From Acanthochlamys bracteata (Eukaryota; Streptophyta; Magnoliopsida; Pandanales; Velloziaceae): a DNA stretch of 64,000 bases. The stretch is from assembly GCA_019914995.1 (NCBI GenBank), contig CM034130.1, forward strand, positions 1,178,001-1,242,000, in the 5' to 3' direction. The position numbers and the translations under genes are program-made. Shown piece by piece: positions 1-64,000 of this stretch; position 1 is the first letter of the stretch; every line of letters starts with the position of its first letter. The notes beneath the pieces were generated by a model that ran no database searches, was not told the origin of the DNA, and worked only from the letters and a program-made list of their open reading frames with translations.

Positions 1-1556
1 AAAAGACCAGCCTTAGACATAAGAGCTGCCAAGCCCAAAGTTTTCATTGTTGCAGTTTTACCCCCAGTATTAGGCCCAGAGATTACCACCACTTTCTTAG
101 CAAACTCTATTTTGATGTCTAAAGGCACAGGAGCATCAACTTCTGAAAACTTTCCTGAATCCGCATATCTGTCTTTCCTACTAAGATGTATGGATCTCCC
201 TATTTCTGGCACTGCGTCTGATGACAATCTTCTGAGGAAAGGTTCAAGAAGCAAAGGGTGTTGGATGCCGTCGATATCTACAGACATGCTGCTCCTTACA
301 GCATCACATTGTATATTCCCATCATTATTACTGAAAACTGGACAAAATGCACTCATCCACACAGCATACGCACCTCTTGCACAAGCAAGATCCAATTCGA
401 TTATCTTCGCCATCAAGCTTCTTATTGTTGCCTCTGAGTCAGCTACCTTTGAAGTAAGATTTCCTAAGACAGCAAGTTCTTCCTCCTTCTCGGTATTTGA
501 AAGCTTAACTTCCATGTTGTTCAACTCAACAGCAGCTCTTGGCTCCATAAAGTATGTTGCTCCAGAGCTACTGACGCTTAAAATAATGCCTTCTGGAAGC
601 AAAGACTTGTGTGAAGCTTTTATACCAATGCACATTCGAGACCTCCGTTTGGTTATAAGAGAGCTATCAATACCGTCCGCCTGGAAAACCCTTACTGCTT
701 CTCGCTTAAGAAGTGAGTCAAGCTCCTCCATGTTAGCCTTCCTCTCCAACCGAACAGATTCCAGTTTCTTGCTTGCTTGGTCCAGTACCGTGTACAACTT
801 ACAGTTGATACAAAAATCTATGTCCTCAGCTAGTTCTATCATAAAATCACAATCTCGCAATATATCAAGAAGGGCCGTGAACCTGTATGGTAAAAAGACA
901 TTTATAAAAAGTCACGAACATCTTCCACATGAGTATACCAAGAAAACTAACAACTACTTATCAAATCAACTTATTACCAATCCAAACAATTCAGAAGGGT
1001 TTCTATTAACAATTTTTCACCTTCCGGCATTCTCACTGTCCGACTTGAACCACTCCAGCTGCTCAGAAACCTTTTTGGCTGACCAAAGGCTCCGCGACAC
1101 CGTACAAAGCTCTCGTGCACCGAGTAATTCACCGGAAACAGCAGCATTAAGCAAAACTGTTAGATCTTCAACAGAAGACAAATCCAACGGCTGCGGTAGA
1201 AAAGTTGCTGAAGCAGTCTGGCCCAACAAGCTCCTACTTTCTTCCACATGACGACCAACAGGTAGTTTCCCAGCTCGACACGTGTCAATTCCGGCGGCGG
1301 TGGATGCGAATTCAGATATCTGAGAGCAAACAGATCGCCATTCCAGTGATTCTTCCGTGTCTTTACGGAGTGATTCGATGATTTTGATTCTATCATCTTC
1401 GGATTCATTGTTACTGTTGGTGGTGGTGATCGAAATCGATTGAGCAAATTTGAATTTTCTGTTTGCGAATTTGAGATTATGGAGTTGCGAAGATTTGAGC
1501 GGGAAGAGAAAGCGCGACGAATTCGTGATGGAAACGGAGAAGGTGAGATTCTCCAT
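1..1556 (-). CDS. MUTS2: MutS2-like DNA mismatch-repair family protein, plastid-type (5' part)
   Basis: About 470 residues are visible. Exon 1 is 1021-1556 and exon 2 is 1-882, open at the window edge; the join keeps frame through GR|FTALLD. The N-terminus (about 45 residues, rich in Ser, Thr and basic residues, few acidic) looks like a plastid transit peptide. Next come the MutS core/lever region (motif SVSSSGATYFMEPRAAVELN) and, about 20 residues before the edge, a Walker A loop GPNTGGKT. This is the arrangement of bacterial and plastid MutS2 rather than mismatch-recognition MutS1: no N-terminal mismatch-binding domain is present. The C-terminal ATPase remainder and any Smr nuclease domain lie outside. 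The start ATG (1556) opens the transit-like peptide; the frame extends further upstream only through non-ATG codons. MutS2 proteins act on branched DNA or recombination intermediates; the organellar location is inferred. Confidence 0.85.
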
Positions 1557-2068
1557 TTTGTAAACTGAGATAAGAGAGAACGGATTTTCGTTTATTTCAC
1601 CGTCTATCATTAATGGGCCGAACTGTTTTGGTTCCAATAACAATCTGTATGTTGGCCCATTTCTTCAGTTTTATGATCACATTGCTAGTTTAATTTATGA
1701 ACAATAAAACAGAAAATTATAATCATATACTACCAGTAAAATTAAATCATCTATCCAAGAACGAAACTACACCATGAAAGAGTTACAAGTAGCGATCACT
1801 TGAGGCGTCCTACATTTCGTTTCATTCCATTTCCAAAACTCTATTTTATTTCACATTTTCGATAAATTTTTTATAATATTTTATAAATTTTATTTAAAAA
1901 ATTTAAAATTAAAAAATTTTATTGTAAAATAAAAAAATAAAACTCGTATATCAAAATAGAATAAAAATATATTCTACTTTAGAAAATTTATATTTAAAAG
2001 CTCTATCAAACGCAGCCGAACCTTGAGTCTTGAGAGAAAGAAAAAATGAAGAATTCCGTCCTTCTATC
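1557..2068. repeat. Spacer with AT-rich MITE-like block (about 1836-2022)
   Basis: No gene is visible. The first part is presumably the MutS2 promoter and leader. From about 1836 to 2022 the sequence is almost pure A/T and has the layout shared by many spacers here: runs of ttttaat/aaaatttatt, then an exit motif resembling caaacgcagcc. It is best read as one decayed copy of the AT-rich element family described in the findings. Confidence 0.4.
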
Positions 2069-3989
2069 TCAATCCCTCTTGTCATTTGAAGTTGGTTCAG
2101 CTTCAAGATAGTCACTAGGTCCATAAGGCAAGAACCATTCAGCTAAGAAACTCTTTTTTCTTCTATGATTCCATCCCATGTCACGGCACAATTGATCGTT
2201 GTACCAGATATGAATTGCTCCAACGCAACCTCTTCGGAAGTACTTCCCTGAATACCGTTTCATGTACTTTTCCCACTCTTTCACGTTCTGTTCCATTTCT
2301 TTCACACAAGGCAACTTAAAACGTCCTGCAAGAAAGTTTGCGAGCCATTTGCACCGGATTTCTGATGTGAAAATATTTGAAAGACTTTCTGAGGACCCAA
2401 TTACTGCAAGTTGTGGTATTCTTGGGTGAATGATTTCTCTGTAATTCACTAATAGCAACGATCAGGTAAACATTTCATGAAATTTGTAAAAAGAATGGGT
2501 TCCTGAGATGCAGAATAAGTTACCTATAAAATGGAAAAGCTGAAGTTGGTGATGGCGTCATAACTTTCCGAAGCCAAGGTGATAGCATAATGTCTTTGAG
2601 CTTCTTGTCGCCATTGAATCCAGTGGCAAAAATCACTACATCAGATTTCAGTACTTCAGGTTCACTATCTAAGATCAAACCGTTCCTGCAGAAGCAGAAA
2701 GTTTCTGATTGCTTCAGAAGAATGCTGCCTTGTTCCACCTTATCATAGAAATTTTCAGGCAACAACCCACTGGTACATGAAGTAACGTCTTGAATGAAGC
2801 TGTGTTTTGGTACCATTCCATATTTTTTCAAAGGGAGTGTTCTTTTGAAGTAGATTTCTGCAAATTTCGATAACGCCCATCTCTGGCATGAACACCAGAA
2901 AATTACACGAGACTAAGGATGTTGCAAGAATGTTAATGTACTAATATAAGGAATTGTAATATACCAGAGGCAATAGCAATGTTGAAATGGCACCAAGTAG
3001 AAACCCTTCTCCAGGCTTATGAACAAGCAGCTCATAGAAACGGCTGAAGTATAAGTAACCTAAAGGCAATCCCCACACGACATAGTTATCTACTAGCCAA
3101 TGCGGATTTCTAAAAATCATTCTGCAAGGATAAGCGATTCCTGCAGCAAACAAGAACTGGCATAATCATCAAACACATTCGGACCAATCAGACCCACCTT
3201 GATAAAAAAAAGGTTGCCCATTACCATTGACATTGGTACATTCTGCTGTAATGTCTACAGCAGATTTTAGTGACCCGATCACCGTTACCTGTTTCGATTT
3301 AATTAGCTCAGTCACATTGTCAGAGTCCATGTTCGAATAGTCCATGGAATGGATCACCTTTCCTTCAAATACTTCAGGCCCTTTGTTTTCTGGAAAAGTA
3401 GGTATATACGGCGCTCCGCTGTATCGGCCTATGCAAAGGATCACGAAGTCCATTTCATACACCTTCATCAAAATAGAATCAGGGAAATCAAATTAAGAAT
3501 GGAAAACATTGACAAAGATTGAAAATTTCTGAGAAATTTCTGTACCTGAGTTGTAGTTCCAGGGCTGTGTTCATGCGTGACAACGACACGCCATTTCCCT
3601 TTACCAAAACCTTCGCCATTACCATTCCAATTCTCCCAACCAAACACATCATCCTCATCATATCCAACAAATTCAACCCCTTCAACCTTCGATTTGAACT
3701 TGATATACTTCAAAAGATCGAATTTCTCAGCGAAAGATCGGAGATAATCCATCACTTGCCGATGATCCGGGTAAATTTCCTTAACTTGTTCCGGCCAAGA
3801 GAAGTCTGTAAACCTGAACGCTTCTTTAGGCGTCTGCAGCTTTGTAGATTCAATCGTGTGAGCCCAAACGCCGCCGATTTCTTCGCCGGATTCGAAAACT
3901 AACGGGTTAAAACCTTTCTCCAGCAAGTGTTTGCATGCTGTCAAGCCGCTAACGCCGGCGCCGACAATGGCGATCGATTTCTTCTCCAT
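2069..3989 (-). CDS. Flavin-containing monooxygenase (plant FMO1-like)
   Basis: Five exons (3546-3989, 3198-3462, 2965-3140, 2524-2882, 2069-2438) join in frame to 537 residues, a normal length for plant FMOs. Residues 5-18 hold the FAD Rossmann motif (VGAGVSG). The FMO-identifying signature [11 protein letters not shown] lies about 45 residues into exon 2. The NADPH loop reads [10 protein letters not shown], a degenerate form of GxGxx[30 protein letters not shown] and the C-terminal [16 protein letters not shown] are typical of the plant FMO1 clade. The start is the ATG before KKSIAIVG; a longer frame upstream contains nothing FMO-like. Members oxygenate soft nucleophiles on small metabolites; Arabidopsis FMO1 N-hydroxylates pipecolic acid in systemic immunity. 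Whether this copy does that cannot be told. A relic of a second copy lies just upstream. The exon 2/3 junction (FYQ|GIAYPC) is the least certain. Confidence 0.88.
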
Positions 3990-4199
3990 TAAAGGCAAGG
4001 TTTTTGATCTGTTCTTTTTTCTTGTTGGTTGGAGTTTATGAAGAGTGAAAGCTGCTCGCTTGACTTGTGCGTGGAATTGAATACTGCGCCGTGGACAAGT
4101 CTCTGAATTTAAAATTAAGAATGTGTTCATCGCGGTACTACTATGAAGAACACAATTGTTTATTTGCAATTACCAGCACTCGCAAAAAGTAGAACGTCA

Positions 4200-4312
4200 A
4201 AAATTATTATAGTATTTAGGGCAGCGCGTTTGGGCAACATATTTCAAAAAAATAATTTTTTAAATTTTAATTTTATATTTTTAATAAATTTTTTATAAAT
4301 TGTAATGTCTAG
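4200..4312. repeat. Truncated AT-rich element fragment
   Basis: The stretch starts with gcgcgtttgggca, the element-end motif of this window's AT-rich family, and continues in A/T runs. It stops where the FMO relic begins, so it probably inserted at or replaced the rest of that gene copy. Confidence 0.35.
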
Positions 4313-4555
4313 TGCAAAGCTATGGTCTGGTACCATTCTGTGCTTCTTCAATGGTAGCTTTGTTTTCAGGTAGCTTTCCACAAACTTGGATAAAAACCAA
4401 CTCTAACATATCATAAGAAAACGCATTATAGACGAAAAACTGATTCAACATTTGATACGAGAAAAAAAAAATCATATTACTGAAATTACCAGAGGCCAGT
4501 ATGGCAAGATGGTAGAGTAGAAAATCTTCGCAGGGTTTAGGTCTTATGCTAATTC
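4313..4555 (-). pseudogene. Relic of a second FMO gene (exon 3 end plus exon 4 start)
   Basis: On the minus strand, about 4490-4545 reads KPCEDFLLYHLAILASG followed by a GT donor. It matches the end of FMO exon 3 (KPGEGFLL... in the intact neighbour). About 4316-4400 reads [20 protein letters not shown] and on into a PDHS-like segment, matching the start of exon 4 ([20 protein letters not shown]). The splice organisation is kept, so this came from DNA-level duplication. Everything before exon 3 and after the first part of exon 4 is missing. The divergence suggests an old tandem duplicate lost by deletion. Confidence 0.75.
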
Positions 4556-5427
4556 TTCCAAGGCAGATGCTTCAACAAAAATATACACAGTAGCACTCTA
4601 TAAGTAGAACCAGTACCAATTTGCAAGTCCTTCAAGAGGCTACTCAGGCTAGCACTAAGCACTACACGAGCTAGGTTGCTTTCTCTTGATGCCAGAAGGA
4701 CGGTAAAATAAAGTCCAAGATAAGAGAAGTACCTGCTTGAACTATGATGTATAGGTATCCATATAACTAAACTTTGAACCACCTCCTTAGCCTTTAAATA
4801 TACTCAAGTTGCCATCTTAAAGGACTTAAGGATCTCCAGTCTTTGATGTCGCTGCCGTGTTAGATTAAGCATCAAAAATACAAAAAGTCCTTTTGAAATG
4901 AATGCTATTACATAGTTCTATGATTGATAAGGTATCCAGCTAGAAACACCTACAGCAGAATTTTCTAAAGAGATAGAAAGCTAAGAAATGCATCACCTCA
5001 GACAGCAACCATAAAGTGGATGCAAATAGAATCTTATAGAAAAAGAACTCTACTTCAGCCTATCATCCAGATGTGTTTATCAAGTTTATGAACAACATAA
5101 TCATGACAGAAGACAAATGAAAAGAGAGGTAAAAAATAAGCACAATTTAGGTAGGACAAAAAATACAAGTAGAAAACTCCGTCATTGCTATTCTCCAATT
5201 TAACACGACCGACCATTCTCCTCAAATGCCAGCTAATATTGGAAAGGAAAAACAAAATGTATTGTAACCGTGTGGTACATCACTTCCATTGGCATTAGTA
5301 AGCCCCAGAATTAAGAGATATAAGAGCTAGCACGGCAACTTCTGCAGGCTGCTGTTGCAACTAATCCTGCTTCTCAATTCAAGTGAACTCCGCTAACAAA
5401 ATCAAAAGATGTCAAAAAATTGGTTCA
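4556..5427. other. Gene-free spacer, probably holding the SLY1 3' UTR
   Basis: No open frame resembles a known protein and no repeat structure stands out. The part next to 5428 should contain the 3' untranslated region of the minus-strand SLY1 gene. Short frames here have no codon pattern or homology I recognise. Confidence 0.4.
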
Positions 5428-7402
5428 CTATTGAGATGGGTTTATAACAGCGCCTCCCAGTCCCATCTTCTGGCCTAAAACAGTCAGTTGGTCTACAAAT
5501 TCCACTCCGTTAAGGATTTCAGTAGCACCATATATCACATGTTTTGTAGGTTGAGATCGTTGTGCCAACTCCAACAAGCTCCTGAACTCCACATAATTCC
5601 CACCACCTATCATGAAGACAATAGCTTCCTTGAAAGGCCCCTTTAATTGTGCTCCGGATCCTGACCTTGGAGCGCGTGGATCAAACACATGGTATGAGTC
5701 CACTTCGGGGTTTGGTTTTCCCTCCATCAAAGCTTCCACAATCCTTGTAAGAGCCAGCTGCCTCCCGCCAGACAAAAGATTCTTCATACCTGCTGTCACA
5801 GCGCTGATGGACTGCCCATAAAGTTTCTCTGCCCAATCCACAATGTTGCTCTTACTTGCTGATGCTGCAGAAGAAGCCAGTGACGAATTCAAAGACTTAA
5901 TCCTCTTCACATACTGGAAAGCACAAGTATCAACCTCAGACTCCTTCAGTGCAGCTTCAATTGCTTCTGTATCAGACTGTGGTGTAGTCTCCATTGAAAG
6001 AAGGTAAGTTATTGCTAGCCGAAGTTTATCAACCTTTGTGCCTTTACCTCTAAGAAGACCTAGCAGCTGGCTCCTATCAACGCTTCCCTTTGTCAACATA
6101 TCATTTTCCAAAGTACAGTAAACATCCAACGATCGCTCCTTGATCTCACCCAGCAATGTCGTAGCAATGTTGGTATGTTTGTCAATCACCTTCTTTCTCT
6201 CTGTGAGCTCAGGGAGTGAATTAACAGCATTCATCAAGTGCTTTGTGTTCCCAATCAAATCAGTACCATCAAACTCTGCCCCATCTGTCCCCCCTGTCCG
6301 CTGGTTGACCTCATCGACATCCTGCTTGTACTTGCTGAGCTGAACCTCAATCTCCTCAGCCACCTTGGGAAAAGGTGCCCAGCTATTGGCAATCCAAAAC
6401 TGATCAGAGCTATCAAGCTCATAAGTCTTGTTATTTGGCTTCTCTCCAACAGTAATCCGATTAAGTTTCAACCCCAACAAGTCATGAACAAGGGGCCGGT
6501 AACTCCAATCATGCTGAACACCAACTGCAAGCTCAAAATTCCTATCAAATATACACAACATAGGCCGTTGGAATGAGCTTGTGAGCATGCCAGAGGATTC
6601 AGAGAACAAATTGTTCTTGTTAGCAAGGTGATCTCGCAAGCGTGAATCAAGAGCAGCAGCGACCATCTCAGCAGGGCCGCCACGAGCACATCGAATTACA
6701 GGGACAACACCAAGCGTTGCTACCACACAGAATAACCTACTGGTAATCTCCTCTATAATAGTTTCAATATCACGGTCACCGGCACCAGGGTCATTAAGTT
6801 GAAGGTAAGCTGTCGGGTAGGCAATCGAGAACAACGAATCTTCTAATGTGACGAACTCGAGATACTGATCGAAAACACGGGCAACTCGGTCAGCAGTGTT
6901 AGAGCGTAGGAGTTGTGTGGCGAGGGATTCAAGAAGTGGTCTAGGGAGAGAAGATGAAAAATTTAGATGGAACGATTCGTACAGAGGAACAGAAGCGTCA
7001 GCGGCGATTCGGGAAATGTTTTCAGGCGTCGGTCGCACGAAGTAAACAGCAGGGGCGCCGGGAACAGGTTGCCGTGAAGAAGAAGACTTGCTATCGATTA
7101 AGAAATAAAGCGTAACGCCATGGCGCCGGAGATCATTTACCTTTATCAACGGAGCGATGACGTCACGACAGAAGGAATCAAACACTAACAACTTGTACTC
7201 GCTTCCTCCACTACCACCACCGCCTTCGGCAGCCACCGGAGATGCTGACGTGGCAGTGGACGGTGACTCGTTCAGATTCAACATCTTCACTATGCAACCT
7301 GAAAAAAAATTGAAATAATTAGTTGAAAATTAAGAGAATATAGTGTCAAGATAGTTGGATTGTATAATTACTGGTTTGCTTCTGCCGGAGATTGAAAGCC
7401 AT
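5428..7402 (-). CDS. SLY1: SLY1, Sec1/Munc18-family vesicle-fusion protein
   Basis: A 31-nt first exon (7372-7402, MAFNLRQKQT) joins a long second exon (5428-7298) to give 633 residues, the usual size for Sly1. The junction recreates the family N-terminus (MALNLRQKQT...MLNLN in Arabidopsis), which decides the start over the internal Met at the head of exon 2. Family segments are clear along the whole length: YKLLVFDSFCRDVIAPL, RRHGVTLYFLID, YLEFVTLEDSLFS, GGPAEMVAAALD, RPMLCIFDRNFELAVG, VHDLLGLKLNR and C-terminal KEAIVFMIGGGNYVEF. Residues 13-30 form a Gly/Ser-rich linker. SM proteins of this class bind syntaxin-5-type SNAREs and promote ER-Golgi membrane fusion on the cytosolic face. The gene is divergent from a decayed phosphoglycerate-mutase-like gene 460 bp away. 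Confidence 0.95.
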
Positions 7403-7861
7403 GGCGGCGGAGAAAGAAGATATCGCCGGAACACCGGGGAGACGAAGAAGAAGATCGAGAGATCTGAGATCTGTCAAAGCTCAAGTATCCAAACGTAACG
7501 AAACAAAAACTTTTGGCAGAAAATCTTTTTTTCTTTTTCTTAATACGTTAAAAGAATAACAAACGGGTGTTGGATTCATCCTCCGTCAACCCAATTCATA
7601 TTTGTAAAGGGTCTACGGGGCTCCGGTACTTTTAACGCGGTTATATGTTAGATTTTCGGGCTTCTAAAAGTTCTGGATACAAACCCGATTACGTGTTATG
7701 GATATTGGTATAAACATGGGTTAAGAGCCACACGTATTCGACGCTCCTCGAGATCGGTGTTAATGACCGGAAACGTTAACGCCATTGGCGCCCGAGCTCT
7801 TTTGATGTTCCTTTGATTCGGGGAAGAATTGGAATTGAATCTGTTGAATAGAAGAAGATAG
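7403..7861. promoter_or_regulatory. Divergent promoter spacer (SLY1 / phosphoglycerate mutase relic)
   Basis: These 459 bp separate the SLY1 start (minus) from the first exon of the plus-strand relic, so they should hold the SLY1 promoter and 5' leader and the former promoter of the relic. I cannot place a convincing TATA box for SLY1. Confidence 0.4.
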
Positions 7862-9870
7862 ATGTCAGAAGAATTGAGGTTCTTGAGGAACAACTACTGG
7901 GTGCCTAGACATGGGAAGAGTTTTCCAAATGAGAAGGGACTCATTGTTCCTCCATGGTTTGTCTTTCAATTTCATTCTTTTTCGCATTTTGACTTTGTTT
8001 ATTATCATTTTACTTATTGGAATCATGGAATTTTTTTAGTTGACTTTGTTGAATTGTTTTGCCAACTAGTTAGATTGAATGATATCATTGATATGTTAAT
8101 GATAGGAATGTAATCAACAGTAGGAAGAAGGAAAGAGAACTATGTATGGCGTTAAGAATTTGAAATTATGTTGAGTTGCTTGCTGCGACACTGTCATTCA
8201 TGAAGATGAACTGTGAAGATGAATGAAACCTGAGACTAAGCATCTGTTATCATCTTCATGCAAAAAACTATGAGCATCTTAAAAATTGATGCTTTTATGC
8301 ATGTTTGATTGAAACTATTTTCTGCTGCAATGAGATTAGTTGTCTTGCTTTAGGTTGTTTATGTTTAACTTGTTTGGTCTCCCTATCTAATGAGCCAGCG
8401 AAAAGTTTGCTAATTTTAGTAGTCTTTTTTGATGATCAGTGTGGTGTGGCTAACTAGTTATCTTCGGGCATGCCTTTCTAGTTTATATGTGAAAAAAATT
8501 TCCTTCGGAGAACCGGAGCACTAGGAACTTGTTTATATGTGAAAGATTCTCCTTAGGAAAAAGTAGAGCAAATTCAGTTTCTTTGATGTTGCTATGTATG
8601 TGCACTCTCAGAAATATTTATGCATCCAGGAGTCGAAGCAAAAAGCATTCCGTTAATGATGTTAGGATTGCCTATTCGCCTTTTACAAGAACTACACATA
8701 CTGAGCAGTTGCTGATGTGCTAGATGAATCATTTGATGGAACTCAATGTAAGGTGGTCCATGTTTCTCAGATTTCAATGTTTAAGGTGTTGAAGTATGCT
8801 GATATTCCTTTACATTCACTCAATTAAAGCTTCTTATAAGCAGCTTATGGTCTCATCGGTTAGGTCATGAATGAACTTGGCGATTGATATTTTGGATCTA
8901 TCTTTGAACTTCTTTCACGTCAGGTAAACACAAATACAATTCTTTTCTTGGAATTCTTACATTATAAAAGAGCTTTGTGTTAATGAAAATAGAATGTGGT
9001 GGAATGCACATCATCTTTGTATTCACGCTTGTACATGTTATCTAGAACCTTTGAACTCAGAGCTGTTTAGTTGTTTGTTGGGTTGCCGAATCTTTGTTTG
9101 CATGCCTGACAACATGTTTTTAATGTTCCAAAGCAAAATTTCCGAGCATCAAATTAATGTTAGATGCTTATCAAGATAAGAGAAAGCATCACCAAGTGCT
9201 TCAGAGAACCATGCATAGCATAATAATTATGAAGGTGTTCCAAGCAGGATACAGAGTATGACATTGAAATTGCATACCATGCAGATCAACCCTTGAATTT
9301 TCAACTTGATAATGTCTGCCAATTGAAAGGAGGCATGGTTAGTGTACACTTTGTTATCTCATATGGAATTTCTATAGCTTAAGAAGATTAACCTATTTGC
9401 TTTGAACTTGCTGCTTGGAGCTGACAATAATTCCTATTTCAGAACATAGTGATGCTTACTCATCTTCCGTTAGTGCTTTACAGAATATACAAAAGGACCG
9501 CACTGTTCAGTTCCTGAGAAGTTTTCTGTAATTGGCAGTATCTGGAGATATAGGCTCCTGATGCAAGTGATCCTTTCTTGGGACTTGAAAGTGTTTCAAA
9601 TGCTTCACAACTCTCAACTGCTCATTCAACTATAGAGGCAGAAGTTAAGGGGTATGTATCGATTACTGATGAAAAGTGTGTTAGTCAGAATAACTTTTGA
9701 ATGATTAGTCGGTACTCCATTCAGCTAAAGAAATTCCATGCTTCAGCGTGGATGACATTTCTTCCAGAATAAAGGCAGTTAGCATCCATTCAGTTGTACC
9801 ACAGCATCAGAAGTTTGCTTTGCTGACTGGGGAGCTCCGTCAAAGTTATATAACCTGCTTTTGCTATCAG
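7862..9870 (+). pseudogene. Decayed phosphoglycerate-mutase-family (histidine phosphatase) gene
   Basis: Exon 1 (from ATG 7862) reads RNNYWVPRHGKSFPNEKGLI and keeps the catalytic RHG of the histidine phosphatase superfamily. About 8650-8755 encodes VNDVRIAYSPFTRTTHTE, then shifts frame to AVADVLDESFDGTQCK. About 8866-8925 gives ELGD*YFGSIFELLSRQ, with a stop codon where family members have Arg. About 9556-9650 resembles the segment DPF...STIEAEVKG. About 9745-9845 ends with SSRIKAVSIHSVVPQHQKFA then LLTGELR, the family C-terminus. The exon 2 region that should follow RHG was not found. A frameshift, a nonsense codon and missing segments make an intact product unlikely; introns remain, so this is a dead duplicate, not a retrocopy. 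Intact homologues are the small plant PGM-like proteins, not glycolytic enzymes. Confidence 0.75.
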
Positions 9871-10552
9871 TAGTATCTTTGCAGTTTTTCTAGTTTTAGC
9901 TCTTAGATATCATTCTTTGCTGATGTCAGACATTAACAGCATCAAACCCAATACACATAGCGTATCTGATTAGTCCATATATGAAACATTTTTTCTCTCG
10001 TTCAAGAGGTACAGAGCATAGGGTGGAAACTACACTCAATGCTTGAACCAGTGAAAGACTATCTGTCGTTGTTGTTCCAAGACAGGAATTGATGTAACAA
10101 CGTTGTGAGACTTTTATTGATCAAAGAGTCTTCACAGAACAGAAACATAAGAAATTTCACATTGTTACATTTGTCGTAACTTGGACTTGAACTAATACCT
10201 GGCTTTGTACATTAGCATTCCTACTGCACTTGCTCTATCAGAGATTGATGAAACCCTGAGATTGCCTACTAGCCTGCGCAACAAAGAACATATTACTCCT
10301 TCAACCTGAGGCTCTCCGGTAACAGATTTTTATTATGTTCAGATTTGGTAATAAAGTAGATCATTGCAGCTTCAGGCATAATGAGCTGCGGTAAAAGACG
10401 AATCTTCTTTACAGGGAAAACAAGCAGACGCACGTTTTTAGCGATAACATACTTTCAACTTACTGGGAATTACAATAATTACCTAAGGCTGGATTCCTGC
10501 TAACTCTAGTTCATATCTCATTTGCAACCAACTTCATTTAGTTGTTATTCCG
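9871..10552. other. Gene-free spacer before SBE1 3' end
   Basis: No coding or repeat structure is seen. The right part should contain the 3' UTR of the minus-strand starch branching enzyme gene, which stops at 10553. Confidence 0.4.
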
Positions 10553-13500
10553 TCAGAAGAAGATGTCCGCATCTGGCGTATTTCCATATACTGTACCCTT
10601 AAGAACCTTCATCTTATCATCTGCGACCTTCTTGTCCTCTTTGACTCGGTAGTACACCTTAGGTTAAAAAAGACGAGCACATCAACCAGCAGCATCAGTT
10701 AATTGTTGGGAAAACAGATATCTCAGAACAAGGAATAAACAGTGTAAGTGGCGTACCACACAAGTTCGAGCTGGAGAAAGGACTTTGAAGGAATTGGGAC
10801 GACAATTGAAATTACTTTCTGGCTGTCCAGGTATGCCTTCAGGAGAGGTAAAGTGATCCACATCATGACCCACCTGCAACCAAGCGAGATAAGAGTTCTG
10901 TCAATTAAGTACAAAAGAAAGAGATCATGCAGAGACTATTTTCTCGATCAGTAATACTGATCGAGAAGATATTCTTAACATGTACAAATAATGATCAAGA
11001 AGAAAGTCTTAACATTTGGAAATTTCATCAAACAAGGAGGAAACTTACTCTTCCATGCCCACCAAATTCAAAGGTGTCACTATCTAGTGCAATCCTGTAT
11101 TTTCCTGGCAAGTCGCAGCCCACCTTATACCTGCAAAATGAAGAACATGGGCTAAAGATCAGTTTATGGGCAGAATGCATCAACACTCCTATATCTGAAA
11201 TTAAATATTACCCCTCGTAGGTGGTCTCTGGATGAAAATTGAACACAAATACCAAATCTCCACGCTCAAAGACAATTACCTGAAAGAAGATGGCAAGAAC
11301 TTAAGCTAAGACTTCCAACAGTAATGCCAGACCTTAAAACCTCTGCCAGCTTAAGAAGAAAAAAACAAAAATCTCCTGATGAAAATAAAGATAAACTCAC
11401 GGGAGGAAACTTGAATCAGGAGAAACTGTTGTTCTTAATCAAAATTTTTAATTCTAATCCCTGAATGAACCCATAAATGAGTCCACTATTTAAGAGAACC
11501 ACAGTGAAAAAGAAAGAGAAAACGCTCTGTATCGCTACATTTGCTTTAACGAAGTTGAGTCCAACGCCTATGCAAATGGTATATAAGATATAAACTTGAG
11601 TTGAAATACAAAAGGACCATTTTGAATGAAGTAGTAAGTTCCAAGCCATTGGCCAGAGATTCCAGACAAATTAGCATAATGTAGCATATGCATACAAGAA
11701 ACCTAGATCAAGCAAAGCATGTGACATAGAGTAGATTAGTTTTTATCCATGCTACCTTATCCTCTTCACTGGTGCTGCTCACAATATGCTTCACCGATGC
11801 TAGGAAGTGATACTTCTCATCAAGCAAATTCATCGCTTTATCAAATGCATTCATGTACTGGATAAAACATTAATAATAAACTTAGCACCAAAAGAAATGA
11901 AAGAATAAAAAGCGCCTAATCAATGAAGATGACAAGAAACCAGAAAGTAGTACTGAAAAAATGTTAGTTAGTCAATGCCACAAGTATCTCATGGATGTGC
12001 AAAGGAAAAACAATGACATTGTCATTGCAGTAGACTGCAGACAGACCTTGTATCTGAGATGATCGGTGTCAACAAGATCCCACAGCCGCCTGCACTTATC
12101 ATAGCTCCAACCATTGCCTTCTCTTGGAAAGTCAACCCATTCTGGATGACCAAACTATGGTGCCATGCATGAAATGAAATTTTGTGTCCAATCAATAAGT
12201 ACTGAAAGAGTTGAGAGTGTAGATGGCTGTACTCAGATAACTTGCGAACACTGAAGGGTTATTATGGGAACTGACATACTAGAAGGTTGTATGCTGTCGA
12301 CCAGTGATACATTACATAGTACAGCATGCGAGGTCTAACCTAACAACCATGTGCATTTGTAAATTGTTTATAGGAAATTGACACCAGATATTTCATGTTG
12401 AAATAAGAAAGTTGTTAACCGTAGTAGACCAACCTAACCTTCTCGCTCACCTCTTCTTGCCGCCAACCAACCCTTTTCCTTGCAGGGCCAACGACAACAC
12501 ACGCAGAACAGGACAAACTGAGTGCGATAACAGAAGAAACTAATCATAACAAGCAAGCAAAAAGCTACCACTGTCAATTTTTAAACAATATGGACATATA
12601 GTTAATCTGAGTGATGTTAGTCATAGTGAAAATACTTTTTAAATTTTGACAATAGTGGTAAAGAAAATATCCTAAGGGGACTGACATTGATTGTTAGCAC
12701 ATCAATTTCACTAATGTACTTTCCATTAAGTTGTTATAGAAGTCACAAGGACCAATGCACCAAAGAAGCAAATCAAACGTGCATGACAATAATAATATCA
12801 ATATCAACAGAGATTGAGCAAATTTTTCTTTGAGCACCTCATTTCCCATAAAATTTAAGTATCCCTCACCACCTAGCGCCATTGTAATGAGATGAATCAT
12901 CTGCAAGCAAATGCCTTCTTATCAGAAAGCATAAGTCTAAAGTTCGATCAAGCTATAATATATTCAAATGAGCAACCATTAACTGTGCCCAGAAAAGCAA
13001 GTGTAGCCATCAGAAAGACAAATCTTGAGTGCATTTCATTAAGACAAATTATGGCTGTAAACCATTTACTAAGATCAGACTAGTACAATTTCTATAAGCC
13101 ATGCACAACTAGCTTATTAAATTTCGTAAAGACAAACCTTCTGGAGTGCAATTCCTCGATCAATTACAGGTGAAGCAGGTTGTAAGTCAGACATACCAGA
13201 ATACATTTCCTTGTCCATTAGCAAGAAGGCAATTGTCTTATCTCCTACAATTGACTGCCGGAGAAATTATAACATATTAGTTCAGCCAATTGATAAGCAG
13301 TGGAAGAAATTCTGAGCAGGTTTAAGTTACTGCAGGTTTGGACTGAAAGAGAAAAATGCAGCTATTTATTTTGGATTATTCAGAAATTCCCTTCAAGTTA
13401 CCTAGCTAGGGAAAGGCTCATAAGTGATTTCATATGATAATAACTCTACCTGATCATGACTCTCTGCGTATGCGATACACTTTTCAGAATATCTCCTGTT

Positions 13501-15827
13501 TGTTAAACACCATGCGATTTCTTTCATAGACCAATCAATATCTTCCTTGGTCTTAAGGTAGTCGATCCATCTATCAGGAATAGCCATGGCTAGTCTGTAG
13601 TCAAACCCTACTCCACCTTCATATACTGAACGGCATAAAGTGGGCATGCCTGAGACATCCTCAGCAATAACAGAGGCATCCGGTAAGAGCTGATGAATCA
13701 GGTAATTAGCCAGCATCATGTAAACAACAGCATCAATATCAGTTGCCATGCTGAAGTATTCATTATAATTGCCAGAAAACCCAACGTTGATCCCATGGTG
13801 GTGATACAACATCGAAGTCACTCCATCAAACCTGAAACCATCGAAATTGTATTCTTCCAACCACCATCTTACATTAGATAATAAAAAGCGCAATACTTCC
13901 CAATTAGCATAATTAAATATCCTACTATCCCATAGCTTATGGTAGCCCTGTTCCCCAGTATGAAAATAGGAGTCATTTGTGCTTTGCCCAACATCAAAGC
14001 CATTAAGGCCATCTGTTACATTGCTACTAGCATGACTGTGAACAACATCCATCAGAACTCGCAAGCCCAAGCTGTGAGCTTTGTCAATCAGATACTTTAA
14101 GTCTTCAGGAGTCCCTGATCTGCTACTAACAGCAAAGAAGTTCGTGACATGGTACCCAAAGGATGCATAGTATGAATGTTCCATGATTGCCATCAACTGA
14201 ACTGTATTATAGTTATTTGCTTTTATTCGTGGCAGAACATTGTCAGCAAATTCTCTGTATGAGCTAACACGAGGCTCTGAACTACTCATTCCCACATGAG
14301 CCTCATATATGCGAGGAGCCAAAGGCTTTGGTGGACAAGGGTGTTTAAACATATACCTGTGCAATAAAGAAGAATCACCTCAAATCTTCTATCAAGGGAA
14401 ATACTATCCTAACAAAAAAAGAACCTTTTTCTGAGATAATAGTTCAACCCTTATATAGGTTAACTAACCTTTCTTCGGGTGGTGGATCCCAATATACTCC
14501 ATCGTATGGAGATGCAAATCTTGTAGGATCTACAGTAGCATATTTTATCCAAGCAGGAATTCTGTCGACCCAAATACCATCTCCGTGCTTAAAACGAAAT
14601 TTAACCTTCGAGTTGTGAGGAACAGCTGGGTTGCCATCTACATCTGGGATCTTGATTGTCCATACACCAAATTCATCTCTTTCCATCCTATGGTTGCACC
14701 CATTCCATCCATTGAACTCTCCAATCAGCTGTGCTTCCCTGCAGCAGCAAACAAGGAGCTCCTTGTTAAATGTGGTCTAAATGGAGATTACTTGCTAGGT
14801 GATGGTTCCACTATGAGGAAGCTTGACCATGGCTTAAGGCAGTAACAGAAATCAGAATTCTTCATATGTTTGGTATTAATGTGTAAGCACGAAATCAAGC
14901 GAACCAGAAAACAAAATGTAGTTCAGAAAACCTACTGCGCAGCAGGAGCCCACTCTCGGTAAACAATTCTGTCCCCTTCCCTATTAAATCCAAATTTCAG
15001 ATAACCTGAGCAGAAGCAAGGAACCTCAAATATAGTGGAATTAACTGTATCTGAAGACGAGCAATCTATGATATATTTCCATAAAAGATAAAACTACAAA
15101 TGACATAACAAAAAACACATCACTCATCAAACCTTTAGAAAACTCTTCAACGCTCCCTTCGACTTTTTCAATGGAAGTCTTCTGCTCCACATACTTCTTC
15201 CATTGATACGCAAAGTGATCCTTATATTCTTTAAGCATCGGATCAACACTGAAAATTCCTAAGTTTTCAACATCTTCTTCTACTGTCGTCATGATAGTAT
15301 TGTCTTTTGCAACACTTGCAGCTGCAAATCCCAGCTTGTCCTTCATAAATGCAGCACAAGTCAACAACAAACTGCTGATCATAATCATAATGGCATCACT
15401 CAAAATTCACAATTTTCATGAATCTACAAGGAAGAAAGCATTCACCATCTTATATATCACAAACATGTGCGAGTGAGGAAAGCCAGTATGCTCCACAGTA
15501 TATCTCCTTTTGACATTAGATAAACGTGCCGATTTCGATACAGCAAGGTTATGATTATCTCGTCTTACTCCCTACATGAAAGCACCATACAAAAACAAAC
15601 GTGAATATCGAATATGATTATAAAAAACGCTCTCTGTATTCCTACTTAAGTGTGATCAACTAAAGTTACCACAAGTTCCCTGCAAATTTCAAAGAAAATA
15701 TGAAAAAATCAGCAATAACAAACAAATAAATTCATACCTTGGATCTTTTACTAGTACTAGGCTGCAGTGAAGCTCGAGGAATGAACAGATTAAGATTGGT
15801 TGAAGAACACAACAATATCATCACCAT
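10553..15827 (-). CDS. SBE1: 1,4-alpha-glucan (starch) branching enzyme I, class B
   Basis: Exons: 15738-15827, about 15465-15571, about 15133-15340, 14936-15005, 14469-14738, 13450-14356, 13138-13254, 12838-12900, 12047-12154, 11756-11857, 11212-11279, 11049-11130, 10757-10873, 10553-10657. About 800 residues result. The N-terminus is a short Ser-rich transit-like peptide, followed by the CBM48 region ([20 protein letters not shown]). The GH13 barrel is complete: [22 protein letters not shown] (nucleophile Asp), [10 protein letters not shown] (acid Glu), AYAESHDQ (transition-state Asp). The C-terminal beta domain ([29 protein letters not shown]) ends in a short tail. [20 protein letters not shown] and [13 protein letters not shown] mark class B (SBE I), not class A. 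The enzyme makes alpha-1,6 branches in plastidial starch. The exon 2/3 junction is uncertain: the best donor and acceptor differ in phase. The tail is shorter than in cereal SBE I. Confidence 0.93.
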
Positions 15828-17669
15828 CACAACAAAACTTCACAAACTGAACTATCCTTCGCAGTGAATCACGTCGTTCTTGCTGCTGCTGCTCTTCAGA
15901 CGAAATCAATGCAATTGCACACCAGCTGCATTTAATCATCTTTTTCTTTTGAATTTAAAGAACCGAAATATTCAACCTTTCTTTCGAGTCACACTCGATT
16001 TCATCTGATCTTCGCTAGAAACAAACAAGCGAAGGCGTGAGTTTTGTTTCCTCGATGGCGACTGCTTTACTATGAATTTCTAGATCTGATTTTGCGTAAT
16101 TAAAACTAATAAGGACCTGAACATGCTAAATATATATGGTCTAATTTTGTTCCAGTGATGTCGAGTGCTATAAATCAAAAAACGGTCCTTTATTGAAAAA
16201 TGGAAACTTCGTAAGTTCCGTAAACTGCAAAAAGGCCCAAATAAGTTTTTGGTCCGGCCCATAAAAACCATGGCAAGGTACTTTTCCTCTTTATATAATC
16301 AAATCCTAATGACCTCTTTGTTTGGGAATGAACGCTTTTTGACAACAAATTTGAGAGGCGATGTCTGAGAGTTTTTATAAAATACAAAAATAAAAATTTA
16401 AGTTGATTTTTATAAAGAAATTCAAAATATATTTTTAAAATTTTTTTTTATTATAAAGCACTCTCAAAATGCTCTCTTTTTTTACTACAAATTAGCTTTC
16501 AGCTACACAAAATAGTATAGAAAATCATTGCCGCTTATTTTTAGCTAAAAATATATAAAAACTAACTCATTTTTAATAATTTATTCATAATAATTCAGTT
16601 GTATTTTTTAAATAAAATATATTTTTGTTTTCTTAAACTAAACTTTATTTTTTATCTAAAAAACTAAATACTACGTAAATTTTTTATTTTCTAATTTTTA
16701 TATAATTTTCTTAAAAGTTTTAAAATATATTAAAATACGTAAATTAAAAATTATAAAAATTATTTTAAAAATAAATGCTAAACGGGGCCAAATCATTTAT
16801 TTAAAAATAACTCACCCTAAGTGAATTAAAGCACTACAGAAAGAATGCGTTGGATACAAAAGTGTGTCACGGCATATTTTGGGGAAGTTTTTTTCTCTAA
16901 TTTTTTATTTCAAATATCTCACTAAATTTTAAAAAATTTTTACATAATTTTTTTTTAATTTAAAATATAAAAAAGTTTACGATATAAATTTTTTTTATTA
17001 GTTACTTTTTTATTTTTTAAATAAAAAAATAAAATTTATTTTTCAAAAATTCTCAAAATATTTTTTTTAAAATTGTTTTTCTCAATAAAGACTTCTAAAT
17101 ATCTCCTAATTATCCTATATAGAATAATAATAATATGAGAATAAGATTAATATATAAAACTTAAAAAAAGTATATAAATTTTTTCTAAAAACTCATTATT
17201 GTTCTTTTACTTTAGAGAAAACTATATATGTAATAAACATTTAATTATATTTTAAAATTCAAACGACGCCGTAGTCTGTGTTCCGCTACTTACCTGTTAA
17301 TTTACAGAAAGGATTATGTTTTAACGCCACCAAATTTTATTTTTTTTTCTTCAAATTTTAAATTCGAATCACTTCACAAGTTGTAATTACTACGCTAAAC
17401 TTTATTTTGATTTTCACAATAAATTCTATTTCTATCAAAATCTCATTCTAAATTTATTTTATGTATTTTAATTATTATATTAAACTTTACTTTGATCGAA
17501 TTTTATTTTTATAAAGCACAATTAAAATACGAACTAAGAACTAGAAACATGGAACTCCTTAAAAGCGCCAAACGAAAAAGAAATCTCTGCGGTAACACTT
17601 AACAACAAGGCGTGCTGAATTCTCGCATACGAGAAGTGTACATGGAGCAAGAAAACAATCCTTGAATAT
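15828..17669. repeat. AT-rich spacer with MITE-like blocks
   Basis: No gene is seen. From about 16330 to 17500 the sequence is extremely A/T-rich. At least two stretches (about 16330-16500 and 16860-17110) share the core pattern of the window-wide element family: runs of ttattattattttt, then a poly(A/T) block, then an exit motif such as aagcactctcaaaa or agacttctaaata. The part next to 15827 should contain the SBE1 promoter and leader. Confidence 0.4.
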
Positions 17670-20600
17670 TCACGGAACCTGTTCATACTTAGTCATCAGC
17701 TGTAATAGAGAGCTCGCTTTCCTCTGGCCTCTGTTTGTTCCGTTCTTTGAGACCTCATCGACATGTTCATAAACACCGTACTGAAGTGCAGTTAATAAGA
17801 CATTCGAATTATGCGTACTTAACTCGAGCAGAACGGCAAGGGCACATTCCTTGTTCTTAGGGGTACCTTCCTTTATGATCTCTACAAGAGTTTCGATGGA
17901 GGACTGCTGACCTATTTCACTACGACCATCAGGATGTGATGCTAGAATCAGAAGGATGGAGAGAGCTTCATCAACCATGCCTAAATTCTTGTCTGTTAAG
18001 ATTTGAAGAAGTGGCTTCACAGCGCCGGCTTCTATAGCTCTTGCTTTGTTCATGTGATTGAGTGACAGGTTGAAAAGCGCCGTGGCAGCATCCTTTTTCC
18101 CTCTGACAGTTCCGCTCTGCAAGAGATCAACAAGCGGAGGGATGCCATTCATTTGCCCTATTGCAGCTTTGTTCTCATCAAGCATAGATAGACTGAATAA
18201 TGTTGCTGCTGAAATTTCTCGTCCCTCGATTGTGCCATTTTGTAAGATATCAATTATTGCTGGGATGGCGCCTTCTCTGGCTATCAGCTTCTTGTTTCCA
18301 TCGTTAATTGATAGGTTTAGCAGTGCAGTCACAGCATTCTCCTGGATCTTGCGATCTGGGTAGGACAAGAGGCTTACAAGCGGAGGGACTCCACTGCTCT
18401 TTGCTATCAGTATTCGATTGTCAGGACTCTCTTTAGAGAGCCGGCAGATCCTTTGAACTGCATTCCTCTGCACTTCAAGGCTACTTGAGGATAGATCTTG
18501 AACAAGTGCTGGAATATCATCTTGGTTGAGATTCTCCTCGGAGTTCAAATCTTTCTTCGGCAACTCAACTTTGTTCTTCTCGCACCAATTCACGATTAAG
18601 TTGCGGAGGGCAATGTTAGGTGCCAATGACAAGTGAGACAACAATTCTCTCGTTGTTGGGCAGGTCCGATGACCAGCATCCAGCCACTTCTGTATGCTTG
18701 ATCTCTCATAAGTCTGTGAAGAACATATGTAAGAAACATGTGAGCAGACTTCCTATGAAACAAAAGGACGGGAAATACATATTATAGGCATGCATTAAGC
18801 ACCTGTCCTGTTGCAACAATGACTGGATCAGACATGATCTCTAAGGATATTGGGCACAGAAAATCATTAGGAATCATCAGAGATGGGCACTTCTCCAGGT
18901 ACTTAGGCAGTTTAACTGCACTGAGACCATCAGAGTCTTCAATGCCAGCTATTTGTTTAAACTGGCCTAGGAGATCTATCATCTGTGGCGTGGACTCAGC
19001 ATTCTGTCCACATCTTTCTTTGACGATCTTCCTCAAAGCAACTGTTTCTGCTCTCAAGTCTGGTACTGTCTGCAGTTCAAGTTTCTTTGCTAGTCTTTCA
19101 AGTATGGCTCTATCAGCATTCCTGTCATCATTCTGGGACAATATTACCATAAGATCCATGGCAAGCTCCATATCCTGAGTATCTGTCCTCCTTTTCGATC
19201 TTTTAAGCTGCATTCTCATGAGCTCAACCTGAAGATTACAAGCTTTACATAAGAAGCCAAGAATTACACTTAGATAAAAGCATCCAGACTTTTAACTGGT
19301 GAAGAAGTATGAGTGCAGCCCTATGTTTAAAAAGACTTGGGGAGTATTTACTCTAGCCACAAACTATCTGAGCAAGACTAATAGTCAGTGGTTAAACTCA
19401 TGTTATCTACATTTTCTTAAGGAAGAAACAAGTCTTCTTAAATTGCAATGATCAAATACCATTTAAATCTATGGCAAGATATGCTCCTACCTTAAATTAT
19501 CGAAACATGTCTTAAAGTCCATCTTAAAGCTTGAAAGGACACCAGGAAGACGGATGATAATAAGTCAATCTCTCAAATTATAAAGGTAGATACTCTACAT
19601 CTAACTGCTAGCTGTAAATAATTTAAAATGCAAGTCTCTAGCTGGCACTAAATCTTCAGAGTCCTCCAAAACCTTCTCATTCCTAAATGGACAACAGGTG
19701 GATTGATTTTCAAATCAAACCATCAGAAAGTTCTAGCAATATCTGCTAAAAATTAGAAAGAATACTGTATAGGTAAATGTTTTATGAAGCCGTTCAGTAT
19801 CCACTATTTCATTGCTGCATCAGTAACTATACCAAAAATCAAATGTCAGCAAATCTCTTCTACCTCTACTCACTAAACAAGTTCACAATTCGAGAGAAAG
19901 GACAACTTCACTTTGAACAAGTTTCCCAACCATCTACTCTTTCAGGAGTAAAAAGAATGAGAAAAAGGTTTCCTCCTAATTAGCTGTTCTCACAACGTTC
20001 AAACTCACAAAAGATCAACATAGCAATCACGTTAATCGCTACTTACCAACCAGAAGCGTCAAATCATATGTATGCTATAAGATCAACCAGCAAGTATATG
20101 CACTAAGAAAACCAAGACTGCAGCTTTAGTGTAAAGGCAAATAGCATACTTGCTCTTTGATTTCATCTGAGATGCCAAGCTCATCATAAGGCATGCCTTC
20201 CAGCGCCAGGCTCAACTTGTCATACACTGAGTGGAATCTTCCGATCACTGCCTCTCCCTCCAACAACTACACCCACAAACAACAAAATTTCATCAAATTA
20301 ACACATCACCAACAAATCAAAGAAGCAATGCAACTAAAAAATTGCTGTTGTAAAGATCATCTTTTTCTCGTCTCTTCATAAGTAAAAGATACACTTTATA
20401 AACACTGGTTCATTAATCTGTGTGACGAACTTAGAATTCTTTTCAAAACCAATTGGCAATGAGAAGAGTGAGCCCAAGTCTTTATGAATATCATCTCAGG
20501 ACCATTGATAAGCAATGTCAGACTAAACCTTTCTTTAACACCTGCTCTCCAGCAGAGCGTTTTTTTTTTTTTAAATTTTTAAATTGAATTGATGTGGACT

Positions 20601-21451
20601 ACATGCCCTATGATGAAGCGGGCGACCTGTCCTGAAATGAAATGGACTATTTGTCTTAGAATGAGCGGACAACTGTCCTTTGAATGAAAAGGGCTACCTG
20701 TCCTAAAACGAAACGAGCTATTTTTGACCTACACTAAACCGGACCATGAAGGCCCTAAATAGATATGAACAATAAATTAGATTTAGCCCACATCTTGGAC
20801 CGATCCGGCCCAACCCGCTCTGATACCATGTGACGAACTTATAATTCTTCTCAAAACCAATTGGCAATAAGAAGAGTGAGTTCAAATTTTTATGAATATC
20901 ATCTCAGGACCATTGATAAGCAACGTGGGACTAAACCTTTCTTTAACAATCTGGAATAGCTTTTCATCATTCAATAAGCAACTATTCATCCAAAAATCTT
21001 GATGTTTGATTTACCTGTCACTCCCTAATCTCTAAACTATGATTCTATAAGAGTAATTTCATCAAACAACAATGTAGCATACCAACTATTCTAATGTAAA
21101 TAGCACAATCCATCAAAACCATAGCAAGCAAAGGCTTACCAGGTAGATCTTGCTTCCCTCATGACAACACCGAAGCAGCTTCTTAGCAACAGCAAAGGTT
21201 CGAGCAAGCGATCGAAGCCGACAGCAAGCAGCAGAAGGAAGCTGCCTTTGTTCATCTAAGATTTCGTGCATTTCTTCCAGCAAAGGTGCTACAAGTTTCA
21301 TCCGCCGAACAAGATTGAAGCATTCTTTCTTCTGCATTCGCCGGTAGTCTCCAAACTCCCGTACTGCTTCGATCGTGTCGAGCATTCCTTTGATAATCTC
21401 TGCTTCTCCGCCACTGTTCTCCTTCCCCTCTACCGCCGGCGCCGCCTGCAT
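17670..21451 (-). CDS. U-box/armadillo E3 ubiquitin ligase (plant PUB, PUB13/14/15-like)
   Basis: Four exons (21140-21451, 20150-20266, 18803-19228, 17670-18713) encode 632 residues. The N-terminal U-box N-terminal domain has the signatures [20 protein letters not shown] and HEGSKIYL. The U-box (about residues 259-333) reads [20 protein letters not shown], then [19 protein letters not shown], with no metal-binding Cys/His set, as expected. Residues about 355-625 are armadillo repeats ([60 protein letters not shown]). The true start is ATG at 21451; a longer frame relies on a TTG codon. These proteins take ubiquitin from an E2 and pass it to substrates bound by the ARM region; relatives act in immunity, hormone signalling and cell death. 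N-terminal similarity favours PUB15, but the paralogue is not settled. Intron 1 carries a TRIM element. Confidence 0.92.
20421..20540 (-). repeat. TRIM 3' LTR
   Basis: This 120-bp copy is the downstream LTR in element orientation. It aligns end to end with 20829-20948 without gaps and has ten substitutions, eight of them clustered in two short stretches. Confidence 0.9.
20588..20730. repeat. Degenerate about 24-bp tandem repeats inside the TRIM
   Basis: Five or six imperfect copies of a 22-25 bp unit follow one another, each with a core like aatgaaaaGGGCTACCTGTCCt. They fill about half of the internal region between the LTRs. Their origin is not evident. Confidence 0.6.
20817..20828 (-). other. 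TRIM primer-binding site (tRNA-iMet type)
   Basis: The minus strand reads TGGTATCAGAGC directly after the 5' LTR. It is complementary to the 3' end of plant initiator methionine tRNA and fixes the element's orientation as minus. Confidence 0.9.
20829..20948 (-). repeat. TRIM 5' LTR
   Basis: This 120-bp LTR is upstream in element orientation. It starts TGTTAAAG at 20948, ends GTCACA at 20829 and abuts the primer-binding site. The 5-bp target duplication follows at 20949-20953. Confidence 0.9.
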
Positions 21452-24054
21452 CTCCACCGGGGACAAAGCTACAATTCTCTCTCTTCTTCTTTCTTAGTAA
21501 ATTCTTCACCTTTTTCTTTAATTTCTTAAAATCTTTGCTTCAGTCTTGATCAATCTAAATTCTTTTGCTTCTTTCTTGAATTCCTTCAGAAAATTTAGAG
21601 AAATTTTCCTCGATTAACTTTTTTTTCTTTCTTGATGTGATATGTGAAAGGACGGGGATTAAATTTCGCGCGAATTCGGTGGGCTTCAATCAAACAAAAT
21701 CCGGGAAAAAAATATTTAATGTGTGTTTTAATTGTTTATAATTTTATTTTTTTCAGTTAAATTAAAATTTTAATAATTTTTATATTTGAATTACAAAAAA
21801 TTTAAAATTCAGAATTTCATTTCTATATATAAAATTTTAATTTTAAATTTTTTTATTTATATACATTTTGTATAATTATATTTTTTAATTTTTAATATAT
21901 TTTTAAAATATTTATTAAAATATAAATGTTGAATTTTACTTCTAATTTATTTTTAAAAAAATTATATTTCTTACTTTTCACTTTTACAAACATTTAAAAT
22001 AAACTCTTATTAATTAATGAGTTAATTACCAGCTATTTGAACAGTTGTCAGATAGACTAATGGATTTTATCAAATTAAAATAGATTTTAAAATAGAACAG
22101 TTATCATTTGAACAAAGAGTTTGTTTTTATTTTAGTAAGAATGCCAAAATATGAATTTGCATTCACGTTATGTATTTATTATTTATTGTGGGAAATGGAT
22201 AATATCAACATGTCACGTGTTTAAGGAACGTTTTTGACGAAACTTATCAAATATATTTTATTTTTAAAAAAATAATTCATTTTAAAGAAATTTTTATAAA
22301 ATAAAAATTTTTTATTATTTAGATTATTGAAAAAAAATTATATTTAAAATCCTTAATACAGATTATGTATTATTACTAAAAAATAAATTTATTATTTATA
22401 ATATTTTATTAAAAACTTTTTATTATAAATACTTTCGATAGTTTTCGAAGAGATAGAGAAAATGTTTGATATTTTATTTCAAAAAAAATATTTTTTTATA
22501 AAATTTATTTAAACTTTTAATAATTATAGAGAATTTTACGTAATCAAAATATACTATTATTTATTTTTAATAAAAAAGCATTCTAAATTACTCCGGTACC
22601 ACGTTAACATGTTTGCTTGAAAGCACGAAGGAAAAAGTTGGGTATCGGATTGTGTGCAGAAAAAGCGTCGCATTTGTTGCTCGGATATATTGGTAATGAA
22701 ATAAAAAAAATTTATATTTTTAAATTTGTAAAATAAATTTTAAGAAAAATTTATTAAAACATATAAATTAAAAAATTATTTTTGAATAATGCAATGTCAA
22801 AGCGTTTCTAATATCAATAGGGGTCATTTGAAAAAGTAGTTTTTCTAACACTAATTATTATTTTTTTATTTAATATTTTTTAATATATTTTTTATAATTA
22901 TATAAAAATTTTATTTAAAAATTTAAAAATATAAAAACTTCTACGTAATTAAACTTGTTTATTATTTATTTATTATTTTTTAAATTAAAAAAATAAAATT
23001 TATTTTTTAATATAAACAAAAATATTTTAATTTAAAAAATTTCTTTTATAAATACTGCTAAATGCCCACAGTCGAACACAGAACGGGGTCAGAACTCATA
23101 AGTGAATTACGAGTCAGACCTGCTAATGACAAAAAGTCTTTGTAGCTCTTGTAACTGACTGACTCATTATTGGTATGAAAATTTATATTTTTTAATAAAA
23201 TTATTATAGTATTTAATATTTTTTTAGTGTTAGAAAATATTTAAAATTATTATAAAAAATCTTCATACTAATTTAAATTTAAAAAATTTTACTTCAAAAA
23301 TATTTTCAAATATTTATATAGTAACCATGTGAGGGCATGTATTTATGACACACTGGATAATTTATTAAAAAATAGTTTATATTTTTAATATACTTTTCAT
23401 AAATATTTAAAAAATATAAAAAAATTTAAATAATAAAAATTTATATTATTATTATTTTTAAATAAAAATAAAATTTATTTAAAATTTTTTTTATAGAAAA
23501 ACTCGATTTTAAAATTACCCCATTTCAAAGCCATAAAGCATTTGATCGAAGAATTCTTGAATAAAAGGTTCAATAAGTTTTCTATTTTAGTTTTCTTTTT
23601 GTAAATTGAAGCATGAATCTCTTAAGGAAATATTCAAATATAAATATCAGCAATTGTCAAGATCAAATTAAACCAAAATTATAATTTCTTTCATTGACGT
23701 GACAAAAATATCAAGTTTAGCAATGAAATAGTAGGAAGATCTCACACAGGTCTACAACAATACAGAAAACTTGTGAAGACAACATTTTTATTTCTGTTGT
23801 TGCTTGGTAATTGAGATATATAAAATACTAAGTTATAGACAAATTACCGCATCGCAAAAACACTATAAACTACATCCGGCAGCAAGAATTAGTTCATCAG
23901 ATAAAACACACACATTCACAGGTTTACTGATTACTGCAACTTTGATTGCAGATTTTTCACTCTTGCCGGAACTTCTGTTGCAACTCTCTCACAGATTTGC
24001 CTCCGTAATGTTAGATTGAAATTTACATGGGGGGAGTAGGACATGGTGGTTCTG
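21452..24054. repeat. Large AT-rich spacer with several MITE-like blocks
   Basis: About 2.6 kb hold no gene. The U-box promoter and leader lie at the left edge and the CYCB2 3' UTR at the right edge (about 23800-24054). Between about 21700 and 23520 at least four AT-rich blocks resemble the window family (about 21710-22020, 22240-22590, 22690-23075, 23340-23520). They share the ttattatttattttta core and exit motifs like ataaatactgctaaatgc. Nested or tandem insertion would explain the density. Confidence 0.45.
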
Positions 24055-26740
24055 CTAGAATTGTGTCTCTAAAAGAAACAACGCAGGTTCGGATTTTGCT
24101 GCGCATCCAAACTTGAAGGTGCTGTATTTCCTGTGGACTCCTGTAAGCTTGCCAACAGCTGCGTTCCTGTGAAACTCAACCATCATCCTTGAACATTCTC
24201 TGCAGTGTAGAATATGCGAAAAAGTATACAGGTCAACAGATGCATAACCTATATAGCACAAGGAAATGAACCTTGGATGTTCTTTATCTCAAACAAAAAC
24301 AGATGAAATTGCAGTATAAAGTGAAATACCGAAGCTGTTCCTCGCAATAGTTTGTATGAAACTCAACAGTCCTTGCCCAGCTTTTGGATCCTTGAAGTGT
24401 ACACTGAGCAGTGTAGATTGCTGCAGCAGCTAGAAGTGAAGGCCGGAACTTGAGCATTTGGTACTCCACTAGACAGAGCTCAATCATGAAAAATGACAGC
24501 ATGTCCAGCTGCATTTGGGACAAACAGTTGATGAAATATGCATTGTACATGTTTGAATAATGTTTGTTCTACTTGTGATTTGCAAAGCAGGTACCTTTCC
24601 GTCAGAATTAGCGGCTTTGAGAAACCTCCTCATGAAAACATAAGCTGTAGGAACTGACATATTGAACTCCAGCGTGTTCACCATCAACCTCTCCTGCTCG
24701 CATCAACCATCAGAGCAAGTAAATAATCCAAACAAGGACCGTTTGACTAGAAGCAAACCACCATAACCTATGACATTTAAATATATTCTGGACTCTGAAG
24801 CTCCCAGATCGTAAACTAAATCAAATTTATTTGGAGCGGAAGTACCATAGCAGGTTTTATAAAGATATGTTGTACTGGAAAAGCAAGGTACCCTGCATGC
24901 AATATGAGGGTATGGCATATGATTCTAAACAAAGTAATACCATTTCAAGCACTTCTGCTCGAGAGTAAGCTCTGTCAGAAATAAGTATTAAGTCCTCCAC
25001 AACTGGGACTGAGACCTCCTCATACTTGCATGCAAGGAGCATGGCTGTCACTCCAACCAGTTGGAGTTTCTTCCTCACAATTGTCTGTCGTTCCAAAAAT
25101 CTGTCTATGATGTTCACTGTCAGAAACAATGTCTCATCCATGAGCTCAAACTTGTAGTGTACCTGCAAGACGAAATTGTAAGCTTCCTTGATTAATTCTA
25201 GGGTAGGAATGAAAGAGGCTACATATTAATGCTGTTATTTGAAACACCTCAATTAGCCAGTCGATCAAGATAGCACGCATCTTCTCATTGATATCATATT
25301 GATTCAACATGTAGTTTGCAGAGACGCAGGTCGATTCCTGCAGAGAAAGAGCCAGATTGATTACTTCACATACACTCCCTGGACATGGAATGTGAAGAAA
25401 TTATAGATTACCCAGCTCACAATGAGATTTTGTGGTTCAGATTACTGAATGTGTAATTAATCAGCATATATATATAGACTAAAACACAACTCCTCAATGA
25501 GAATGCGCTGGACTTTACACTAATATGCTACTGTATGCTTATATGTTTTGAACATAATAACAGAAGACCACAAGTGCAGGTAAGTATTATAAACATTCAC
25601 CTCAGCTTTTCTGTAGAAGCTGTATATGTCGTCAATATACTCCACAACAGCCAAAGGGTTTCTAGTGTCGCAGCTATCAATGTCAGGTGTTACCTCCATT
25701 TCCATGTCCTCCATCTCAATCTCCTCATATTCAGCTTCACAGTTAACCTGGAAAAGAACACAAAAAGATCAATACAGCAGGCCCAACAGAGAACTAAAAT
25801 AATAAAATATATCCACAAGTGTACACAAACAAGTAAAAATGGATTTTGTGGCACCAACCATGTTTTGCATCTCCTCTGCCATTGCAAGAGGCAAGTCATC
25901 AGACGATCTGAAGTCATCTACATCAATAGCACTATACTCATCCGAGCCATTCGAACTAAGAGCAGATGAGTGGGGTCTCTTTTGCCTCTCTCTCCCAATC
26001 TGTTCAAGTCTTGCATTCTTCTGTAGGTGTTAAAGCACTCCAGATAAGAAATATTTTTTATAAAAGATATACTTACTAGACCAGTTCATCTTCTGTGAAA
26101 TAAACCAAAACAACAGTCTACACATTCCCATAGAACAAACAAATATCTTATAAGAAAAATTTCCAGCAAAGGTGATCTACCTGGTGGCTGGGTTGTGGTT
26201 TGTTTGTCAAAGAAGCAGCAAAACTCCTACAACATCACAAAACATTAAAACTTTTAGGCACAAGAATGAGTATAACTGGATTACAATGGAAAGAGCATCC
26301 CAGTTTCTAATTTTAACCTTGTCATAGGACGCATGTTAATAACTCCTTGAGGGTTGTTCTTATCAATAGGCATCATACTGGATACCAAAAACAACAAAGA
26401 AACCCCATATTGAGAATAAGTTAAATGAATTCCAGCTAAAGAAACACATCAAATTGAGTCTTAGTGTGATTACTCTTGAAAACCCTTTTTGGTGATGGCA
26501 CAGGGGTACTGCGGCACACCAACCAAGTTCCGGATATCTCGCAGTGCCCTGCGGTTGGTATTCCCCATCTCGAGTACATTCTTCACCACTCTTTCCATTC
26601 CAAGACCTTCTAAAAAACCATCAAAGAAATCAAATTATCCATAAAGAACCATTAAAATACAACAACAAAAGACTTCAGAAGCAAAAGATTAGAATTGCAC
26701 CTCTTGTGAGACCAGTGTTCTCATCCACTCTATCCACCAT
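24055..26740 (-). CDS. CYCB2: G2/mitotic-specific cyclin, B2 type
   Basis: Eleven exons (26701-26740, 26474-26609, 26318-26377, 26181-26226, 25859-26020, 25601-25747, 25248-25337, 24941-25162, 24595-24693, 24330-24508, 24055-24199) give 441 residues, all phases consistent. An N-terminal destruction box RRALRDIRN fits RxxLxxIxN exactly and should target the protein to the anaphase-promoting complex. The cyclin N-box follows: [44 protein letters not shown]. The HYKF motif (HxKF) is the mark of plant B2 cyclins, against HxRF in B1. The C-box has RFLKAANSD and [17 protein letters not shown]. The protein activates CDKs at the G2/M transition. The start ATG has an in-frame stop shortly upstream and may follow a leader intron. 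Five AACGG cores lie upstream. Confidence 0.95.
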
Positions 26741-27862
26741 TTCTGCTCGGCCCTAGATTTAGAAACACCACTAATCAATCAAACAGTTCCACAAGTTTTG
26801 ATTGAGATACATGTCTAAAGAAGTCATTAAATCATGAGATGAGAAATTTCAGATATTTGCCTGAACCCTAACTCCTTTGTAGACAAAGGCAAATGAATAT
26901 AATTGAGTTTTTTGAAGGAAAAAAAAACGGCTGCAGGTGTTAAGCCAGTCTTGGAGAGGTCAAATTCTTCATTTAAAATTTATAACACATTAAATATTTC
27001 CAGACCAAGTATAGGATCCAGCATTCTTCTAAATTATTCAAATTAACCCCAAGCTAAACCATCAAGCCTCTAGAAACCCATCAATCCGTAAGAAATTTCC
27101 TACTTTACAACAACAGCACAAAACCATGGAATCCACAAAATAGAAGGAACGAGTATTCTTACGGTTCCCCAGCTCAGAACAAAGTACAAGATATCACTCT
27201 CGAACCGTGAAACCACTCCAAGATTCTGAAGAGAAAACCCATCTGAAAGCTCCCCCATGACAAAAAGAATTAAGAACTTTTACAATAACAGATTCGAGCT
27301 AAGTCCAAACTCCAAACCATAAAACCGAAACAAAAGTGAAAACCGGAGAATGAATTAAGCATTTCGTCGAATGCCCAGTTCATAATTAACTTGAACCAAC
27401 CCATCAACATTCCCAAAACCAATAAAAATATAAAATTTCCCCATACATGTTACAGATTAACATTTAATAAAAGCGTTTTCTTTACTTGGAAATCAAACCT
27501 TTAACAAACGGATCAATAATTCCAAAGAATCCATCCGATAAAACGAAAATTCTTTCAAATTTTTGTACGAAACTCAAAATGAACATTTCTTCATTAAATA
27601 AACAACAAAAGAACATATTATTACCTTGAAAAGCTGATCAGCACCACCGATGTACGTCTCTTCTTGAACCAACCCGAAAATCAAGAAAAAAAGAAAAGAA
27701 AAGACAGAGAGAGCTCCCCAAAGTCTCTCTCTCTCTCTCTCTCTCTCTTCACAATATGGATCGATCTTCCCTTACTGTCAATTGAAAACAATGAAAGAAT
27801 GAATCCGTTGTCGAGATTTGAGTGCAGAGAAATTCGGGGAAGAAGATGGAGTCTTTGGGCGA
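26741..27862 (-). other. CYCB2 5' leader region
   Basis: No other gene is seen. The region should contain the CYCB2 leader, probably with one intron: an AG precedes the start codon, ending a tract just upstream of 26740. The (CT)n run at 27724-27748 reads as GA repeats in the transcript direction and would lie in the leader. An AT-box candidate (minus strand TATAATAA, about 27866-27873) suggests transcription starting near 27835. Confidence 0.4.
27724..27748. repeat. (CT)n / (GA)n microsatellite
   Basis: A near-perfect 25-bp dinucleotide run sits in the presumed CYCB2 5' leader. GA repeats in leaders are common in plant genes. Confidence 0.9.
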
Positions 27863-28210
27863 TTATTATATTTGTCCGATAAGAGACCGCTTGCTTTTTT
27901 TACAACTAACGGCTAGTTCTTGATCAATAAATCACGGCCGTTGAATCTTCAGCTAGAAAAAGAACCCAGTGTAATTGGTTTCTTAACGGCTACTACACTC
28001 TCTCTCTCTCTCTCTCTCTTCCACGTGCTTTCAAAAACCCAACGAAGAAAACCATTGTTGTGTCTGTGTACCTCTGATTTGACACGTGCGTCTCCGTTTA
28101 ATTGGCACGTGTGAATTGTTCCAATGTAAGGATGAATTTTCTCTGTTTAATCGCAGCCGTTAATTTGATGATGATTGTTTAAGGATTATTCAATGAACTA
28201 GTGAAAACGG
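27863..28210. promoter_or_regulatory. CYCB2 promoter with MSA-like AACGG cores
   Basis: Five AACGG cores occur in about 300 bp: 27908-27912 (ctAACGGCTA), 27938-27942 (minus strand), 27985-27989 (ttAACGGCTA), 28157-28161 (minus strand) and 28206-28210 (aaAACGGTCA). The M-specific activator element of plant B-type cyclin genes is YCYAACGGYYA, bound by three-repeat MYB factors. The first, third and fifth sites match its 3' half fully. They are just upstream of the CYCB2 leader, as expected for G2/M-phase control. Confidence 0.6.
27998..28019. repeat. (CT)n microsatellite
   Basis: A 22-bp CT run lies between the third and fourth AACGG cores, in the upstream region of CYCB2. Confidence 0.85.
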
Positions 28211-29524
28211 TCAATAAGAATGAGGTAATTATTAGTTAATTAAATAAACTTAAAAATCTTTGAACGAGAGTCTAGTTCTTGAGTGGAATTTCTTTCTATG
28301 AAGTTTAGGCAAGAGTAATTAAAAGAAATTAAATTTTATGAAAATGAAATTAGATATGAAAAGAATTTAGTCAGATAATTAAAGCATAATGAAGTAAATT
28401 TTAAATTAAAATTTATATAAAAATAAAACTAGATATATAAATAAAAATATAATTTGGAACGATAATTAAGACATATAAAATAGTCAATTCAAAAATTGAA
28501 AAAAAAAAATATTTGCAATTTCAAAATGTCCTAAGGTTATATTTGAAAAATGAGTTCATAAAAAAATAGTGTTTAGAACAAATGTGAATTTTAGTTTTAT
28601 GTTTTAGTTATATTTGAAAGTTTAATAAAATTTAGATTTGAAATTGGATTAATATATAAGTTTATGGAGTTTCGATAAAAATTGTTGACTATTTTTTGTT
28701 TTCTTTATATTAATGAAATGTTTATTTTTAGTATTTTTTATTTTATTTTTATTAGGTAAATAACTAATAAGCGGGTAAAGTTTATAATATTTTTGTGTGA
28801 AAGTTCTTTTTTCTTTTTAAGTTGCTTTATATGAAATCTTTTTAAGGTTAATAATAATTTTTCTATTTAATTTTATAATTTATAAAATATGATATAACAT
28901 GAAGTTTAGAAGTTTGAATTGAATAAATTTTAATTTTTATATTTCAATTCTTCCGGAATTTATAGAACTCATTTTTAATTTATTTTTTACGAATTCAATT
29001 TTATAAATCATTTTATACTAACTAGAATACACTCTTAGTCGTCTTAGATATTAAAATATATTTTAATTGGATACAATATATTTTCTCTTGTAAGATTTTA
29101 AATGTGTATTTATTTTTGTGTTTCAATTAATTTCGAATTCTACAATCTACTCCTTACAATATTCACTTTCTGTCTATTAAAACACACGCGATAGGTGATA
29201 TATGGCCCAGTTGACCAATCACTTTAGCCCACTAATAATGCACAAAATGGGCCTACTTCAGGCCCACGTATTTCTAAGTGATAGGAATTAGAACTTACAA
29301 TAAAACCCTTCATCTTTGAAGGATTATAAAACTTCTTTCTCTTCGATCTCTTGTCTACGCCGGAAAAAAGCAAACTCCGGTAATAGCGGCTAGATCGCCG
29401 GAGTTATTTCGCAAATACCCCCTTGTCTCTCTATATTTATAATTATACCTTTTCTCGGAGCTTCAAGTCACTCATGGTTGATCTCTTGGCTTCGATTTAG
29501 AAGCTTTTAAAAGAAGGGTAGTCG
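28211..29524. other. AT-rich spacer and former promoter of the ubiquilin relic
   Basis: No gene is seen between 28211 and 29300; the sequence is A/T-rich without a clear repeat. A TATAAA lies at about 29325, followed by a pyrimidine-rich leader and the ATG of the decayed ubiquilin gene at 29525. Confidence 0.4.
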
Positions 29525-32500
29525 ATGGGGGAAGGTGAAGGAGACGCCCTCAATTATGGCGTCGAGGAAGCTACAGTTCACGTCCGGTGCTCTAACAGAT
29601 CAAGGTTAGCGACGCAAACAAGGAGTTGGAATTGACGGTGGGCAAGACATTGCTGGCGGAGGGCAGTGGTGTTCCGGCGGAGCAACAGATGCTTATTTGT
29701 CGTAGTCGAATTCACAAGAAAGAACAAATTCTATACTGGATTAGACAATAGTGGTGTCTAATGTCTACGTTGTCTCTCTGTTGCATTAGACACTTAATTC
29801 TATACATGTTGTATCGAATTTCCTTTGTGGACTATTGTGTTGTTAGAAGTTTTGTTTCCTTGTAATGGGAGTTTGAGGAGAATGAGAAAGCGTGCAACTT
29901 CGGTTACAGATAGCATCATGAAGTGTTACAGAATTACTCCTAGGCCAAACAGTACAAAACAAGTAATGCGAGGCAGCTCAAGACGATCTATGGTCTTATG
30001 CATTAAGGAAAATCTAAAAGACATTGTGCATTTTGGAATTTGTTGGGCCTTGTTGTTTGTGTATTGTTTCTATATTCGTGTTGGTTCTTTCCACATTTGC
30101 ACATAATATGAAGTGAGGCTTCCTAAGGGCATATTACTCTAAAGGTAGGTCCAAATGATGTACTTTGTACTATCTAATATTAAAATTGTGATGTTTCCTA
30201 GATGTCAAATTCAAATAGTTCACAGAGTTCTCCTTATAGCTCCTATTTTAAGTTCATTACCATTGATGTGTCTGGCCTCTATGCTGGTGCCTGTACTAGA
30301 TTGTTTTTGGGTTCAGAGGTTAACACGCTTTGTGAGATAAGCCATAAAATGTCTTTGCTTTTTTTTGGAGTGATTTTTTCCCATTATCTTTGTAATTCTC
30401 CTCTTGAAAGGTGGTAATGTTTGACAAGTTACAGTTTGCGTTTGGTATTGTTTTTGTCTTTGTGTTGATTCTTTATGTTCTTTTGGAAGCAGGATTAGAA
30501 TCAGACCACACTATCACTTGGTTTATCATTCTGCGCCACCTTCATCGGTAGCAGACTCACCTTCAAGCCCAGCTGCAGACAAGCACCTGTAATAGCACTC
30601 CAGGGGAAGCGAGAGATGATAGATCCTTTGTAGGTGGAAGCACAGCGGCAGCTGCTTTCAGAGGCCCTTTGTATCATGGTTTGGTTTCAATGCCCTTGGT
30701 GATGCACGGTCATGTAGATTATTTGGAAGTGAGTTTGATCAGATGCATTAACAATTGAGCCAGAACCTAAGCATTCATAGGGAAATCGTGGACATGCTCT
30801 TCACTTAGAACATGATGAACAATCCCGATATAGTTCGAAATTTGATCATGAGCAACCCACATATGTCTGAGATCACTGACTGAAGTCCTGATCTTGCACA
30901 CATACTTAGTGATCCCAATAGTCTTTGGAGACAATAGAAGCTGCTAGAAATACTTGAGGGAAATGATGTGGAGCATAGACAGGGCTATGAGCAATATTGA
31001 ATTGTCCCTGAAGGGGTTTAACATGGTTAGACACATGTATGAAACTGTTCAGGAGCCCCTCCTGAATGCTACAACAATAGCAGTGAACACAGGAAGAGAC
31101 TTGCGATCTAATCCTTTCTCATCCATTTTTGGAAGCCAGGGAGTTATTCAATCTACTTCACCAAATATTGGGACAGCTAACTCAGAAGTAGAAGCTTCTC
31201 TACTCCAAGTACTAACCTGCTCCCAAATCCATGGAGTAATACTAGCAAGTCAGTGAAACTTTTCCATTTGTCTAAAAACTATTTGTTTATCTAGAGTTTG
31301 CTTGTACTTATTTACGTGGGCTCTTTCTCTTACCATTTTTGTTGTACCAACAGCAAACATTAGTCGACTGCAAGAACAAGCAAGATTCCTGCCTTAGGTG
31401 GGTCCAGCGTTCTGAATTTGGACAGAGCAGGCGGCATGCTGGATCCATCCAACTTGCTCAAGATATAAATTCCAGCCGCACTTCAGGGGATGCAAGACCC
31501 GCGCTCTTACGTGCAGCAACTGAATCACATGTGTCCAATTCTGGCTAAGTTTAGGTGAATTTAGTACTGCTGTCACTTATTCAGTTGCTTAGTTTCAACC
31601 TGCAGACGTGTATAATTTTGGAATTAGATCTACTTTCAGAGAGGTAATGCAAATCCTGAAATTTTTCCAGCTGATTTCAACTGAACCATTGCAGGCAAGT
31701 TCACTAAGATATTTTGTGTATAGCTTTTGAGCATGGAAGTGGATTCTTGTGCCTAGTCTGAAGTCTTTGTTCTTTCTACCATATTGCAGCTCTTGGGCTT
31801 GCACAGTTAGTTATGTCCCTGCTTAGTCAGCAACAAAGTGTACATCACAATTTTGCTTTAAGACCTGATTCTTTGATTATAAATATAAACAAATAGCTCC
31901 TTGAGTGGCTTAGTATGGATTCTTCATCGTCTGCTTTAATGTTGAATTGATAGTGTATCTTGAGTTAGTGGTTACTTGAATGAAGTTTTTCATTCCTCAC
32001 TGTTGATGGCATCATATTTTCGCACTTTGTATAACTGAGAATTTGTTGTGCTTAGTTTCCTTTTAACATTTATTGAAGGTTGGATATTGTTTTCTCACTA
32101 TTGCATTGACATTGGTGTAAATTATTTCACATAACCAGTTCAATGACATATATAACATTCTTTTGCAGGGAACAGAACCAAGTGGTGCTGGTATAGGTGA
32201 GTACCTATGCCAAATCTCACCATGTTTTATTGTTACTAATTCTTTTTTACATCCTTTCTGTAAAAGGCAGGCCTGCCTTCAATATAGCTTTAAGTTCTAC
32301 TCGAATATCCTTTGCAATTCTTACTGAATTTGAACATTTGAGGACTGTCTTGCAGCTGTTTTTATGTTTGTCTTTTATAGTGATGATTGTTGTCTTTTGT
32401 TCTTTGTACTCTCAGGCAATCCTAATATTACTCTTTTTGAGGCTTTAAAAAACTTGCATGGATTGGGGGATAGCCTTCTTTCAACAGTAGCAGTAGTGTT

Positions 32501-32900
32501 TCTGCAGTTCCCGTTTCATGCACCCTTAAGAGTTTTTCTTGGAGATAAACATTGTACCCATGCCTTTAGAATTTGTTGTTGTCATTAGCTTTACAATTCT
32601 GAATATCATTTGCTGATTCAGGCACTCCAGAGGAACCCTTACGCAAAACTGCTTGCGCAGCTTCAAGAAATGGGTTTCTTGATACACTCGTATATATCAT
32701 GCGTTGATTGTTACTTCTGGAATGTCAATACTGCAGTTGAGCGTCAACAACTGGGTAATCCCTGTCAATAATTTTGATTTAAGTGATGCTTTTCTGGTTC
32801 TAGATAGCAGGGTTCCATCTGAATGAAACCCTATAAAATTGTAGGTATTTGCTAGACACTATTGAGGATGGAACGCATTCTTAGCCACAGAACAAAATCA
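29525..32900 (+). pseudogene. Decayed ubiquilin / DSK2-like gene (UBL-UBA shuttle)
   Basis: Pieces of a DSK2-type protein appear in order. The start MGEGEGDALNYGVEEATVHV and RCSN is the UBL strand 1. A shifted segment near 29640 reads EGSGVPAEQQMLIC. About 30490-30700 has the linker. About 30740-30950 gives SIHREIVDML, NNPDIVRNLIMSNPHMSEIT and SPDLAHILSDPNSLWRQ, broken by several stop codons. About 30954-31200 keeps DRAMSNIELSLKGFNMVRHM then YETVQEPLLNATTIA (STI1-type region). About 31395-31450 resembles LGGSSVLNLDRAGGMLD. About 32660-32750 holds the UBA remains (LQEMGF, VNTAVERQQLGN). Intact family members link ubiquitinated cargo to the proteasome and autophagy. Many stops and frameshifts rule out the full protein; retained introns rule out a retrocopy. 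Confidence 0.85.
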
Positions 32901-33739
32901 TTGCCTGTTGAAGCAATGCAAGCTTTGTATCTGAAGTGTAATTAATCTGTGATTGATATTTCTTGTAACTGTAGTCATGTTTATAAAGAATTTGAGGATC
33001 TTTTCTTTGTGTACATGCTTTCTTTGTAAGCGAAGTAAAAATGGTTATGTGTAATGCAAATGTTTGAGGTTCATCTATTGTGACAATGGAAATCTTTTGG
33101 GGTACATGTAAATGTTTCAGTCTTATGATTTCACTGTTTTTCATTCTTCATGTACGCTTAAAATAGATGAACTACAAGAACACAAATCAAGCTTGATTCA
33201 TAAAAAAAAAAAAAAAAAAAAGAAAGGGCAATAGGTAACTCTATTATTAGTATGGGATTACTTTAATTAAGGTATTTTTAAAAAAAGTTTTTTATAAATT
33301 TTTTAAGAATAATTTTTTTTAACTCAAATTATGGCATAAAAAGAATTTTTTTGACATACATTCGCTATACTTTCAAATTTTAAAAAGAAAATTTTTATAG
33401 AAAAATTTTAATAAACGTAAAATTAAAATGAAGACGGAAGAGATATTTGAGAAGCACTCTCAAACATCCACTATAAGTTGCTCATAAAAATTACTCAGAC
33501 ATTCATGGCAAAATCACGCAAACATGCAGATTTTTTTTTTGTTTTAATTTTTTGAGAAACATTCAAAAAAAAAATCTTCTATGAGAAATATTTAAAATTT
33601 CTTGGTAGTAACTGCCGGATCAAGACAGTATATTATTATTTGTTGGTAAGAATGAGTTTATAATAAAGTTGGACAGTTTTAGAGGAAAGAAATACCAAAG
33701 CGGTGTGTTTCCTTGAGAAAAACCAAGCCGTTTTCTCTT
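32901..33739. repeat. Spacer with A20 run and AT-rich MITE-like block
   Basis: An uninterrupted run of 20 A lies at 33202-33221. About 33255-33470 is an AT-rich block resembling the window family and ends with gagaagcactctcaaac. No gene is seen. Confidence 0.4.
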
Positions 33740-34434
33740 TCTTTTTCTTTTCTTGTAGAAACCAGAAAGAAAGCTCTCTCAATCCCTTCTCTTTCTCTCG
33801 CTGTTGATCGGTCGACATTGCTCTGAGGTAATTAACTCTTCTTCTATGCTTTCAAATTTCTGTCTTTCTTGTTTGTTAGCTAGTTTCGCGCGATTTTCTT
33901 GAGCGTTTTTAGCTAAATAAATGGTCGCTACTTATCAAATTTGGTATTTGGAACTCGGTTGGGAGCGAAATCGATTTCTTAGCTTCTTTCTGTATTTATA
34001 TGTAATTGTGTTTTTTCTTGCCGGAATTGGGATAGGTAATGATAAAGCTGCGAAATTTCTGGGTTTTTTTTTTCTTGTTCGTTATTATCGTGAAAGATTT
34101 TGACTCTTCTTGCTGTATTTCATCACCATAAGAAAGCAGTGTTGTTTTTACTGCTGATTTAGTTGTTGATTGAGTTAACTCTTACTCGGTAGATTACCGG
34201 AAACCTGGAATTAGGCAGAATAGAGAAGGAAGGGACATTATATGGATGCTTAGCTCTAAAATTTTGATGTTGATGTTCTGCAACACTACAGTTGATTTTG
34301 TTTAGGAAGCTGGTTAGGGTCTACTAACAATTCCCATATTTCTTATTAGGTATTTAATGTTTCTGTTAAGGGATCAATTGTTGAATGCAGGTATGGTAAG
34401 TGGCTTATGGGATGTTTTTTAGCGCAAACACATC

Positions 34435-34958
34435 TTGCTTTTACTTGCCATATTCTTCTTGCTAAAATTGTCTTTAAGAAAAACTCTTTTTGTTTGATTT
34501 ATGCACGAGTACTACATACAGTTGGTATAGACTAATTGTTCTTTGTGAATGAAGATAGGTGCATATGATTATTAGACTTGAAGCTCTTTGTAGTGTGGTT
34601 TGTAGTTCTATCCATGTCGAAGCTCTGAGCTCCAAACAGCATAATGACTCTTGTCATTAAATAGATAGTAGAAAACATTTCTGTATATGGTTTGAGTTGT
34701 TTGCTTTTACTTGGCATATTCTTCTTGCTAATATTGTCTTTAAGAAAAAAACTCTTTTTGTTTGATTTATGCACGAGTACTACATACAGAAGATATAGAC
34801 TAATTGTTCTTCATGAATGAAGGTAGGAGTGCATATGATTATTAGACTTGAAACTCTTTGTAGTGTGGTTAGTAATTCTATTTATGTCGAAGCTCCAAAC
34901 AGCATATGACTCTTGTCATTAAATAGATAGTAGAACATATCTGTATATGGTTTGAGTT
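34435..34958. repeat. Tandem duplication of a 266-bp unit
   Basis: 34435-34700 and 34701-34958 are two copies in tandem, differing by scattered substitutions and a few small indels. Both start ttgcttttacttg and end tatggtttgag. Neither copy has a recognisable coding frame. Confidence 0.85.
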
Positions 34959-36060
34959 TTCTAACCGGCCTCTGGATGATATATGTTTCGAAAGACTTGG
35001 TGAGAGTCTAGTATGTTTTGTCATATAATCAAAGTTGAATCAGTTATAGAAACTGTGGTGAGCTCCGTACTTTCTCATTCTAAAGTAGCTCTTTTTTTGG
35101 GACAATTTCATGTTCTTTAATATGTAGTTACAAAATTACTCACAGAGGTCAAAACATCATGAAACGTGGAAGACCTATAATAGCTGATAAGTAGAAGATT
35201 GCCAAATGGGTACCTATCAATGACACATGTTCTGTAGCAAAGGAGCATTAGTTTGTTAACTTAAGTTAGATAAAGACCATGCTAATTGATTACATTCTTT
35301 ATCTGTTTTTGTTTCTAATGTAGTGCACATAAGCATCATACAGCTAAGTGACATCAGCCAGTGGCAGATAGTCCCCTAATGTTCATTCAATGTGATGTGG
35401 AATTTATTTTATTGCGTTACTGTCTTTCTTGACTAATGCATAATGATATTGTTTGCAGTGTTTCAAAGTGTATGTACATGTTTGATTGGCTATTCTAGTT
35501 CATCATGATAGTGCACATTTACCACTGGCCTTTGGGGATGGCTAGTGCTTCGTAGTTATCAAGATGTTTAATCTAGAGAGTGATCTCCACTGAACTCTTA
35601 GCTAAGCATTTAGGTAGTCGGTGCTCACTTTAATTTCCCTATGCATTGAGTTTTGTATTGCTATGAATAATTACAAGAATCTGTAGTCAAGAATTTCTTC
35701 TAGATAGCACTTTACTGGGCTCAAAACATGTACATATTCTGTATTTGTATTATAAATGAACAGCCTCATGTTTGCAACTGCAAAAGTGCACACACAAGCA
35801 CTCACAGAGCGCAGTTATAAGAGGATCTAGAGATAAAGAGGATTAATACCTGATCTTTTTTGAAGATTTTGTCAGCCTTAGCAAAAACCAGGGTGTGGAG
35901 GAGTTTATAATACTGAGCATCAAGAAAGGATTTGATTTCCTGGGGTTTCTAGATTGAACTCAGCATTGAGCCAAACATCTTGTGTTTTTTTAAGTAGTGT
36001 AGGGTCAGCTAACCCAAAATCTGAGATGCCTTCCTCTTGTTATTTTGGGATTTAGCTCCT

Positions 36061-36147
36061 ATAGGTAATATACAAGTTGCCTTTAGTTCCAATAGGCCTA
36101 ATTATAGGTAATATACAAGTTGCCTTTTAGTTCCAATAGGCCTAATT
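36061..36147. repeat. Tandem duplication of a 43-bp unit
   Basis: 36061-36103 and 36104-36147 are almost identical (one extra T in the second), each starting ataggtaatatacaag. A second, shorter tandem pair built on tattcctaaatcttct lies at about 36285-36348. Confidence 0.85.
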
Positions 36148-36431
36148 TCTTTTTCATTTTTAGCAGCCTATACACTGATAACTGTCTCTATTCAGTTGCT
36201 TTTATGTATTTAGTTATTGCTTCCGTAGTCAATTTGTCTAGGCTTTTCATAACATTTATAATCCCTTGTGAAAGTATTCAACCTACCATATAATGACTAG
36301 TATTCCTAAATCTTCTTTATAATGACTTATATTCCTAAATCTTCTCCAGGGATGTACTTGTAAGCTCCTTTATGTGTGATTACTTGACATATTAGTTGCG
36401 TGAATGTAAATTAATCAACACTTCTACCAAC

Positions 36432-37790
36432 ATGCCCTCTGGAGACAAGCAACAGCCCGTTTCAGTTAAGAAAGTTGCACTTAGGGAGTTACCGAGTGAA
36501 GCATCTAACGTAATTCCAAAGCTTCCAGCAACCTCACCTCTTTCTAAAGAGAAAGGGCCAGTAGATCTTCTGAAAGCATTGGGTGCTAAGAGGCAACATC
36601 CTGATAGTCCTTCTTCAAGTCCATCCAACCAACCAGCTCAAGGCAATACTGGTGCTAGCAGGCATCTTGTGTATGTACGCAGAAAGGTTGACCCTGAAAC
36701 TGGGAAATTAACTTCCCCTGAATCAAAGAAGTGCATCAATTTCAGTGAAAAAGAGCCTAAAGTTCAGCAAGCTGAAAATCAAGAACCTAAAGTTTCACTA
36801 TCTCAGGCTGCGCCTGCTCCGACCGCCTCACCGACTCTATCATCTGGAGCACCCTCTCTCCCCCCTTCTCTTGGGAATGACAAGACGAACAGCCCGCCTG
36901 GACCTAGTGAACCTGTTGTTAATACAGTTAATGCTGCTTCTGATTGTCAGCAGACAGTTGACTGGGGAGAGAGATTCCTTCGTCTGCAATTATTTTTGAA
37001 GCATTGTGATCAGTCTAGTCAAGAGGAATATGTTAAGAGTGAGTAACTTTCAATGTCGAAGTACTTTCACATGGACTTGCGTTATTGCTTATATCTTGAA
37101 CTGACATGTATTCTGGGTGATGGTTGTAGTGTTGCGATCCTTGCCAGCAGCTTGTCGAAGCAAACATGCTGTTGAATTGGAGAAAAGAGCAATAAATCTG
37201 ATGATGGAGGAAGGTAAATTTATTAAAAATCTCATCTCGTTCATATAAAGAATGTTGTGTTAAGTAACAAAATAAACAATCTGATCCCAAACAAGTTTCT
37301 GCTCTCAGAATTGTAATATGCAACATATGTTTAGAACATCTAGTGAAATTTCAAATGCTTAATTATTGTCTGTTTTTTCATTGCTATTGCAGGATTAGAG
37401 TTGCAAAAAATGAAATTTCTCAATATCTTGGGAGGAACAATGTTGTCCAAGGACGGAACTATCGTTTCAACTCAAATGCCTCCACCTTCAAGCTTTTCTG
37501 GAAATAAGCAGAGTGAAGATGTTCTCAATGCCCAACCTTTCAGTAATCAGAAGTAAGTTGTATCACTCTCCACCTTTCCCCTTCAATGTGGATTTCTCAC
37601 AGATGCTTGCAACCAAAAAAGCTCTTCGGTTAGAGGTAAATTTTCATTCAGCAGAGCTCAACTTGTGTAATTTCTAAGAAAAACAGTTTTCTTTCTGAGT
37701 TTTTTTTTAAAAAAAATTTCTTGCCGCAGCAGTTTAGCAGCTGCTATGTATGTAATCTTCCAATTTTGTTGTAGCAGGCTCTGCTTCTAA
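36432..37790 (+). CDS. Conserved plant protein of unknown function
   Basis: Exons 36432-37038, 37130-37213, 37393-37552 and 37730-37790 give 303 residues. The first ATG in frame is used; the open frame before it starts only at TTG. Residues 1-190 are Pro/Ser-rich and look disordered, with a short basic motif RHLVYVRRKVDPETGKL. Residues about 185-265 form a helical, Leu-rich block: VDWGERFLRLQLFLKHCDQS, EEYVKMLRSLPAACRSKHAV, ELEKRAINLMMEEGLELQKM. I know similar blocks from unannotated plant proteins but no tested function. Exon 4 ends at CAGAA|GTAAGT. If that donor is not used, a TAA two bases further on gives a 284-residue protein ending FSNQK. If it is used, the tail becomes NSLAAAMYVIFQFCCSRLCF. 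No membrane segment or signal peptide is evident. Confidence 0.8.
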
Positions 37791-38185
37791 GTTATATATA
37801 TCTGTGTAACTGACAAAACAAAAACAAAAAAACTTCATTACATTTTCTTTTGCTTTGTGTTTCTGTATGTAGTTTCAAATAACTGTTACTCTAAATGGGC
37901 TTTTTAGTTAAATGGACCCATTCAAAGCCCAACATATTCATGAATGCCAAGTCAGCCAGTTTCGTTTCTTCCCTTTCCGAACGCTGCAGAACAGAAGAAA
38001 ACATAACGGCATTCGAAGCAATAACTAACTCCAACTGAATACTCTTTCTACTACTATAAATTATCTCCACTTTCCTCACTCGTCCGCAAGCAGTTGTTTC
38101 TCTTCGTGCACGTCGCTGCTTGCTGAACTACTACTATCGCCACTAGAGTCAGTGTTGCTATAGTATTGCCGCCGGCGAGGCGATA
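37791..38185. other. Spacer between the 36432 gene and the orphan block
   Basis: The left part should be 3' UTR of the upstream gene. The right part (about 38080-38185) resembles a leader with CT-rich sequence before ATG 38186. Nothing else is seen. Confidence 0.35.
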
Positions 38186-39518
38186 ATGGCGAGTGTTCAT
38201 GCTCCACTTCCAATGGGGCCATGTCCATGTTTCAGTATTCTCTTCTTACCATGGTGGCGATGGTGGCCGTGATATACTACATAGCTGAGAAATGCAAGAA
38301 AACTAGGAAGAATCACAATCAAAAACTTGAGATAAATTTAACTGAGAAACGGAGACATTCTTCTTGATAGGTTCTTAATTAATCGTATAAATGCCGATCC
38401 AGAAGAAGATGAAGAAGAACAACCGATTAAAGAAGAATATAAAGCTTTAAGAAGCCATCGACATTCGGTATACCGACAGTTTGGTGCCCTTAAATTGCCC
38501 CAAAAATGTTCTTCCCCGACAAGGCAATGCACGGTCGCATGCCGAGAGGTCGGAGAGCCGAAGGCAAAGGGAGAGACGTTGCGAGGAGTCTTATTACACT
38601 CTCCACAGGCAATAAGCATCCTGAGGAGGACGGCGAGTTTGTTCGCAGCAACGGGCAAGAGCCATAAGGATGTACCAGGTTGCTGAGCAAGACAAAAAAT
38701 GCTGAATCACCCTAGCGATGACTGCGGCGACAACGGTGGCGGCGCCGACCCAATCAAGAATAAGAAACTCGATGATAAATGTGTTAAAGGTGGTAAGGAA
38801 CGAAAGTGATGAAAGTAATAAAAAGAAAGAAGGTATAAAGATAGAGATGGCACTCGATGACGTCACCGACGAGGCCGAGAAGGAGACCAGCTACAACAAA
38901 GGAGTTGTGTTTAGAGAACCAGACCCGAAACAGCAACGTGCAGAAGCAGCAGAAGAGAAGGCGAAAGATTCCGGTAAAGGTAAAGAGGTTCTCGTCGAAG
39001 AACAGAATTTGATCGAATCAAGGGTGTGCTTTTTTTAACCTTAAAAAGACATAAGTGGAATTAATAAAACTTTTTTTAATGACTTTTATATCAATTTTTG
39101 TTGAATGCGTGTTTCCGTATTTAGTGTTACGTTATGGTTCCATGCATACATACTGAACGTGTTCTTAGTGATACATGGTTAAGAAAGAAAGACTTAAAGA
39201 GTTTGACTTTGGGAATTTTTACTTTTGGTTTGAATTAGAACCGATGGAGATGTACGGCAATTTATTTTTCTTTTCAATTGGTGTTTAATAAAGTTGAGAA
39301 ATTTAAATACAGATCAATCACGGGTGTTCTGTTATTATCGTTATTTAAATGTTTCTCGAGCAATGGGAGTAAGGGTTCGATTTACGAGAGAAAGTTTACC
39401 AGAGGAGAAATTTGAATATAAAATCACTGATCAATTGAAGAAAGAGTTACTTCGACTAGTTCCGTCCTTCTCTCTCGAGCAGATTGAAGTCGGTCGATCG
39501 ATCGATCGAAGAGAGTAG
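38186..39518 (+). other. Orphan coding-like block, possibly a frame-broken gene
   Basis: Several plus-strand segments look like protein but sit in different frames. ATG 38186 opens MASVHAPLPMGPCPCFS. A second frame from 38223 has a hydrophobic stretch SLLTMVAMVAVIYYIAEKCK. About 38355-38495 reads GDILLDRFLINRINADPEED then IKEEYKALRSHRHSVYRQFG. About 38505-38665 in another frame reads DKAMHGRMPRGRRAEGKGRD then ARSLITLSTGNKHPEEDGEF. 38718-39038 is an open acidic/basic frame (DDVTDEAEKETSYNKGVVFR, PKQQRAEAAEEKAKDSGKGK). About 39363-39518 encodes MGVRVRFTRESLPEEKFEYK and ITDQLKKELLRLVPSF. GC content is higher than in the flanks. Either this is a frame-broken gene with one membrane segment, or a multi-exon gene I could not join. 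No family was recognised. Confidence 0.35.
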
Positions 39519-40381
39519 TAAGCTTCTGATTCTTCTTAGTATCCATCTCTTGTTATATTTCGTCACTATAATTGCAGAATTTAAATCTTCTAATTTCAAT
39601 TTTCGATTCTCGTCGTAGATCTAGATCGATTATATTCGTTCCTTTTCTTTTTTGCACCGATTTGTTCTTTCGCTTTTGTTTTACTTTTTCTTCGATGAAC
39701 TACTTACTGTACGGAATTGATATATTGATGATAAAGTGTGTCCTAGATGGGCTAAGTTTTGGGCCGTATGATAACTTTGTTGGACTAATTGGGCTAACGG
39801 TGTGTTTGTTTGTTTGATGTTTGTGAAGTTATAGTACAGATAGATGAACAGATTTTTAGATTACAAGTCAAGCAAAGAATAAATGAATAATTCTTTCATG
39901 AGTATTTGCCAAATCTTTACACTAAAGGTCTACACTTGATCAATTAAAATGTTTGGTTTTCTTTTGTATTCAGATGAAGGAATTTAACATTTGTATGAAT
40001 TTGTAACCTTTTACATCTGCAAAATTCTTCTTAAGAACAATCGTCAAATCATTCACGCACCCAACTGCTCCCTCACAGTAAGCATTTCAGCAATGCTTTT
40101 GAACCCCTGAGAACGTACGCAACAAAGGATCTTGGCTTTCAAGACATGACACTTAGTTTCTAAACCAAGGAAAGTAAGCCTCTGCATTTCTTGCATGTTA
40201 TACAAAATTCCGACAAGCCAACACTGCCATGGGATTTATCAGAAAGCTCAGGTCCGAGACGCAAGACTACTATATATATATATAACTTGTATTGCAGTAG
40301 GAGATACGATAACCCTATACTTCCAATCTTTGCAGGCAAGTCGTAAACCCGTGTTGCACCTCATCGAACTTCACAGAAGAA
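39519..40381. other. Spacer and 5' region of the rhamnogalacturonate lyase gene
   Basis: No gene is recognised. A short (ta)n run lies near 40271-40283. The lyase reading frame stays open upstream of its ATG to about 40336, where a possible acceptor (tttgcag) occurs, so a further leader or coding exon upstream is possible. Confidence 0.35.
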
Positions 40382-43300
40382 ATGGCGCCAACCGGAGTGT
40401 CGTTAGATATTCAGGACCGATATGTATGTATGACTTAATTTCATTTTAGTTTAATGCAATCGACTTTTGTATCAATCAGCCCCTTCCTAATTAAAGTTTT
40501 CTTTGCTTGGCCAAATTGCAGGTTGTGATTGATAATGGTATTTTCCAGCTTACATTATCGAAGCCTGGTGGGATTGTCACGGGTGTACGGTACAATGGTG
40601 TTGATAATCTGATGGAGATTCTGAATAAAGAAGAGAATCGAGGGTATGTATTAGCTTTCAATTTGGAATTACTTTCCAAAACCTTTTCCTCCATTTGTAG
40701 TTCAGAAGAATTTAAGTGTGAGATGGCTTCACTATTAAATTTGAAGGTACTAATGCATACTTTGCTTGATTACTTTCATGTAGGTATTGGGATCTAGTTT
40801 GGAGTGAACCTGGAGGCAATGGAATATTTGATGTGTACGCATATCCATTTTCCATACGTTGCTGTAAACACAGTTGCATTTTCATTCTCATGTTGAAAAC
40901 TTTAGGGTTTAACAACAGAGGCTGTTACATGTTTGATACTATCTGACATAACATGCATTTCTGTAGGATACAAGGAACAACGTTCCAGGTAATACTTGAA
41001 GACGAAAACCAGGTGGAAGTTTCGTTCACTAGAATATGGGATGCCTCAAAAAAGGGCTCTGCTGTTCCTTTAAACATTGATAAGAGGTGTTTTGAATGCC
41101 AACATTTGCTTTCGATTTCCAAGAAAATGTAGTTTGGCTAACAATGTCACCATTTAATAGATTTATTGTTCTCCGAGGATGTTCTGGATTTTATTCATAT
41201 GCTATTTATGAGCACTTAGAGGGATGGCCTGCTTTCAACATGGCTGAGACAAGAATTGCCTTCAAGCTTAGAAAAGACAAGTATACATCTGCTAATCTTT
41301 TGCCTATTCTGAATATATGCAGAGTATCCATTCATTTTAAAAAAAAGTCGTTCATGGTGTATCGTATGCTTTATCTTACAAATAACCAGACATTGTACTG
41401 GAAACAGGTTTCAGTATATGGCAGTAGCTGATAATAGGCAGAGGATTATGCCTTTACCAGATGATCGCTTGCCTGGGCGATGCCAGCAATTGGCATACCC
41501 TGAAGCTGTCAAGTTGATAAATCCTGTAAATCCAGCTTTGAGAGGAGAGGTGAACTATTCAATCAATATAGTTTGAAAATTTAAGCCCTTATCTTTAATT
41601 GAGATCGAATGAAATTATTGATGCTTTAAGATTGTACTATATTCGGCAGCTCAATTCTCTCAGATTCTTCTTACTAGGTGGATGACAAGTACCAATATTC
41701 TTGTGAGGACAAGGACATAAGGGTTCATGGATGGATCTCCATAGACCCTTTAATTGGATTCTGGCAAATTACACCTAGCAATGAATTCCGAACTGGAGGC
41801 CCTCTAAAGCAGGAGCTCACCTCTCATGTCGGTCCTACCACTCTTGCTGTAAGTATTGCTTTTCCTCAGCACGATCCCTTATGAAGTGGCTTTCATCAGC
41901 TCATACAGTTACACTGCTTGTAAAGAGAGCCCACTCATGTTGTCAGCTACATGCATCCTCATGCATGATTTTGAGCCATCCCATACTTCCAATTTACTTA
42001 AGAAAGGAGACTTATTATTATACATTAATACATAATCTCAATGAAGAAATGGTTCTTAAAAGAAGCATTACTGTAAGTGATTGCTCTATGGTGTGAGTAT
42101 AATCTAATAGATCTTATATGGTTGCGTCTTGCAGATGTTTTCAAGTGCTCACTATGCTGGCGATGATCTGGTCCCTAAGTTCGGGGATGGAGAATATTGG
42201 AAAAAGGTACATGGTCCAGTATTCATATATCTGAATTCTGCTTTTGAAGATGCAGAGCCAAGGACTTTGTGGGAAGATGCAAAATTACAGGTAAAGGATC
42301 CAACTGGTGCCAGTAATTTATTTTTTGGGGCTACTTTTCTTAAATGTGATTCCTCCCCCGTTTTATGTATCCAGATGCAGACTGAAGTAGAGAGCTGGCC
42401 GTACAGTTTTCCAGTTTCAGAGGATTTTCCTAAGTGCGAACAAAGAGGCTCTGTCAGTGGTAGACTGCTTATATGTGATCGGTACGGTTACTAATTGCAT
42501 GCTCTTATGGCCATGAAAAATTTGGCCTCTATACTCTCACTATTACCATATATCAGAAACTGGTAACACATTTTTCTTTAACCAAACATCTTGTAAATCA
42601 ATCAGCCTCTAATTCTTCATGGTCTACCATTTCTTCATCAAGATTTAACGCAAATCATTGATGATAAGAGCCCTGAAATAATTTTATACTAGAATCCTGT
42701 AGCATTCTTGTCATAGATTGCATAAAGTAAACAAAAACATAATGCAGATGCTTTACTCTATCAGATATCTGGATGATCAAGACATATTGGCTCAATTTGC
42801 CTATGTTGGTCTGGCTCTGCCTGGGGAAGCTGGATCATGGCAAAGAGAATGCAAGGTAAGACTGACACTCCTACCATTATCATTATTGTATGATTAGTCG
42901 ATTTATGTAAATGTTCTTTCAGGCATACCAGTTCTGGGTTCAAGCAGATTCAAATGGTATATTCTTCATTGACAATGTTCGTTCTGGTGACTATAATCTG
43001 TACGCATGGGTACCCGGTTTCATGGGGGATTACAAATATGATGTGACCCTCACCATTACTCCAGGTTAGTTTGACTGTATAGCAGTTTTGGTTTCTTCAT
43101 TTCCAGAGGACAGAATTTAGTCTTTTCATTTTTGTTTACCTTTTTCCAGTAAGGCTAGTTAATTGGTTTAGTAAAGCAGGATGTATTATTGTTTTGGGTG
43201 ATCTTGTATTCGAAGTTCCACGAGATGGTCCGACTTTGTGGGAAATAGGTATTCCTGACCGCGCTGCTGCAGAGTTCTACATTCCGGATCCTGATCCTAA

Positions 43301-44119
43301 CTACATAAACAGACTTTATGTTGATCATCCAGATAGGTAAGATGTCAATGACCTGATAATTTGGAACCCATTCATCGGATGCATTGAGCATTTCTCTGAT
43401 GTGGAATCCTCATTTTATGAACTGCTTGATTTGAAGATTTAGGCAATACGGCTTGTGGGAGAGATATGCAGATCTCTATCCTGATAGTGACCTTATTTAT
43501 ACTGTTGGCGTCAGTGACTATAGGAAAGATTGGTTCTTTGCTCATGTTACACGGTAATATAGCTATTCCACATATCTTGAGTCGATATTTGTGAACCACT
43601 CAAATCATGTTCCTTCACTCAGAATCTACTTCATGTTCTTTGGCCTATTATCTTGCAGGAAAGTCGGTGGAAACACATACCAACCCACAACCTGGCAGAT
43701 AAAGTTCAAACTTAGCGACATTGACCAAAGCGGATTTTACAAGTTCAGAGTCGCCCTTGCTTCTGCTACCCTCTCTGAGTTACAAGTATGGTTACTACTG
43801 GTTGCTCTTGAATTTACTTCTTTCCTTTATCCCCTTCTCATGGTTGATTATTTTATTCAAGGTTCGTTTTAACAATGCAACAATAAACCCAGCTCATTTT
43901 TCAACTGGACTTATTGGTAGAGACAACTCCATAGCAAGGCATGGGATTCATGGTCTGTACTGGTTATACAACATTGACGTGAATCCAAAGTGGCTCAAAG
44001 TAGGCGACAATACAATTTTCCTTACTCAATCAAGATCAAATAGCCCGTTTCAGGGAATTATGTATGATTACCTCCGCTTAGAGTGCCCACCGCAATCAAA
44101 TCAAACACTAAACATCTAA
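40382..44119 (+). CDS. Rhamnogalacturonate lyase (PL4 family)
   Basis: Fifteen exons (40382-40423, 40522-40643, 40784-40834, 40967-41086, 41161-41280, 41408-41549, 41678-41848, 42135-42290, 42375-42481, 42765-42855, 42923-43064, 43180-43336, 43443-43553, 43659-43785, 43862-44119) join in phase to 638 residues. The start MAPTGVSLDIQDRYVVIDNG and segments GYWDLVWSEPGGNGIFDV, GFYSYAIYEHLEGWPAFN, MPLPDDRLPGRCQQLAYPEA, VHGWISIDPLIGFWQITPSN and SSAHYAGDDLVPKF are typical of plant PL4 lyases. The middle carries the fibronectin-III-like region (DNVRSGDYNLYAWVPGFMGD) and the end the carbohydrate-binding-like domain (ARHGIHGLYWLYN). These enzymes cleave the rhamnose-galacturonate backbone of pectin RG-I by beta-elimination in the cell wall. 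No signal peptide is visible from this ATG; a secretory exon upstream cannot be excluded. Confidence 0.93.
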
Positions 44120-44320
44120 TCCTATTCGTAATTGATTTATGTAGTCAGTCCTTGTATTTTAGTAACTACATTTCATTCAATAACCGAACCAAGTTCCTTG
44201 GTGGTAGTGATCACTATTAATTTTCTTCTCAGTTGTTTCATACATTAGATCAATATGGTTCTTAAGTCATAGAACTTGACAAATTCATGGAGATGTCAAC
44301 AAGCTTGAGCACTGGAATCA
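44120..44320. other. Convergent 3' spacer
   Basis: This short spacer lies between the end of the lyase gene and the end of the minus-strand dirigent-like relic. It should hold both 3' UTRs. Nothing else is seen. Confidence 0.35.
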
Positions 44321-45230
44321 TTACACTGGACCGCTGTGTGCATATGGAGGCCAGTACAGGTAAAACTCAATCTTGTATACGACTGTAATTCCTCGCAGGT
44401 CCACTGGCGACGACCTAACATATCCCTGAACAAACATGAAGTCTCCGGTACCACCAACAACAGGGTGATCTGCAGGTTTGATGTTGTGCGTTCCTCCTAG
44501 TAAGGACACTGAACCTTCACAGCCATTTATATTGAGTGTGATTTTGGATGCAAATCCAAACGCAGCTTCTTAATTTTTTTTAATTTTATATTTTTTAATA
44601 TATATTTAAAAATAATTAAAAAATTTATTTAAAAATTTAAAATATATAGAAAAATTTTATACAGTAAAATTTTTTTATTATATATTTTTATTTTTTAAAA
44701 ATAAAAATAATAAAGTTCGTTGTTTAAAAAGAATAAAAATACGAAAAGAAAAGCTTTATTTCAGCAATCCCAAACGCACTTAAACTACTGAGGCCATCAA
44801 AGCTTGAAGTGATTGAAGTCTCCTCCACAATACCTGCAACTTGAGAAGAAGCGTCCGGGGTGGTTGTCATGTTATCACGAAAGACAAAGATTGTACCGAA
44901 TGGTGTGGTTGTGTTGAGTAACGCCTGTGCCGGTGATACCATCTACTATGATGAATCCGGTCTTGTTGAAGGTCTAATGTTGGTAGAGTGCGAACTAGAG
45001 TGACCTGAGCCGTTCATGTTCGCCACTGTGGTGGTGGTTGTGATGATGATGGTGACAAACTGCTGCTGATTGAAGAACAAGAAGGACAAAGAGGAGCAAA
45101 ACAAGCTTAGAGAGAGTTCGCCATGTTGGGTTGCTGCTGAAGCACTCGGTTGTTTTGTATAGGAGAAATGTTCGAGTTTGCAAGGTAATGTGGGAAAAGA
45201 CTTTCTGATTTTTTCCTTCACATTTTCCAT
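44321..45230 (-). pseudogene. Interrupted dirigent-like gene
   Basis: The 3' part (44321 to about 44560) encodes KITLNINGCEGSVSLLGGTH, DHPVVGGTGDFMFVQGYVRS and ITVVYKIEFYLYWPPYA, which looks like the beta-barrel end of dirigent proteins (VVGGTGxFxxxxGY). The middle part (about 44780-44942) encodes TPFGTIFVFRDNMTTTPDAS and TSITSSFDGLSS, like the dirigent FGTxxVxDDxLT segment. The N-terminal part (from ATG 45230) has no clear family match. Two adjacent in-frame TAG codons (44943-44948) cut it off from the middle part. About 200 bp of AT-rich DNA splits the middle from the 3' part inside the domain. Dirigent proteins steer stereoselective coupling in lignan biosynthesis. The breaks make a working product unlikely; the dirigent assignment itself is moderate. 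Confidence 0.55.
44566..44766. repeat. AT-rich insert inside the dirigent-like gene
   Basis: About 200 bp of A/T runs with the core pattern of the window family (ttattatatatttttattt) separate two parts of one protein domain. The sequence aatccaaacgca on the left recurs as aatcccaaacgca on the right in the same orientation, as if duplicated at insertion or by slippage at the element end. Confidence 0.6.
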
Positions 45231-45348
45231 GTTCTTTCCAAAGAAAAAAGAGGCGGCCGGAAATGAATTACATGTCATTTTGCCGTGTTTTTCTTCAGCT
45301 AAGTTTGAATATGATAACACAAGTGACAAGACGTTTCTGTCAGTTATA

Positions 45349-45548
45349 GGCTCTGTTTCGCATCTATTTTAGAAATACTTTCAGACTTTTTAAATCCAAA
45401 AATTATGCATATTCTTATAAAGTTTTCTTAAAAAATTATTAAAATATAAAGAAATTGTATATTTTAAAATAATTATATATATACATTTTTTAAAAAGTTA
45501 TGAATTTTTTTTTTAAAAATTATTTTTAAAGCTATCCCAAACAGAGCC
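45349..45548. mobile_element. MITE-like element with GGCTCTGTTT inverted ends
   Basis: This 200-bp AT-rich block starts GGCTCTGTTTCG and ends CCCAAACAGAGCC, giving a 10-bp perfect terminal inverted repeat that extends imperfectly. The interior has no coding capacity and resembles the other AT-rich blocks. I could not find a clear target-site duplication. Confidence 0.65.
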
Positions 45549-45592
45549 GTACTGTCAAACACTTTCAGCGAACATCTCCGCACTTTGGAAGG

Positions 45593-46979
45593 TCACTTGA
45601 GAAACCATGCTTGACAACTACGGCATGCGAATGCGAGCACTTCAGCTCTGCTGAAAGAGAGCAGGCTTCCGGAAGGCTTAGAAGAGCAACGGTTATTAGA
45701 TTTTAGTTTTGCAAGTTGCATATCTCTAAAGAAGGAGATGACTTCATCAGGCACACAGCAGCTTGTGTAGCCTGAAATCATCAAGCTCCATGAATCAAAA
45801 TTTTTCTTCGTGTTTCATTTGGTAGAACAACTTCAGTGCTGTTTCAACCGTGCCACATTTCAATTAAGCATCCAGCAAAGAGTTCAGCAATAGATTGCTC
45901 GACTCAAACATCTTCTGAAGCATCACAGAATTAATGCAGCTGCACCGAATTGCATCGCTTAGCCTCTTGCATACCTGCAACAATCTCACCAAAGGATCTC
46001 ATCACATTCCATCACTGGCTTTCTCATTGAATTAAACATAGACAATGCTTCTCTATGTTTCCGAGTCAGACCAGTCCGGACAAGAGAGTTCCATTTAATG
46101 CTTCACGAGCAGAATCGCGAGGCAATTGGAGTACATATCAATGTTAGAATTACTGATGAACAAGCCAGATTCAAAGCTCGACAAATGAGATGTCCATAGG
46201 CCATGCATCCCAGCATAATTTCTCCGAGCTACACGGCTGAAGAGTGAAGAGCACTAACAAGAACAAGTCCATCTACAATGACACAAGCTCCACTGCCATA
46301 TTGCAGAACAATCTCAACGTCTTGTTAACCTTCTCTGCATCGCACGCATACGCTGATCAGATACTCCATGAGACCACATCTGTTTCAGTCATTCATCGAA
46401 CAGGTTATTTGCAGAGTCCATTACGTAAAACATGACCGCGTATGTGTAAACCTTCTTCTGCTGCTTCTAACTTCAACAAGCCCCTAAAGAAAGAACTACT
46501 GTAGAAACAGTTGGTTCGAAACAGTAAGCTTTTGCTTCTATGAACAGCAGAGACCTACGTCTCCATTGATTATTGTGTTCCATGAAACAGAGTCTTTCAT
46601 CCTCATTCCATCAAACAACACCATTGCAGAAAGGCAGCATACTGCATTTCATATAGAAATTCATTGACAGAATTGCGTAGGAAAGCAAGTAAATGGAAGC
46701 CTTCCTCTATTGGAGCAGCATGCATCGACAGGCCTTGCTCGACAGATTTAAGGCTTGCAAAGGCTTAAATACCCGAGAAATTGTTTCATGCTCTGTTTGG
46801 GACATCCCTTCTTTCATTGTAACTGAAGAGAATGCTCTGCCAGTGGCCCATTGTAGTAGATGATCCATATTGACAGAATTTTGGACCTGACAGAGTAGCG
46901 GATCCGGCAACTCGCGTTCAAAAATTTTTACAACCACGGAGCATTCCTCGCAGTTACAGAAAGAAAAAGACTTAAGCAA
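45593..46979 (-). pseudogene. Decayed pentatricopeptide-repeat (PPR) gene
   Basis: PPR-type segments are scattered over three frames. About 45998-46097 reads WNSLVRTGLTRKHREALSMF then NSMRK. About 45820-45930 reads ESSNLLLNSLLDA*LKCGTV then ETALKLFYQMKH, with a stop at the usual YxKCG position. About 45680-45790 reads SLMISGYTSCCVPDEVISFF. These have the spacing of PLS-class PPR motifs (NSLI..Y.K.G....A..LF..M). 46707-46979 is an open stretch in the same direction with weaker similarity. Multiple frameshifts and stops exclude a functional product. PPR proteins bind organellar RNA. Confidence 0.65.
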
Positions 46980-47202
46980 GTTCTATACTTCTAATGTAAC
47001 GGTATACTTCTTTTGTAGGCCCCGTCCGTACAGAAGATGCTAGTTCCGAATGATGAAAATTTAGAGTAAAAAAACAGAAGTATAAAAGAAAAGAGGAAAC
47101 TCATGATCACTATCAGCTAAAGCCGTTAAACAGAAGTTTGCAGAGATACGGGAAAAGAATGTCAATGAACTGATATTTCCAAAGAGTTCTTATATGTGTG
47201 GA

Positions 47203-50200
47203 TTATTCGTATTGGTTGAGGTTGCAGAGACGTAGATGAGGGTTCTCGTACTTTACATACTTCGACCAGTAAGGCTTGTATTTGTTGATGACAAGATCGA
47301 GCCAAGGTTTATAGTTCCCATTATAGTGAATCACGGCTGCTTTCTCAATATCTTGAGAGCTGATAGCTGGATCATAGCCGAGCCCCAGAACATGCCAGCT
47401 CCGGTCAAGCGGATATGTCAGACCGTAAAATGTTATCAATCCAGGAGGCAGTGACCCGAGCTTCCAGAGTGTGCGGTCCTCGTTCTGCAGCAAATGAAAA
47501 TGGACTCAAAAAGGAAAACATTGCGCTTTTAATAGACATGATTTATAGAACAAGCTAATAACTAGCAATCTATCACCAATAATCAGTTAAGTAGGTTGCC
47601 TAATAATATAGCTTATATAGTTCTTGGAATGAAAATAGCTAGTTTCCAGTAAGAATTGTGCTTGTCAAGTAGGACAACATGCAAACCAGAATTGTAGCAT
47701 TGCAAGATACATGAGCAGAGTCACCCTTTGTATTCCGTATTTGTTTTCGTGATGATGCAAGCTCATGCAGGACATCCAGACTTCTCAATGATAATGCAGT
47801 GAACTTCTAGTTTTCTCACTTATTTAAGTACACACAGCAAGGATAAAGGAGTAACATTTTGTTCTAGCTGCTAGTATGACATACATGAAAAGTTAGTACG
47901 CAATATTAAAAAAGAGAAGAAATTTCTGATATGCGTAGCATGCAGCTCATAGATAATCCAAAGGCATTACTGTCAGATGATTAATGACTACGGAAGTAAG
48001 TAGACAAAAGCAAAATGAGCAGACTCAACAAAATTGTCAAAGATTAAAATTTTCATTACCAGATCTTGCCAATGGTGATATATGCCAGTAATGTTTCTCT
48101 TTTTCCATTCCTTAAGGTCAAAGATATTCATCCCAAATGCCCATCCACAAGCCTGTGGATCAAAGTTCTTGGAAATCTTCGGGTTAGAGAAGTTAAGGTA
48201 TGTTTCAAACCTGTGAAAGCTTTCTTTACAGGTTTCCACTGCTCCATTCACCATCCCTTTCATATCAATAGACCAAAGTGGTGTGAGATCCTTTTGAACA
48301 ACAACGTCATCATCAAGAAATAGTATCTTCTCCAACTTCGGATAGACTTCTGGCATGTAGAACCGTAGGTGGTTGAGCATAGACAAATATTTCGGGTTCC
48401 TGTATTTGAGATTATCGTTTCCAGCAGAAATTGATGTTGGATGGTTGAATTTGAAGTAGTACTCTTTTAGCCTTGAAGACTCAAGTTGTCGAAGAACCGA
48501 ACAGTACGATGAATTGAGCCACTTGAAATCATCAATGTTCTCCACATTTACTGTTGCATTTGAAGGAGGATGGAGAATAAACCACATCTTCATAGCTGCA
48601 TAGTTAAGCTTGTCTGTAACTATGTGAAAAACATGCTTTTCTGGTTCCCTGGTATTCACAACTGTAGAATTGACTACTACTGATGTCGCAAGAACATTAT
48701 CCGAGAAAATAGCATAATGGTATAAGGATGGATCATCAAGCTTCTGCTTATCTGGCTGCTCTTTGGTCCTGTAACCTTTCAAGAAGTAATCAGTAGTTAG
48801 CTGTAAAGGTAGGCAATGCAGGGGCTTAGGGACTGTCTTTGCAGCATGCTGGATCAGAAAGGCACTTTGCTTCTTCTCTGCACTTATGTTGTCTTCTGTG
48901 GATTGTGTCATAGCTCTCAGCTTCCTTGCCACAATATCACAGTCATAAAGAGACTGTTTTGCCTCAGACAGTATGTGGCCCATAGCTTTTGCTCTTTGAA
49001 GGGCACTGAAAAAGATTAAAAGGAGTATGTCAGTATAAAATACGGCAGTTGTCTAAGGAGCAATCCATTTCTGGAAAGACTATCAGGATTAACTGTACCC
49101 TTCACGCAGCTCTTCATCTGAACTCGCTTCTCCAATAGCATCTTGACTTTCCTTGATGTGCTTCTTCAGTAATTCAAGTATATCTGTGTACCCCTTCAAG
49201 CGAGCTATACTTGTATAAACTTTAGCCATAATAATCTGGTCTTTCATGAGCTTCAAAGTGGAATCTGTATAGAAGTTTTGATATTCCCTCCTCCATATGC
49301 TGTACTTACCCCTGATTGTGGTATCGAACTGCCTCGACTTTTCTATTGCTTCTGTCTCCAAGTTTAGTTCAGCATCCCTGCCCATCCGGGTCAATTGAAA
49401 AGTTCGGGATGTTTTTCTTCTTCTCCTTAAGACCTGCTTCAATTGGCAAGCTATTAAAGCCAGAAGAAGGGCTTAATTGATAACATAAAATCATGAATAA
49501 GAAGTTAATTACCTGACGTCTGTGCTTCAAAGGACTAGCAAAGATGGATTTCTGTGCCTGATTATTCGGATTAATATCACCTTCCTGTTGTCTGTAGATA
49601 GTCTTTCGAGGTGGACCTTCTTCATCCTGAATTTTCATGGATGTGAAACAACAGTAAGGACATGACACAAGAATGTGACTGCACAAGAATCTTGAGTAAT
49701 ATAATACATGTGCTGCAACAGAGGATCAGTAATGATAGTATGCAAATCCTACTATTGCGAATCAGTAAGAAAATGATTGAGGTTTGTTATAAGAATACCA
49801 GTCTCTTCCTTTGCTGCGCATACTTCTCATCAACTGAATTTCCCCACATCCATGAAGAAGACAGATCATTTGAATTGACTGTATAAGCTTTGATATCACC
49901 AGAAGCGTCCATATATGTGCCAGTAATATTAATATTCTGCGACAATGAGAATAAATAAATAATCTAAACTTTCATATAAAACTAAATAGATAAATTTTTC
50001 TATTTTTTTAAAATCTACGTTTGCATGTAAACATGTTGTATTCCGTTACCTCATTGGGCTTAAAGGAGCCATCTTGTCTAACTGAATTGTCTACTTCGTA
50101 GCTATTTTCCTGCTGGACCAGTATGCAAACCCTTTTACGTTATAGTCATGATCCGAATATCAACCAAAAGTGTAACAAACTGAAGTCAGCAAACATTAGC

Positions 50201-51879
50201 TAATTATTCTACAAAAGATATAACTTTTAGGTATGTATATTAGAGGGCAGGGAAGATATTTATCATACTTGAGATCAAATTTCACTCTTAAACCTCACCA
50301 AATTAATATATTGACATATAAGTAAAGTGTACCGTACTTCATATGATCATCTTTAAATTCGTAAGATCAATACATCCATAATTTCCCAAGACATGAAATG
50401 TGGCTTCTTCAATTCGAATTCGATACATACTTATATCAAGGATACGAGGATTACTTAATCGTTCAGAAACGTTTCAAACTTTCCCTATTAGAAAAGGATG
50501 CTACACCCTTGTGAAACTATTACTTCTTGCTACTTTCTTAAATGAAGTGCTTCCTTTCATATTGCTGCTTGGACCTATGAGCCTAGTTCTTGTGAAGCTA
50601 TTACTTCTCGCTGGGCAATACTCCTTGTGAAACTATTACTTCTCACTGAGCAATACCCCTTGTGAAACTATTACTTCTCACTGGGCAATACTCCTTGTGA
50701 AACTATTACTTCTCACTGAGCCTAGTTCTTGTGAAGCTATTACTTCTCGCTGGGCAATACTCCTTGTGAAACTATTACTTCTCACTGAGCAATACCCCTT
50801 GTGAAACTATTACTTCTCACTGGGCAATACTCCTTGTCAAACTATTACTTCTAGCTATTTTCTTAAATGAGCAATATTAACATGAGCAAATGCCTTGAAC
50901 TTCCATAAAATCAAAAGATGCAGCATATACAAGAAGACGCAACCAAACCTCTCCACCATCACAACCTTGGCAACTTTGAGATTCTCTCTCACTTTTTTTG
51001 GAGTGCCTTTCGTAAAGAAATTGTTTCTCTCTCAACTTTTTCCAATGAAAAAAAAACACACATATAGACATACATGACATGTAATTAAATCATGGGTATG
51101 TATATACATATGTCAAAATTAGAAAACTACTTATAACAGCTTTAAAAGATGATTTTATAGTTTTTTCATAATTAAGAAATTATAAAGTAAATCAGCTCAC
51201 TTTCAATCCTTGAAGAGAATTTATCTCAACAGAATCCATATCTAGCACTTGTGAGCTAACTGCAACCATATATGTCATCAACTGCGCAAACAATGGTACG
51301 TCATTATGCAACACCAAACAAAATTTTGCTTCTAGATAAATGAAAATTAGCATTTGAAAAGCTAAACTGAAGATATCCTGAACAGGACATATCATCATGA
51401 AGAAATATAAGTTGCAACATTAATCCGAAACAAATGAAAGCAAAAATTACTGAAGATTTTGCAGTAATGTTCCTCACAAAAAACAAATAGCATCCCTTAC
51501 TGATTATTCATCATTTGTTTTATCAAGCAGCTACAATCACATGAATATTTCGCCGAAATTTAGCTTCGATCGAAAAGAATGTAAGCTCCTACAGGGAAAA
51601 GAAAAAAAACTCAAATCGAGGGCAGAAGCAGACCGAGAAAGTCCGGATTCAGCAGTAAACGGGTAACAAAGGAATTCAATTCTGTCCCACTGATCAAGTT
51701 CCATACCATCCCAACAAAATCAAACGAATTCAATCTAACCTAATTGGTCAAAATCATCGAGGAAGAACGAAGAATCTACATCCGATCCAAGGCAACAGCG
51801 ATATATAAAGAGAAGAAAAGAGTGTTACCTGGAAGAAGAACAGAAGAAGAAGAGATCTACTGTTGTAGATAAGCACCAT
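47203..51879 (-). CDS. GAUT3: GAUT3-like galacturonosyltransferase (GT8)
   Basis: Eight exons (51829-51879, 51201-51281, 50050-50109, 49799-49936, 49513-49626, 49099-49433, 48060-49005, 47203-47484) encode 668 residues. The N-terminus has a short hydrophobic stretch (SLLLLFFFQ) that could be part of a Golgi signal anchor. A variable stem and coiled region follow (GKYSIWRREYQNFYTDSTLK), then the GT8 domain: YHYAIFSDNVLATSVVVNST, HIVTDKLNYAAMKMWF, LFLDDDVVVQKDL (metal-binding DxD), NGAVETCKESFHRF, CGWAFGMNIFDLKEWKKRN and HYNGNYKPW (HxxGxxKPW). Overall likeness is closest to Arabidopsis GAUT3 as I remember it. GAUT enzymes extend homogalacturonan in the Golgi, often in complexes with GAUT1/GAUT7. 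Intron 2 carries a minisatellite. A TATAAATA lies 76 bp upstream of the start codon. Confidence 0.9.
50582..50855. repeat. Minisatellite with higher-order structure (34-35 bp unit)
   Basis: About eight tandem copies of a 34-35 bp unit, each with the core cttgtgaaactattacttct, lie in intron 2 of the GAUT3-like gene; one isolated copy precedes them at 50507. The units come in two sets of four: the block starting cctagttcttgtgaag at 50582 recurs 139 bp later at 50721 with the same order of variants, so an array of four was itself duplicated. Confidence 0.92.
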
Positions 51880-51954
51880 GGCTGAGCTCCGTAAGCGAGC
51901 AAACGAGTAATTGAAGTGAACGAAAGAAAACTGAGATCGCGGGAATGGTTGATG

Positions 51955-51962
51955 TATTTATA
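51955..51962 (-). promoter_or_regulatory. TATA box of the GAUT3-like gene
   Basis: The minus strand reads TATAAATA, 76 bp upstream of the start codon. The position fits transcription starting about 45 bp before the ATG. Confidence 0.55.
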
Positions 51963-53160
51963 CTCTTCCTGGTTGATGTATGAAAAGAAAAGGAGTAATA
52001 AGCCAATATTTATTTCAAAATTGTTAATTTTGAATCAAGATCAATGCATCAATCAATTGATTTAGAGTGTTTTTTTCAACACCAAAATCACTTCTCTTCT
52101 ACTAAACAATTATTTTTAATTTACTTTATATTATAAAAAAAGCACAAAAAATCACTTCAACTCATTTTCCAATAAAAAAAAATATATCATTTTCAACAAT
52201 ACTATTTCTAATAATTCATTTTTAAAAAATTATTTTAAAAAATTCACTTTCAAAACTAAAAGAATCACATCTTTATAGTGATTCTGTATACATGTATTGG
52301 CACATTAAAATATTAATCGTGATTATAAACATAGCAATTATCATATTTATTTACCAATTTTGTAAGAGCCCATTTACAAACACTATAGATTTATAAAAGC
52401 CCATTTACAACTACTATAGATTTATTAAAGCCCCTTGTACAAAAAACAAAACAGAACTACACTAAGGAATTGCATTACAATTTTGTCAAAAACTTTCCAT
52501 GATTCACTTGATTTTAAGAATAAGGTACAAACAAGTGATATAAAAATTTAAATCCGAATATAAAAACATTATAATATATACAGTAGTTTTTTAATCTTGT
52601 TGACTAAATTATAATATTAACTCATAAAAAAGAATGGTCACACTAATTAATAGTATAACTTTGTGCTCAGAACATCTCTTTTTATCACTAATTTTTAAAT
52701 TAAATATCTGACATTAATATAGTATCAGAATCGGTGGATATTTGGAAGAACTTATCTTTTCATTTTTATTCTAATTTTTTTTCTTTTTCTAAATAAAACT
52801 TTTAAAATATTCTACAAAATTTTTAAAAAAATTTTACATCTTAAAATTTTATTATTAATTATTTTATTAACTTTTAAGTAAAAAAACTTATTTTAAAAAA
52901 TTTTTTTAAATATTTCTTTAAAAAGAATTTTTTTTTAATAAACACTTCCAAACATAAAACATCCCTTCAATCTCCTAAAAAGATTATGCACTCAGATTGA
53001 CATAACTCTACGCTGTTAAATTTGGGCTCTTCTTCATATATTATTATGTAACCGCAATTCATAACAAACCCGACTAGAACTAGTGCCACAATTCTCAAAA
53101 ATGGCTGCCTTCTCTACAAGAATAAAATGATCAACGTTATAATGGTTGTTTTGCATCTTA
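51963..53160. repeat. AT-rich spacer with MITE-like blocks
   Basis: No gene is seen. Two AT-rich blocks of the window type lie at about 52060-52275 and 52755-52965, the second ending in acacttccaaacataa. A short direct repeat (agcccatttacaa...actatagattta) occurs twice at about 52367-52430. The right edge should hold the kinase 3' UTR. Confidence 0.4.
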
Positions 53161-56100
53161 TCATCGCACTCTAGGAGAACGGTTTGGATGATGGACGGAA
53201 GTTCCTGCATTGCTATCATGCCGATGGTGCTTGGGTGAACGATGATGATTCACTTGTGAATGTGAGTTGCGGCTCCTAGAAGATCCAGACTGAACATCCC
53301 TGCCTTCTCTGTCTATTGCCCTGCTCTTCATTGATTCTATACTTTCTAGTTTTTTGACTACTTCTTTCATAGAAGGGCGGGCTTTGGGCTCGCCAGAGAG
53401 GCACCTGAGAGTTAGTTGAGCCGCTTGAAGAGCACCCTTCGAAGGATACTGTCCTTCGAGCCTGGGGTCCATTAATCTAGCTAGTTTCCTGCGATCAGCA
53501 AGCAATGGTTTGGCGTAGTCAACCAAATTGTGTTGCCCGCTAGGACGATTATTGTCAAATGCCATTTGGCCAGTGAGCATCTCCAGCAGCACTACACCAA
53601 ATCCATAGACGTCACTCTTCACGTACAGATGGCCTGGTTTGCAGGATAAAACTTAGCATCAGTTATTTTCTATGTTGAAATGAGTTTGGTTAGTTGAAAA
53701 ATCAGATCAACCTACAGGTTTCTTTCCATACTATGTGAACTAATCCGAACAAAATGTGAACTAGATAACCAAAGTTGACTCATTGTCAAGAATGCAATCA
53801 TGGAGCACAGGGCAGTTGAGAGAATCAGTGGAGCACATTATTGTGATTTGGATGTGGCTGAGGACCACAGCGAACAAGTCTAAAAGGACCAGCGTGAGCA
53901 ATTGCAAAATGATACAACCTTTCAATGAGTGTTGATCAAATCTATATCCGTCATAAAGCAAGTTGACACATGTAGTCCCACTCTTCCTACAGGTTCAATT
54001 TTGACAAAAGAAGAACTATTCATATTTGTCCACACTTGGCACCAAAAATCTCATGTTTAAGAACACCTACTAACATTGTGTATAAAATCTTGGATTCTCC
54101 TACTAGTTTTTTAGATGTCTTCATGAGCATAAAATAGTAAGGGAAACTGATTCTGTAACTCACCAGTAGCAACATACTCCGGTGCTGCATATCCATAAGT
54201 ACCCATGATTCGAGTTGTGACATGTGATGCGTTGCCTGTTGGCCCGTGCTTTGCCAAGCCAAAGTCTGAAAGCTTGGCGTTATAATTCTACAGATTAAAA
54301 TAGAAATCAAATGAATAGCAATAGCTACCAATTTTATTTGTGAGAACGAGAATTGCATGTAGGTGTAGCAGTACTTACTGAATCAAGGAGAATGTTTGAG
54401 GCCTTAAAGTCACGGTAGATTACTTGCCTCTCTGATGAATGCAAGAAAGCAAGCCCCCTTGCTGCACCAATTGCTATCTTCAGCCTTAGGCTCCAACGGA
54501 GTGGGTGAAAAGCTGCCCCTCCTGCAGAGAAAGATACAGTAAGCATTTTCTCCGTACGCAGAAAAGACCAAAATCTACACAATTTCTGAATCAAACATAA
54601 AGCTCAATATGTCCTATGTGTGTGCAGATTAAAAAAAGATCCATGACAGAATTGTTAACAACTTGGCATGCAAGATAAAGAATAAACATAGTAACTCGAT
54701 TTGCAAATAAGATGTGACATGGTTATTTTGACAGCTTTGCATCATAATAAGAATCCAACAAAACCCACATTTATCTTAATTCGTTCTATATGGCAACACA
54801 CAAGAAAGGTATCACATCATAACAAATTGATGATCATGTTCAAGAAAAGATGCATATGTAGTAAATAGAGCTTCAACAAGTTTGCATGACTTACTCCTAA
54901 AGAGGTGGTTCTCCAGACTTCCTTTTGCCATGAATTCGTACACAAGGAGGAGCTCCTTGTCCTCCAGGCAGTACCCCAACAGCTTCACAAGATTGGGATG
55001 CGACAGCCTTCCTAGGAAATTTACTTCAGACTGCAATCACAGAACACGGAACAGCAATAAGTATACTAGGTGTTTCTCAAAGCTAAATCATGAAGTTAAC
55101 ATTCTGCATAATTGTGACCAGTATCTTCAATCAATTCAGAATGTAAGCTACTGAAAGCATTTATCAACTCTTAGCAATACAATCAACTTTTAATATACAA
55201 TACATCACGTGGAATATCCGTCCGTCTTTTGTGTCATGAACTTTTTTTGTGTTTTCCAGAACATACAATAATTCTGGTATGTTGCAACCACCAAGATACT
55301 TACATCTGTAAATTTTAGTTCGTACTCTCCCTAAAAAATGCACGTCTAAGCTACTCATTTGATAAGCTTCAAAACTCACGACGATCTATTATATCATCAT
55401 CTATTCTAAAGTCCTGGAATTGACATATAATCACTTCAACAAAGTGCCTCTTTCTATGCTAATCTTTCTAAGTGAAGCAATTCAAGCTTCAAAAATCACC
55501 TGCCACTCCTCAATCCCTTGCATACTCTCAGGGTTGAGTTTTTTCACAGCAACAACCATTCCTAGTGCACTCTTTGTAGGATTAAGAGTCTTCTCATCAA
55601 CCCACCCTTTGAAAACCCTCCCAAATCCTCCTTCCCCTAAAACCATCTCCGGCTTAAAATTTCGCGTAGCACTCTTGAGCTCCGCAAAGGTGAAGACTCT
55701 GAGATTTGGCACCTCAAGTATATGACCATCTGGGCACATATCATCAGTGCTCATTACACTGCCGATAGATTGACGATAGGTACTGCTGCTCATGCTTGAT
55801 AATGTTCCTGCGGCTGACATGCTGCTTCTGCTTGTACTTGTCTTAGATGAAGGGCCTACAAACAAGACAAAATTTCAACAAGAACAAGTATTCAGTTGTA
55901 AGTACTATGATAAGATTAATTCACATCGGCTTTCTAACTTCAACAACAATGACAAATTAGAGCTAACAAACAGATCAATAAGGTCTACGTTCTCATTCAT
56001 TTCATTCAATCCACTATAGCTGAAATAATACACCAAAAATGAAGATCTTGACTTTGAGCAATTTGCATCAAACAGAAAATTTTCAGCGTACGACAATAAT

Positions 56101-56323
56101 CAAGCCAAAATCAGCTAATGTCTACTTAAATAACTTTAAAAAGGAAAAAAGGTAAAATGAGTCCGTTAAATTTCAAGAAAGTGAAAGCATATTAATTCAG
56201 CACCCAAAAACAGGGGAAAAAGAAGAACAAACAAGTAAATTGACTAAAATAGTTAATACCTGAAACAGAAAACCTTGAATCAGTAGAAGTTTGAGAATTT
56301 GGTTTATCAATACAGTTCCCCAT
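53161..56323 (-). CDS. Receptor-like cytoplasmic kinase, RLCK-VII (PBS1-like)
   Basis: Six exons (56260-56323, 55500-55855, 54895-55030, 54379-54521, 54164-54287, 53161-53633) give 431 residues. The N-terminus MGNCIDKP has Gly2 for myristoylation and Cys4 for palmitoylation, predicting plasma-membrane attachment. A Ser/Thr-rich linker leads to the kinase domain: glycine loop [12 protein letters not shown] (about residue 92), VAVKKLN lysine, catalytic [14 protein letters not shown] (RD-type), DFGLAK, activation loop [20 protein letters not shown] and [17 protein letters not shown]. The last 60 residues are a Ser/Arg/His-rich tail without known domain. [20 protein letters not shown] is typical of the RLCK-VII group, whose members relay signals from immune and developmental receptor kinases. 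There is no extracellular or membrane-spanning part. The individual PBL number cannot be assigned. Confidence 0.93.
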
Positions 56324-58635
56324 CTTCAATCTCTGTCTCTCTTCTATATATCAATCTCTTCTCTGATCTGAGAGAATGAGAAGCAATACATTGATTGGAG
56401 TCAGAGAGAGAAAAGAGAAGAAGAAGCGAAGAAACAAAAACAAGTCTTCGCTGAAAGAAAAAAGAAAAGAGCCTAAACTACAGTTTCAATAATTAACTGA
56501 AAATGTTGTCCCTCAAAAAAAAAAAAAAAAAAATATTTAATATGGTTAACTGTATAACATATGACTTGAAAAATGAATTTAAAACTACAAATTATCTAAA
56601 TTCAAAATAGCAATAAAATATTCACTTAAATAGTTAAAAAGTTTAAATAACAATAAAATATATAAAATAATTTAAATTTAAATTTTGAGAAAAGAAAGTG
56701 AAATTTCGTAATATTGAAATGCAACCTCGCTTTGTTTCGCATGAATGAAATAGCAATAACGCAGAAAGAAGAAATATAGGAGGGGCAGCTATGGTGTTCA
56801 TTGACCAAGAAACAATTATAATATTTCTCTTGCAATATATGGTTAGGGCTCCGTTCCGGAAAGCTTTTTTCAAAAAAAATTTATTTTATATTTTTTTAAT
56901 ATATTTTTTTATAAATATTAGAATTTATTTAAATTTAAAAAATATTAAAAAAAATTTGTAGTAAGATTTTTTTTGCTTGTTTTATTTCTTTTGAGATAAA
57001 AAAATAAATTTAAAAAAATAAAAATAATTTTTATTTCAGAAAAATTTTATTTTAAAGATATTTTAAAATTTTTTTAAAGTATTCTTGAGAGCAGTTTTAA
57101 AAAATAATTTTTTGAAAAAAAAATTACTTTCAATAAATAAAATTTATTATTTTGATTAAAGAAATAACAAGTAAGAAAAAATTTAGTACATAATTTTTTT
57201 ATATTTTATAAAATTTATTTGAAAAAACATAAAATAAAAATTAAAGAATAATTTTGTGAAACGCGTCCAACTTAAAAAATAAAATTAAAAACTTTTATAA
57301 CGAATATAGTTGGAGAAGCGTCTCAACCACAGTGCTAACGTGCACGAAGAAGTACTATAAGTGGACTTAAAACTTAACTAGGCCGAAACACTAATGCTGA
57401 CCCTAGTCACGGCCCATTAAACTATTTAATAGGCTGAACCAAAAGGAGCCCAATAAAGACCCAAGCAATTATTAATGATCAAATAATAATTTGAAGCCAC
57501 CTTAAAAACTTATAAAAATCTTTTTGTTTAAAAAATATTTTTTTATAAAGACTCCAAAACAATCCTTAAAAAACCTGAGATTTAGTGACAATTATTTATA
57601 TAAATTTATTTTTGTATTATTGTAAGTTTCTAATTTTTTTATTGTCATGTGATTTTAAAAATGAACATCATTTTTGTGGCATTTTTTATTTGACAGTGTA
57701 TTTTCAATTATTTTTTATTTTATTTGATTTATTATTTTAAACTTTTTATATTATTTGTAAAATTTAAAAATAGATAAATTATAATTATCAAAATAATTTC
57801 ATATAAACTTTTTAAAATTATTAATATATTTTTAAAAAGAAGCTTTAAGCACTCCCATAGAATCCTTAAGCAGTAGGTAGCTTTGCACTATAAATATTAA
57901 ACAATAGATAAAGTTTATTAATTCTTAATAATATATTAGTACACTATAAATAAGGTCTCTACTTCCCAGCTCACCTTTGCTTCCATCTCCAGAAAAGTTC
58001 CAAGATTCTTCTTCTTTATTACTTCAACTAATTAATCTATACTATTGTTAACTTATAATTAATTCCATTTTATTCTTTCAATTTAAATATTTTTTTATCT
58101 TTATATCCATTGTGTTATTATATTAATAGCACATCAATCCCCATGACAAAAGAATGTTTCCTTCCCATGTTCATCTAAGCAAACTACAACTTCCATAATT
58201 AATGATGTTTAATAATTTTGTTATTATAATTTTGTTTAAATCAAACTTATTTCTTCACTTAAAAGATTAATTATGTTAAAAGAAAATTGTGCTTAGGTTT
58301 AAAGATTATAAGTAAAGAAAGAGAAACTTCATTTTAAAGTAAAGAAAAATATAAATATGTAGTATTTTTGAAAATTTTCTCTTTCAGAAAACTAATAAAA
58401 ACAAAATTTTTACATTTTTAGGAAATATTCTTTCACTAAACATTCAATATTCTTCCACACTCTTACTGGAATACTAATAATAATAATTAGCATTAATTAA
58501 AAAAATAATTACATATTAATCATTCAATAAAATATATATATTAATTAATTAACTAGTCATTCCAAAAGAGTCAAAAACGTGAACGCCTCTTCTTCTCCAT
58601 CTCCTCAGCCGGTCCAAAACTTTTTCTTCATTTCA
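56324..58635. repeat. AT-rich spacer with MITE-like blocks and promoters
   Basis: The left edge is the kinase leader and promoter, and an A-rich run lies at about 56513-56533. AT-rich blocks of the window type lie at about 56848-57110 (entry ggctccgttccgg), 57115-57275 (exit acgcgtccaac), 57480-57570 and 57640-57870. The last ends near a TATA candidate for the GT92 gene. No gene is seen. Confidence 0.4.
57945..57952 (+). promoter_or_regulatory. Candidate TATA box for the GT92 gene
   Basis: TATAAATA is followed about 30 bp later by a pyrimidine-rich stretch resembling a plant leader. It lies about 690 bp before the GT92 start codon, so it would imply a long or spliced leader. Other TATA-like sequences in this A/T-rich spacer are possible. 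Confidence 0.35.
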
Positions 58636-60387
58636 ATGACGGAAAAAACAGCCATCACCACCCCCACTGACGGCGGTCGTATTCTACGGCGGTGTAGTCC
58701 ACTCAGAGGGGCGCTATGGTTAACTCTGGTATCAACTCTTCTATTCTTATCTGTCTACCGTAGCCTTCTCTTCGAAGTTAGCCCTTCTGTTCTTCACCAG
58801 CTTCATCACCAACTCATCAACAAAAACCTCGCCGTAGTTGAAACATCCGGTTTTTACAGGCGATCACCTTCGTTGATCGACGACGCAGTACTGTTTCCTG
58901 ATTGGGAAGTTTTTCTTCTTGTTCTTCCAATTACCCCCGACGCAGTCGAGAACTTAAAATCGAATTATAATTTCTCATGCAAGTTTTCCGATGGTTCGAT
59001 ATCTCCGGCTATACCACGTGGCAAAATTCCGTCTTCTAATAAGATTACTTTTCTTTGCCATATGCCTGTGTCTGTTCGGCGAAGCTTACCTTATCATGCT
59101 CCAAAGCTTCTCAGCAGCGCTGGCAAGGAAACAACACCAAGCGTTGCTAGAACACGAAGAACGAACATGGCGAAATGGACAAGGTTGGTTTACGAAGCGG
59201 TATCGACGAGCGACGACGTTATCGTTTTCGCAAAAGGAATTAACTTGCGGCAAGGTAATAACCGGTCTCCGGCAGATCTTCGTTGTGTTTTTCTTTACGG
59301 TGATCGTGTTATCGACACCGCGACAGTGTCCGTCTCCGCTCAGGAAGTATTCCGCTGCGCTCACCCGAATTTACAAAACATTTCTTTCGCCATCCCCGGA
59401 GAAGAAGAAGATGATGGTAAAGATATTCGTGTCACTTTCAAAGTCCCAAAAATGTCTCTGTTTCCGACCGTTGCAACTTATCGTGCTCCACCGCTGCCGC
59501 CGGCACCTGAAGAAAAGAAGAAGCATTACCTCTGCGCATGCACGATGGTATTTAACGTGGCGAAGTTCTTGCCGGAGTGGATTACATACCATTCATCGGT
59601 CGGCGTAGAGAAATTTATTCTCTACGATAACGGCAGCGAAGATGAGTTAGAAAAAACAGCGAAGAAATTAACTGCGTCAGGGTACAACGTCAGCACAGTT
59701 TACTGGCCGTGGCCGAAGACGCAAGAATCTGGGTTCTCTCACTGCGCCGCGGCGCAGCAGAACTCCTGCACCTGGATGGCGTTCATCGACGTCGACGAGT
59801 TCTTCTTCTCTCCTACATGGTCTAACTCTTCCAACCCCAATCCAAACATGCTTCCTTCTCTACTTCCACCCGCCGGAAAAATTATCAAGAAAAGAATCGG
59901 TCAGGTTTCTTTCAGTTGCATAGATTTCGGGCCGTCGGGATTAAAACAACACCCACCCGAAGGTGTAACCCAAGGTTACACGTGTCGAAGGTTAACCGAA
60001 GAACGGCACAAGTCTATAGTTCTTCTACAAGCAGTAGCAGGACGGCCAGGGGCGTCTTTAACAAACCAAGTTCACCATTTCGGAGAACTAGCACAAGGAT
60101 GGAGATGGATAAGAGTTCCAAGCCAGAAAGCAGCGGTGTTTCACTACAAGTACCAAGCATGGCCGGAGTTCAAAACGAAATTCCGGCGAAGGGTTTCCGC
60201 TTACGTTGCAGACTGGAGAGAAACTGTGAACATCAACTCAAGAGACCGGACGCCGGGGCTCGGGTTTGTTCCTATAAAGCCTACCGGGTGGGAAAACATG
60301 TTCTGCGAAGTGAACGAAACAAGTTTAAGAGAATTAACAAGGCGGTGGTTCGTTGTCGACGTCGCCGGCGGTAGCGGTTACATATAA
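58636..60387 (+). CDS. GT92-family glycosyltransferase (DUF23), intronless
   Basis: One uninterrupted frame encodes 583 residues from ATG 58636; the same frame runs 57 bases further upstream only from a GTG. About residues 28-48 (LWLTLVSTLLFLSVYRSLLF) are a signal anchor, predicting a Golgi type II membrane protein. The DUF23/GT92 core begins at HYLCACTMVFNVAKFLPEWI, with KFILYDNGSEDE, then FIDVDEFFF (DxD metal site) and HYKYQAWPEFKTKF near the end. Plant GT92 includes GALS beta-1,4-galactan synthases, but this protein looks more like the uncharacterised group with Arabidopsis At1g27200, so the acceptor is unknown. GC content is clearly higher than in its surroundings. A long overlapping frame in another phase (58991-59608) is a shadow. 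Confidence 0.9.
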   Translation: MTEKTAITTPTDGGRILRRCSPLRGALWLTLVSTLLFLSVYRSLLFEVSPSVLHQLHHQLINKNLAVVETSGFYRRSPSLIDDAVLFPDWEVFLLVLPITPDAVENLKSNYNFSCKFSDGSISPAIPRGKIPSSNKITFLCHMPVSVRRSLPYHAPKLLSSAGKETTPSVARTRRTNMAKWTRLVYEAVSTSDDVIVFAKGINLRQGNNRSPADLRCVFLYGDRVIDTATVSVSAQEVFRCAHPNLQNISFAIPGEEEDDGKDIRVTFKVPKMSLFPTVATYRAPPLPPAPEEKKKHYLCACTMVFNVAKFLPEWITYHSSVGVEKFILYDNGSEDELEKTAKKLTASGYNVSTVYWPWPKTQESGFSHCAAAQQNSCTWMAFIDVDEFFFSPTWSNSSNPNPNMLPSLLPPAGKIIKKRIGQVSFSCIDFGPSGLKQHPPEGVTQGYTCRRLTEERHKSIVLLQAVAGRPGASLTNQVHHFGELAQGWRWIRVPSQKAAVFHYKYQAWPEFKTKFRRRVSAYVADWRETVNINSRDRTPGLGFVPIKPTGWENMFCEVNETSLRELTRRWFVVDVAGGSGYI

Positions 60388-61669
60388 GTTGGTTCGGAAG
60401 AAAGGAAACGGTAAACGTTTTTTTGGCGGGAGTTGGAAGGTAAGTGTACAGGTCCTACTTACAGGGAAACACAAAGAAAGAATTGTTTCTGTTTTTGTTT
60501 AGGGGTTTTTATTATTGAAGATAAAGATGAAGGGCTTATCCGTAAATTTTAAAAAATAAATTTGTAATACTAAATTCAAAAATTATATTTTGAGATCATA
60601 AAGAAATAAATAACCCTGAAATTCTTATATTTTTATGTTTTGTATTTTATTTTATTTTTATGTTTATTGTGTTACTGTTAATATTGATTATATGAATTTG
60701 GAGATTAATATGTGGATGGATCGATTTGGAGATTGATTGTGAAATTTCACCTACCTAGCTAGCTATTATGCCCGCCTTGTTTCTAGACGATAATTTTATT
60801 CCTTTTCTTTTTAATACAATGAAATAATTATTTCATATTCCATCACTATAGGATTTGTATATTTCATTATTTTTTATTTTAATTTTTATTTCAATTTTTA
60901 AAATAATTTCGAAAAGCTACCTACGTGAAATTTCACCTACCTAGTATTTTTAAACATAATAACGATCAATCAATAAAGCTTTCTTCCATTTCCTAGAACA
61001 ATAATTTTCTTTTCTTTATTTTCACAAAGTTCGTTTCTGATTCTTTTATATTTCAAAAAAGACCTCCCTTGCTATAGGAAGTGGTTGGTTCAGTTTTTCT
61101 CCGATTTTTTTTTTAAATTTTTTATTTTATTTTTTCTAATATATATTTTATAAGTATTTAAAAAATTTATTTAAAAATTTAAAAAGTATAAAAAAATTCT
61201 ACGTAATGAGATCTTTTTATTATATATTTTTATTATTTTTTTAAAAATAAAAAAATAAAACTTATTTTTTAAAATAAAAAAATATATTTTATTTTAAAAA
61301 TTTTTATTTCATAAATAATTCCAAACGTCTCTTATAATATTTAGAGTGCACTGTATCATCATATGAAAAAAACTATTTATTATGTATATAGAAATTTGGA
61401 AGAAATTTGAACGTATTTATAAAATAATGTTTTTTTAAAGCAGATATATTCTAAAATATTTGAAAAATAAGTTTAAATATTTTATTAAATAAAAATCAGT
61501 AATAATAAAATTTTACGGTATATAATTATTTATTTTAAAAATTTTTTTTACAATATTATAAAAAATTTATTTAAAAATATAAAATAAAAAATTAAAATAA
61601 AATGGAAACAAAAAGTACCCCAAACTGTGTCTAAAATAAAATTCCTTCCTCCATTCTTAAGCAGCCTTC
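60388..61669. repeat. GT92 3' region and AT-rich MITE-like block
   Basis: The GT92 3' UTR should lie in the first few hundred bases. A 10-15 bp phrase (gaaatttcacctacctag) occurs twice, at about 60741 and 60928. About 61080-61345 is an AT-rich block with the family core and exit motif aattccaaacgtctctt; about 61420-61620 may be another. No gene is seen. Confidence 0.4.
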
Positions 61670-61912
61670 GGGCGTGTTTACCTAGGCGGTGGAAGTGGAG
61701 TTTTTAGAAAATAAATTTAAAAAATAAAATAAAAATAAAAAATATTTAATAAAAAATAAAATTTTATATTAATTATATATTTTTAGTAAGTTTTAAATTT
61801 GAATTTTTAAAAAAATTTTATTGATAAAAAAATTTATTTTAATTTTTATAAATATTTATGTGAAACTTGAGTTTAAAGGAAGTGGAGTTTAGGGGTGTTG
61901 GTAAACACGCCC
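61670..61912. mobile_element. MITE with perfect 13-bp inverted ends and 3-bp duplication
   Basis: The 243-bp element starts GGGCGTGTTTACC and ends GGTAAACACGCCC, a perfect 13-bp terminal inverted repeat. TTC directly precedes (61667-61669) and follows it (61913-61915), as a 3-bp target-site duplication would. The interior is A/T-rich and non-coding. The phrase ggaagtggagttt occurs in the same orientation near both ends. A 3-bp duplication would fit the PIF/Harbinger type, although the usual target is TWA; the superfamily is unsettled. Confidence 0.75.
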
Positions 61913-62873
61913 TTCAACATATATACTCACTTGATTCTTTTCTTTTCTCTAATCTTTAAGAAGAATAATAATAATAATCTAATCTTACTCAATCATGGTT
62001 GTTGGTATTATTATGAAAAAAAACATGTATCTATCAACTTTTCTTAACTGTGAAGGCAATGGCATGCAACTTGTGGCATTTTTGTGTCTTTCACTTTCTT
62101 ATCTCCTACAGCCTTCTCAGCAGCCGCATAACAGGAGAAAGATTTTTTTTTTTTTTTTCAAAAATCACTGCCCACGAATTCAATTGAAAAACAGCAAAAG
62201 GTTATAAACTGAATAAATAAACCAGCAAATTAATCTTATTTAACTTCGTTGAAATATGGCTTCTCATAACAGTTACCTTCCCTGCATTTACGCTCACTCA
62301 TTCCCTTGCAAACTAAAAAAAAGGTATTTTGAAGCGTTGTTTAACAAAAAATTTTAAACAAAATTATTGTAAAACTTAATAAGCCTGATTTTTTGTATTA
62401 AAAAAACTATAATATAGAATTTATCTGCATTTTATACTTTTTTGTAAAAATACTGTAAAATTTATATGAAAAGCAAAAAATTAAAATAAAATTTTAATAA
62501 ATAATAATACTATCAAATATGTCCAAAAGCACGTGATTTTTATACAAGTAAGGATTTATTTGACATTCCATTATATAAAATTTTTTTATCAACTTTTTAT
62601 TCATATTTTATATAGTAAGATTTTTTTTTATCACTTAATTTTTTAAATCAAAATAATAAAATCTACTTATAAACATAATACAAAAATAATTTTCAATTTA
62701 AAAAATTTATTTTATAATCACTCTCAAAGAGCGTCTAAATTAAACCGAAGTATCCTCAATAAGCTGTCTGTACAAAGACAGTCAGACATGCTTGCGACGA
62801 ACATCTGGGCAATTATTTGCGTTGCCCTAAAAAATGCGCGTATCACATACAGATGACAAAGCAAATGTATAGA
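61913..62873. other. Gene-free AT-rich sequence
   Basis: A 70-codon frame from 61995 has no codon pattern or homology I can support. AT-rich blocks of the window type lie at about 62325-62525 and 62560-62745, the latter ending in actctcaaagagcgtc. Confidence 0.35.
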
Positions 62874-63053
62874 GTGCGTTTGGAATTGTATTTTTTAAAA
62901 TTTTTTTAATTTTTAATTATATATTTTTTAATGTATATTTTATAAATATTTAAAAAATTATTTAAAAATATAAAATTTTTATATAATGAAATTTTTTATT
63001 ATATATTTTTATTTTAAAAAATTTATATTTTATAAGTAATACCAAACACAACC
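62874..63053. mobile_element. MITE-like element with imperfect GTGCGTTTGG ends
   Basis: The block starts GTGCGTTTGGAATT and ends AATACCAAACACAAC, whose complement is GTTGTGTTTGGTATT; about 12 of 15 positions agree. The 180-bp interior is nearly pure A/T. This is one of the clearest cases of the GTTTGG-ended family. Confidence 0.55.
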
Positions 63054-63374
63054 TTTCGGCAAGCATCAAATTAGAAGAAGAGACTCTTTTGGCATTGCTT
63101 ATTTTATCTGCTTTTTATTTTCCATCTTTTAAAAAAATTTTTTGTGAAATTCTAATATTTTCTTTTAAATTTGAGACAAATTAATTATATTTTATAAAAT
63201 TATTATATGATAAAATTTTAAACTAAAACACAAATCTGCTTTTTTAGAAACTCTACTAAAAAAATTCTTTATTATCAAAATAGTTTTTCATAAGCAAACT
63301 CAGATCGACCCCGACTGGAACTAGGGTACCTTCAACAGGCACATCCTCAGAAACATATCCCGTTCCTGATGCTT

Positions 63375-63595
63375 ATTAGGAAGCGTTTAGCAATATGCTT
63401 TAAAAAATAATTTTTAATTTTTAATTTATATTTTTAATAATTTTTTATAATTTTTATTTAAATTTTAAAAAAATATAATAAAATTTTATTATTATTTATT
63501 ATTATTATTTTTTATGTCAAAAATACAGAACTTATTTTTTCTAAATAGAACAAAATATTTTAAATTTTAAAGAAACGCTCCCAAATGCACTCTTA
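63375..63595. repeat. AT-rich MITE-like block
   Basis: It enters with ggaagcgtttagcaat and exits with aaacgctcccaaatgcactc, an imperfect inverted arrangement around an A/T interior with the family core. Confidence 0.5.
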
Positions 63596-64000
63596 CTCAG
63601 CTGAAAGAATATAAATGACACAACCTGTTACAACACATCATCAAGAGAAGTTGATACAGCTAAACGCTTGATATAGAGCAAGTCCTGTAAGACTGACAAG
63701 AGAGCCAAAAACTTTGTTCTACTAATCTTTGATTATGAATGTAAGAAATCGCAATCAGCTGCTCAGTCCCATAATTTATACCAATGCGTTAATCTGTACA
63801 AACATCCACCTTCCTTCAATTTTACAACATTATGTTGGCGCTTATAAAAAAATTTGTCAAAGTGAGCATTCTTTGCCTGCATCAGACCTGAAGGGTGCAA
63901 TTCATGAGACCGCTTCGCTTCCTATGCCTAACCAAAATTCATACAAATTTCTGTATCCTCAAAGCTGCAACGCTAAATCAGGTTGCTGTGAATCAACTAC
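63596..64000. other. Unassigned right end
   Basis: Base composition is more balanced than in the preceding spacer, without open frames. It may be the 3' untranslated region of a minus-strand gene beyond the window, but nothing in the sequence proves this. Confidence 0.25.

Follow-up and report, generated by a model that had tools for sequence, protein, structure and literature searches.

How does a retroelement of 528 bp, without any coding capacity, get transcribed and copied? The question is raised by an element lying in an intron of a U-box/ARM gene of Acanthochlamys bracteata, within a window of 64,000 nucleotides of contig CM034130.1 (the window being the whole stretch of DNA analysed). 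We describe the element and its family in the same genome, and propose that its LTRs carry a promoter of the type found in U6 and U3 genes.

A complete TRIM in the first intron of a U-box/ARM gene

The element is, with near certainty, a TRIM, and it is a real, complete and ordinary one. As described in the initial annotation, it is bordered by two 120-bp LTRs, both with TG...CA ends, and the 5-bp target duplication ATCTG is present on both sides (Table 1). The divergence between the LTRs, previously put at about 8%, is measured at 10/120 (8.3%), eight of the ten differences being transitions. The primer binding site (PBS) and the purine tract that had been claimed are both found. The 12-base PBS, TGGTATCAGAGC, which we take to fit the initiator-Met tRNA (tRNA-iMet), reads on the minus strand directly beside one LTR, which is therefore the 5' LTR of a minus-strand element; the purine-rich tract, GGAGAGCAGG, is short and includes one C. 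Coding capacity is absent, as had also been stated, the longest stop-to-stop frame (of at least 60 aa and mostly inside the element) being 61 aa.

Table 1. Coordinates of the TRIM, of its predicted signals and of its surroundings in the window.
Feature	Position	Strand	Remarks
Target-site duplication, copy 1	20416-20420	.	ATCTG on the plus strand
TRIM	20421-20948	-	528 bp
Target-site duplication, copy 2	20949-20953	.	ATCTG on the plus strand
5' LTR	20829-20948	-	120 bp
3' LTR	20421-20540	-	120 bp; matches the 5' LTR at 110/120 positions
USE-like box, 5' LTR	20921-20933	-	TAGTCCCACGTTG, one mismatch to TAGTCCCACATYG
TATA-like box, 5' LTR	20890-20896	-	TTCATAA, 24 nt past the USE; placed by hand from LTR positions 53-59
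USE-like box, 3' LTR	20513-20525	-	Decayed, two mismatches
Predicted transcription start	20864-20868	-	28-32 nt past the TATA-like box start, by analogy with U6/U3 genes
Primer binding site	20817-20828	-	Directly beside the 5' LTR
Row of short palindromes	20596-20813	-	GGGC/GCCC-type stems, period of about 24 nt in part
A-rich tract	20560-20572	-	13 A on the sense strand
Purine-rich tract	20541-20550	-	Abuts the 3' LTR
First run of at least five T downstream of the element (T6)	20336-20341	-	Candidate Pol III stop, located by eye; putative function
Intron 1 of the U-box/ARM gene, holding the TRIM	20267-21139	-	Gene model by inspection
Exon 1, coding part	21140-21451	-	104 codons, PUB10_N domain

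The host gene is on the minus strand and encodes U-box (PF04564), ARM_PUB (PF25598) and PUB10_N (PF25368) domains. The border between exon 1 and intron 1 reads CTG/GTAAGC at 21140/21139, and the intron ends with AG at 20267 (by eye). As gene and TRIM are both on the minus strand and the TRIM lies inside these borders, its insertion in sense in intron 1, reported earlier, holds for this predicted gene model. No close paralogue of the gene was found, the next best being 39% identical. The host gene would tolerate the TRIM as intron sequence.

An old family dispersed in the genome

The initial annotation had proposed a search of the source genome with the LTR. A 24-base LTR motif, with at most three mismatches, is found at 271 places, against one for the reversed-pattern control, and the whole TRIM has at least 47 matches in its own genome (40 of 517 candidates scored). 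From 39 fetched loci and the window, 44 copies with two LTRs were taken, of which 23 have perfect 5-bp duplications, five have duplications with one mismatch and 16 have neither. Some of these 16 belong to tandem or nested arrays (L009, L016, L017, L024 and L026) and have other copies as their outer neighbours. The flanks of the copies are unrelated, except in the TRIM arrays and in one pair of loci, L037 and L041. The family is dispersed and includes independent insertions, the 5-bp duplications of which differ. A fortuitous pair of repeats is ruled out, as the LTR anatomy is present at dozens of places with differing target duplications.

Where both LTRs match well (42 copies), 4 to 24 differences per about 120 positions separate them, and only six of these copies have fewer than the ten of the window copy, which is therefore among the younger members of an old family. 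The Kimura distance between its LTRs is about 0.09 (calculated by hand from the counts). With plant substitution rates of 0.7-1.3e-8 per site per year, its age can be roughly put at 3.5-6.5 million years, and the copy is old and probably inert.

Two peculiar arrangements were observed among the fetched loci. Tandem arrays with three LTRs each occur at L016, L017 and L026, and copies in inverted orientation at L009, which is the structure named TA-TRIM in PMC4717578. Separately, L037 (1-930) and L041 (1-932), both on the chromosome-sized contig C18, share about 96% identity in the flanks on either side, and they thus represent one insertion duplicated with its surroundings. No autonomous partner, looked for by eye as a same-strand pair 1-15 kb apart, was found among 100 of the 271 places with the LTR motif.

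USE and TATA boxes in the LTRs

According to the relevant passages of PMC9845283, plant snRNA promoters contain an upstream sequence element (USE), RTCCCACATCG, and a TATA box at -28 to -30, both being common to the snRNA genes transcribed by Pol II and by Pol III; the two boxes stand one helical turn closer to each other in U6 and U3 genes than in Pol II snRNA genes. A similar pair is present in the TRIM LTRs. The commonest form of the first box, TAGTCCCACATTG, occupies LTR positions 16-28, and is followed 24 nt further by a TATA-like box at positions 53-59, which is usually TTCATAA rather than TTTATAA. When 86 of the 88 LTRs are considered (L009_1_3 and L034_29_5 being left out), the best-fitting spacing is 24 nt in 83, 23 nt in two and 25 nt in one. 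The arrangement of a plant type 3 Pol III promoter, that is a USE close to RTCCCACATCG with a TATA box 20-25 nt on, is found in 59/86 LTRs, at most one mismatch being allowed in the USE and one in TTTATAA.

As the LTRs are related, this last count is a single observation repeated, and the fair figure is the rate obtained after shuffling. In 40,000 dinucleotide shuffles of the LTRs, the USE alone appears 88 times, and both boxes at 20-25 nt twice. Elsewhere in the window (126,924 bases, both strands), no sequence matches the USE with one mismatch or none.

These figures bear on the simplest alternative, which is that of an ordinary Pol II TRIM ('TRIMp2') with a TATA box in its U3, the USE match being coincidental or the binding site of another factor. 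TRIMs are by default taken as Pol II elements (as stated in part of PMC10886601), a TATA box is expected in any LTR, and the rate of the USE alone in shuffles is not vanishing for a motif which, as here, was chosen after seeing the sequence. Coincidence however fits poorly with the rarity of both boxes at the U6/U3 spacing in shuffles, with a spacing that is constant in nearly all LTRs, and with the identity of the 13-base box to the USE of one of this genome's U6 genes (see below). We consider an ordinary Pol II TRIM rather unlikely, and the snRNA-type promoter of the LTR is very probably real rather than a coincidence. As an architecture, a U6/U3-type promoter in the LTR is well supported.

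In decayed copies, the USE is conserved no better than the rest of the LTR, and there is therefore no sign of selection after insertion; a separate comparison of two groups yielded too few differences to bear on this point.

Comparison with the snRNA genes of the same genome

The spacing between USE end and TATA start was measured at U6 (n=7), U3 (n=5), U1 (n=10) and U5 (n=10) loci of this genome. The U2 loci, which gave weak matches, were left out of these yardsticks; one of them, L061, has a wide spacing by eye. At the U1 and U5 genes, transcribed by Pol II, the spacing is 30-33 nt in 19/20 loci; for the remaining one, L089, the script gave 14 nt, and an AATAA is seen by eye near 31. At the U6 and U3 genes, transcribed by Pol III, 9/12 loci have a USE with no more than one mismatch, located at -65 to -68 relative to the gene, and six of these nine usable loci have script spacings of 20, 23, 23, 23, 25 and 25 nt. 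The other three (L048, 38 nt; L050, 18 nt; L072, 15 nt) have a doubtful choice of TATA box, and in L072 a TTTATAG is seen by eye at 24 nt. Where the boxes are clear, the distance from TATA start to gene start is 28-32 nt.

The TRIM resembles the U6/U3 genes in two respects: its USE-TATA spacing falls in the same range, and its commonest USE is identical to that of the U6 locus L051. The ATTG ending of the TRIM box is common to three of the six U6 loci. The U6 genes L048-L053 themselves show variation, with ATTG and AATG endings besides the canonical ATCG. The two systems differ in what follows the boxes, which is an snRNA gene in one case and R-U5, PBS and the TRIM body in the other, and in the usual form of the TATA-like box of the TRIM.

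The spacing also bears on which polymerase would use the promoter. Since USE and TATA boxes occur in both classes of snRNA genes (in the portion of PMC9845283 considered), an snRNA-type LTR promoter could be used by RNA polymerase II, as in U1 and U5 genes. The 24 nt of the TRIM nevertheless lie outside the range of nearly all U1/U5 loci, and this alternative appears improbable. Because the spacing fits U6/U3 and not U1/U5, we lean towards Pol III rather than Pol II. The reading that we favour, to about the same degree and from the arrangement of the boxes, is that the TRIM LTR acts as a U6/U3-type (type 3) Pol III promoter, which would give rise to a short non-coding RNA.

Predicted transcript and its termination

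Under this Pol III reading, the LTR would recruit RNA polymerase III together with the machinery that transcribes snRNA genes, and transcription from the 5' LTR would start at about LTR position 81-85 to yield a short non-coding RNA. This RNA would then be primed by the host tRNA at the PBS, reverse transcribed by the enzymes of an autonomous element, and inserted with a 5-bp duplication.

Where such a transcript would end is less straightforward. The remainder of the window copy, downstream of the predicted start, has no run of five T on the sense strand, and a stop at the first such run past the element (T6; Table 1) would give a predicted RNA of about 533 nt. The longest T run of the LTRs is four in 72/86, and the LTR shows no clear terminator. 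Nearly all LTRs retain, about 13 nt past the predicted start, a T4 at which Pol III might stop early. Either this T4 is read through, or its copy in the 3' LTR terminates the transcript, which would result in a very short R.

In the stretch that leads from the predicted start to the A-rich tract, a run of at least five T is present in only 3/44 copies, as against a mean of 35.2 in shuffles (range 29-40), and a T4 in 43/44. This scarcity is consistent with Pol III transcription without proving it, because the copies share a common ancestor and about one fifth of the shuffles have no such run either. The initial annotation had suggested that the element could supply a polyadenylation signal; the canonical hexamer AATAAA is absent from the sense strand of 25/44 copies, the window copy being one of them, and the suggestion is not borne out as far as this hexamer is concerned.

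Palindromes in the internal region

The internal region contains a row of short palindromes, eight before the purine tract and one more overlapping it. The row could represent the functional core of the element, as an RNA structure for packaging or dimerisation, the promoter then being incidental. In line with this possibility, the internal region of the window copy folds better, in sense, than 199/200 shuffles (z -3.07). Its antisense strand however folds well too (z -2.13), the median z over 23 copies being -1.64 in sense and -0.93 in antisense.

Covariation was assessed on an alignment (A1) of 33/44 internal regions, those of L009_1, L016_8, L024, L026_21, L034, L037, L038, L041, L042, L043 and L044 being left out. 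It is weak for the palindromes, as 12/500 shuffles reach the score and 63/500 the number of doubly changed pairs, and absent for two long-range helices, with 197/500 shuffles reaching the score. RNAalifold adds little (covariation term -0.97). A selected RNA structure in the internal region is at most suggested by these data, and a palindrome row acting as the core with an incidental promoter is very unlikely.

Independently of the palindromes, the 3' part of the PBS, CAGAGCG (in 20817-20828), is complementary to CGCTCTG (in 20551-20560), just upstream of the purine tract; covariation gives no support for this pairing.

Relation to known small LTR elements

In several respects the family resembles the plant TRIMs described by Gao et al. 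(2016; PMC4717578; 156 families), which share with it short LTRs, a PBS and a purine tract, and likewise 5-bp duplications, lack of coding capacity, genic location and tandem arrays. No snRNA-type promoter is mentioned for them, the terms 'snRNA' and 'polymerase III' being absent from the text of that paper.

Another parallel is with the TRIMs with Pol III promoters, called TRIMp3 by Kojima, namely Cassandra, Helenus and Ajax (PMC10886601, in part). These are, like the window TRIM, short non-autonomous LTR elements with a Pol III-gene-like promoter in the LTR. Their promoters, which in the same portion of the paper are described as validated only for Cassandra, are derived from 5S or tRNA genes and are gene-internal, whereas that of the window TRIM consists of an external USE and TATA without any small-RNA body. 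In the text of PMC10886601, 'upstream sequence element', 'TATA' and 'snRNA' are all absent. Our family has a Pol III-type LTR promoter as far as architecture alone is concerned, and no derivation from 5S or tRNA is seen. Rfam (E <= 5) returns only sub-threshold snoRNA/sRNA matches, none of them near the threshold, and a search of the window with ARAGORN gives no tRNA gene, which rules out a retrozyme and a tRNA or 5S element. From its sequence, the U6/U3-type promoter can be read as a third promoter class for TRIMp3, beside the 5S and tRNA types.

The section of PMC3281118 on SMART/FRetro129 of grasses describes another LTR element of very small size, located in introns and UTRs. A TATAAAA box is present in its LTR, where no signal for polyadenylation or termination was recognised, and its transcription was for this reason left unclear there. 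It measures 292 bp and its description in that section does not mention a USE, in contrast with the 528 bp and the USE of the window TRIM. In the literature searched, which lay outside most subscription journals, we found no report of a TRIM with a USE/TATA promoter.

Cassandra LTRs have been described, in a part of PMC10853983, as tracking changes in the 5S promoter of their host. The ATTG ending common to the TRIM and U6 boxes is for this reason worth following.

Significance for TRIM biology

Our results, taken at the level of LTR architecture, raise the tentative possibility that TRIMs of this kind form a third class of Pol III retrotransposons, with an external USE/TATA promoter of U6/U3 type. 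Such a promoter could explain how elements too small for ordinary transcription signals get copied. If the proposal is true, it would explain why they are small, why most copies are without a canonical poly(A) signal, and how they are independent of the Pol II promoter of a helper. The polymerase would moreover be directly testable, through the classical switch of the spacing between USE and TATA.

LTRs of the TCCCACATCG type may occur in many eudicots, and the class could therefore be widespread. If TRIM LTRs use the U6/U3 promoter, some TRIMs classed as Pol II elements by default would need to be moved, and each intronic copy, such as the one in the U-box/ARM gene, would be a potential Pol III start within a Pol II gene.
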